Positions 1 to 37,426 of a stretch of DNA of 37,426 nt are shown piece after piece. The stretch lies in assembly GCA_009782085.1 (NCBI GenBank), contig WQUN01000260.1:1-37426 (forward strand), written 5' to 3'. A model generated the notes under the pieces. The model ran no database searches. It saw only the letters and a list, made by a program, of their open reading frames with translations, and had not been told where the DNA came from. The stretch is from Bacillota bacterium. GTDB lineage: Bacteria; Bacillota; Clostridia; Lachnospirales; WQUN01. The translations under genes were made by a program, and so were the position numbers. Within the stretch, counting starts at the first letter, position 1, and each line of letters opens with the position of its first letter.

Positions 1-15
1 ACTGTTCCCGCGCCA

Positions 16-204
16 TTACTCCGCGACCTTCAAAACTTCCCTTTTATTATAAGTCCCGCACTTCCTGCAGGCCCTGTGGGAGCGCATGATCTCCCCGCAC
101 TTGGGGCACGTGACGAGGCTCATGACCGGTATCCGCCAGCTCTGCGCCCTGCGCCTGTCCCTTCTGCCTTTCGAGTGTTTGCCCTTCGGGCATATAGCGC
201 CCAT
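16..204 (-). CDS. rpmF: 50S ribosomal protein L32
   Basis: Small zinc-ribbon protein of the large ribosomal subunit. The 62-residue product starts with the lysine/arginine-rich PKGKHSKGRRDRRRAQ block typical of L32. It then carries two cysteine pairs (CPKC and CRKC, about residues 33-49) that form the zinc ribbon, so this is the zinc-binding version of L32. It is the last visible gene of the rplM-rpsI-rpmF run, 74 bases after rpsI, with a strong hairpin in between. L32 is more often found beside a YceD-type gene and fatty-acid genes, so its place after rpsI is slightly unusual. Length and motifs are normal for the family. Confidence 0.95.
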   Translation of the reverse strand: MGAICPKGKHSKGRRDRRRAQSWRIPVMSLVTCPKCGEIMRSHRACRKCGTYNKREVLKVAE

Positions 205-237
205 CTATCTCACCTCCGAAACTGTCGCGCCAAATTC

Positions 238-268
238 GTACATTTTCGCGAAAACCACGAAAATGTAC
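238..268. other. 11-bp perfect hairpin between rpsI and rpmF
   Basis: Positions 238-248 (GTACATTTTCG) and 258-268 (CGAAAATGTAC) are perfect inverted repeats with a 9-base loop. No run of T follows on the minus strand, so this is not a classical intrinsic terminator. It could be an attenuator, a processing site or an mRNA-stabilising stem that sets the ratio of L32 to S9. Confidence 0.6.
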
Positions 269-278
269 TCATAACAGA

Positions 279-671
279 TTACCTCTTCGAGAACTGCGGA
301 GCCCTGCGCGCGCCCTTCAGGCCGTACTTCTTGCGCTCCTTCATCCTCGGGTCCCGCGTCAGGAACCCCGCCTTTTTCAGTACCGGCCGCAATTCCGCGT
401 CCACGAGCAGAAGCGCGCGGGAGATGCCGTGCCGGATCGCCCCGGCCTGGCCTGTATAGCCGCCGCCGAACACGTTGACCTTCACGTCGAAGCGCGAGCC
501 CGTCCCCGTCAGCTCGAGCGGCTGGCGGACGATTAGCTTCAGGGTCTCGAGGCCGAAATAGTCGTCTATATCCCTTTTATTGACGGTGATCCTGCCGGTT
601 CCGGGAAGGATGTACACGCGGGCGATGGAGCTCTTTCTCCTGCCCGTTCCGTAAAACGAAACCAATGCCAT
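279..671 (-). CDS. rpsI: 30S ribosomal protein S9
   Basis: Small-subunit ribosomal protein whose C-terminal tail reaches the P-site tRNA. The 130-residue product has the S9 N-terminal [12 protein letters not shown] block, the central [19 protein letters not shown] motif and the basic C-terminus ending in APQFSKR, all diagnostic. Length is normal. It follows rplM after 28 bases, the conserved L13-S9 pair, and should be translated from the same mRNA started at the promoter near 1,193-1,221. Confidence 0.97.
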
Positions 672-699
672 TGTTTGTCTCCTCTCACTTTACTCGCGG

Positions 700-1140
700 T
701 CAGATTCCCGGAAACGACAGCGGTTCCGGCTTCTGCGCGGCATGGACGTGGTCCGGGCCGCTGTAGACGAAGAGCTTTTTTAACATCTGCCTGCCGAGGT
801 TGTTCTTGGGGAGCATACCCTTGACGGCGCGCTCTATGACGCTCTCCGGGTTTTTCGCGAGCACGTCCCTGAGCTTGATCCTTTTAAGGGAGCCGACCCA
901 GGCCGAATGCCTGAGGTATTCCTTCTGATCAAGCTTCTTTCCCGTGACCGCGATCTTTTCGGCGTTGACGACTATGACGTAGTCGCCGGCGTCGACGCTG
1001 GGGCTGAAGATCGGCTTGTTCTTGCCGCGAAGCACCTTGGCGATCTCGGACGAAAGCCGCCCGAGGGTCTGCCCGGCGGCGTCGACGACGTACCATTTCC
1101 GCACGACGTCCGCGGGCTTGGTGATATATGTGGTTCTCAT
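700..1140 (-). CDS. rplM: 50S ribosomal protein L13
   Basis: Large-subunit ribosomal protein that acts early in 50S assembly. The 146-residue product begins MRTTYITKP and has the conserved [33 protein letters not shown] and VKGMLPKN segments. The frame is open a further 27 codons upstream, but the ATG at 1,140 is chosen because AGGAGG stands 6-8 bases before it and because L13 proteins start here. The upstream stretch holds the promoter and leader. First gene of rplM-rpsI-rpmF. Confidence 0.97.
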
Positions 1141-1192
1141 GTTATCCTCCTGAATTCCGGGGCTAATCGGTTTTAGTGGAAACACAATGGGC

Positions 1193-1221
1193 ATTTTAAC
1201 GCAGAACGGGCGGGGTGTCAA
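1193..1221 (-). promoter_or_regulatory. Sigma-A type promoter for rplM-rpsI-rpmF
   Basis: Reading the minus strand, TTGACA (1,221-1,216) and TAAAAT (1,198-1,193) are separated by exactly 17 bases, a perfect -35 and a 5/6 match -10. It lies about 50 bases ahead of the rplM start codon, as expected for a short leader. Confidence 0.85.
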
Positions 1222-1245
1222 GCGGGAGTTTTGGGAATCGGCGGA

Positions 1246-1971
1246 CTAGCAAAGCCCCCCGTCCGCCCGTATCACCTGCCCCGTCACATACGCCGCCGCG
1301 TCGGAGGCCAGGAAATAGGCGATCTCCGCGATTTCGGCCGCCGTCCCGAACCTCCCCAGGGGTATGCCCGCCGTGAATTCCAGCTTCTCCGCCGGCGTCA
1401 GCCTGCCGTTCATCCCGGTCTCCACGGCCCCGCAGGCTATGGCGTTCACGCGGACGCCGCTGGGCCCGAGCTCCTTCGCCAGCGACCGGGTGAACGCGTC
1501 CGCCCCGCCCTTTGACGCCGCGTAAACGGCCTCGCAGGAGGCCCCCGCGCCGCCCCATACGGAGGATATGTTGACTATGCAGCCGCTTTTCCGGCGTATC
1601 ATGGCGGGAAGCGCCGCCCTGCAGCAGTTCAGGACGGAATAGAGGTTCGTTTTGAGTATCCTGTCCCACGCGGGCGGTTCCATATCCTGAAACAGCCCGA
1701 AATCGGCTATACCCGCGTTGTTCACGAGGACGCCGACGTCGCCGAAAGCGCGTCTGACGCCGGCGAACATGGCCGAAACCTGCTCAAAATCGGAGACATC
1801 CGCCCGTACCGCCATGACCCCGGGGTTTAACTCCGCCAGCCTTTGCCGCGCCCGCTCCAGCTCGTCCGCGCCGGACGCGCAGTTGAGGACGATTCTGTGC
1901 CCCTCCCGCGCGAAGCGCTCGGCTATCGCGAGGCCGATGCCGCGGGAGGAACCGGTTATAAGAACAGTCAC
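1246..1971 (-). CDS. SDR family NAD(P)-dependent oxidoreductase (FabG-like)
   Basis: Short-chain dehydrogenase/reductase, 241 residues, a normal length for classical SDRs. The nucleotide-binding motif TGSSRGIG is at residues 6-13, NNAG at about 84-87, the catalytic Ser in NISS (136-137), and YAASK with Tyr150 and Lys154. C-terminal residues about 170-180 match the usual GVRVNAIACG segment. Start is a GTG at 1,971, two bases after the stop of the TPR gene, with GGGGAG upstream inside that gene, so the two are probably translationally coupled. It resembles 3-oxoacyl-ACP reductase, but no other fatty-acid synthesis gene is near, so the substrate is unknown. Confidence 0.88.
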   Translation of the reverse strand: MTVLITGSSRGIGLAIAERFAREGHRIVLNCASGADELERARQRLAELNPGVMAVRADVSDFEQVSAMFAGVRRAFGDVGVLVNNAGIADFGLFQDMEPPAWDRILKTNLYSVLNCCRAALPAMIRRKSGCIVNISSVWGGAGASCEAVYAASKGGADAFTRSLAKELGPSGVRVNAIACGAVETGMNGRLTPAEKLEFTAGIPLGRFGTAAEIAEIAYFLASDAAAYVTGQVIRADGGLC

Positions 1972-1973
1972 GC

Positions 1974-3182
1974 CTACATCTCCCCGTATGTCTCCCTGTA
2001 TTTTTCCTTGAACTCTCTCAGCATGCCGCGCAGTATCTGCTGGTACTCCTTTGTCCTGCCCGCCGCCTTCCTGATCCGCGCCTGTTCCAGGCGGGCCCTG
2101 TCGTTTTCCGGGTCGGCCGCGAGCGCCTTTTCTATGGCGGACTGAGCCCCCTCCGCGTCGCGGTCCAGCCGGCGGTACGCCGCCAGGCGCGTCCAGAGCT
2201 CGGCGCCGGGCGGGCCGGCTTCGATCGCCCTTTCCGTGGCCTTGGCCGCGGCGGCCGGGTCGTCCTCCGCGGCGTTGATCTCCGCCAGCTTCATATAAAA
2301 TCCGGCGTCCTGCTCCGGGATCATGAAAAGCGCGTCCTCGGCCCTGCCGTAGCTCCGCAGCTTCGCGCAGACCTCAGCCAGGCGGTAGATATACCGCCTC
2401 TCCGGCTTCAGCGCGATCGCGGTCTCGAAGCGCTCGGCCGCCGTGGCCGGCTTTCCTGCCTCGAATTCCAGTTCTCCGTACAGATATTCTATGACGTGCC
2501 GCTCCGCTATGCCCGACAGGTCTTTCAAGCAGCTCTCGGCGGCCCCGAACGAGTGCGCGTAGACCGCCGCCTCGGCATAGTTCACGAGCATCCGGACACG
2601 CGTCCCGCCGGGCGCGGCGCCGGCCTCCGCCTCCACATCGCCGTCTAAAAGCTGTTTTACGGCCTCCTCCAGATACGCCAGCGCCTCCGGGAAAAGCTCC
2701 AGTTCCATCATCGCCACGCCGATGTTGTTCAGCAGCCGCGGGTCGCGCCGGCAGAACAGGGCGCGCCGGTACAGGGCCGCGGCCATGGCCGGTTCTCCCG
2801 CGGACATCGCGTAGTCCCCGCGCTCCTTTAGCTTTTCCCACTCCAGCCGCTTCTCCCAGTCCCCCAGCTCGCCGTTTAGCGCGGAGAGCTCGCCGGAGCC
2901 GAAATAGTCCAGTATCTGTAAAAACCCGATCAGCCGCTCGCTGAAACTCCCGGCCCCGGCGAGGCGCTTTATCCTCGAGGCGTGATACGGGAGCCCCAGC
3001 GCGTCTCTGACCCACGCCTCGAACTCCTCGCCGCAGAAGTCGTCCACGCACTGCCTCCAGTTGTGGAACACGTAAAAAAGGGCTTCCTCCAGGGAGAAAA
3101 CCCGCTGCCCCGTGAGCCGGAACTGATACGCGATGTTGTTCTCCCGCTCGGAAACGCAGGGGATTAAGGTCAGGGCGGACAT
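1974..3182 (-). CDS. Tetratricopeptide repeat (TPR) protein
   Basis: A 402-residue soluble protein with no signal peptide. The first 120 residues look like a separate alpha-helical domain. From about residue 120 to the end there are successive helix pairs with TPR spacing and A/Y/L patterns (for example LNNIGVAMMELELFPEALAY, and AAERFETAIALKPERRYIYR near residue 250). TPR arrays bind proteins. It lies in the minus-strand run between the PurM-like gene (34 bases upstream) and the SDR (2 bases downstream). AGGTGATT precedes the ATG. No specific partner can be inferred. Confidence 0.8.
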   Translation of the reverse strand: MSALTLIPCVSERENNIAYQFRLTGQRVFSLEEALFYVFHNWRQCVDDFCGEEFEAWVRDALGLPYHASRIKRLAGAGSFSERLIGFLQILDYFGSGELSALNGELGDWEKRLEWEKLKERGDYAMSAGEPAMAAALYRRALFCRRDPRLLNNIGVAMMELELFPEALAYLEEAVKQLLDGDVEAEAGAAPGGTRVRMLVNYAEAAVYAHSFGAAESCLKDLSGIAERHVIEYLYGELEFEAGKPATAAERFETAIALKPERRYIYRLAEVCAKLRSYGRAEDALFMIPEQDAGFYMKLAEINAAEDDPAAAAKATERAIEAGPPGAELWTRLAAYRRLDRDAEGAQSAIEKALAADPENDRARLEQARIRKAAGRTKEYQQILRGMLREFKEKYRETYGEM

Positions 3183-3216
3183 GGAATCACCTGGTTTTCT
3201 TTACGATTAATACGAA

Positions 3217-4236
3217 TCACCACATAAACCCTCCGACGCATTCCACCCGCCGGTTCCCCGTGACTATCCTCCCGATGACTTTCGCCGGGACTCCCATGCC
3301 GTCAAAATGCCGGATGACTTCCTCCGCGTCCTTCGCCGCGGTCACGGCCGCGTATCCGACACCCATGTTGTACGTTCTTAGCATAGAAGCGTCGTCGAGC
3401 CCGCTGTATCTGCGGATGATTCTGAAAATCTCAGGGATGTCGTACCTGTCCAGCTCTATGACCGCGTCCGCGCCGTCCGGCAAAACGCGGTTCAGGTTCT
3501 CGCGAACGCCGCCGCCCGTGATATGCGCCAGGCCCTTCAGGAGGCCTTTGCCGAACAGGCCCCTCAGCGCGCCGTAATAAGCCGTATGCGGCCTGAGAAT
3601 GGCGTCGGTGAAGCTCTCCCCGTCCGCCGTCTCGTCAAGTATCTCCGGCTTTTCGGCCATAAGGCGGCGGATCAAGGTATAGCCGTTGGTGTGGACGCCG
3701 TTGGAGGCCAGGCCGACGACCGCGTCCCCCGGGGCGATGCCGCGCCCGTCGATGATTTGATCCTTCTCCACGACCCCGACTATGCTGGAGGTCAGGATAT
3801 ATCTGCCTTCCTCGATGACCTGGGGCTGCTCGGACGTCTCCCCGCCGGTCAGCAGGCAGCCGTTTTCGGCGCAGGCTTCGGAAATCGCCTTTATGACGCG
3901 CTTGAGAATGTTTTTGTCCAGTTTGCCGCATATGACCGCGTCCTGCACGGCGAGCGGCGCCGCGCCCACGGCGGCGCAGTCGTTTACCAGGTGGTTTATC
4001 ATGTCGCGGCAGACGCCCTCGACGCGGTCGTACCGCATGGCGATCAGCTGCTTGGAGCCGGGTTCCTCGGTTTTGAGGACAAGAACGGGATGCCTGTAGC
4101 CTGCGAGGCCGATGTCGTAGAGGCAGGCGAAGTCCGCCGGCTTGCTGAGTATGCGGCTGTCGCCCCCTCCCAGGAAAGCGGAGATTTCAGCCTTGGCTTC
4201 GTTCGCCAGGTCGATGTTCACGTCGTATTTTATCAT
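3217..4236 (-). CDS. Divergent PurM (AIR synthase) family protein
   Basis: The 339-residue product aligns by eye with phosphoribosylformylglycinamidine cyclo-ligase, the ATP-dependent enzyme forming AIR in purine synthesis. Conserved features are VNDCAAVGAAPL, the GKLD segment, LLTGGETSEQP (ETAEMP in typical PurM), VGVVEKDQII, GLASNGVHTNGY and HITGGGVRENLNRVLP. The N-terminal phosphate-binding segment, usually TDGVGTK, reads KTEEPGSK and is diverged. No other purine genes are nearby, so this may be a paralogue with altered substrate. GGAGGG precedes the ATG. It sits 23 bases after the DUF3006 gene. Confidence 0.85.
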   Translation of the reverse strand: MIKYDVNIDLANEAKAEISAFLGGGDSRILSKPADFACLYDIGLAGYRHPVLVLKTEEPGSKQLIAMRYDRVEGVCRDMINHLVNDCAAVGAAPLAVQDAVICGKLDKNILKRVIKAISEACAENGCLLTGGETSEQPQVIEEGRYILTSSIVGVVEKDQIIDGRGIAPGDAVVGLASNGVHTNGYTLIRRLMAEKPEILDETADGESFTDAILRPHTAYYGALRGLFGKGLLKGLAHITGGGVRENLNRVLPDGADAVIELDRYDIPEIFRIIRRYSGLDDASMLRTYNMGVGYAAVTAAKDAEEVIRHFDGMGVPAKVIGRIVTGNRRVECVGGFMW

Positions 4237-4259
4237 CTGCGGCCCTCCGATATCTATGA

Positions 4260-4508
4260 TTACCGATTCGATAATTTCCGATTTGATCCGGCGGCTTTAA
4301 GTTTTTCAAACAGCCGCCCGATCCTCTGTTCCCGCGCCGCCGTCCGGGCGCGGTCGATTTCAAAACCGCCGGTTTTCCGGATTATGACGTCGCCGGCCTT
4401 TGCTCCCGGGAGCCTGTCCCGCGGCACGTTGATTGTCTCCAGCGTCGCGATGTCCTCGCAGACAGCATAGCCGCCCTCGAACCTGTCGACCACGTATGTT
4501 TCCCGCAT
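4260..4508 (-). CDS. DUF3006 domain protein
   Basis: Small protein, 82 residues from the chosen ATG, reading MRETYVVDRFEGGYAVCE, then a short beta-rich domain with VPRDRLPGAKAGDVI, and a basic helical C-terminus. This matches DUF3006, a small family often encoded beside ComEC-like metallo-beta-lactamase proteins, as here. The frame also permits a GTG at 4,526 that overlaps the stop of the upstream gene (GTGA). The ATG at 4,508 is preferred because GAGGG lies about 11 bases before it and the protein family begins here. Function unknown. Probably cotranscribed with 4,523-5,407. Confidence 0.8.
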   Translation of the reverse strand: MRETYVVDRFEGGYAVCEDIATLETINVPRDRLPGAKAGDVIIRKTGGFEIDRARTAAREQRIGRLFEKLKAAGSNRKLSNR

Positions 4509-4522
4509 TGGTTTATTATCCC

Positions 4523-5407
4523 TCACTTCCCCGTCGTCACGCTTATCGTCGTCCCGTCGCTGACCATGCGGATTGTCCCGTCCAGGTCTGTCCTGTACAC
4601 CTTCGCGCCGCTTTTGTTCAGCCTGTCGAGTATCTTCGTGTGCGGGTGCCCGTAGGGGTTGTCCTTGCCGCAGGGGATCACGGCGATACTCGGGCGCACG
4701 GCCGCAAGGAACGCCGGGCCGGTGCTCGTCGTGCTGCCGTGGTGGCCGACCTTTAGCACGTCGGCGGACAGGTCGTATTTCATCGCCAGCATGTCCGCCT
4801 CCGAGCGCGCCGACGCGTCCGCCGCGAACAAGAACGACGTCGCGCCGTAAATTGCCTTTACCACGACGGATTCCTCGTTCAGGTTGTCGTCCGCGCTGTA
4901 GTTCGCGTCGTCGTACACGGCGTTCGGCGCCAGGCCTTTCAGCGTAAGGCCGGCTATGCCCGTGGCGAGGTCGGTTCCGGGCTTCGCAATCTCGACCCCG
5001 AGCCCCTTTTTTTGCGCGGCTTTCAGCAGATTTTCGAACGAGGCGGAATTGGATGTCACGTCCGGCATGACCACGCGCCCGACGTCAAAACCGGAGACGA
5101 CCGCGGCCAGGCCGCCGGCGTGGTCGCTGTGCGGGTGGGTGGCAATGACGTATTCGAGCCGCGCTATGCCGGCGCTTCGCAGGTACCGCGCCACTCTCCC
5201 GCCGTTTTCCGCCTCCCCGGCGTCTATAAGAATGCCGGAATCGCCTTTTTGGATCAGTTCGCAGTCGCCCTGGCCCACGTCGATAAAGTGGACGGTCAAA
5301 TCGTTTTCCGAGGGCGGGGCGCTTTTGCCGCCCGGCGGGAAAAACCACAGGAGCGCGGCGGCCGCCAGGACGGCGGCGGCAATTAAGACTATTTCCAGCC
5401 TTTTCAT
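4523..5407 (-). CDS. ComEC/Rec2-type metallo-beta-lactamase fold hydrolase, membrane-anchored or secreted
   Basis: 294 residues with one N-terminal hydrophobic segment (about 5-23), then the catalytic MBL domain: FIDVGQGD (41-48), LIDAGE (60-65), HPHSDH zinc-binding motif (91-96) and KVGHHGSTTS near residue 218. This is the stand-alone version of the MBL domain of ComEC, the DNA-uptake channel, where it may degrade one DNA strand. There is no transmembrane channel part here, so a role in competence is not shown. ATG overlaps the recG stop (ATGA), so it is coupled to recG. Confidence 0.87.
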   Translation of the reverse strand: MKRLEIVLIAAAVLAAAALLWFFPPGGKSAPPSENDLTVHFIDVGQGDCELIQKGDSGILIDAGEAENGGRVARYLRSAGIARLEYVIATHPHSDHAGGLAAVVSGFDVGRVVMPDVTSNSASFENLLKAAQKKGLGVEIAKPGTDLATGIAGLTLKGLAPNAVYDDANYSADDNLNEESVVVKAIYGATSFLFAADASARSEADMLAMKYDLSADVLKVGHHGSTTSTGPAFLAAVRPSIAVIPCGKDNPYGHPHTKILDRLNKSGAKVYRTDLDGTIRMVSDGTTISVTTGK

Positions 5408-7485
5408 AACGCCATTCCCTTCCCCTTGCCCCTGCCGCCCGAAATCAGGCGGTCTATCGCCTCTTCGCCGTCGAATTCGCCAGTGCCGAGGGCCTTTCCG
5501 GCCGCCTCCTGGGCTTGCGCGAGTATGTCCAGATCTCTGGCCAGATCCGCTATTTTGAACTCCGGGAGCCCGTGCTGCGCCACGCCGAAGAAGTCCCCCG
5601 GCCCGCGCGTTTTAAGGTCCAGTTCCGAAAGCTCGAAGCCGTCGGACGTCCGCCGCATGGCGCCGAGCTTTATTTTGGCGGCCTCCGTCCCGGCGTCGGA
5701 GATCAGGATGCAGTAGGATCTTTCCTTTCCCCGGCCCACCCGGCCGCGAAGCTGGTGAAGCTGGGCCAGGCCGAACCTGTCCGCGTTTTCGATCACCATG
5801 ACCGTGGCGTTCGGCACGTCTATGCCGACCTCTATGACCGTCGTGGAGACCAAAACGTGTATCTCCCCGTTCGCGAAGCCGTCCATAACCGCCTGTTTCT
5901 CCGCCGGGCGCATCTTTCCGTGCAAAGGGGCGAGGACATAGCCCGGAAGCTCCGCCCGGAGCCGCTCCGCGTAATCCTTCACGGCCGCGTTCCCGCCGCC
6001 GGCGTCCTCGCTTTCTATGGCCGGGCAGATTATATAGGCCTGCCGGCCCTCGTCGAAATTCTTCCTAAGAAACGCGTATATCCTGGGCCTGTACGACCCG
6101 TCCACCGCGTATGTCTCTATTACGGCCCTGCCGGGCGGCTTGCCGCGCATGACGGAAATGTCCAGGTCGCCGTAAAGAATCAGCGCCAGCGTCCTGGGTA
6201 TCGGCGTGGCGGTCATGACGGCCGCGTGGGGGGCCTGTTCGCCCTTGCCGGACAGCGAAAATCTCTGGTCCACGCCGAACCTGTGCTGCTCGTCGGTTAT
6301 GACCAGCCCGAGGTTGTCATACTCCGCGGCCTCCTGTATCAGCGCGTGGGTGCCGATTATCATCCGCGCCGCGCCGGATCCGGCCGCTGCCCGGGCGCGC
6401 TTTTTCTCAGCCGCGGAAAGGCTTCCGACGAGCAAAACGCATTCTATCCCCAGGCTGCCGAATATCCCGGAAACCGTCTGGAAGTGCTGCCGCGCCAGGA
6501 CCTCCGTCGGGGCCATCAGCGCGGCCTGGTAGCCGTTGGATATGACGGTGTACGCCGCCGCCATCGCCACGGCGGTCTTCCCGGAGCCCACGTCGCCCTG
6601 GATAAGCCTGTTCATCACCAGGCCGCTCCGAAAATCCGCGTATATGTCGGCCAAAGCGCCGCCCTGGGAATCCGTCAGCTCGTAAGGCAAGGCGGCCAGC
6701 AGCTTTTCGGCCTCGAGCCTTCCGATGACGACGCGGCTCTCCTTTTTCAGCCGCCCCTTCAGCTTAAAGAGCGCCGTCTGCGTCAAAAACAGCTCCTCGA
6801 ACACCAGCCGCCGCCTGGCGGCGTAGAAGCTCTCCGGCGAGGGGGGGAAGTGGATGTTTTTCACGGCCTCCGGCTTGGGGCGGAGCCCGTATTCGGACAA
6901 AACGCCCCGCGGCAGGTTTTCCGGGTATTCGTCCCGGAGAGCGTCGAGGGCGGCTTTAATGAATTTGCGCAGGAGCTTTTGCCCCAGCCCGGCCGTGGAT
7001 GGGTATATCGGCACGATACGCCCGCCGGAGAGCAGCTCGTGCCCGTCCAGGCATTCGAACTCCGGATTCTCCATTTTATACGAGCATTGCCGGCCCCGGG
7101 CTTGTCCTTGCCCGCCGCGCGCAAAATTATTTTCGATCACCTTGCCCGTGAATATGTACTCTTTGTTTTTGACAAGCTGTTTGCAGAGATACGGCTGATT
7201 GAACCAGACGATCTCCAGCGCGCCGGTGTCGTCCGCGATGACCAGCCTGACCACCGCGCGCCCGTTCGCCCGGAAAAGCTCCGGCGCGGCCGCGGCCGCC
7301 CCGCGCATGGTGTTCCGCGCCCCGGGGATCAGGCCGGCGATTTTGCGCACGTTCGAGCGGTCGTCGTAGTCCCTGGGGTAGTGCTCTATAAGGCCGCCGA
7401 CCGTGAACACGCCGAGCCTGGCGAAAAGGGCCGCCCTGGACGGGCCGACGGAGGGAAGGGCCGTGATTGGGGAGGAGGGGGTCAT
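5404..7485 (-). CDS. recG: ATP-dependent DNA helicase RecG
   Basis: Branch-migrating helicase that reverses stalled forks and processes recombination junctions. 693 residues from the chosen ATG, normal for RecG. It starts with the wedge/OB domain (LPSVGPSRAALFARLGV, HYPRDYDD). The helicase motifs follow in order: GDVGSGKTAVA (Walker A), APTEVLARQH, DEQHRFGV, MTATPIPRTL, LHGKMRPAEKQ, ATVMVIENADRFGLAQLHQLRGRVGRG, and the C-terminal GPGDFFGVAQHGLPEF motif. The frame is open 28 codons further upstream, but AGGAG 10 bases before the ATG at 7,485 decides the start. Fork-repair RecG follows fakA in many Firmicutes. Here an 870-base insert separates them. Confidence 0.97.
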   Translation of the reverse strand: MTPSSPITALPSVGPSRAALFARLGVFTVGGLIEHYPRDYDDRSNVRKIAGLIPGARNTMRGAAAAAPELFRANGRAVVRLVIADDTGALEIVWFNQPYLCKQLVKNKEYIFTGKVIENNFARGGQGQARGRQCSYKMENPEFECLDGHELLSGGRIVPIYPSTAGLGQKLLRKFIKAALDALRDEYPENLPRGVLSEYGLRPKPEAVKNIHFPPSPESFYAARRRLVFEELFLTQTALFKLKGRLKKESRVVIGRLEAEKLLAALPYELTDSQGGALADIYADFRSGLVMNRLIQGDVGSGKTAVAMAAAYTVISNGYQAALMAPTEVLARQHFQTVSGIFGSLGIECVLLVGSLSAAEKKRARAAAGSGAARMIIGTHALIQEAAEYDNLGLVITDEQHRFGVDQRFSLSGKGEQAPHAAVMTATPIPRTLALILYGDLDISVMRGKPPGRAVIETYAVDGSYRPRIYAFLRKNFDEGRQAYIICPAIESEDAGGGNAAVKDYAERLRAELPGYVLAPLHGKMRPAEKQAVMDGFANGEIHVLVSTTVIEVGIDVPNATVMVIENADRFGLAQLHQLRGRVGRGKERSYCILISDAGTEAAKIKLGAMRRTSDGFELSELDLKTRGPGDFFGVAQHGLPEFKIADLARDLDILAQAQEAAGKALGTGEFDGEEAIDRLISGGRGKGKGMAL

Positions 7486-7615
7486 GGCGGAGTCTCCTGG
7501 GGTAAGGCGTGGAGGTATGGATGATGATTCTATTGCATTATGTAGTGATTTGTGCAGTAGAGCAGGCACTTATGTTTAGGTGCATCATATGGATAATGCG
7601 TAACATAGAAAATGC

Positions 7616-8062
7616 TTATTTTGAACGTTCTCTATTAAAATCTTTCCTTGTCAAGCCCAATGGCAATATAACCACTAATAAGAGTACAATATTGAATACC
7701 ACATTAAAATAAACTTGAAAATACATAGAAATCGGCGTATCTATTATGAACCATGCCGCCAATCCGGCAAGTAAGCAATTCCACGCCCATTTTTCTTTTC
7801 TTGCAAAAGAGTTTTTCACTATGAAAAAAATAAGAATACCAACCATTAAGCATGTTGCGCCAAGCAATCCGTAAACCCAACGTTGAAAAAATAATGTTTT
7901 CGTTGTTAATTCTGAATTTGTCCAAAACACAGGATTTATTTGATTATTAAATACCGCTTGGAAGATTGTTGTTTGGTTAAACAAAGCTATTATAATTCCA
8001 AAAACAGCAAATGAAATACTTACTATTTTGAGCCACAATACCGACAAACTAAATCGCTCCAT
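7616..8062 (-). CDS. Small four-helix membrane protein, unknown function
   Basis: 148 residues from the ATG at 8,062, which has GGGGGGAG 8 bases upstream. A GTG three codons earlier is possible but lies inside that site. Four hydrophobic segments are evident (about residues 10-27, 63-82, 93-110 and 115-138) and the C-terminus is basic. I do not recognise the family. Base composition is far more AT-rich than the flanking fakA and recG, which suggests separate acquisition. It begins 2 bases after the end of the interrupted small gene at 8,065-8,307, so the two look like one inserted unit. Confidence 0.65.
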   Translation of the reverse strand: MERFSLSVLWLKIVSISFAVFGIIIALFNQTTIFQAVFNNQINPVFWTNSELTTKTLFFQRWVYGLLGATCLMVGILIFFIVKNSFARKEKWAWNCLLAGLAAWFIIDTPISMYFQVYFNVVFNIVLLLVVILPLGLTRKDFNRERSK

Positions 8063-8064
8063 AT

Positions 8065-8307
8065 CTAACACTCCCCCCGCCTGATAATCAAATGCGCGGT
8101 AGATTCCAGAATTTCCTGATATTTATTGATATCCTCCTCGTCAAAACCGGAAATATCGCTCTATTGATACTCCGGCAAAAAACATGCGGCCGACTTAAAC
8201 CCGCCGGCGACCGGTTTCTCAATATATACCTTTACCCTTTCGCCGTCGAGCAAATCGGAGTGGACAATCTCGGTATTGTCGTTTAATTGCAGGAACGGGT
8301 ACATCAT
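8065..8307 (-). pseudogene. Small conserved-type gene interrupted by an in-frame TAG
   Basis: With GGAGGAG 8 bases upstream, ATG-ATG at 8,307 opens a frame of 48 codons (MMYPFLQLNDNTEIVHS...) and stops at TAG (8,163-8,161). The same frame then continues without a break for 31 more codons (SDISGFDEEDINKYQEIL...) to a TAG at 8,067-8,065, just before the next gene. The protein character carries through the stop: beta-rich before it, an acidic helix after it. I recall similar small Firmicute proteins with Trp-Glu-Asp-Ile at this point but cannot name the family, which would make the TAG a TGG-to-TAG change. It could also be read as a 48-residue protein. Confidence 0.65.
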
Positions 8308-8353
8308 AAGCTCATCTCCTCCAAGCACAATGACAAAACCTCACGTTATCGGC

Positions 8354-10015
8354 TCACTCCACCGACACGATAAAATCATAGACCGGCTGCCCGCCGTCAT
8401 ACAGCTCCAGCTCGGATTCCTGATACTTCTCCCGCACATAATCCGCCAGCGTCCCGGCGTCGGCCTCCGACACGCCCTCGCCGTAGTAGAGGCTGACGAC
8501 GTCCCCGCCGTCCCTGAGCATGACGTCCAGAAGCTCCTCGACCGCCGGCTCGCGCTCCGAGTTGACGGCGGCTATTTCGCCGTCGAGGATGCAGATATAG
8601 TCCCCCTCGCGGATGTCCTTTCCGCCGATTCGCGCGTCGCGCACGGCCCGCGTGACCTGCCCCGTTTTGACCTGGCCCAGGCTCTTTGTCATCTCGGAGA
8701 CGTTGGACTCCGCGTCCGCCGACGGCATGTAGCTGACCATGGCCGCCAGGCCCTGCGGGATCGTTTTGGACGGCGCGACGAACGCCTTTTTGCCCTGGCA
8801 GAGGGACGCGGCCTGCTGCGCGGCCAGGACGATGTTGCCGTTGTTCGGCAGGACTATCACGGCGTCGGCGTCCACGCGCCCGATCGCGTCCAGGATGTCC
8901 TCCGCGCTCGGGTTCATCGTCTGCCCGCCCTCGACCACCTCGTCCGCGCCCAGGCTTATGAAAAGGTCGCGGAAACCCGCACCGGAGGCGACCGCCACGA
9001 CGCCCAGCGGGCTGTGCTTGGATTTGGGGCGCGGCTCCGGCTTTTTGGCGGAAAAATTGATCAGCGTGGTGTGCTGGAGGCGCATGTTCTCGATCTTTAT
9101 GCTGGACAAACTCCCGTAGCGCATGGCCCGCTCCAGGACATTGCCGGGGTGGTTGGTGTGGACGTGGATCTTGACTATCTCCTCGTCGGCCGCGGCCACG
9201 ATGGAATCCCCCAAAGCGCTCAGGAATTCCGTCATCTCGTTTTCGATCTCCTCCGAAGTCCGCTCTCCGGCCTTTATGTCAATGAAAAACTCCGTGCAGT
9301 ACGCGAAACGTATGTCGGCGGACGACATGGCCGCCGCCGTCTGCGCCGGGGCGGACGCCGCTCCCGCGGCTTCCGGCGCGTCGAGGCTTACTTCGGCGTC
9401 CGAGCCGATGACCGACGCCGCGCCCTCGAGAAATACGATCAGCCCCTTGCCGCCGGCGTCCACGACCCCCGCCTGGCGAAGCTCCGCCAGCATTTCGGTC
9501 GTCCGTTCGAGGACGTCGCGCCCGCGCGCGAGCATGTCCCGGATCACGCCCTCGGCGTCCGCGCCGTTTTCCGCGCTTTCCGCCGCCTGTTCGCCCATCT
9601 CCCTGGCGACGGTAAGTATAGTGCCCTCCCTGGGCTTCATGACGGCCTTGTAGGCCGTGTCGGAGGCCTTGCGGAAAGCCTCCGCGAGACGCCGCCCGTC
9701 GGCCAGCCCGACGCCGTCGAGACCCTTGGCGAAGCCCCGGAAAAGCTGGGACAGTATGACTCCGGAGTTGCCCCGCGCGCCCCGGAGCGACCCGTTCGAC
9801 GCGGCTTTGGCCACGTCGCCCGCGTTGGGCGAGGCTGTCTTCCCGGCTTCCTTCGCCGCCGCGATGACGGTCATGGACATGTTGGCCCCGGTGTCCCCGT
9901 CGGGAACCGGAAACACGTTCAGCGCGTCGATGGCGGCCCGCTGCCCGCTGAGCTCGTTTGCCCCGGCGATTATCATCTTCCTGAGTAAATTCCCGTCGAT
10001 GCCAGAAACGCTCAT
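8354..10015 (-). CDS. fakA: DAK2-domain fatty acid kinase subunit FakA (YloV-like)
   Basis: 553 residues, typical of the family. The N-terminal DAK2 kinase domain is plain: GANELSGQRAAIDALNVFPV, PDGDTGANMS (nucleotide-metal loop, about residues 37-46) and GNSGVILSQLFRGF. It is followed by the middle and C-terminal YloV domains with VVAVASGAGFRDLFISLGAD and a final LELYDGGQPVYDFIVSVE. FakA phosphorylates fatty acids presented by a FakB (DegV-family) protein. No fakB is in the window. It follows the Asp23 gene after 78 bases, the classical yloU-yloV order, with GGAGGAG before the ATG. The gene is GC-rich like its surroundings. Confidence 0.92.
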   Translation of the reverse strand: MSVSGIDGNLLRKMIIAGANELSGQRAAIDALNVFPVPDGDTGANMSMTVIAAAKEAGKTASPNAGDVAKAASNGSLRGARGNSGVILSQLFRGFAKGLDGVGLADGRRLAEAFRKASDTAYKAVMKPREGTILTVAREMGEQAAESAENGADAEGVIRDMLARGRDVLERTTEMLAELRQAGVVDAGGKGLIVFLEGAASVIGSDAEVSLDAPEAAGAASAPAQTAAAMSSADIRFAYCTEFFIDIKAGERTSEEIENEMTEFLSALGDSIVAAADEEIVKIHVHTNHPGNVLERAMRYGSLSSIKIENMRLQHTTLINFSAKKPEPRPKSKHSPLGVVAVASGAGFRDLFISLGADEVVEGGQTMNPSAEDILDAIGRVDADAVIVLPNNGNIVLAAQQAASLCQGKKAFVAPSKTIPQGLAAMVSYMPSADAESNVSEMTKSLGQVKTGQVTRAVRDARIGGKDIREGDYICILDGEIAAVNSEREPAVEELLDVMLRDGGDVVSLYYGEGVSEADAGTLADYVREKYQESELELYDGGQPVYDFIVSVE

Positions 10016-10093
10016 TCCCGCTCCTCCATAGGACCGCCCCGAATGGGATCCGGGTCACGTCCTTCATCCGCGCTCTGTTTTTTATCGGCCGCG

Positions 10094-10444
10094 CTATACG
10101 CGAATGCCCTCCACAAATATGTTTATCGACGAGACCGGCACGCCTGCGCTCTCCTCCACGCGGTATTTGACCGCGCTGACGAGGACCTCCGCTATGGCCG
10201 GGATGTTCGTGCCGTATTCGACGATGATGTGAAGGTCTATCGACAGGGAATTGCCGGCCGCGCTCAGCCGGACGCCCTTGGTGAGGCTTTCCATCTTCAG
10301 CAGCTGGACTATCCCGTCCTTGACGTTTTTGGCGGCCATGCCCACTATGCCGAAGCAGCCCATGACGGCGTAGCCCGCTATCCGCGCGATGACCTCGTTT
10401 TCGATCGTGATTGAGCCGTACTCGTTTACGGTTTTTGACGGCAT
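10094..10444 (-). CDS. Asp23/Gls24 family envelope stress protein (YloU-like)
   Basis: 116 residues with the Asp23/Gls24 pattern: a start with YGSITIENEVIARIAGYAV, then GCFGIVGMAA, a central strand region GVRLSAAGNSLSIDLHIIVEYG, and a C-terminal VSSINIFVEGI. YloU-type members accompany FakA. The ATG at 10,444 is preferred over a longer frame because GAGAGGGGG lies about 9 bases before it. The longer frame would translate through repeat B1, which lies in the leader. A promoter is predicted at 10,557-10,585. Confidence 0.92.
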   Translation of the reverse strand: MPSKTVNEYGSITIENEVIARIAGYAVMGCFGIVGMAAKNVKDGIVQLLKMESLTKGVRLSAAGNSLSIDLHIIVEYGTNIPAIAEVLVSAVKYRVEESAGVPVSSINIFVEGIRV

Positions 10445-10470
10445 AAAGAAACCCCCTCTCCAGGGATTGG

Positions 10471-10539
10471 TATACCGGAATGCGAAAACATCAGCTTCCT
10501 TTGTCGCGTCGCCGGCAAATGTTTTCAGCGTCCGGAATA
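10471..10539. repeat. Repeat B1, short form of palindrome family B
   Basis: Imperfect palindrome starting TATACCGGAATGCGAAAACA and ending with the mirror ATGTTTTCAGCGTCCGGAATA. It lacks the inner hairpin seen in the long copies. It lies between the predicted promoter and the start of asp23, so it should be transcribed in the 5' UTR. Confidence 0.8.
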
Positions 10540-10556
10540 GCCAAGAGGCTGAATAT

Positions 10557-10585
10557 ATTGTATCAGGAACCGGCGTTTTCGGCAA
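10557..10585 (-). promoter_or_regulatory. Predicted promoter of the asp23-fakA operon
   Basis: On the minus strand, TTGCCG (10,585-10,580) and TACAAT (10,562-10,557) are 17 bases apart. The -10 matches the consensus in 5 of 6 positions, the -35 in 3 to 4. It leaves a leader of roughly 105 bases containing repeat B1. Confidence 0.45.
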
Positions 10586-10657
10586 CCGACAAACGGAAGC
10601 CGGGCGCGGCGATTTTTCGCGGGAAAAAGATATTCCGGTTGTGCAGGGGCGGTTATT

Positions 10658-10758
10658 AATCGGAGTGCGAAAACATTAGCCTCCTCTGTCGCCGATTCGC
10701 CGCTGAAACGTTCGGCGAATCGGCTCGCCGTCGGCAAATGTTTTCTGCATCCGGTATA
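10658..10758. repeat. Repeat B2, long form of palindrome family B
   Basis: About 100 bases. The outer arms CGGAGTGCGAAAACAT and ATGTTTTCTGCATCCGGTAT are inverted, and the inner arms GCCGATTCGCCG and CGGCGAATCGGC form a second hairpin around a TGAAACGTT loop. It nearly matches the copies at 25,132 and 36,404. Confidence 0.9.
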
Positions 10759-10810
10759 ACCGCCCGCAAACGCGCAGAGAAGGTTAATAACCTCCCCGCA
10801 GGCAACCTCT

Positions 10811-10888
10811 GTATGTCATCCTGAGCGAAGCGAAGGATCTTAAAAAGCCAAAACATAAGATTCTTCGCTCCGCTCAGAATGACAAAAA
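10811..10888. repeat. Repeat D1 (CTGAGCGAAGCGAA palindrome)
   Basis: GTCATCCTGAGCGAAGCGAAG on the left is mirrored by CTTCGCTCCGCTCAGAATGAC on the right around an AT-rich centre. This is a widespread type of clostridial intergenic palindrome. Related copies lie at 22,216-22,283, 25,007-25,082 and 31,255-31,320. Confidence 0.85.
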
Positions 10889-10913
10889 GAGTATAGAGTA
10901 TAGAGGTTACTAT

Positions 10914-10941
10914 ATGTAGGGCGGGGGCTCTGCTCCCGCCG
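10914..10941. repeat. Repeat C1 (GTAGGGCGGGGGC hairpin)
   Basis: GTAGGGCGGGGGCTCTGCTCCCGCCG forms a short GC-rich hairpin. Related units appear at 21,928, 24,858 and 29,033, where they occur as facing or tandem copies. Confidence 0.75.
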
Positions 10942-10958
10942 TTTTCGACATTCCCAAA

Positions 10959-11090
10959 TTATTCCGCGTCTCCGGGAAGTTTATGACCGCCGTTCAGGCC
11001 ATTGTTTTCGCTCCCGGCTTCACCCGCGCCCGGCCCTTCGCCGTTGCCCTCGTCCTGCTCTTTGCCTTCGTCCCGGCCCGTGTCCTGTCC
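10959..11090 (-). pseudogene. In-frame remnant of the Lgt tail beyond its stop codon
   Basis: After the lgt TAA at 11,093-11,091 the same frame stays open for 43 codons to a TAA at 10,961-10,959. The first of these codons (GQDTGRDEGK) continue the same 12-residue acidic repeat pattern as the tail of Lgt. Aligned to an upstream repeat unit, the lgt TAA stands where a GAA Glu codon is expected, so a G-to-T nonsense change probably shortened the protein by 44 residues. Confidence 0.65.
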
Positions 11091-12194
11091 TTAGCCCTTG
11101 CCACGACCCATATCCAGTTTTTCATCGTTATCCTCGTTCCGGCCCGCGTCCTGTTCTTCGCTCTTGCCCTCGTCCCGGCCCGTACCCTGTTCTTCGCCTT
11201 CGCCCTCGTCCCGGCCCGCGTCCTGTTCTTCGCTCTTGCCCTCGTCCCGGTCCGCGTTTTCGTCCGCCTCCGCGTCCCGGCTTTTATCCCTGTCCGCGCC
11301 CCAGTTTATAAGCTCTACGCCCGCGCCCGTCCCGGCGTCCCTAACGGCACCGGCTCTCTTTCTGCGCCAGAGGAACACTAAAACCCCGCCGACCACGAGG
11401 ATCACGGAAAAAACCTGGGAAGCCGGCACCCCGGTGTGCCCGATTATGAGCTGGTCTGTCCTCATGCCCTCTATGAAAAACCTGCCGAAACCGTAGGCGA
11501 TCAGGTACAGCAGAGTGACCTCGCCGTAGACCTTCCGCTTCCGCGTGAAGAATATCAGCAGCAGAAACACAGCCAGATTCCAGACGGACTCGTACAAAAA
11601 AGTAGGATGTACTTGAATATATTCCGCGCCGCCGGCCGTTATGACGCGGTCCAGAACAGACTTCGGGACGGTCCCCGCCTGGTTCGCCAGATAGCGCATC
11701 GCGAAAACGGAGTCCGTGTATCCGCCGAAGGCCTCCCTGTTGAAAAAATTCCCCCAGCGGCCTATGGCCTGGCCGATGATCAGGCCGGGGATGGCCGTGT
11801 CCGCGAAAAGCCAGAAATTCAGCTTCTTTACCTTGGTATAAATGACGCCGGTCGCGAACGCGCCGATCACCCCGCCGTAGATCGCCAGCCCGCCCTCGCG
11901 CAGCGCGAACACCTTCAGCAGGTTGTTTTTATACTCGTCCCAGGCGAAGACGACGTAGTACAGCCTCGCGCAGACGATGCTCCCGATCAGCGCGAAGAAC
12001 AGGAAGTCCAGGTAGAGCTCGGGGGACTGGCCCGACCGCTTCGCCCGCACGCAGGCGGCGGCCGTCCCCGCGATAACCCCCAGGACCAAGGTTATGCCGT
12101 ACCAGTAGATCTCCAGGCCGCCTATCGAAAACGCCGCCCTGGACAAATGCTGGATAGTGATCCCCAAATGCGGGAAAACGACTTCCGGGCTCAT
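11091..12194 (-). CDS. lgt: Prolipoprotein diacylglyceryl transferase with acidic repeat tail
   Basis: Integral membrane enzyme that moves diacylglyceryl from phosphatidylglycerol to the lipobox cysteine of prolipoproteins. The first 280 or so residues are a normal Lgt: YWYGITLVLGVIAG, the substrate-site region with GGLAIYGGVIGAF, the signature IGRWGNFFNREAFGG, and FFIEGMRTDQL near the end, with about seven membrane segments. Residues 303-367 form an unusual hydrophilic tail of 12-residue units such as DEGKSEEQDAGR. The tail is probably dispensable, and on the cytoplasmic or outer side depending on topology. GGGGGG lies 8 bases before the ATG. The M16 genes lie upstream. Confidence 0.95.
   Translation of the reverse strand: MSPEVVFPHLGITIQHLSRAAFSIGGLEIYWYGITLVLGVIAGTAAACVRAKRSGQSPELYLDFLFFALIGSIVCARLYYVVFAWDEYKNNLLKVFALREGGLAIYGGVIGAFATGVIYTKVKKLNFWLFADTAIPGLIIGQAIGRWGNFFNREAFGGYTDSVFAMRYLANQAGTVPKSVLDRVITAGGAEYIQVHPTFLYESVWNLAVFLLLIFFTRKRKVYGEVTLLYLIAYGFGRFFIEGMRTDQLIIGHTGVPASQVFSVILVVGGVLVFLWRRKRAGAVRDAGTGAGVELINWGADRDKSRDAEADENADRDEGKSEEQDAGRDEGEGEEQGTGRDEGKSEEQDAGRNEDNDEKLDMGRGKG
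11103..11246 (-). repeat. Four 36-bp coding repeats in the lgt tail
   Basis: Four consecutive 12-codon units (Lgt residues 317-364): DEGKSEEQDAGR, DEGEGEEQGTGR, DEGKSEEQDAGR and NEDNDEKLDMGR. Units 1 and 3 encode identical peptides. A shortened fifth unit contains the stop codon. Confidence 0.9.
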
Positions 12195-12270
12195 TTGTAT
12201 ACCCCCCTTGAATTGAATTGACTTGAGTTCAAACGGAAAGACAAATATCCGCGTGCAAATCTTCGTTTTT

Positions 12271-13596
12271 TTAGCTTTGCCTGTTTTTTGGAACTATCAT
12301 CGACAAGGCGCAGTTTTCCTCCAGATAGTGCCCCCGGAGCCGCTCGTCCACGGCCTCCGCCGTGACGTTCTCATAGCTGTCCGCCAGGTCGAACAGGTCG
12401 CGGCCCAGCGTGAAAAGCTCCGCCTGCGTCCCCGCGACCCAGTCTATGGCGTTGAACCCGGCCGTCAGCCGCCCGATATGCTTGCGCTTGACCGTCTCGA
12501 AGCGGTTCCTGTCGATGCCCTCGTTTTTCAGGCGGGCTATTTCGCCGAGGATCATCTCTTTGGCCCTCTCCGGCTCGCGGGAGGCCCCCGAAAACAGGCT
12601 CACCCCGAAGTAACCGCCGCCGGCGTAGTCCGCGTGGAAGCTCCCGTCGATGACGCCCTCGTTGTACATCCGCTCGTACAGCGGGGAGCTCGGCCCGGCC
12701 GCCGCGTCCGCCAGAATCTTGTACGCGGCGATCTTGTCCGTGAGGGAGGACGCCGGGTCAAAATCCCTGTCCTTGAAGCCGAGCCCGAACACGGGCAAGG
12801 CCACGTCGAGGGCCTTTTCGGCGTAGTCCCGGCGGACGGGCGAATCGTCCGGAAGATTCGGAACGCGCTCCCCGGATGCATGGGCGGGCAGTTCCGAATA
12901 CGGACGCGCTTCATGTCCGTATTCGGAACGACCAGCCCCGCCCTGGGCCCCTTCGCCGAAGCATTCCGCGCAGATTTTCTCGGCCTCGCCGCCGTCCACG
13001 TCTCCGGCGCAGACCAGCGCCATGTTGGACGGCACGTAAAACCCCTGATAATACCTGTATAAAACGTCTTTGTCTATTTTTCGTATCGAATCGACGCTTC
13101 CCGCTATGTCCGCGCTGACGAGACTGTCCCCGTAGAGCAGGTTCTGGAGGTTCATGTAGAGCCGCCAATGGGCGTTGTCCTCGTACATGTCGATTTCCTG
13201 GGAAATTATACCTTTCTCCTTCTCCACGTTTTCGTCGGTGAAGAAGGGTTCGCGGACGAGCCGCGCCAAAAGCCTCAGGTTTTCGTAAAAATTGTCGATA
13301 CAGGTGAAATAGTAGGCCGTGACCGTGAAATTTGTGTAGGCGTTCACGTCGGCCCCGTTTTTCATGAACGCGTCGTACATGTTAAGCTCGGGGTCCTCGA
13401 ACATCTTGTGCTCCATGAAATGGGCGACGCCGTCCGGCGGCGGCTCCTGCCCGCCAAGCCTGTCCGCCGAGCCGTATTTTACTACAAACGCGGCCTGTTT
13501 TTCAACATATTCCTTTTTAGGTATCACGAAGCATTTCAATCCGTTCCGAAGCTCCGCGCCGTATAGATATTCGCCCGTCAAACCGTTCCGTCTCAT
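12271..13596 (-). CDS. M16 family zinc peptidase, active-type subunit (YmfH-like)
   Basis: 441-residue insulinase-family protein. The inverted zinc motif HFMEH (His59, Glu62, His63) is intact, and Glu134 in ISQEIDMYED lies about 71 residues on, as expected for the third ligand. Residues about 215-250 form a hydrophilic linker between the two M16 halves, and that linker is encoded partly by a perfect palindrome at 12,891-12,929. It overlaps the end of the upstream M16 gene by 4 bases (ATGA), so the two subunits are coupled. Bacillus ymfF and ymfH form the same kind of pair. Substrate unknown. Confidence 0.9.
   Translation of the reverse strand: MRRNGLTGEYLYGAELRNGLKCFVIPKKEYVEKQAAFVVKYGSADRLGGQEPPPDGVAHFMEHKMFEDPELNMYDAFMKNGADVNAYTNFTVTAYYFTCIDNFYENLRLLARLVREPFFTDENVEKEKGIISQEIDMYEDNAHWRLYMNLQNLLYGDSLVSADIAGSVDSIRKIDKDVLYRYYQGFYVPSNMALVCAGDVDGGEAEKICAECFGEGAQGGAGRSEYGHEARPYSELPAHASGERVPNLPDDSPVRRDYAEKALDVALPVFGLGFKDRDFDPASSLTDKIAAYKILADAAAGPSSPLYERMYNEGVIDGSFHADYAGGGYFGVSLFSGASREPERAKEMILGEIARLKNEGIDRNRFETVKRKHIGRLTAGFNAIDWVAGTQAELFTLGRDLFDLADSYENVTAEAVDERLRGHYLEENCALSMIVPKNRQS
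12891..12929. repeat. Perfect 15-bp inverted repeat inside the M16 gene
   Basis: GTTCCGAATACGGAC (12,891-12,905) and GTCCGTATTCGGAAC (12,915-12,929) are exact inverted copies around a 9-base loop. It is in frame and encodes SEYGHEARPYSEL in the linker. A further partial match (GATTCGGAAC) lies at about 12,855-12,865. Confidence 0.9.
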
Positions 13597-14858
13597 TGCG
13601 AAGCCTCCTCTCCGGTCCGGCCGTCCTTGCCGCGGTCTTTGCCGGACATCAGGTATACCGTGTCCGCGGCCGCGGACGACAGCGAATCCAGCACGTCGCC
13701 GACGGTGATCCCGTTGAGCCTGTTCACGACGTCGTCCAGGGAATCCTTCTCCCGCAGCATCGACTGGGCGGCCTGGTAGTCCAGCACCGCCGAGGGGTAG
13801 TCCTGGAGGCTCCGGTACTTTTTGGTCAGCGCGGACTTCGCGTTCGCCAGGTCCTCTTCGGTGATTTCGCCCGACTTTATCTTCTCTATCTCCCGCGTGA
13901 TCATCCCGGCCGCCTCCTCGAGCTTATCCGTGGACACGCCGGACTGTATCAGCATGATAGACTTGAACCTGTAAAGAACGGAGCCTACCGTGTAGCAGAG
14001 GCTGTTCTTCTCGCGCAGGCTGGAGAACAGTTTGGAATTCGCCCCGCCGCCGATTATCTCGTTGGCGGTCTGGAGAGCGTAGAAACGCTTGCCGGTGGGC
14101 TCGACGCCGCATCTTAGGCCCATGCAGAGCCTGCCCTGCGTCGCGTCTGCCTCCTCTTTCACGGTTTTGACCTCGCCGGAGGCGGTCCTTATCTCCGCGT
14201 CAGGGATGCCGATAGTCTCTCCGCCGGGGAGATCGAAAATTTCGCGGATCCGCCGTTCCAGTTCCCCGCCGTCCAGATCGCCTACGCAGACGAAGTCCGC
14301 CGGGGATTCGGAGAGAGCTTGCCTCCAGCCGGCGAGCAGGCTTTCGCCGGAAATGCCGTCCAGATCCTCCGCGAAGCCGTCCCCGGGTATGCCGAAGGGC
14401 TCCTCCGCGCACATCTCCCCGAGGCACCTGAACCTGGCGTATTCGGCCTTGCTGTTTATCCTGGCGGCTATGTCCGCCCGGAGGTTTTCCTTTTCCCCGG
14501 CGACGATTTCCGGGAGAAACGCGCCGTCCCGCTCCAGCGGGCGAAGCATGTATTCCCCCAAAAGCTCCAGGCTCCTGTAGAAATTGCCGTCTTTCGGAAC
14601 CGCCTCGAGGAAGAACTGCAAAATCTGCCGCTCGCCCTTCTTGACGGCCTGCGCGCCGAAAAGGCTGCCGTACAGATCCTCCTCGGCGAGCCTCATGCCC
14701 TGGAGGGAGGGATATTTGGCGCAGCCGCGCCGCAGAACGCCCGGCAGCAGCGCGTTCCGGGTGACCTCGTCCCGGCGGAGCGGCCGGTGGACCAGAGCGC
14801 ACAGGACGGCGGTCTTGAATTTCGCGGAGGGGATGAATTTTATGCTGACAGAGGACAA
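13593..14858 (-). CDS. M16 family protein without the zinc motif, partner subunit (YmfF-like)
   Basis: 421 residues. The N-terminal half has no HxxEH motif, so it is not a zinc protease itself. The C-terminal half has the M16 substrate-binding segment with GGGANSKLFSSLREKNSLCY near residue 272. Such inactive subunits pair with an active one, here the next gene, which overlaps it by 4 bases. The start is taken as TTG at 14,858 with AAAGG about 8 bases before it. No ATG or GTG fits upstream before a stop. It begins 40 bases after the PIN toxin gene. Confidence 0.87.
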   Translation of the reverse strand: MSSVSIKFIPSAKFKTAVLCALVHRPLRRDEVTRNALLPGVLRRGCAKYPSLQGMRLAEEDLYGSLFGAQAVKKGERQILQFFLEAVPKDGNFYRSLELLGEYMLRPLERDGAFLPEIVAGEKENLRADIAARINSKAEYARFRCLGEMCAEEPFGIPGDGFAEDLDGISGESLLAGWRQALSESPADFVCVGDLDGGELERRIREIFDLPGGETIGIPDAEIRTASGEVKTVKEEADATQGRLCMGLRCGVEPTGKRFYALQTANEIIGGGANSKLFSSLREKNSLCYTVGSVLYRFKSIMLIQSGVSTDKLEEAAGMITREIEKIKSGEITEEDLANAKSALTKKYRSLQDYPSAVLDYQAAQSMLREKDSLDDVVNRLNGITVGDVLDSLSSAAADTVYLMSGKDRGKDGRTGEEASQ

Positions 14859-14898
14859 AAAACCACGCCTTTCGGATAGGGAATATCACACGGTATAA

Positions 14899-15300
14899 TT
14901 ATTCCATATACTCCGCAATAAATTCCGTAACCGTCATAATTTCGGGTTTTTCGACTTCGACGCCGATGAAATCCTTATCACCGGTGATAAGTATGTCTAC
15001 ATTTTCCAGCATAGCGGTGTAAAGAACAGGGTAGTCACATTTATCTCTGATTTGAAATAATCCCGGCGGCGTGTTTTTTGGCGTATAGGCGAGCGAAAAG
15101 GACAACGTTGTCAGAAATTCGTCCAACTCGCCGGCCATTCCTGGGAATTTTACATCTACGACATCCCGCAGTTCTTCCACGACATAAGTTGATAGCACCA
15201 GTTCATGATACGAGACGATGTAATCTATCATATAGTAAATTTTTCCGCTTTGAAAAACAAAAGCCGAAACAAGGATATTGGTGTCAAGCATCACACGCAT
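14899..15300 (-). CDS. PIN-domain putative toxin ribonuclease
   Basis: 133 residues. The VapC-like PIN fold is indicated by MRVMLDTNILVSAF with catalytic Asp6, Glu43 in VVEEL, Asp89 in KCDYPVLYTA, and ITGDKDF with Asp108 and Asp110. It is the PIN subfamily annotated as putative toxin-antitoxin component. The ATG at 15,300 has GGGAG upstream and overlaps the AbrB gene by 17 bases, the standard antitoxin-toxin arrangement. A longer frame to 15,366 is not preferred because it would run deep into the antitoxin. Confidence 0.87.
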   Translation of the reverse strand: MRVMLDTNILVSAFVFQSGKIYYMIDYIVSYHELVLSTYVVEELRDVVDVKFPGMAGELDEFLTTLSFSLAYTPKNTPPGLFQIRDKCDYPVLYTAMLENVDILITGDKDFIGVEVEKPEIMTVTEFIAEYME

Positions 15301-15559
15301 TGCTTTTCTCCCATCTGCCGCGACGAACCTCCTTGACCATGGCCGCCACATCGTCGTCGGTTTCAAGGCCCAGCCTCTCGGCCTCTCCCTCGAACGCTTT
15401 GCCGATTTTTTCGAGGGCCATCATCGTCGGGTTGACTATGACCACGCCTTCCGGATTTTCGATGAACATCAGCTTATCCCCGACCTTGATCCCCAGGCGT
15501 TTGCGTATCGAAACGGGAATGGTGATCTGCCCGTTGCCGGTTACCTTCGCAAGTTCCAA
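15284..15559 (-). CDS. AbrB/MazE-type antitoxin
   Basis: 91 residues with a swapped-hairpin AbrB DNA-binding domain at the N-terminus: VTGNGQITIPVSIRKRLGIK (about residues 6-25) and GDKLMFIENPEGVVI. The acidic C-terminal half (about 46-85) should bind and neutralise the PIN toxin. It begins 21 bases after the stop of the DUF362 gene, so it may be read from the upstream metabolic operon as well as from its own autoregulated promoter. Confidence 0.88.
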   Translation of the reverse strand: MELAKVTGNGQITIPVSIRKRLGIKVGDKLMFIENPEGVVIVNPTMMALEKIGKAFEGEAERLGLETDDDVAAMVKEVRRGRWEKSNACDA

Positions 15560-15580
15560 TTTTACCCGCCTCCTACGGCT

Positions 15581-16663
15581 TTATTCCACTTCCTCTATCC
15601 CGTACTCCTCCGACCCGACGCCGTATTCCGCGAGCTTCCGCAGCTGTACGAACGGGTCCTTCCCATGCAGCCGCTCGAACAGATGCCCCTGGCCGCTCAT
15701 GTCCGCGCCGGCCGGGACGCCGGCCATGATCAGGTTCTCCGTCTTTATCGCGTCGAGGCAGGCGCGCTCCAGGGCCACCATGTCCCGGGAGGACATGACG
15801 CCGATGTCCGGGACCAAAGACGGCGTGGACAGGCCCCAGCAGTCGCACAGGGCGGTTATGTCTGTCAGAAAGTTGATATAGTATACGTTTTCCGGCCCTA
15901 TGGCGTCCAAAACGGTCTTTGTGCAAAGGGCCATGCCGGTCTGGAAGTCCTCGTAGCGCGAATCGTCCATGACGACCGCGCCCGTCGGGCAGACCTTCAC
16001 GCAGTGCTGGCAGAACGTGCAGTTGTGGAAGAATATGTCGTATTTGCCTTCCTTGGTGAAGCTGTTCGCGTTGTGGTTGCAGCCCTTTATGCACTGCTCG
16101 CAGTGGGTGCAGAGATCTTCGTTCCATACGATGCCGCCCTCGAGATGGTGGATCTGCGTGCGCGTGCGGCCCGTCACGCAGCCCATCGCGATGTTCTTGC
16201 ACGCGCCGCCGTAGCCGCAGGCCCCGTGGCCCTTGACGTGGGAGAGGTCGACCATGAAGTCCGCGTCCTTGATATGCCCGGCCACGTCCACGTTCTTGAA
16301 CGTCTTGAAGTCCACGTCCACGGGGTAAAAGTATTTGTCGAACAGCCCGCAGACGTCCACGACGGGGCAGTCCAGATATTCCGCCGTATAGCCGCGGACG
16401 CGCGCGCCGGCCACGGTCACGTCCGTGACGAACGGCTTCGCGCCGTATTCCTTCAGCTTATCGACGAGCGTCTTCACGTACAGCGGGTGAATCGTCGTTA
16501 TGCCGAGGCCGACGCCCACGTGCATCTTTACCGCGACGTTCTTGTCCTTCACTTTTTCGGCGAGGCCCATGCGGTCGATCATCCGCCTGAAACGCGCGGG
16601 AAGGGTCTGGCCGGCGTCGTATTTGTCATAGCCGACGCCGGCGAAGAGGACTGAGTTTGTCAT
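15581..16663 (-). CDS. DUF362 protein with two 4Fe-4S clusters
   Basis: 360 residues. The DUF362 domain fills the N-terminal half, with VAVKMHVGVGLGITTIHP, SHVKGHGACGYGGACKNIAMGC (cysteines 149, 155 and 162), and the tail of the domain after the ferredoxin insert. Two 4Fe-4S motifs follow: C185-C188-C191-C195 and C215-C218-C221-C225. Known DUF362 proteins are thought to act in redox or cofactor chemistry, but few have a proven reaction. Last gene of a six-gene run, 22 bases after the URO-D-like gene, suggesting an electron-transfer role in that pathway. Confidence 0.88.
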   Translation of the reverse strand: MTNSVLFAGVGYDKYDAGQTLPARFRRMIDRMGLAEKVKDKNVAVKMHVGVGLGITTIHPLYVKTLVDKLKEYGAKPFVTDVTVAGARVRGYTAEYLDCPVVDVCGLFDKYFYPVDVDFKTFKNVDVAGHIKDADFMVDLSHVKGHGACGYGGACKNIAMGCVTGRTRTQIHHLEGGIVWNEDLCTHCEQCIKGCNHNANSFTKEGKYDIFFHNCTFCQHCVKVCPTGAVVMDDSRYEDFQTGMALCTKTVLDAIGPENVYYINFLTDITALCDCWGLSTPSLVPDIGVMSSRDMVALERACLDAIKTENLIMAGVPAGADMSGQGHLFERLHGKDPFVQLRKLAEYGVGSEEYGIEEVE

Positions 16664-16685
16664 GTATTAATCTCCTTTACAGATT

Positions 16686-17744
16686 TTACCGCCTGCTCAT
16701 CTTCTCATAAACCTCGTTATAATACAGCGCGTTCTCCACCGGCGTGTTCGCCGGGATGTGGTTCCCGACGGCCATAAAGAACCCCGGGCACTTCTTCCCT
16801 ATGTCCATGCACCTCTTGACCTCGCTGTATATGTCCTCCTTCGTCCCGCCGAGCAGGATCCTCGTGTCGGCGTTGCCGATGAACGAGTGCGTGCGGCCGT
16901 ACTTCTCCGCGACATAGGCCATGTCGGTCATCGGCTCCATGACGAAGCAGTTCGCGCCGCAGCGGGCTATGTCGTCGACGAACATCGTGTAGTTCCCGTC
17001 GGAGGTGTAGCAGATGATCTTCCCCTTTTGGCGCGGATAGTCGAACAGCCGCATATAGTTCGGGAACAGGAACTCCCTGTACCACGCGGGGTTCAGGAAC
17101 GGGCCCGACGTCCAGACGATGTCGTCGTGGAGCATGACGACGGGCGCGTCGCTCTCCGCCAGGGCGATGAAATACGGCTCCATCCACTTTGCGTACCGAT
17201 TGGCGAAATCCCCGAAGCGCCTGCCGTCGAGGCCCGCCGCGGCGAGGAGCGTCTCCCAGCCCAAAAGGTCGATCAGGCCGGACATGCAGGTTACGTATAC
17301 GCCGGTCATGTTGACCATATCCGGGTACGCTTCCGCCGCGTCCGCGTAATTTTGGTTGAACAGGGGTATCAGCGCGGCTTTGTCGTTCGGGCCGAAATTT
17401 TCCTCGAAATCAAAGCCGTACACGTCCCCGGGGTCGTTGAACAGCCTGCTCACGTTGTCGTCGTAGTCCGCGCCGCCGGCGGCGTAGGCCGCGTGGCCCA
17501 TGCGCGTCACCTTGTCCCCGAAAATCCGGCCGCTCACGCAGACGTTCCAGTTAAAATCGAAATTCCAAAGCCTCATCAGCTCTTTCGTGGCCTTCCCGCG
17601 CGTCTTTTCGTCGGAAAGCGCGGCGACGGGAACGCCCGCGGCCGCGCTTATCAGCTCCAGATGATAATTAAGCGAGTATTCCGTCCTGGGGACCCTCGGC
17701 GGCGTCTCCAGGCGCAGCGCGGCCATGCCGTGTTCAAGTGACAT
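16686..17744 (-). CDS. URO-D/MtaA superfamily protein, zinc motif lost
   Basis: 352 residues of the uroporphyrinogen decarboxylase fold (COG0407 type), which includes Zn-dependent corrinoid methyltransferases such as MtaA. In those enzymes zinc is bound by a His-x-Cys motif and a distant Cys. Here the matching segment reads CYTSDGN (245-251) and the C-terminal site reads FFMAVGNHIP (323-330), so both ligand sites are altered. It may have a different reaction or be a partner subunit. It is not a heme-pathway decarboxylase on context. It is 38 bases downstream of the Gfo/Idh/MocA gene and 22 bases upstream of DUF362. Confidence 0.82.
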   Translation of the reverse strand: MSLEHGMAALRLETPPRVPRTEYSLNYHLELISAAAGVPVAALSDEKTRGKATKELMRLWNFDFNWNVCVSGRIFGDKVTRMGHAAYAAGGADYDDNVSRLFNDPGDVYGFDFEENFGPNDKAALIPLFNQNYADAAEAYPDMVNMTGVYVTCMSGLIDLLGWETLLAAAGLDGRRFGDFANRYAKWMEPYFIALAESDAPVVMLHDDIVWTSGPFLNPAWYREFLFPNYMRLFDYPRQKGKIICYTSDGNYTMFVDDIARCGANCFVMEPMTDMAYVAEKYGRTHSFIGNADTRILLGGTKEDIYSEVKRCMDIGKKCPGFFMAVGNHIPANTPVENALYYNEVYEKMSRR

Positions 17745-17782
17745 ATCGCGACCTCCGCATTAATATAAATCCAACATTCGCA

Positions 17783-18955
17783 TTACGCCTTATAAAAGCT
17801 GTTGTTCACGTCCCCGTCCACCTCGCGGACGGTTTTTGTCGATTTGGAGCCGCGGATTTTTTCCTGCAGGGCCTCGTAATACTCGTCCTCGTCGAGCGGC
17901 AGGGTCACGGTCTTGTCCTTCCAGGAGGACAGGTACATCGCGTTGGCAATGGTCAGCCCGCGGATGCCCTCCTCGCCCTTGGCCACCAGCTCGCCCTCGC
18001 CGTTTATTTTGTCGACCATCGCCTGGAGGACGCCGGGGTGCTGAGTGTACGAGCCGTCCGTCTCGACCTCGGCCTTCTCCCACTCCGGCTGGCCGAACAT
18101 GGACCCGTTCGAGGCGTTGAACACGCTCTCCGGCGTTTTGAGGCGGTAAAAGGTCAGCTTGCCGTCCTCGTGGACGAGCTTGCCCTTGTCGCCGGCGATC
18201 TCAAACCTGTCCGTGCCGGGCGAGTCCGCCGTGGAGGTCACGAACACGCCCGTGGCGCCGTTGGCGTACTCCACATACGCGGTCACGTCGTTTTCGACCT
18301 CTATGTCGCGCCAGTGGCCCTCCTTGCAGAACGCCCTGACCTTCACCGGCATCCCGCATATCCACTGCCATATGTCCAGGTTGTGGGGGCACTGGTTCAT
18401 TATCACGCCGCCGCCCTCGCCGGCCCAGGTCGCGCGCCAGCCGCCCGAATCGTAATAAGCCTGGGAGCGGTACCAGGAGGTGATCAGCCAGTTGACCCGC
18501 TTAAGTTCGCCCAGCTCGCCGTTTTGGACCATCTCGCGCATTTTCCGGAACGCGCCGTAGGTCCTGACGTTGTACATGATCCCGAAGACCACCCCGTCGG
18601 CCTCAGCCTTCGCGGCGGCCTCGTTCATCTCCCTGACCTGCTTTGTGTAGACGCCCGCGGGCTTCTCGGTCATGACGTGGATCCCGCGCTTAAACGCCGC
18701 TATGGCCATCGGCGGGTGGGAATAGTGCGGGACGGCGATTATCAGCGCGTCGATCTCGCCGCCGTCGAGCATCGCGTCGAGGTTGTCGTAGGTTTTGAGC
18801 GCGGGCATCTCGCCCAAGGCCCAATCCAGCCGCTCCGGCCTGACGTCGCACACGGCCGTCAGCCGCGCCCCGCGGACAAGCCCGTTCCTGAGGTTGTTCA
18901 GGTGCCCGCCGCCCATGTTGCCGACGCCGACTATGCCGAACCTTACTTCCTTCAT
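17783..18955 (-). CDS. Gfo/Idh/MocA family NAD(P)-dependent oxidoreductase
   Basis: 390 residues. The Rossmann motif GVGNMG is at residues 10-15, IAVPHYSH near 73-80, the family Lys in TEKPAG (96-101), and GGGVIMNQCPHNLDIW supplies the catalytic-type His/Asp segment near residue 195. This family oxidises sugars and inositols at a ring hydroxyl, giving keto-sugars. The ATG at 18,955 follows AAGGGGGC. Longer upstream frames lack a start with a ribosome site. Third gene from the end of the six-gene run, 16 bases after the second URO-D-like gene. Confidence 0.92.
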   Translation of the reverse strand: MKEVRFGIVGVGNMGGGHLNNLRNGLVRGARLTAVCDVRPERLDWALGEMPALKTYDNLDAMLDGGEIDALIIAVPHYSHPPMAIAAFKRGIHVMTEKPAGVYTKQVREMNEAAAKAEADGVVFGIMYNVRTYGAFRKMREMVQNGELGELKRVNWLITSWYRSQAYYDSGGWRATWAGEGGGVIMNQCPHNLDIWQWICGMPVKVRAFCKEGHWRDIEVENDVTAYVEYANGATGVFVTSTADSPGTDRFEIAGDKGKLVHEDGKLTFYRLKTPESVFNASNGSMFGQPEWEKAEVETDGSYTQHPGVLQAMVDKINGEGELVAKGEEGIRGLTIANAMYLSSWKDKTVTLPLDEDEYYEALQEKIRGSKSTKTVREVDGDVNNSFYKA

Positions 18956-18971
18956 CGGAAAAGCCCCCTTA

Positions 18972-20000
18972 TTATTGAAATGCCCGGTAAAACGCCTCGA
19001 TGTTCTCAGCCGGCGTGTCCGGCTGAAACATGTGCGCCGGGCAGGCGATATATCCGGCGCCGAACGCCCCGGCATAGCGCCTGACTTCCCTTTTTACCTC
19101 CTCCGGCGTCCCGGACGGGAGGAGCCGCTGGACGTCGATCCCGCCGTGGAAACATATGCGGCCGCCGTAAGCCCTGAGCGCTTCCGGCGACATCTCCGGC
19201 CCGACCGGCTGGATCGGGTTCAGGATATCCACGCCGCAGCGTATGAACGACGGGATGAACCCGGCGACGTTCCCGCAGGAGTGGAACATCAGCCTCGCCC
19301 CCAGGCGGTGGACGGCCTCCGCCATCTCCGACAGGTAAGGCGCCACGAACTCCCCGAACATCCGGCCGGAGATCATCGGGCCCCTCTGGGAGCCCACGTC
19401 GGAGATCACCAGAAATATGTCTATCTGCCCGCCGGACGCCTCCCAGGCGCGCCTGTAATCCTCCAGGTAGAAGTCGGTGAACTTCCGGCTAAGCCAGTGG
19501 GTCCAGCCGGGGCGTTCGCACATGTCCAGGAGGTGGTTCTCCAGCCCGCGCACAAGCGACGGCCGCTGCCATATGTCCGCGAAGCCGTAGCGGACGGCGA
19601 GCTTTTTGTCCCTCGCCGCGCGGACCTGCTCCCGCAGGCGGCCGTAATCCATCGCGTCGTTGTCCGGCCAACGGAACGCCGCTATCTCCTCCAGGCTTTC
19701 CGCCCGGCAGAGCGCGCCGTACGTGTCCTCCCGCGCGTCTCCCCATTCGCCCCGGCGGAAAGTGTACCTCTCGCCCCACATGTTCTCGTAAAATCCGCCT
19801 CCTATATCTTTGGCCGGAGGCTCGACGGCCCGGAATTCCCGGATATCCACGCTGTTTTTGTCCAGGAAAAGGTCTATATCCCTGTGCCCGAGGTAGGCAA
19901 ACAGCCGGTTAAGCGCCGCGTCCTCGGCCCAGAAATCGAAGGGCGGCCTGTCCGTCCGCTCCCCGGAGAGCGCGGCCATCGTCCGCTCGAAGCCGGTCAT
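18972..20000 (-). CDS. URO-D/MtaA superfamily protein with zinc-type HxC motif
   Basis: 342 residues of the same superfamily as 16,686-17,744 but with the expected ligands: HSCGN (His240, Cys242) and Cys320 in YIACPAHMF. This His-x-Cys...Cys pattern is that of zinc methyltransferases that activate a thiol acceptor such as coenzyme M in MtaA-type enzymes. No corrinoid-binding protein or methanol-type MtaB is in the window, so the methyl donor is unknown. ATG at 20,000 follows GGGAGGGG. It lies 23 bases after the isomerase and 16 bases before the oxidoreductase. Confidence 0.85.
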   Translation of the reverse strand: MTGFERTMAALSGERTDRPPFDFWAEDAALNRLFAYLGHRDIDLFLDKNSVDIREFRAVEPPAKDIGGGFYENMWGERYTFRRGEWGDAREDTYGALCRAESLEEIAAFRWPDNDAMDYGRLREQVRAARDKKLAVRYGFADIWQRPSLVRGLENHLLDMCERPGWTHWLSRKFTDFYLEDYRRAWEASGGQIDIFLVISDVGSQRGPMISGRMFGEFVAPYLSEMAEAVHRLGARLMFHSCGNVAGFIPSFIRCGVDILNPIQPVGPEMSPEALRAYGGRICFHGGIDVQRLLPSGTPEEVKREVRRYAGAFGAGYIACPAHMFQPDTPAENIEAFYRAFQ

Positions 20001-20023
20001 GCGTGCGTCCCCTCCCTGATTTC

Positions 20024-20782
20024 TCAGTATTTCCTGTACTTTTCCATATTCCTCAGGCTGTTTTCCAGGCAGTCAAACGGGTTTTTCCCGTAACAGTCGT
20101 CCTGCTCCACGAAGGCCCACTTCACCTTTGCCTTTTCGCAGGCGGCGTAAATCCTCTCCCAGTTCAGGTTGCCCTCCAATATCTCGGCCATCCGACGCTC
20201 GCCGTTCACCATCGTCATGTCCTTGAAGTGGACGGCGTCCACCCGCCCGGCGAGCTTCTCCAGCCACTGCGCCGGGTCGCCGCCGCCGGCCTGCACCCAG
20301 TACACGTCCAGCGTGAAGCCCGCGTTTTCGCCCAGCGCGTCCGCCAGATGCTCCAGAAGCAGCCTGCCGCCGGATTTTTCAAACTCGAAGTCGTGGTTGT
20401 GGTACATGAACTTCATCCCGGCGCGCCCGATCTCCGCTATGGCCTCGGCGAACTCCTCCGCGAACCGCTCCGCGCCCTCTTTTGTCCGCCCGTACTCGCC
20501 CGGCAGGCTGCCGACCCCGATGTAATCCGCGCCCAGAACGCGGTGGTCCTCGATGACCTGAGCCGTCTCCAGGCGGATCCTGTCCTGGGCCGTGTGGGTT
20601 ATGGCGATCCTAAGGCCGCTGTCGTCGCAGATCCGGCGTATCCTCTTCGGCTGGATGGGCCCCGCGCCGGAAAGCTGCACCCACCTGTAGCCTATCTTGC
20701 CTATTTTCTCGGCCGTTTTCGCGAAATCGGCCTCCGTTTTGCAGAAATTCCTGACCGTGTACAACTGCGCCCCGTATTCCAT
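20024..20782 (-). CDS. TIM-barrel sugar phosphate isomerase/epimerase
   Basis: 252 residues of the xylose isomerase-like / AP endonuclease 2 fold. Candidate metal ligands are in the strand ends: YHNHDFEF (127-134), Asp159 in LDVYW, His185 in HFKD and Glu226 in VEQDD. It resembles IolE/hydroxypyruvate isomerase-type enzymes acting on keto sugars, a common partner of Gfo/Idh/MocA oxidoreductases. The ATG at 20,782 overlaps the stop of the flavin reductase (TGATG), so it is coupled. The longer frame that runs into the flavin reductase is not a real extension. Confidence 0.9.
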   Translation of the reverse strand: MEYGAQLYTVRNFCKTEADFAKTAEKIGKIGYRWVQLSGAGPIQPKRIRRICDDSGLRIAITHTAQDRIRLETAQVIEDHRVLGADYIGVGSLPGEYGRTKEGAERFAEEFAEAIAEIGRAGMKFMYHNHDFEFEKSGGRLLLEHLADALGENAGFTLDVYWVQAGGGDPAQWLEKLAGRVDAVHFKDMTMVNGERRMAEILEGNLNWERIYAACEKAKVKWAFVEQDDCYGKNPFDCLENSLRNMEKYRKY

Positions 20783-21276
20783 CAGGCGTCGCCTCCTTCG
20801 TATTCGCTTACAATCTCCCCGAAAAAAAGGATGTGATAATCCCCGTCGTAGAAAGTTTCCTTTATCCCGTTCCTGAGCCCGCCTTCCTCGAGCCGCCCGC
20901 GGTAATTCACGCGGCACTCGAGATACTTCCGGCAGCCGGCGACGACGCAGCCGTCCACGGCCTTCGCCGGGACGAACCCGACGACCTTGCTTTTGTCGAT
21001 GTCCGCGCCGGAGCGCGTGCCGCATACGACGAGCTCCTCCGCGAGGTCTCCCTCGTCCGGTATGCTGACGGTGAAGCAGTCCGCCTTCTCCATCAGCCCG
21101 TAAGTATACCTTTGCGGCCTGACGAGCGCGACGAAGTGCGGCTTGTCCCAGATCACGCCTATAAAGCCCCAGGAAATCGTCATGGTGTTCACCTTCCCGC
21201 CGCCCCTGACGGTCAGAAACGCGCCCTTCGCCGTAAAGCTGCTCATGGCCCGCGCCATATCGGCGTCAAAAAACAT
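20782..21276 (-). CDS. Flavin reductase (FMN-binding split barrel) family protein
   Basis: 164 residues of the flavin reductase-like family, with KVNTMTISWGFIGVIWDKP (residues 28-46), VRPQRYTYGLMEKADCFTVSI and a C-terminal HILFFGEIVSEY strand. Family members bind FMN and supply reduced flavin or take electrons. GGGGGC stands before the ATG and a promoter lies 30 bases further up. First gene of the six-gene run. Electrons could pass between this flavoprotein and the DUF362 iron-sulfur protein at the other end of the operon (inference). Confidence 0.88.
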   Translation of the reverse strand: MFFDADMARAMSSFTAKGAFLTVRGGGKVNTMTISWGFIGVIWDKPHFVALVRPQRYTYGLMEKADCFTVSIPDEGDLAEELVVCGTRSGADIDKSKVVGFVPAKAVDGCVVAGCRKYLECRVNYRGRLEEGGLRNGIKETFYDGDYHILFFGEIVSEYEGGDA

Positions 21277-21305
21277 GGTTACGCCCCCTTTTTATATATA
21301 TGAAG

Positions 21306-21334
21306 ATTATATACATTCAAATGGAGATATACAA
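21306..21334 (-). promoter_or_regulatory. Predicted promoter of the six-gene metabolic operon
   Basis: On the minus strand, a perfect TATAAT (21,311-21,306) lies 17 bases after TTGTAT (21,334-21,329). The leader to the flavin reductase start is short. The weak -35 suggests activator dependence, perhaps on an AraC-type regulator. Confidence 0.55.
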
Positions 21335-21389
21335 GCGGATTTGAAAGGTTTTACGGGGTTTGCCATACGGAAAGTACGGAAAGTACGGG

Positions 21390-21557
21390 GGGTGCGGCAA
21401 ATTTTCGTGGGATACGCCAAAATACAGTAGGGGACGCCGCCCTCGGCGTTCCGTTGTTTTGCGCCGCCCTCGGCGTCCCGCTGTTGTCGGCAGAATCGGG
21501 TAACGGGACGCCCAGGGGGGCGTACCCTGCGAATTTCCACGAAAATTTACCGCACCC
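21390..21557. repeat. Repeat E, 168-bp element with 21-bp inverted ends
   Basis: GGGTGCGGCAAATTTTCGTGG (21,390-21,410) is mirrored with one mismatch at 21,537-21,557, and the GGGATACGCC and GGCGTACCC stretches continue the mirror. The centre holds two direct copies of GCCGCCCTCGGCGT. No open frame of note. Confidence 0.75.
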
Positions 21558-21638
21558 AAGTATGGGCATATGCTTGACTGTTTTAATCTTGTATGGTAAT
21601 TTATTGCAGAAAAGTATAAGAAGCATAGCTTTCTATAT

Positions 21639-21906
21639 TAGACCTCCTCGGGAATTAGTTTCCGGCGTCTTTGCGGCCATTTTTCCGGATTGCCGCGTCA
21701 GCGCCTCCTATAGTCGTTTCGTTTGAAATTGAGCTTCAAACTTCGCGCGAAACGCCCCTGAACATCGGTCGTCTCGCGCTCGTTTTCAGCTCATTTCAAA
21801 TCGAAACGACTTTAGCAGACCTCCTGCGAGTATGCGTCGTCGGCGCTTCCTTGCACTCCAAAAAAATGTCGCGCAAATCCGCCGAAAACTAATTCCCGAG
21901 GAGGTC
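21639..21906. repeat. Repeat A1, 268-bp MITE-like palindrome
   Basis: The ends GACCTCCTCGGGAATTAG... and the mirror CTAATTCCCGAGGAGGTC form an inverted repeat of about 27 bases. Inside, GTCGTTTCGTTTGAAAT (about 21,714) is mirrored by ATTTCAAATCGAAACGAC (about 21,795), so the whole element can fold. No transposase is encoded. The size and ends are like a miniature inverted-repeat element. Confidence 0.85.
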
Positions 21907-21927
21907 AATGAATAACGCGCCGCATAT

Positions 21928-21993
21928 GTAGGGCGGGGGCTTGCCCCCGCCGCGCCATACGGGAGCTTTCGGCGGGGGCAAGCCCCCGCCCTT
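21928..21993. repeat. Repeat C2, two facing GC-rich hairpins
   Basis: GTAGGGCGGGGGCTTGCCCCCGCC and its mirrored copy GGCGGGGGCAAGCCCCCGCCC face each other across 20 bases. Each copy is itself a hairpin. Confidence 0.8.
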
Positions 21994-21995
21994 CT

Positions 21996-22050
21996 GCGGA
22001 AAACATTTGCCGGCGACGTGACAAAGGAGGCTAATGTTTTCGCACTCATA
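21996..22050. repeat. Repeat B3, short form of palindrome family B
   Basis: GCGGAAAACATTTGCCGGCG and CTAATGTTTTCGCACTC arms around a GACGTGACAAAGGAGG centre. The centre matches that of B1 (opposite strand), showing that short copies share a core different from the long ones. Confidence 0.8.
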
Positions 22051-22152
22051 CGAATCTCGATTAAAATCTTCACAGTCTGTCGCCGAGAACGCCGCTGAAG
22101 CGTTCGGCGTTTCGGCTCCGCCTGTGAAGTTTTAATCTGAGATTCGTATCAG
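22049..22152. repeat. B-like palindrome with different arms
   Basis: Outer arms ATACGAATCTCGATTAAAA and TTTTAATCTGAGATTCGTAT are inverted, then CTTCACAG/CTGTGAAG, and an inner stem GAACGCCGC-TGAAGC-GTTCGGCGTTTCGG. The inner part aligns with the B core but both sides of the stem carry matching changes. It abuts B3. Confidence 0.8.
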
Positions 22153-22191
22153 GTATAGCAAACGCTGATGCGGATGAGCCGATTTTTTTAT

Positions 22192-22304
22192 TAGACTTCT
22201 TCGGTAGTTGATTTTTCGTTGTCACCCTGAGCAAAGCGAAGGGTCTTAGAATCAAGATTCATCGCTTCGCTCAGAATGACAAGCGCCAGTTCCCGCAGAA
22301 ATCT
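22192..22304. repeat. Repeat A2 with D-type core
   Basis: Left end TTAGACTTCTTCGGTAGTTG and a degenerate mirror CAGTTCCCGCAGAAATCT at the right enclose a D palindrome (CACCCTGAGCAAAGCGAAG ... CTTCGCTCAGAATGAC). It lies directly ahead of the methyltransferase gene. Confidence 0.75.
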
Positions 22305-22324
22305 ATTTAAGGGGGCATGTATTA

Positions 22325-23059
22325 GTGGATGAGACTGATAAACAAAAATTGCTGAGAGGAAAAACAAGAGCAAATCTTCCGCCGGAATATCAAATGATTT
22401 ACGAGCGGCATTACAAAGACAACAGAAACGGCGATACCGCGGCTGCGTCAATGACTCAAAAAATGGAGCGATGGTTACACAGGCAAGTGGCCAAAGATAC
22501 GGAGGATATGCTGTCCACGCTGGAAATAGGCGCGGGCACGTTAAATCAGCTTGGATATGAGAAGGGCAATGTGTATGATATTGTTGAACCCTTCACGGCG
22601 TTATATGAAGGTTCCAATAAATTGAAAAGAATTAGAACGGTCTATGATTACATAGAAAATGTGCCGCCGAGCAATAAATATAACCGAATAATATCATGCG
22701 CCGCCCTGGAGCATATTGAGAATTTAGCCTTTGTTGTGAGCAAGTCCGGGCTGCTGTTAAGAGACGGCGGCTGTTTTCGCGCGGCCGTTCCGAGCCATGG
22801 CGGATTTTTATGGAAGATAAGTTATACTTTGACATCGGGCCTTGAGTTTAGGATGAGGCATCATTTAAGTTATTCGGTTATTATGAACTATGAACATATC
22901 AACACGGTTGATGAGATCGAATGGATAATAAATTTTTTCTACAAGGAAGTAAAACGCAAAAGACTCGGTTTGTCAAAGAATTTATCCTTTTATTCGTTTT
23001 TTGAAGCCAGATATCCCGATTTACGGCGTTGTAACGATTATTGTTCAATAGGGTTATAG
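22325..23059 (+). CDS. Class I SAM-dependent methyltransferase-like protein
   Basis: 244 residues. The SAM-binding motif LEIGAGT is at 66-72, followed by the acidic strand-end Asp84 in YDIVEP, and IISCAALEHIENL near 110 is a methyltransferase motif of the Methyltransf_11/23 type. The C-terminal third is not recognised. Start is GTG with AAGGGGG about 9 bases upstream. It is clearly more AT-rich than the neighbours, is the only plus-strand gene in this region, and is bounded by repeats on both sides, all signs of transfer. Substrate unknown. Confidence 0.75.
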   Translation: MDETDKQKLLRGKTRANLPPEYQMIYERHYKDNRNGDTAAASMTQKMERWLHRQVAKDTEDMLSTLEIGAGTLNQLGYEKGNVYDIVEPFTALYEGSNKLKRIRTVYDYIENVPPSNKYNRIISCAALEHIENLAFVVSKSGLLLRDGGCFRAAVPSHGGFLWKISYTLTSGLEFRMRHHLSYSVIMNYEHINTVDEIEWIINFFYKEVKRKRLGLSKNLSFYSFFEARYPDLRRCNDYCSIGL

Positions 23060-23083
23060 CGAATTCCGTTCACCGCGGTGAAC

Positions 23084-23160
23084 CCCGCTCGCGGAGATTC
23101 GCGCGTTTGCCGTGACAATCCCGCTCGCGGAGATTCGCGCGTTTGCCGTGACAATCCCGC
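23084..23160. repeat. 36-bp tandem repeat, 2.1 copies
   Basis: Two exact copies of a 36-base unit starting CCCGCTCGCGGAGATTCGCG (23,084-23,119 and 23,120-23,155) plus the start of a third. It fills the gap between the methyltransferase and the stop codon of the response regulator, on the 3' side of both convergent genes. Confidence 0.9.
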
Positions 23161-24786
23161 TTACCTTTTCCCCGTGGCGCCGGGCGCGGCGTACCTCGCG
23201 CGGTAATCCGCCGTGTCCGTTCCCTCGTACTGCCTGAAAAGGCTCCTGAAATGCCTGACGTCGCCGTAGCCCACCTTCACGGCGACCGCCTCGTCCGATT
23301 CGCCGGTTTCGCGGATGAGGCGCTTCGCCTCGTCCAGGCGCGTCTTTACGGCGAAGTCGAACAGGGTCTGGCCCTCGAGGCCGAGAAAGAGCTTCTGGAT
23401 GTGCTCCGGCGTCGAGCCGACGGCCAAAGCCAGCCTGGGCAACGAGAACGTCTCGAAATAGCGCTCCCTTATATAATCCTTGGCCAGATCCGTGAGCCGC
23501 CGGTCTATCTCCCCGCGCCGCCTTATGATCGCCGCGCAGAGCTTTTCGAGCGCGGTTTCGAGATATGCCCTCGCGGACGCCGGGGCGTCCAGCTCCAGGG
23601 CCTCCCTCGACGGGAAAAAGCCCGTGAAAGGCTCCCGCAGGCCGAGGTTTTGTTCGCTCAGGCGCAGGCTTATCGAAATGGACATGGCCGTCGCCATTTT
23701 GGAGCAGAATCTTTCCGGGAGAGGCCCGCAAGCCTCCAAAGCGCCGAATATCTCCGCCAGAAGGGCCGCGCAGCGTTCGAAATCCCCGGCGGCCGCGCAG
23801 CGTGTCAGCTCGTTTTCCCTTTGGAACGGGTATCTGTAGGAAACGATATTGTCAGGCTCCGCGAAGCCTATCGGGATAACGCAGTCCCCGCCCAGGCGGA
23901 ACCTGTGCCTTAGCGCGCCCTCGGCCTCCCTGTAGGAGACGCATATGTCCGCCGGGCTGGCGTATGAGCGGCCGACGCCGATCGTCACGCTGACCTTGGC
24001 CTTTTCGCGGATACGGTCTTTCAGGTCTTCCCAGAGCGCGAGCGTCTTTTCCGGATCCTCCGCCGCGCCCAGCAGCGCCGCCAGCCTGCCGTAACCGATC
24101 TGAACCGTCTCGAGCGGGCCGCCGCCGAACACCTCCGCGGCAATGCCGGCGATCCTGAATCCCAGCATGTGCTTTTCCCTCTCGTCCAGCGTCAGGACGA
24201 TCTTGTCGAACCGGTCTATGTCTATCAACGCGGCCGTGAAGCTCTTGCCGAAAGCCATGCCGAAATACCTGAAAGAGGCCCTTATCTCGCGCTCGCCGCC
24301 GGGCTCCCCGCCGAAAAGCCCCCGCAGGAACAAATCCCTGTAGCGGAACGTCTCGCCGGCGTATCTGCGTCCGAGATCGGTCTCGTTTTTTCTCTCCAGC
24401 TCGGCCTTTTTGAAATACGCCTCGGCGGTTTGCAGGCACCTCGTCAGGTCCGCCGGCTTCACCGGGCGGTACATGAAATCGACCGCGCCCCAGCCGCGGC
24501 CGGATTTGAGATATTCCGCGTCGCTATAGGCCCCGTAGAGGATGAAGCGCACTTCCGGAAACTTTTCGTGGATGTCCTGGAAAGCCCTGACGCTGTTCGG
24601 GCCGAAAAAGCGGACGTCCGCGATAATAAGGTCCGGCTTCAGTTCCCGGATGAACGGCACGATGTCCCGGCCGCCGTCCGTCGCCGCGCCGACCGTTTTC
24701 ATGTCCGGAAAGCCGCGCGCGATATGCGCCCGGAAATTTTTGATGTTTTCGATATCGGAACCCGCGAGAAGTATGTTTATCATCAT
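23161..24786 (-). CDS. Response regulator with AraC-type DNA-binding domain (YesN-like)
   Basis: 541 residues. The N-terminal receiver has IIADVRF with the phospho-acceptor candidate Asp57, and FMYRPVK with Lys110. Residues about 130-430 are a middle region of the YesN kind, partly GGDEF-like in look (VTIGVGRSYASPADICVSYREAEGALRH). The C-terminal AraC HTH pair covers about 440-535 (LPRLALAVGSTPEHIQKLF; VAVKVGYGDVRHFRSLFRQY). YesN proteins respond to a sensor kinase of the YesM type and usually control sugar uptake or catabolism. No kinase is in the window. It reads toward the six-gene operon and may control it. The ribosome site is weak. Confidence 0.9.
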   Translation of the reverse strand: MMINILLAGSDIENIKNFRAHIARGFPDMKTVGAATDGGRDIVPFIRELKPDLIIADVRFFGPNSVRAFQDIHEKFPEVRFILYGAYSDAEYLKSGRGWGAVDFMYRPVKPADLTRCLQTAEAYFKKAELERKNETDLGRRYAGETFRYRDLFLRGLFGGEPGGEREIRASFRYFGMAFGKSFTAALIDIDRFDKIVLTLDEREKHMLGFRIAGIAAEVFGGGPLETVQIGYGRLAALLGAAEDPEKTLALWEDLKDRIREKAKVSVTIGVGRSYASPADICVSYREAEGALRHRFRLGGDCVIPIGFAEPDNIVSYRYPFQRENELTRCAAAGDFERCAALLAEIFGALEACGPLPERFCSKMATAMSISISLRLSEQNLGLREPFTGFFPSREALELDAPASARAYLETALEKLCAAIIRRRGEIDRRLTDLAKDYIRERYFETFSLPRLALAVGSTPEHIQKLFLGLEGQTLFDFAVKTRLDEAKRLIRETGESDEAVAVKVGYGDVRHFRSLFRQYEGTDTADYRARYAAPGATGKR

Positions 24787-24857
24787 GCCTATATTCTTGC
24801 CTTCCGCGGCGGTTTATAAAACCTGTGCGGTCATTCAAAAGCCATAAAACACAGCAG

Positions 24858-24957
24858 TGCGGGGGCAAGCCCCCGCGGCAACCCCAGCGCGGCGCGGCGG
24901 GGGCAAGCCCCGTCGGCGACCCCAGCGCGGCGCGGCGGGGGCAAGCCCCCGCCCTAC
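24858..24957. repeat. Repeat C3, three GC-rich hairpins in tandem
   Basis: Three GCGGGGGCAAGCCC-type units, the last two in direct repeat with ACCCCAGCGCGGCGCGGCGG. The last ends GCCCTACATA, the mirror of the GTAGGGC end at other copies. Confidence 0.8.
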
Positions 24958-25006
24958 ATATTCCGAGTTCGAGTTTCCACGAAAACCCGAATGCCGCAGT
25001 CCGTTG

Positions 25007-25082
25007 TCATCTTGAGCGAAGCGAAAGATCTTTCACCTCCGTGTCAAAAGCAAGATTCTTCGGCTTCGCCTCAGAATGACAG
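25007..25082. repeat. Repeat D3
   Basis: GTTGTCATCTTGAGCGAAGCG and the mirror CTTCGCCTCAGAATGACAG around CACCTCCGTGTCAAAAG. It lies between repeats C3 and B4 in the 460-base gap ahead of the antitoxin gene. Confidence 0.8.
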
Positions 25083-25131
25083 AGCAGTTTCCGCGGATAC
25101 TCTATGCCGCGCGTTTTTTTATGCGGAAAAT

Positions 25132-25234
25132 TATACCGGAGTGCGAAAACATTAGCCTCCTCTGTCGCCGATTCGCCGCTGAAACGTTCGGCGAATCGGC
25201 TCGTCGTTGGCAAATGTTTTCTGCATCCGGTATA
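25132..25234. repeat. Repeat B4, long form of palindrome family B
   Basis: TATACCGGAGTGCGAAAACA and the mirror TGTTTTCTGCATCCGGTATA around the GATTCGCCGCTGAAACGTTC core. Nearly identical to B2 over its whole length. It ends 14 bases from the end of the antitoxin gene. Confidence 0.9.
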
Positions 25235-25248
25235 TGTGTCTTATACGG

Positions 25249-25434
25249 CTATACTTCCCTCTCCTCCGCCTTCGGTTCGCCCACGCCGGCAAGCTCCGCG
25301 TATTTTTCGATGCTCATGATGACCATCACCCCGTAGCCGTTTTTGGTCAGGTAAACGGGCCTTCCGCCGCCGACCGCTTTTTTTATCTCCGGGAATTTGT
25401 ACCGGAGATCGGATACCGGCCTGATCAAGACCAT
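25249..25434 (-). CDS. Phd/YefM-type antitoxin, no toxin partner seen
   Basis: 61 residues. IRPVSDLRYKFPEI, then PVYLTKNGYGVMVIMSIEKY is the Phd/YefM N-terminal DNA-binding domain. The C-terminus is only about 15 acidic residues, short for toxin binding. The ATG at 25,434 follows AAGGAG. The next gene downstream would be a toxin in a normal pair, but only repeat B4 follows, so this is a solitary antitoxin or a remnant of a pair. Confidence 0.85.
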   Translation of the reverse strand: MVLIRPVSDLRYKFPEIKKAVGGGRPVYLTKNGYGVMVIMSIEKYAELAGVGEPKAEEREV

Positions 25435-25446
25435 TGCCCCCACTCC

Positions 25447-25836
25447 TTAGCGTCTCGTCTGATTCTCTTCGGCGATAATCCTCTCCATCATGTCGGCGAC
25501 CTCGCCGATCAGGCCTTCGCAGGCCATGTCGCCGGCTTTCCGCCGCGCCAGGAGCGACGTGCAGTTCATGCCGGGATACTTTTCCGAAAAAGCCGTGAGC
25601 AGCCTGATCCTCATCTTTTTTGTGGTAAGCTCGTCAAACAGAAGCCCGAAAACCATGACGCCGGCCAGCAGCAGCACGCAAAGCTCCCCGACGCCGAGGC
25701 CGGCGTTTATCCCCTGGCAGGCCTGGAGCACCTGCCTGGAGACGGGGAGCTTATAGACTTGTTCGGCGGCCTTGACTATGCACTGAGAGCAGTTGTAACC
25801 TTGTCGGCGATACTGAAGCGCTTTTTCCCCCAGCAT
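25447..25836 (-). CDS. C_GCAxxG_C_C family redox-type protein
   Basis: 129 residues. The pattern of conserved cysteines and glycines fits the C_GCAxxG_C_C family: YNCSQCI near residue 15, ACQGINAGLGVGELCVLLL (about 37-55) and NCTSLL near 90. Members are suspected redox or metal proteins but without a proven reaction. The ATG at 25,836 follows GGGGG. An upstream extension to 25,857 has no ribosome site of its own. It sits 12 bases upstream of the antitoxin on the same strand. Confidence 0.8.
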   Translation of the reverse strand: MLGEKALQYRRQGYNCSQCIVKAAEQVYKLPVSRQVLQACQGINAGLGVGELCVLLLAGVMVFGLLFDELTTKKMRIRLLTAFSEKYPGMNCTSLLARRKAGDMACEGLIGEVADMMERIIAEENQTRR

Positions 25837-25916
25837 AAAAAGACCCCCTTTACTCAATATAATATCGAGACAAGGAGGATTTTGTGAATAACGAAAAGCG
25901 CCGCGCGCTTCGCGCT

Positions 25917-26567
25917 TTAATCGGGGTCATTATCCTCGTTTCCGCCGCGCCGGCGGCTTTTCCGGAGCGAATATCCTATGACGCAAAGGCCCGCGGCCGC
26001 GGCCAGCGCGGAGACGAACCCCGGCAGCGGCAGGCGCGTGAGCGGACGGACGGCCCCCAGCACGAGCAGGCACGCCCCGGCGTAAAGCGCGCCCCTGTCG
26101 GGGCCGCGCCCGCCGGCAAAGTACACGAACAAAAACGAACAGCCGGCGCAGGCGAGAAACAGCGCGGCCCCCGCGCCCTTAAACGCCGGAAGCGCGGCCA
26201 GAACGGTAAACAGGCCGAACCAGAGCAAAAACGAGGCGGCGTAGAGCGCCCCGCGCCTGCCCCTGGCATAAAAGCGCGTCAGGAACGTCACCCCCGGCGC
26301 AATGAAAAACAGCGCCCAGACGAGAGCGGCCGTGACCCGGCCCGGCAGCGCGCCGCTCAGAATGGCGACGGCGCCCCCGCCCAGCAAATAGAGCCCGAGG
26401 GCCAGCGACCATGTCTTCCGCTTGCCCTGATACAGCATCAGAAAGGCGAAACCGCCGGCCAAAAGCGCGGCGTGCCAGAAATGGACGGTGAAAAAGCGCT
26501 GCGCGGCCGAAAAAATCCCGACCAGCACGAGGATGACGCCCAAAACCAGAACGTTGGACCTGTTCAT
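25917..26567 (-). CDS. Polytopic membrane protein, unknown function
   Basis: 216 residues from the ATG at 26,567, which follows AAGGGGG. At least six to seven hydrophobic segments fill residues 5-200. The C-terminus is basic then acidic (RKSRRRGGNEDNDPD). I do not recognise the family. A longer frame to 26,705 is not preferred since there is no ribosome site. The gene is GC-rich like its neighbours. Confidence 0.75.
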   Translation of the reverse strand: MNRSNVLVLGVILVLVGIFSAAQRFFTVHFWHAALLAGGFAFLMLYQGKRKTWSLALGLYLLGGGAVAILSGALPGRVTAALVWALFFIAPGVTFLTRFYARGRRGALYAASFLLWFGLFTVLAALPAFKGAGAALFLACAGCSFLFVYFAGGRGPDRGALYAGACLLVLGAVRPLTRLPLPGFVSALAAAAGLCVIGYSLRKSRRRGGNEDNDPD

Positions 26568-26837
26568 CGCGAACCCCCTTACCGGAAACCATTCGCTTCT
26601 CTCATTAATATTTACCCTGAAACGAAAAAAATGTCTGAAATTTCGCTCCGCGGCGCAGGGCAGCGTCCAATGGGGGATAAAGTGAACAGAGCCCCCGCCC
26701 TGCAATTATTCACTATTCACCGCTGTAATAGGCAATTCACGGAATTTAGACTGACCTGAAAAGGGCAATAAAAAAGTTGAAATATGGGAAACGGAGTAAT
26801 ACAATAAGGATTCGGGCGCAAGGCCGTGTGCGTTTGC

Positions 26838-26885
26838 GGCGGTATGTCGTTTCGATTTCAAGCGAAACGACAATAATATACCGCC
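26838..26885. other. Hairpin upstream of the HMA gene (family F)
   Basis: GGCGGTATGTCGTTTCG and CGAAACGAC plus ATACCGCC form a long two-part stem with a small bulge, 32 bases before the start of the HMA gene. The inner GTCGTTTCG/CGAAACGAC pair recurs inside repeat A1. No T-run follows. It fits a 5' leader structure or a repeat remnant. The rest of 26,568-26,917 shows nothing else I can name. Confidence 0.55.
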
Positions 26886-26917
26886 GATAATTATTACTTT
26901 TCCACAAGGAGGCCGAT

Positions 26918-27124
26918 ATGTCAAACCTGACCCTGAAAATCGGCGGCATGTCCTGCGAGCACTGCGCAAAAGCCGTAAAAGACGCCCTTCTCGCCCTGCC
27001 GGGCGTCCGCGGGGCGCTGGTCGACCTGAAAGGCATGTCCGCCGGCGTGGAATACGACCCCGCCCTATGCGCGCCGGAGACGATGAAGGCGGCGGTCGCG
27101 GACGCGGGGTATGAGGCGGAATAG
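26918..27124 (+). CDS. Heavy-metal-associated (HMA) domain protein, CopZ-like
   Basis: 68 residues, one ferredoxin-like HMA domain. The metal motif is GGMSCEHC (Cys13, Cys16), followed by the usual AVKDALLALPGVRGALVDL and the C-terminal AAVADAGYEAE. Such proteins carry copper or other soft metals to P-type ATPases. No copper ATPase or CsoR/CueR regulator is near, so the metal is unknown. AAGGAGG precedes the ATG. Confidence 0.92.
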   Translation: MSNLTLKIGGMSCEHCAKAVKDALLALPGVRGALVDLKGMSAGVEYDPALCAPETMKAAVADAGYEAE

Positions 27125-27157
27125 AAAACCCATCATTGCGCAAATCAAAAAAATGTG

Positions 27158-27178
27158 TTATACCGGAGTGCGAAAACA
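27158..27178. repeat. Repeat B5, half copy of family B
   Basis: TTATACCGGAGTGCGAAAACA matches one outer arm of the long family B, then runs straight into AGGAGGTCTGT, the ribosome site of the next gene. The other arm is missing. Confidence 0.8.
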
Positions 27179-27189
27179 AGGAGGTCTGT

Positions 27190-28407
27190 ATGAAAAAACT
27201 GTTCGCCGCGGTTCTCGCCGTTATACTGCTGTCCGGCGCGGCGCCGCAGATCCGGGCCGCGAGCCCGGCCGGCGCCGATCCCGCTGGGAAAATCATCTCC
27301 CTGACCATCGGCTCCCCGATAATGACGGTCAACGGCGCCGCCCGGCGCCTCGACGGCGTTCCGCTCATCGAAAACGGGCGGACGCTCGTGCCCCTCAGGG
27401 CGATTTTCGAGGCGCTCGGCGCGGGGGTGGACTGGGACGCTGCGGCGCAGACGGTCACGGGCACGCGCGGCAAAACCGTGATCCGCCTGACGGTCGGCAG
27501 TCCCGACGCCTATGTGAACGGCGTCAGGATACGCCTTGAAACCGCGCCGGAGGCGGTAAACGGCCGGACGATGGTCCCGCTCCGCTTCATCGCGGAGAGC
27601 CTCGGCGCAGAGGTGCAATGGCTTCCCGAGACACGGATGGTGATCATCGCTCAAAACGCCGGGTATATCGCGATTAACGGCGCAGCCATCGGCATCGGGG
27701 ACACCCTGGCCGACCTGACCGGCCGGCTCGGCGCGGCGGACAGGATCGACCCGAGCTGCTATGGCTTCGACTGGTACGTATATAACGGCGATTACAGCCG
27801 CTTCATAATGGCCGGCGTGAAGAACGGCGTCGTGGAGGCCCTGTACACCGATTCCAAGGGCTTCGCGACCAACGGCGCGAAATACGGGGACGCCGGCGTT
27901 TCCGCCGGTCCCGGCGCGAAGTTCTATTTTGACAATAACGACGGCGGCAGGCTGTACGCCTGCATGATAATCTCCGGCGACGCGGCCTCCGCCGATTACG
28001 GGAGCGATTTCTACGCGGCGCAGGAAATGGAGAACTTCGACGCGACAAACGCGTTCCGCGTGAGCCACGGAATGGCCCCGCTGGCCTACGACGAGGCGGC
28101 CGCGCGCGCCGCGCGCCTGCACAGCCAGGACATGGCGGACAGGAATTATTTCAGCCACTATTCGCCGGAGGGCTACTGGGTTCCGGACTGGTATGCCAAA
28201 GGCGGCGGGGGGCTCTACCGATACATCGGCGAAAACATCAGCGGGGGGCATCTCCTGGGCGTGGACGCCTTTGACGGCTGGGTCAACTCCGCGAAGCACA
28301 GGGAAGGAATGCTGGGCGATTACGCGTATCTGGGCGTCGGCTATGGGCATAACCCGAATTCCCAATACGAATATTACATAACGCAGATTTTTATACTGCC
28401 ACAGTAA
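27190..28407 (+). CDS. Secreted protein with copper-amine-oxidase-N stalk and CAP domain
   Basis: 405 residues. A signal peptide is at 1-23 (MKKLFAAVLAVILLSGAAP). Two stalk repeats follow (about 45-95 and 105-155), each with NGRTLVPLR or NGRTMVPLR and LGA.V.W. Residues about 160-270 match the CAP-associated N-terminal domain, and the CAP/SCP domain covers about 280-405 (NAFRVSHGMAPL, HSQDMADRNYFSHYSP, IGENISGG, GWVNSAKHREGML). CAP domains of the YkwD type are extracellular and of unclear function. AAGGAGG lies 6 bases before the ATG at 27,190. The tail of repeat B5 adjoins it. Confidence 0.92.
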   Translation: MKKLFAAVLAVILLSGAAPQIRAASPAGADPAGKIISLTIGSPIMTVNGAARRLDGVPLIENGRTLVPLRAIFEALGAGVDWDAAAQTVTGTRGKTVIRLTVGSPDAYVNGVRIRLETAPEAVNGRTMVPLRFIAESLGAEVQWLPETRMVIIAQNAGYIAINGAAIGIGDTLADLTGRLGAADRIDPSCYGFDWYVYNGDYSRFIMAGVKNGVVEALYTDSKGFATNGAKYGDAGVSAGPGAKFYFDNNDGGRLYACMIISGDAASADYGSDFYAAQEMENFDATNAFRVSHGMAPLAYDEAAARAARLHSQDMADRNYFSHYSPEGYWVPDWYAKGGGGLYRYIGENISGGHLLGVDAFDGWVNSAKHREGMLGDYAYLGVGYGHNPNSQYEYYITQIFILPQ

Positions 28408-28422
28408 CGAGGGGGCTTACAA

Positions 28423-28980
28423 GTGAACGAATCCGCCAGGGCCGACATCATAAGGGAACTGATAAGCTGGGCTAAGACGATCATTTTCGCGGTGATTCTG
28501 GCCGTGTTCATAAACCAGGTGGTCATCGTCAACGCCACCGTGCCCACGGGCTCGATGGAGAACAACATCATGCCCAACGACAGGATCGTCGCCTTCCGGC
28601 TGCAGTACCTCTTCCAGGGGCCCAAGCGCTACGACATCGTGGTCTTCCGCTATCCCGACGACCCGTCCCAGCTCTTTGTCAAGCGGGTCATCGGCCTGCC
28701 GGGCGAGACGGTGAGCATCCGCGGCGGTAAGGTGTATATAACCGGCGCCGACGGCGTCGAGGACCCCGTTCCGCTGGAGGACAGCTTCGTTTACAATCCC
28801 GACCCCAGGGATTTCGGCCCGTACAAGGTGCCGGAGGGCTGCTATTTCATGATGGGCGACAACCGCTACAACTCCCTGGACTCCCGCTTCTGGGATAACA
28901 AATACGTCGAGAAGGGCACGATTCTGGGGAGAGTTCTGTTCAAATATTACCCCGGGATAAAGATGCTGTACAATATCTAG
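28423..28980 (+). CDS. Signal peptidase I (first copy)
   Basis: 185 residues, a Gram-positive-type single-span enzyme. Transmembrane segment about 16-38. Catalytic Ser44 in PTGSMENNIMP and catalytic Lys87 in FVKRVIGLPGET, then the GKVY and MGDNRYNSLDSR motifs. It removes N-terminal signal peptides of secreted proteins. Start is GTG at 28,423 after GAGGGGG. It begins 15 bases after the CAP-domain gene, so its product may serve that secreted protein among others. Confidence 0.95.
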   Translation: MNESARADIIRELISWAKTIIFAVILAVFINQVVIVNATVPTGSMENNIMPNDRIVAFRLQYLFQGPKRYDIVVFRYPDDPSQLFVKRVIGLPGETVSIRGGKVYITGADGVEDPVPLEDSFVYNPDPRDFGPYKVPEGCYFMMGDNRYNSLDSRFWDNKYVEKGTILGRVLFKYYPGIKMLYNI

Positions 28981-29032
28981 CGCGCTACTATTCACAGGAA
29001 AGGCTAACGGAATATGCATGAGCGGGCCAATC

Positions 29033-29116
29033 GTAGGGCGGGGGCTCGCCCCCGCCGGCCCGCCCGGAATTGCATGTCCCATCGCGAAACGGCGGGGGCA
29101 AGCCCCCGCCCTACAG
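29033..29116. repeat. Repeat C4, two facing GC-rich hairpins
   Basis: GTAGGGCGGGGGCTCGCCCCC and a mirrored GGCGGGGGCAAGCCCCCGCCC 30 bases later. It separates the two signal peptidase genes, as C2 separates other features. Confidence 0.8.
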
Positions 29117-29205
29117 TACGGCATATCGTAAAGAAAAGCCCGCATGTCATCCTGGGCGCAGACAATAAGCGGTAATTTTTGGGATGATGTGCCGGGAAAT
29201 GGAGG

Positions 29206-29811
29206 ATGATCGATACGTCCATGCAAAAACTTCAAAAACAAAAACTTCAAAATCGTGCGCCCGCACAACGGAATCTTTCGGACGAGCTGATCTCCTGGGC
29301 CAGGACGCTCGGCTTCGCGGTGATTTTCGCCTTATTCCTGAGCAAGGTCGTCATCGTCAACGCGAAAGTCGTCTCGGGCTCCATGGAGAACACCATCATG
29401 ACGGGCGACAGGGTCGCCGGCCTGCGGATCGAATACCTGTTTGAAAACCCCAAGCGGTACGACATCGTAATGTTCCGCCCCACGGACGGCGGGAAAGTGC
29501 CCTATGTCAAGCGGGTCATCGGCCTGCCGGGCGAGACGGTGAACATCCGGGGCGGAAAGGTGTATATAACCGACAAAAACGGCGTCGAGGACCCTGTCCC
29601 GCTGGACGACTCCTTCACGGCGGAGCCGCCCGCGAGCGAGTACGCCGGCCCGTTCAAAGTGCCGGAAAACTGCTACTTCATGCTCGGCGACAACCGTAAC
29701 CACTCCTCCGACTCGCGCTGGTGGGCCGACCCATACGTCCCGAAAAGCGACATACTCGGCAGGGTTCTGTGCAAATACTATCCGGGGATCGACATGCTGT
29801 ACAATCATTGA
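29206..29811 (+). CDS. Signal peptidase I (second copy)
   Basis: 201 residues. Catalytic Ser59 in VSGSMENTIM and Lys102 in YVKRVIGLPGET, plus MLGDNRNHSSDSRWW. Strongly similar to the copy at 28,423 over the whole catalytic region, so this is a tandem duplication with divergence. It has a longer basic N-terminus. Start uncertain: the ATG at 29,206 follows GGAGG without spacing, while the ATG at 29,221 (residue 6) is 15 bases from it. Two signal peptidases I in tandem are common in Firmicutes. Confidence 0.93.
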   Translation: MIDTSMQKLQKQKLQNRAPAQRNLSDELISWARTLGFAVIFALFLSKVVIVNAKVVSGSMENTIMTGDRVAGLRIEYLFENPKRYDIVMFRPTDGGKVPYVKRVIGLPGETVNIRGGKVYITDKNGVEDPVPLDDSFTAEPPASEYAGPFKVPENCYFMLGDNRNHSSDSRWWADPYVPKSDILGRVLCKYYPGIDMLYNH

Positions 29812-29831
29812 TAACTATAGGAGGCTTGTAA

Positions 29832-30047
29832 ATGCCTGAAATCACCAAGGAAACGCTCATCGGCGACCTCATCGGGATCGACCGCGGCGTCGCGGGGATA
29901 CTCATGCGGGCGGGGATGCACTGCGTCGGCTGCCCGTCCGCCCAGGGCGAGAGCCTGGAGGAGGCGGCGTTCGTTCACGGCATGGACATCGACGGCCTGA
30001 TGGACGAGATAAACGCCTACCTGAGCGCGAAACACGCCGAAAACTAG
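29832..30047 (+). CDS. DUF1858 domain protein
   Basis: 71 residues. Contains a CVGC pair (Cys31, Cys34) in [18 protein letters not shown], which is the DUF1858 signature, preceded by [18 protein letters not shown]. The family is small and of unknown reaction, perhaps metal or redox linked. AGGAGG is in the leader. Its TAG stop overlaps the stop of the convergent spoIIP gene by 2 bases. Confidence 0.92.
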
Positions 30048-31042
30048 CCGCGCCTGTACTTCCCGCTTAAAGTCCCCGTCAGGATCTCCGCCAGCGGCCC
30101 CATCGCGTTTTTGGCCTCCTGCACGGTACTCGTCTGCGCGCCGACCTCCACGAGTATCGACTTGGGTTTCATGAAAAGGCTGTACCGGTACGGCTTAAGG
30201 TATATCCTCCTCATAAGCCCCGGATAGAGCTCGTTCGCGACAAGCTGCATCTGGAGGCTCATGGCCAGATTATCGCGGAGATACGGGTTGTCCAGGCCCT
30301 CGGGCTTCTCCCGGCTCCCGTTGTCGTTAAGGCTCAGTATGCCGTCGAAGAGCATAAGCCGCGCCGTCTGCGCTCCGCCCACCGTCGCGACGAGGCGAGC
30401 GCCGTCCGGCACGCCGTCCCTGTGCAGGTCCACGACGACCTCTATCGAGGGATATTTGCGCAAAAGCGCCTCCACGGCCGGGGCCATCCTCTCATAGCTG
30501 CCGTCCCGCCGCTCCTCGCCGTTGACCACGTCGTACTGTCCGACGTCGTGCACCACGGATATGTGGTATTTGTCCACCAAAATCTCGCAGAGCTTCTGCC
30601 CGACGCCGACGATGGTGTCCTCCAGAGCCCCGGGGCGCGAGTCGGCGAAGGCCTCCCGGGAATGGGTGTGGAACACCAGGATCTTAGGCTCCGGGCCGGA
30701 CAGGTCGGTAGTCAGGTCGGCCCCGGCCAAGGCCCGGACGTCGAGGTCGCCCTCCGCGACATAGGCCGTGTCGTCCACGCCGTAGAGGTATCTCTTGAGG
30801 TCGTCCAGGCCGTTTAGCCTGGACAGGGTGTCAAAAGTCGGATAGAAAGGCGCGATAAGCGGCTCGCCGAGGCTCTCGTCCGCGGGCGCCGGGGGCGGCG
30901 CGGCGTTTCGCCCCCCGCCGGCAAGCCTGCCGAGCATGACCATTACGCCTATAAAACATATGACAAGCGCGGCCAAAAGCAAGGCCGGCTTTTTTTTGCC
31001 TTTTCGGCCGCGGGGCGCGGGCAGGCGGGGTTTTCTCAGCAT
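30044..31042 (-). CDS. spoIIP: Stage II sporulation protein P
   Basis: 332 residues. SpoIIP is a peptidoglycan amidase/endopeptidase that, with SpoIID and SpoIIM, drives engulfment of the forespore. One N-terminal transmembrane anchor at about 19-38, a low-complexity stretch, then HTHSRE (His125, His127), VVVDLHRDG (about 202-210) and [16 protein letters not shown], the conserved zinc-site regions. ATG at 31,042 follows GGAGG, and the longer frame to 31,072 is not preferred. No other engulfment genes are near. Its presence shows that the organism, or its ancestor, forms endospores. Confidence 0.95.
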
Positions 31043-31180
31043 GTCTGTCCTCCGTGGTAAAAGATGCACCAATAATTACTATGAAAATAAACGGCAAATA
31101 GACCGTAAAATGCGAGTAGGCCGTAAATCGCGTTAAGCAAAATTCTTCATGCGTTTCTCGTGCCGAACCGGAATATCCCC

Positions 31181-31209
31181 TTGCCGTTACAAGTGAAAAA
31201 TGCTAAAAT
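31181..31209 (+). promoter_or_regulatory. Predicted promoter upstream of the MATE gene
   Basis: TTGCCG (31,181-31,186) and TAAAAT (31,204-31,209) are 17 bases apart. It lies about 210 bases before the start codon, and repeat A3 and the TTTTCAG repeats lie between them. Confidence 0.35.
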
Positions 31210-31231
31210 TTAATAAATAAAAAATTAACAA

Positions 31232-31345
31232 TAGACTTCTTCGGAAATTGTCGTTTGTCATTCTGAGCGAAGCGAAGAATCTTGATTTCAAGACCCTTCG
31301 CTGCGCTCAGCTGACAGCGAAAAATCAATTTCCGAAGAAGTCTGA
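31232..31345. repeat. Repeat A3 with D-type core
   Basis: AGACTTCTTCGGAAATTG (31,233-31,250) and CAATTTCCGAAGAAGTCT (31,327-31,344) are exact inverted repeats of 18 bases. Inside is a D palindrome with GTCATTCTGAGCGAAGCGAAG and its mirror. Same ends as A2, and related to those of A1. Confidence 0.9.
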
Positions 31346-31355
31346 TCATCTTTGT

Positions 31356-31402
31356 TTCCAGTTTTCAGTTTTCAGTTTTCAGTTTTCAGTTTTCAGTTTC
31401 CA
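31356..31402. repeat. TTTTCAG heptamer array
   Basis: About six consecutive TTTTCAG heptamers with TTTCCAG at both edges, just ahead of the MATE gene. Such arrays are a common slippage-prone element in clostridial intergenic DNA. Exact ends are uncertain by a base or two. Confidence 0.85.
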
Positions 31403-31417
31403 GCACCGAGGTGCCCC

Positions 31418-32806
31418 ATGACCGTCATGAAGGACAGCGTCCGCCGGTATCTGCCAAGGCTGTGGAAAATATCGGTCCCGATCATAATCGAGCAGGTCTT
31501 TATCACTGTTATGGGCATGGTCAACACAGCGATGGTCTCGACCGTGGGTAAGTACGCCCTGTCGGCCGCCGGCATGGTGGACAACATCAGCAACGTCGTC
31601 ATAGCCGTGTTCGCGGCCCTGACCACCGGCGGCGCGATAGTCGTGGCCCAGCGGACCGGCGCGGGGGACAAGGCCGGCGCCTCCTCCGCCGCGGCCCAGT
31701 CCGTGGTCATGTCCCTGTCCATCTCCATTGTCCTCTTCCTGTCGTTTTTCATATTCAGGCGGCAGATCATCTACGGCCTGTTCGGCGCGGCCGAACCGGA
31801 CGTGGTCGAGGCCGGGAGCAAGTATTTTTTTATCATCAATTTCTCATACCCCGTTTTGGCTATCCTGGAGACCATGTTCGCCTCGATCCGCGGGAGCGGG
31901 AACACCGGCACGCCCATGCTGATCTCCCTCGGGATGAACGTGTTCAACTTCATCTTCGGCTATATCTTCATAATAGGCATAAACCTGCCGTTTTTGCACA
32001 CCAGGAGCCTGGGCGTCGCCGGAGGGGCTGCGGCGCTGCTGATCTCCAGGTCGCTGGGCATGATCGTTTCCGTTGTCTATCTGCTCAAAAAATCTAAGAC
32101 GATCAAGTTCGGCAGCATAGCTATGTTCAAGCCAAAGTGGAACGTTCAGAAAATGGTGCTGGGCTTCGGCCTGCCCACCGGGGCGGAGTCCGTCCTGTTC
32201 CAGGCCGGCCGGCTGATAACTCAGCTGTTCATAGTCGGCATGGGCACGGCGGCGATGGCCGCGAACACCGTGAGCGGGAGCGTCGCCGGGTTCACGAACG
32301 TCCCCGGGAACGCGTTTTCCATAGGGACGATGATCGTGATCGGCCAGATGATCGGCCAAGGCAGGGTCGACGAGGTCAGAAGGGCGTCGCTGTTCTCCGT
32401 GTTCTGCGGGACGGTGGTCATGGGCGCGCTGTGCCTGGCGATTTTCCCGGCGGCGGGCTTTCTCGCCCGCGTCTACAACCTGGACGGCGACTCTCTGCGC
32501 TTCTTCAAGCAGATACTGTATTCCAGCCTGATCGTCACGCCGTTCATATGGCCCATATCCTTTGTCACGCCCGCGGCCCTTCGGGCGGCGGGCGACGTGA
32601 AATACACGATGATCGTCGCGACGGTGAGCATGTGGCTCTTCCGCATCGCCGTGGGATATATCGCGGGGATATATTTCAGGCTCGGCCCGGTCGGGGTGTG
32701 GGTGGGCATGTACGTGGACTGGCTGGTGCGCGGGGTGCTGTTCATGCAGAGGTTCCTCTGCGGCAAATGGCGCAAACACGTGAAATTGGCGCAAATAGGG
32801 ACGTAA
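31418..32806 (+). CDS. MATE family multidrug/toxin efflux transporter
   Basis: 462 residues, about twelve hydrophobic segments. N-terminal WKISVPIIIEQVFITVMG and GMVNTAMVS are typical of MATE proteins, as is SAAGMVDNISNVV. The second half repeats the fold with PTGAESVLFQAGRLITQLFI. They export cationic drugs or metabolites in exchange for H+ or Na+, and the substrate is not predictable. ATG at 31,418 follows GAGGTG. An in-frame extension would read through the heptamer array. Rex starts 33 bases downstream and may be in the same transcript. Confidence 0.92.
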   Translation: MTVMKDSVRRYLPRLWKISVPIIIEQVFITVMGMVNTAMVSTVGKYALSAAGMVDNISNVVIAVFAALTTGGAIVVAQRTGAGDKAGASSAAAQSVVMSLSISIVLFLSFFIFRRQIIYGLFGAAEPDVVEAGSKYFFIINFSYPVLAILETMFASIRGSGNTGTPMLISLGMNVFNFIFGYIFIIGINLPFLHTRSLGVAGGAAALLISRSLGMIVSVVYLLKKSKTIKFGSIAMFKPKWNVQKMVLGFGLPTGAESVLFQAGRLITQLFIVGMGTAAMAANTVSGSVAGFTNVPGNAFSIGTMIVIGQMIGQGRVDEVRRASLFSVFCGTVVMGALCLAIFPAAGFLARVYNLDGDSLRFFKQILYSSLIVTPFIWPISFVTPAALRAAGDVKYTMIVATVSMWLFRIAVGYIAGIYFRLGPVGVWVGMYVDWLVRGVLFMQRFLCGKWRKHVKLAQIGT

Positions 32807-32839
32807 CGCAAATCCCGGTTCGTATAAAGGAGATTATAT

Positions 32840-33481
32840 ATGACCGATGAGATTTCTCCGGCGGTGGTGCGCAGGCTGCCGCGATATTACAGATACCTCG
32901 GCGAGCTTCGCAGGAACGGCGTGGCGCGGATATCCTCCATGGAGCTAAGCGAGAGGATGAAGCTGACCGCGTCGCAGATACGCCAGGACCTGAACAATTT
33001 CGGGTGCTTTGGCCAGCAGGGGTACGGGTACAACGTCGGGTCGCTCCTGGACGAGATCGGCCGGATACTCGGCCTCACGCGGTCTTACGCCATGGTCGCC
33101 GTCGGCGCGGGGCATCTCGGCCAGGCTTTGGCCAGGGACGAGAGGCTGGCCCAGCGGGGCTTCGTGTTCAGGGCCCTTTTCGACATCGACCCGGCGCTGA
33201 TAGGCGCGCGCGTGAACGGCGCCCAGATACTCGCCGCCGATAAAATGGAGGATTTCCTCAGGGAAAACCCGGTGGACATCGCGGCGCTGACCTTGCCGAC
33301 GAGGGAGAGCGCCGAGCAGGCCCTGGGGCGGATCGCCGCCTGCGGCGTGAAGGCGCTCTGGAATTTTACGCATGTGGATCTGGATCTGTCCGCGTACCCC
33401 AATGTGATCGTGGAGAACGTGCACCTGACGGACAGCCTGATGATGCTGTCGTATAAGCTGGCGAAGGAAAAACAGGAATAA
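32840..33481 (+). CDS. rex: Redox-sensing transcriptional repressor Rex
   Basis: 213 residues, full length. The N-terminal winged helix covers about 1-75 (RRLPRYYRYLGEL, SASQIRQDLNNFG-type segment with TASQIRQDLNNFG, then GYGYNVGSLL). The NAD(H) Rossmann motif GAGHLG is at 89-94, and the domain ends with LWNFTHVDL. It represses fermentation and NADH-linked genes and releases DNA when NADH rises. AAAGGAG precedes the ATG. I saw no convincing Rex operator within the window. Confidence 0.95.
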   Translation: MTDEISPAVVRRLPRYYRYLGELRRNGVARISSMELSERMKLTASQIRQDLNNFGCFGQQGYGYNVGSLLDEIGRILGLTRSYAMVAVGAGHLGQALARDERLAQRGFVFRALFDIDPALIGARVNGAQILAADKMEDFLRENPVDIAALTLPTRESAEQALGRIAACGVKALWNFTHVDLDLSAYPNVIVENVHLTDSLMMLSYKLAKEKQE

Positions 33482-33540
33482 AAGGAATAACAGACGTGAC
33501 TGGAATAATTATTGTTTGGTTTTTGTTTGAAGAGAAGAAA

Positions 33541-33693
33541 ATGTCGCTGCGTCACTTTGCTTTCAAGGAATGTACGCCGCTGCTCATCCAGGATTTTATT
33601 ATTCACATGAAATCCGCCGGAAACTCCGCAAGCACCTGCAACCGCAGGCTCTCGGCCCTGCACGCTTATCTTTGGTTTGCCTCGGATCAGTAA
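33541..33693 (+). pseudogene. Fragment of a tyrosine recombinase (N-terminal core-binding part)
   Basis: About 50 codons: FKECTPLLIQDFIIHM, then SASTCNRRLSALHAYLWFA, the SAM-like core-binding domain found in phage-type integrases and Xer relatives. The catalytic domain with R-H-R-Y residues is absent. The frame is open to 33,496 upstream, but there the sequence does not look coding. It begins 60 bases after rex and marks the start of a decayed region. Confidence 0.65.
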
Positions 33694-33703
33694 AAACCGT
33701 CGC

Positions 33704-33856
33704 ATGAATTGTGGCGAATCCTTGATCAAGTCGATCTATATGTCGATCCAGGAGATCAACAAGAAATGGACAGCTTCAGTCCGTGACTGGACAGAGATTT
33801 GGGGGCAGTTTACCATCTTTTTCGATGATAGGCTGCGCAAAGTGAAAACTGCTTAA
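33704..33856 (+). pseudogene. C-terminal fragment of an IS256-family transposase
   Basis: The 50-codon frame reads SLIKSIYMSIQEINKKWT, then SVRDWTEIWGQFTIFFDDRL, which matches the C-terminal end of Mutator/IS256 transposases. The DDE catalytic domain is missing. It follows the integrase fragment by 10 bases. The next 95 bases up to the esterase hold a CAGCCTCCCGGCTG hairpin and no gene. Confidence 0.7.
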
Positions 33857-33953
33857 AACCGGGTTTATCCGCTTGGGGCATACCGCCAGCCTCCCGGCTG
33901 ACGCGCGGCTCATCCGAAAACTTTTATGACGGGCAAATGGCGGAGGTATCCAT

Positions 33954-34709
33954 ATGAGTCTGATTCACTACAAATTTTTTTCAGAATGCCTAGGGGTTCA
34001 AACAGGGATTTATATCTGTCTGCCCCAGCCGCCGTCTTACCGAGAACCGCGGTCTGTTACGCCTCCATATCCTGTCCTGACGCTGCTCCATGGACAGTTG
34101 GACGACTATACCGCCTGGTCGAGATACACGTCGATCGAAAGATATGCCGACGAGCGCAAGCTTGCCGTTGTCATGCCCGATATAGCCAGAAGTTTTTGCG
34201 TCGATATGTCCTGCGGTTACAGGTATTTTGATTATATCACACGGGAGCTGCCCTATGTCACCGAGGCCGTCTTTCCGTTAAGCGGAAAACGGGAGGAGCG
34301 CGCCGTCGCCGGGCTATCCATGGGGGGCTACGGCGCTTTTCTTCTGGCGCTGTCACGCCCGGACAAATTCTCGGCCGCGGCTTCCCTGTCGGGATGCCTG
34401 GACATGGCGGACTACGACCCGGAATGGTTCCTGCCCGGCGAATATGACGCGATCTTCCCGCGCGAACTGGCGGAGAGCCGTTACGACCTGTTCAGGCTGC
34501 TGCGCGGTTTGAGCGGAAACACAGCCGGCATCCCCCGGCTGTATCACTGCTGCGGAGCCGAAGATTCTCTGCTTGCGCAAAACAGAAAATTCTCCGGTTT
34601 TGCCGCGTCCCTCGGGGTTCCGGCGCTCTATTCGGAAGAGCCCGGCGACCATGGCTGGGCTTATTGGGATAAAAAAATACAGGACGTGATTAATTGGCTA
34701 AATATCTGA
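33954..34709 (+). CDS. Alpha/beta-hydrolase esterase (EstA/esterase D-like)
   Basis: 251 residues. The oxyanion motif is LLHGQLDDYTAW (45-55). Nucleophile Ser122 is in GLSMGGYG, Asp204 in GAEDSLL and His233 in PGDHGWAYW, a complete catalytic triad in canonical order. No signal peptide. It belongs to the putative esterase family, which includes tributyrin esterase and S-formylglutathione hydrolase-like enzymes. Substrate not predictable. GGCGGAGG precedes the ATG. It lies intact within the decayed island, possibly as retained cargo. Confidence 0.87.
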   Translation: MSLIHYKFFSECLGVQTGIYICLPQPPSYREPRSVTPPYPVLTLLHGQLDDYTAWSRYTSIERYADERKLAVVMPDIARSFCVDMSCGYRYFDYITRELPYVTEAVFPLSGKREERAVAGLSMGGYGAFLLALSRPDKFSAAASLSGCLDMADYDPEWFLPGEYDAIFPRELAESRYDLFRLLRGLSGNTAGIPRLYHCCGAEDSLLAQNRKFSGFAASLGVPALYSEEPGDHGWAYWDKKIQDVINWLNI

Positions 34710-34713
34710 TCGA

Positions 34714-35348
34714 TTGTCGTGCCCCCGCCTTTTAGGCCGGATATGGAAATGCCGTAAGCCACGCCGTACAACAGCTTATGCGCTGATTGACGTTCAGAAT
34801 GCCTATGCTATTGTGTCAGCCGTTCACCGAAACGGACCGATCAACGACGCGGCCAGAGTTACGGACGGAATAATCGGCGATTTCTGCGAGGTGGCCGTAG
34901 GCCCGCACTACATCCAGCTCGACCTCGGCAAGAGCTATTATCTGGACACCGTTATGTTCTCGAGCGGCGCGTTTGCGGCTTCCACACCGGATAGCGTGAC
35001 GGCCCTGCAAATTGCCTTGGACGAGGCGAAAACCGTCAACGGCGACGGCGCGGCGGCGCAGGCGGACGTGGACGGCGCGCTCCGGGCTGCGCTGGACAAC
35101 GCCCGGGCATCCCATGGGACATTCACCTGCACAGTCAAGTCGATGCTCGCCAAGGTCGCCAAATTGCAGAAGATACCGTTCGCATGGACGGGCAGCGGCG
35201 CGCTTATGTTCACAAACTCAAACGCGGCTGTGTGCAATGTGACGCCCGAGACGGGACGTTTGTTCCGCTGAAAGCGGGTATAGCCGTCATTACCATAGCC
35301 ATACCCGACGGCACTAAATATCTGTTTGCCGTTACCGTGACGGTGTAG
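34714..35348 (+). pseudogene. Frameshifted fragment of a surface/carbohydrate-binding protein
   Basis: The first frame reads DAARVTDGIIGDF and GPHYIQLDLGKSYYLDTVMF, like a discoidin (F5/8 type C) domain, then ALQIALDEAKTV... like a FIVAR module, then an Ig-like start with SNAAVCNVTPETG. It stops at 35,271. In the shifted frame the Ig-like domain resumes as FVPLKAGIAVITIAIPDG and ends at TAG 35,346-35,348. A one-base deletion near 35,258 (ACGGGACG for ACGGGAACG) explains this. No signal peptide or true start is present, so the 5' part is lost too. Confidence 0.7.
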
Positions 35349-35591
35349 CGGAGAAACAATGTTCAGCCAGAAAGCAGCTCAGAAAATTACAAAAAGAAAG
35401 CGACTTTCTACCGTCCAAAGTCAGAAAGCCGCATTCCAACGGGTTTTTCAGAGCGCCTATCGACACCGTACTTAAACAATTCCGTTAAGACGGCACTGGC
35501 GCACCGCTCCGCCATTCTTGCCAGAAGTTTAAGGGATGAGGGCAGGATTGTAAATCAGAAAAAATCTGCTCCCTTTGGTGAGGACGTCAAG

Positions 35592-35825
35592 ATGGTTCGG
35601 AAAATTTCCCAGAAGCAGAAAATTCTCACGCCCGGCGAAAAAGATGAACTGAGAACAAAATATAAAAGCGGCATGACTATGACGGTCTTAGCCGACCTGT
35701 ATAGCTGCCATTATACTACGGTCAGTAGGATACTCAATAATACAAAATGTTTCTCTGTAGAAGATAGGCAGCCCAAATGCATTGAGAGGCTGAATATCCC
35801 AACGGGTATTAATCTTGAGGCATAA
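35592..35825 (+). CDS. Small helix-turn-helix protein
   Basis: 77 residues. The segment LTPGEKDELRTKYKSGMTMT plus VLADLYSCHYTTVSRILN is a Hin/resolvase-like helix-turn-helix. GAGG is 8 bases before the ATG. It may be a regulator or the DNA-binding part of a recombinase that is otherwise missing. The 243 bases before it (35,349-35,591) hold no clear gene. Its 3' part is overlapped by an opposite-strand frame. Confidence 0.5.
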   Translation: MVRKISQKQKILTPGEKDELRTKYKSGMTMTVLADLYSCHYTTVSRILNNTKCFSVEDRQPKCIERLNIPTGINLEA

Positions 35826-35969
35826 TCCATTTACCGCCGTCAGAATACCCGTTTTTTCTTCAGTTGTGTAAAAAGTATAATTCTCAGCAATCATCTCTGG
35901 GTTCATTTTTTCCCATGCTTGCTTAACTAAGAATAATACTTCGTTCTTCATATTAATTTTCACTGACAT
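35688..35969 (-). CDS. Small hypothetical protein, antisense to the HTH gene
   Basis: 93 residues beginning MSVKINMKNEVLFLVKQ, with AGAGGTG just before the ATG. Residues 1-45 look like genuine AT-rich coding sequence, while the last half overlaps the opposite HTH gene (35,688-35,825). I do not recognise it. It may be a truncated gene whose end was replaced by the neighbouring sequence. Confidence 0.35.
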   Translation of the reverse strand: MSVKINMKNEVLFLVKQAWEKMNPEMIAENYTFYTTEEKTGILTAVNGLCLKINTRWDIQPLNAFGLPIFYRETFCIIEYPTDRSIMAAIQVG

Positions 35970-35994
35970 GCCCACCTCTGTATTCTGACAGCGG

Positions 35995-36017
35995 TTTTGA
36001 CAGCAACGGTGTCAAAA
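35995..36017. other. 8-bp palindrome TTTTGACA/TGTCAAAA
   Basis: TTTTGACA-GCAACGG-TGTCAAAA, 26 bases upstream of the minus-strand gene. Further TGACA motifs lie at about 35,963, 35,995 and 36,019. It could be an operator or a small stem. No T-run confirms a terminator. Confidence 0.4.
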
Positions 36018-36103
36018 AATGTCATGGCGTACTGTCTGCGAACGAATGGCCGAACAGAGGTTGTATGAAACATATCGGGGGAGAAATCAATACCTGATCG
36101 TTG

Positions 36104-36148
36104 TTGTGGTCCAGGAGGTCGGCGGTTCAAATCCGCTCGCTCACCCCA
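36104..36148 (+). pseudogene. 3' fragment of tRNA-His(GTG)
   Basis: TTGTGGT (36,104-36,110, anticodon GTG) is followed by CCAGG as 3' anticodon stem, a 5-base variable loop, T-arm GGCGG-TTCAAAT-CCGCT (36,121-36,137), acceptor strand CGCTCAC, discriminator C and CCA (36,146-36,148). C73 is the tRNA-His signature. The 5' half does not match: neither the acceptor partner GTGAGCG nor a D-arm is found. This is what remains at tRNA attachment sites of integrated elements. Confidence 0.7.
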
Positions 36149-36317
36149 GAGGTAGAAGAGCAAGGCTCGGTTGCATTTATCGGTGTGCGAAAGTTGAGTA
36201 TTATATTATGATATTTCATATTATGTTTAACATTGTCACATTCTGACAGGAGATAATAAGCTTTTAGGGTACTCCAAAATGAGTGTAATACAGACAATAG
36301 TATCCAAATTGTGAACT

Positions 36318-36360
36318 AAAAAGAGGCCCACCTTCCTGAATATATGGATGGTTAAGCCTC
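36318..36360 (-). terminator. Intrinsic terminator for the SLH protein gene
   Basis: On the minus strand, GAGGC (36,360-36,356) and GCCTC (36,327-36,323) pair, with ACC/GGT and TCC/GGA pairs inside, followed at once by TTTTT. It lies about 170 bases downstream of the SLH stop codon, after repeat B6. Confidence 0.65.
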
Positions 36361-36403
36361 ATTTTGGTATAAAGCTAAATCCAGACTAAACAGAAAATTA
36401 GTA

Positions 36404-36508
36404 TTATACCGGATGCAGAAAACATTTGCCGATGACGAGCCGATTCGACGAACGCTTCAGCGGCGAATCGGCGACAGAGGAGGCTAATGTTTTCGCACTC
36501 CGGTATAA
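36404..36508. repeat. Repeat B6, long form of palindrome family B
   Basis: TTATACCGGATGCAGAAAAC to TTTTCGCACTCCGGTATAA, in opposite orientation to B2 and B4. The core differs by two bases (GATTCGACGAACGC). It lies between the SLH stop codon and the terminator, so it would be transcribed in the 3' UTR. Confidence 0.9.
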
Positions 36509-36526
36509 TTACTGCACATCTGAAGC

Positions 36527-37426
36527 TTACTCCAGTCCGTTTGCCGCTAGGAGTACATCGATAAAGAACCAATCGGTATCGGCCAAATCGATGAATGTGA
36601 CGGCATATTCTCTACTGATATCCGCAGTCCACCCAAGCAATTTGTTTACTATTGTAACTGTTTCTGCTCTCGTAATATTTTTATCAGGCATAAACGTCCC
36701 GTCGGGGTAACCACTGATCCAACCCTTGTTGTAAGCATTTTTGATTGAGTTTGCAGCCCAATGTTCGTTGTGAACATCTGAAAATGGCATATCGCCTGTA
36801 TCATCGTACACTTCAAATTTTGATACCATGGTAGCAAACTCCGCCCTCGTTATTAGGTTGGCCCCTTTGAATGTACCATCGGGGTAGCCCACAACAATCC
36901 CTTTAGCAGCGAGATAACCAACCGCTTCAGAATACCATTGATCTTTAGGTACGTCGCTAAACTTACTGACTTCATTTACATAGCCAGCTTTGTCATTATC
37001 AATGATAATCGAATAGAAAAGCACCGCAGCTTCGTAACGAGTAATGTTTTTGTTGCCGCCAAATGTACCATCAGGATATCCGGATACATAACCCATTATA
37101 CCACTTTTATCAAGCGCTGGAAACTTTGAGGCCACAGATGATTCGGATTCTGGCATCTGCTCTTCGGTTATAGTTTCAGTCGGTACAGAACTGGTCGAGG
37201 CAGGATTAGTTGGGTAAGTCGGTATGTAACCACTACCACCGCCGGGTGAAGGCTTTGGGGTTGGAGTGGGCGTCGGATCATTGCTCGTGAACTGGGCAAT
37301 AAGCTCAATATCTCTCATAGTAGTAAACTTGTATTCCAAATCCATCGATACAAGGGTGTTTCCCTCATACCATCCCTTAAATGGCGCATCTGTTAGCGGA
37401 ATAACATTGACTTTAGCGTACTCTCC
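36527..37426 (-). CDS. SLH-domain surface protein, C-terminal part (5' end outside window)
   Basis: 299 residues are visible and the frame is open to the window edge. Residues at the edge (FKGWYEGNTLV) look like a beta-rich extracellular repeat. A linker PTPTPTPKPSPGGGSG follows, then three S-layer homology domains, each with a GYPDGTF motif: SGYPDGTFGGNKNITRYEAA, VGYPDGTFKGANLITRAEFA and SGYPDGTFMPDKNITRAETV. The C-terminus is WFFIDVLLAANGLE. SLH trios bind pyruvylated secondary cell-wall polymer, so this protein is displayed on the surface. Base composition is more AT-rich than the central genes. Confidence 0.92.
   Translation of the reverse strand, partial: GEYAKVNVIPLTDAPFKGWYEGNTLVSMDLEYKFTTMRDIELIAQFTSNDPTPTPTPKPSPGGGSGYIPTYPTNPASTSSVPTETITEEQMPESESSVASKFPALDKSGIMGYVSGYPDGTFGGNKNITRYEAAVLFYSIIIDNDKAGYVNEVSKFSDVPKDQWYSEAVGYLAAKGIVVGYPDGTFKGANLITRAEFATMVSKFEVYDDTGDMPFSDVHNEHWAANSIKNAYNKGWISGYPDGTFMPDKNITRAETVTIVNKLLGWTADISREYAVTFIDLADTDWFFIDVLLAANGLE

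Follow-up and report, generated by a model that had tools for sequence, protein, structure and literature searches.

Oxidation-elimination pathways for the breakdown of glycosides have been recognised recently, and one of their solved enzymes, the glucuronide-3-dehydrogenase 8TDI, is the P2B11 enzyme from the NAD-dependent 3-keto glycan-breakdown pathway. Methyltransferase I (MTI) enzymes of the URO-D fold are O-demethylases or dehalogenases known to act on methoxylated aromatics and haloalkanes. To our knowledge, no route for the anaerobic removal of methyl groups from sugars has been described, and our literature search on URO-D proteins in sugar pathways or on anaerobic sugar demethylation found nothing relevant. 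The established demethylation of a sugar ether that we know of, that of 6-O-methylgalactose, is carried out by a cytochrome P450 (PMC10033563). In Agrobacterium, the O-glycoside β-eliminase AtOGE, whose Mn-site and catalytic residues have been named, works after oxidation of C3 by a flavoenzyme, and the C-glycoside eliminases are two-subunit enzymes (PMC10628242). CdmB and Moorella MtvB are URO-D-fold methyltransferases that work without zinc (PMC13222342).

The window analysed here is a contiguous stretch of 37,426 nucleotides, in which six intact open reading frames on the minus strand form a closely packed run at 15581-21276 (Table 1). A codon-usage gene caller returned the identical six genes, and Pfam agreed for all six with the families named in the preliminary description. 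The host is an uncultured gut-type bacterium. The five junctions, read 5' to 3' along the operon, measured -1, 23, 16, 38 and 22 bases, a purine-rich ribosome-binding site was present at each of the six starts, and no terminator-like sites were detected on the minus strand within the run; an Rfam scan of the whole window gave no matches. The genes and their close spacing are thus as described earlier, but two other arguments put forward for a single unit are of limited weight: the shared strand is little evidence because all of the first 25 genes called in the window are minus-strand genes, and the promoter, previously regarded as good, is only fair, with a perfect -10 hexamer and a -35 hexamer matching the consensus at three of six positions, which explains why the scanner did not report it. 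The 3' border of the operon is open, since the AbrB/MazE-like and PIN genes continue on the same strand just beyond it. These two genes are probably a separate toxin-antitoxin module, the first of which is possibly reached by read-through from the operon.

Table 1. Positions of the six genes, the putative promoter and the adjoining downstream genes in the window.
Feature	Position	Strand	Evidence and remarks
Putative promoter and leader	21277..21335	-	TTGTAT-17-TATAAT, then ribosome-binding site AAGGGGGCG; read directly
Fred, flavin-reductase-like FMN-binding domain protein, 164 aa	20782..21276	-	PF01613 E=1.4e-13
Iso, xylose-isomerase-like TIM barrel, 252 aa, predicted AtOGE-like 3-keto-O-glycoside β-eliminase	20024..20782	-	PF01261 E=2e-14
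UroA, URO-D superfamily, MtaA/MtbA-like, 342 aa	18972..20000	-	PF01208
Gfo, Gfo/Idh/MocA NAD(P)-dependent dehydrogenase, 390 aa, glucuronide-3-dehydrogenase-like	17783..18955	-	PF01408/PF02894/PF22725
UroB, URO-D superfamily, 352 aa	16686..17744	-	PF01208
DUF362 protein, 360 aa	15581..16663	-	PF04015 E=2e-37 and Fer4 families
AbrB/MazE-like antitoxin gene	15284..15559	-	PF04014 E=1.5e-10; 21 bases downstream of DUF362 gene
PIN-domain gene (PIN_3)	14899-15366	-	Pfam

Comparison with solved structures placed Gfo and Iso close to the oxidation-elimination enzymes. Gfo, which combines a Rossmann domain with a Gfo C-terminal domain (PF01408, PF02894, PF22725) and carries an EKP motif at 97-99, matched 8TDI nearly over its full length (E=3.1e-99, 48% identity over 367 aligned positions), and this glucuronide-3-dehydrogenase is by sequence by far its best solved relative, the next one scoring E=1.9e-37. 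The best solved relative of Iso was AtOGE (PDB 8BVK, E=1.7e-26, 32% identity), with which it shares the TIM barrel. The metal and catalytic residues of AtOGE (His, His, Asp, His, Glu) are retained in Iso, where they align with H128, H130, D159, H185 and E226. Since Gfo resembles 8TDI and Iso resembles AtOGE with its active-site residues kept, the core function is most likely the C3 oxidation of a glycoside and the β-elimination of its aglycone, which gives a more specific form to the keto-sugar chemistry suggested for this pair in the preliminary description. Apart from the modest identity between Iso and AtOGE, the operon differs from the Agrobacterium system in having a Gfo/Idh/MocA protein in place of the flavoenzyme. 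By homology, Gfo would use NAD(P)+ to oxidise C3 of the glycosyl unit, probably that of a glucuronide or hexoside, and Iso, by homology and its kept active-site residues, would use a divalent metal to β-eliminate the aglycone from the 3-keto-glycoside; the resulting 2-hydroxy-3-keto-glycal would be hydrated and reduced by enzymes encoded elsewhere.

The unusual part of the operon is UroA and UroB. Their predicted models (pLDDT 92 and 91) suggest a fold like that of uroporphyrinogen decarboxylase and MtaA/MtbA. The best structural match of UroA was 4AY7 (Z 28.1, rmsd 3.0, 301 aligned), with true URO-Ds scoring within 1 Z unit of it, and UroB showed the URO-D fold at a Z of about 25. UroA has the zinc-type HxC motif (H240-x-C242) and H323, placing His at the distal ligand position where the MtaA/MtbA-type zinc site has Cys, whereas in UroB the HxC is replaced by T247-x-D249. 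Among 25 aligned UroB orthologues, D207, D208, D249 and H329 were invariant; the xD was present in all orthologues and the HxC zinc ligands in none. The motif suggests that UroB lacks zinc, as do CdmB and MtvB (PMC13222342). The MTI enzymes MtvB, OdmB, VdmB and CdmB have the superfamily in common with UroA and UroB. Solved URO-D O-demethylases such as CdmB were absent from the fold-match lists, which is no argument against kinship. Every characterised methyltransferase model matched by either protein scored far under its cut-off (53.5 bits for UroA with TIGR01463 mtaA_cmuA, cut-off 235.4), and the link of URO-D proteins to methyl transfer drawn in the preliminary description holds, through profile and fold matches, as a property of the family.

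We tentatively favour, at slightly short of even confidence, a reading in which the operon breaks an O-glycoside through C3 oxidation and elimination while also dealing with a methyl group carried by the sugar or the aglycone. UroA and UroB would then form a two-member methyl-transfer set, in which UroB, lacking zinc ligands, faces the substrate and UroA, the zinc enzyme with the HxC, hands the methyl group on; its acceptor could be a thiol, as for MtaA-type enzymes, and a corrinoid carrier protein would be supplied from elsewhere. The flavin-reductase-like protein and the DUF362 protein, in which CxxCxxCxxxC occurs twice, at 185 and 215 (2[4Fe-4S]), might speculatively carry electrons, whether to reduce a cofactor again or to get rid of NADH. 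The operon shares with corrinoid methyltransferase systems (MtaA/MtbA and the Type 1 mlp cluster) the URO-D fold, the HxC of UroA and the presence of several adjacent URO-D proteins, but differs from them in the third ligand, in scores under the family cut-offs and in lacking a corrinoid protein and an activase; it thus lacks the make-up of a Type 1 mlp cluster, in which a corrinoid protein and activase lie beside at least two Mlps.

The lack of a corrinoid protein from the operon, pointed out in the preliminary description, extends to the genome, as none was detected in the 89%-complete assembly by PF02310, PF02607 or MtaC-like similarity. Nor was PF00809 (pterin-binding MTII or MeTr), which includes the MeTr/AcsE fold, detected in that assembly; RACo is encoded elsewhere in the genome, outside the operon. 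These absences count against the favoured reading, as do the model scores under the cut-offs, the orphan state of most other URO-D genes of the genome and the failure to find the six genes together in any other genome searched. An acetogenic methyl sink, considered because CdhD and RACo occur in this same genome (L181), was dropped because PF00809 was absent. About 21 URO-D genes in a genome with neither a corrinoid protein nor PF00809 would fit a different explanation, namely that these proteins are corrinoid-free enzymes of the same fold acting on the sugar, for example by hydration, isomerisation or decarboxylation of 3-keto intermediates. The loss of HxC ligands from UroB with retention of several invariant Asp and His329 points the same way, as does the finding that some other URO-D genes of the genome adjoin genes for rhamnose isomerase, GH2, GH31 and aldo-keto reductase. 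However, UroA has the HxC and MtaA/MtbA as its best fold match, and one UroB orthologue (L072) lies in a full corrinoid methyltransferase set with a corrinoid protein, a second URO-D, DUF2284 and a RACo-type reductive activase, the sole such case. We know of no URO-D-fold enzyme with any of these activities on 3-keto sugars, and we regard this explanation as unlikely.

Searches of 392 genomes of the order, 38 of them from the family, were made with each of UroB, UroA, the DUF362 protein and Gfo; genome contigs were scanned with UroB only. In none of the 392 other than the host were all six genes found together, so that the fixed six-gene pathway of the preliminary description is not upheld, but smaller blocks recur: Iso-Gfo, two URO-Ds, Gfo with two URO-Ds, and a URO-D with a PF01261 protein. 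The Iso-Gfo pair is a common module: in 23 of 35 Gfo loci of relatives the two genes adjoin or have a single gene between them. In the window the UroA gene is inserted inside this pair. About 25 genomes have a UroB orthologue, often with sulfatases, AraC regulators or a second URO-D close by, and the genes on either side of these orthologues frequently encode AraC regulators, sulfatases, deacetylases and fucosidases. Seven of eight URO-D neighbours of UroB orthologues were of the HxC type (binomial p about 0.035), and in most adjacent URO-D pairs one member is of the HxC and the other of the xD type. These gene contexts count in favour of the preferred reading. In G034 and L075 (L192, L188, L093), URO-D genes lie beside Gfo or PF01261 genes, although in G034 the three adjacencies observed against about one expected (p about 0.07) are not clearly above chance. 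On plasmids, the search for the operon gave weak URO-D matches only.

That no other genome searched has the full set would also be expected had a common Iso-Gfo operon in a URO-D-rich genome by chance gained two URO-Ds along with unrelated flavin-reductase and DUF362 genes, without forming a single pathway. In keeping with this, DUF362 orthologues (63-66%) have unrelated surroundings, the entire 25 kb region has its genes in one direction, and the URO-D genes found elsewhere in the genome are mostly orphans with housekeeping neighbours. The very tight spacing, the insertion within a conserved gene pair and the recurrence of a Gfo orthologue, a second Gfo and two URO-D genes in one run, seen in a different genus in three genomes (L105, L110, L111), argue against a chance assembly, which we consider improbable.

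The cyclitol chemistry raised in the preliminary description, that is, catabolism of inositol or another cyclitol of the IolG/IolE kind, is disfavoured. IolG was the top NCBIfam match of Gfo and IolE the sole one of Iso, but at 105 and 27.6 bits these lie far under the cut-offs of 355 (TIGR04380) and 290 (TIGR04379), the solved structures nearest to the pair are those of a glucuronide dehydrogenase and an O-glycoside eliminase, and the operon has no other iol gene; inositol catabolism was accordingly rejected as the leading reading and appears very improbable. Cleavage of a C-glycoside by enzymes of the DgpA/DgpB-C (CarA/CarBC) kind, which belong to the same two superfamilies as Gfo and Iso and include DgpA among the solved relatives of Gfo, is the most improbable of all, as Gfo matched DgpA at E=3e-13 against E=3e-99 for 8TDI and the operon encodes, by Pfam, no second eliminase subunit.

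Returning to the preferred oxidation-elimination reading with methyl handling, methyl removal by the operon is plausible, and the operon hints at an oxygen-free use of methylated sugars. The fuller version, an anaerobic pathway for O-methylated glycans in which 3-keto β-elimination is joined to removal of a sugar O-methyl group by an HxC/TxD URO-D pair, possibly without a dedicated corrinoid protein, is improbable. The 4-O-methylglucuronate of plant xylan would be an example of a substrate of that type. If the URO-D proteins do demethylate a glycoside, gut and termite bacteria would have an oxygen-free route to methylated plant or animal glycans, and the large orphan URO-D families of Clostridia would gain a first role, for which the conserved UroB family offers a ready experimental target.

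All six open reading frames between 15581 and 21276 on the minus strand (in order, Fred, a flavin-reductase-like protein; Iso, a PF01261 TIM barrel; UroA; Gfo, a Gfo/Idh/MocA dehydrogenase; UroB; and DUF362, an iron-sulfur protein) were confirmed as claimed in the preliminary description, a codon-usage caller picking identical genes. The intergenic distances are -1, 23, 16, 38 and 22 bases and each gene is preceded by a ribosome-binding site; the shared strand is a weak operon argument, since every one of the window's first 25 called genes has the same orientation. The promoter, described earlier as good, has a perfect -10 but a poor -35. At its 3' end the operon runs, 21 bases further, into an AbrB/PIN module, likely a toxin-antitoxin pair, and a response regulator encoded upstream is a possible regulator of the operon. 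The region from 21350 to 22200, upstream of the operon, lacks a convincing gene and contains several GC-rich stretches in repeated or inverted form, e.g. GGGCGGGGGCTTGCCCCCGCC. Contig C260, which makes up the window, belongs to a genome of 2.49 Mb (265 contigs, 89% complete).

Features in the window, elsewhere in its genome (L181) and in a sheep colon relative (L072)
Feature	Position	Strand	Context
AbrB/MazE-like gene and PIN-domain gene	window 14899-15559	-	directly downstream of DUF362 gene
Response regulator, GGDEF-like and AraC HTH domains, 541 aa	window 23161-24786	-	1.9 kb upstream of operon, same strand
CdhD-family corrinoid iron-sulfur protein gene, RACo gene nearby	L181:2005-7822	+	genome without detectable PF00809 methyltransferase
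AraC-family regulator fused to complete corrinoid-binding unit (PF02607 and PF02310)	L072:7721-9277	+	upstream of corrinoid protein and URO-D genes

Sequence comparisons best support C3 oxidation and beta-elimination as the probable core function of Gfo and Iso. Gfo matched PDB 8TDI, named glucuronide-3-dehydrogenase, with E=3.1e-99 and 48% identity, the second-best solved relative following at 1.9e-37. In 3-keto pathway chemistry a ketone at C3 makes C2-H acidic, so that the C1 substituent can leave. Iso matched PDB 8BVK (E=1.7e-26, 32% identity), which is AtOGE, a Mn-dependent O-glycoside beta-eliminase, and its residues H128, H130, D159, H185 and E226 align with AtOGE site residues His132, His134 (catalytic), Asp163, His189 and Glu233 (weakly bound) (PMC10628242). 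The inositol-type (IolG/IolE) reading proposed earlier is disfavoured, as the NCBIfam IolG and IolE models score far under cut-off. An Iso-family gene adjoins Gfo or lies at most one gene away in 23 of 35 Gfo loci of relatives, so the pair is a common module; in the window, UroA is situated between its two genes.

UroA and UroB are both PF01208 proteins with confident AlphaFold models (pLDDT 92 and 91). The structure closest to the UroA model is that of a methylcobalamin:coenzyme M methyltransferase, 4AY7 (Z 28.1), true URO-Ds following at most 1 Z unit behind; UroB gives Z of about 25 against URO-Ds and 21.7 against 4AY7, which Foldseek ranks top. The zinc-type (HxC) motif H240-x-C242 is kept in UroA and ten homologues, and the MtaA distal cysteine corresponds, as read from the alignment, to His323. 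UroB carries T247-x-D249; across 25 aligned sequences Asp207, Asp208, Asp249 and His329 are invariant and the zinc-binding His position is T, S, C or L. Such a loss of zinc ligands does not rule out methyl transfer, because CdmB and Moorella MtvB are active without zinc (PMC13222342). For the pair as a whole methyl transfer is plausible, if tentative.

The window's genome yielded no match to PF02607, PF02310 or PF00809 (the last also absent in three relatives), nor, at E 1e-25, anything related to the corrinoid domain of L072, while such a match exists in 247 of the 354 genomes covered in the order; this absence is not proof, because genome incompleteness could conceal one gene. Two RACo-type proteins are present, one near a CdhD-family gene. 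URO-D matches number 21 in this genome and at least 28 in G034, a Defluviitaleaceae MAG of the same family, large expansions with none or one detectable corrinoid protein. The majority of the other URO-D genes of the window's genome lie beside housekeeping genes; a few adjoin rhamnose isomerase, GH2, GH31 or aldo-keto reductase genes.

About 25 genomes, mainly Clostridia but including one Kiritimatiellales MAG, carry UroB orthologues at 50-61% identity. The 96 genes flanking them (at most three per side) include 13 AraC-type regulators, 7 sulfatases, 3 polysaccharide deacetylases, 2 fucosidases, 2 sugar-binding proteins and 2 PF01261 proteins, counts that are not independent because some loci share one genus. 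SGSH-type sulfatases adjoin the orthologues of L053, L055 and L056, the last also with a sugar ABC transporter, which suggests sulfated-glycan contexts for these three. A second URO-D gene often adjoins the UroB orthologue, and 7 of 8 such neighbours are HxC against 50% among other URO-D proteins (p about 0.035), a preference that is suggestive only. The L072 locus reads URO-D, AraC-B12 fusion, corrinoid protein, UroB orthologue, URO-D, DUF2284 and RACo activase. Among the matches listed in 354 genomes, nearly all besides this fusion cover the corrinoid part only; the fusion could sense corrinoid methylation state.

Outside the window, too, URO-D genes neighbour Gfo or PF01261 genes. One genus contributes three genomes (L105, L110 and L111) where the Gfo orthologue precedes a second Gfo, then an HxD URO-D and lastly an HxC URO-D-like protein that was detected by a custom profile only, without a Pfam match. 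In G034 a URO-D gene is overlapped by a Gfo gene (L192), a PF01261 gene lies 18 bases ahead of a URO-D gene (L188), and a PF01261 gene has the closest homologue of UroA (48%) divergently beside it (L093); with three adjacencies seen against about one expected on a rough estimate, enrichment is not secure.

Separate searches with UroB, UroA, DUF362 and Gfo, each covering 392 genomes of the order (38 of them from the family), turned up no genome that has them together, so that the fixed six-gene pathway first proposed, which related genomes were expected to keep together, does not hold. DUF362 orthologues (63-66%) have unrelated genes alongside, and any roles of the flavin and iron-sulfur proteins are a guess. 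A looser functional link among the operon genes stays alive through the recurring sub-blocks.
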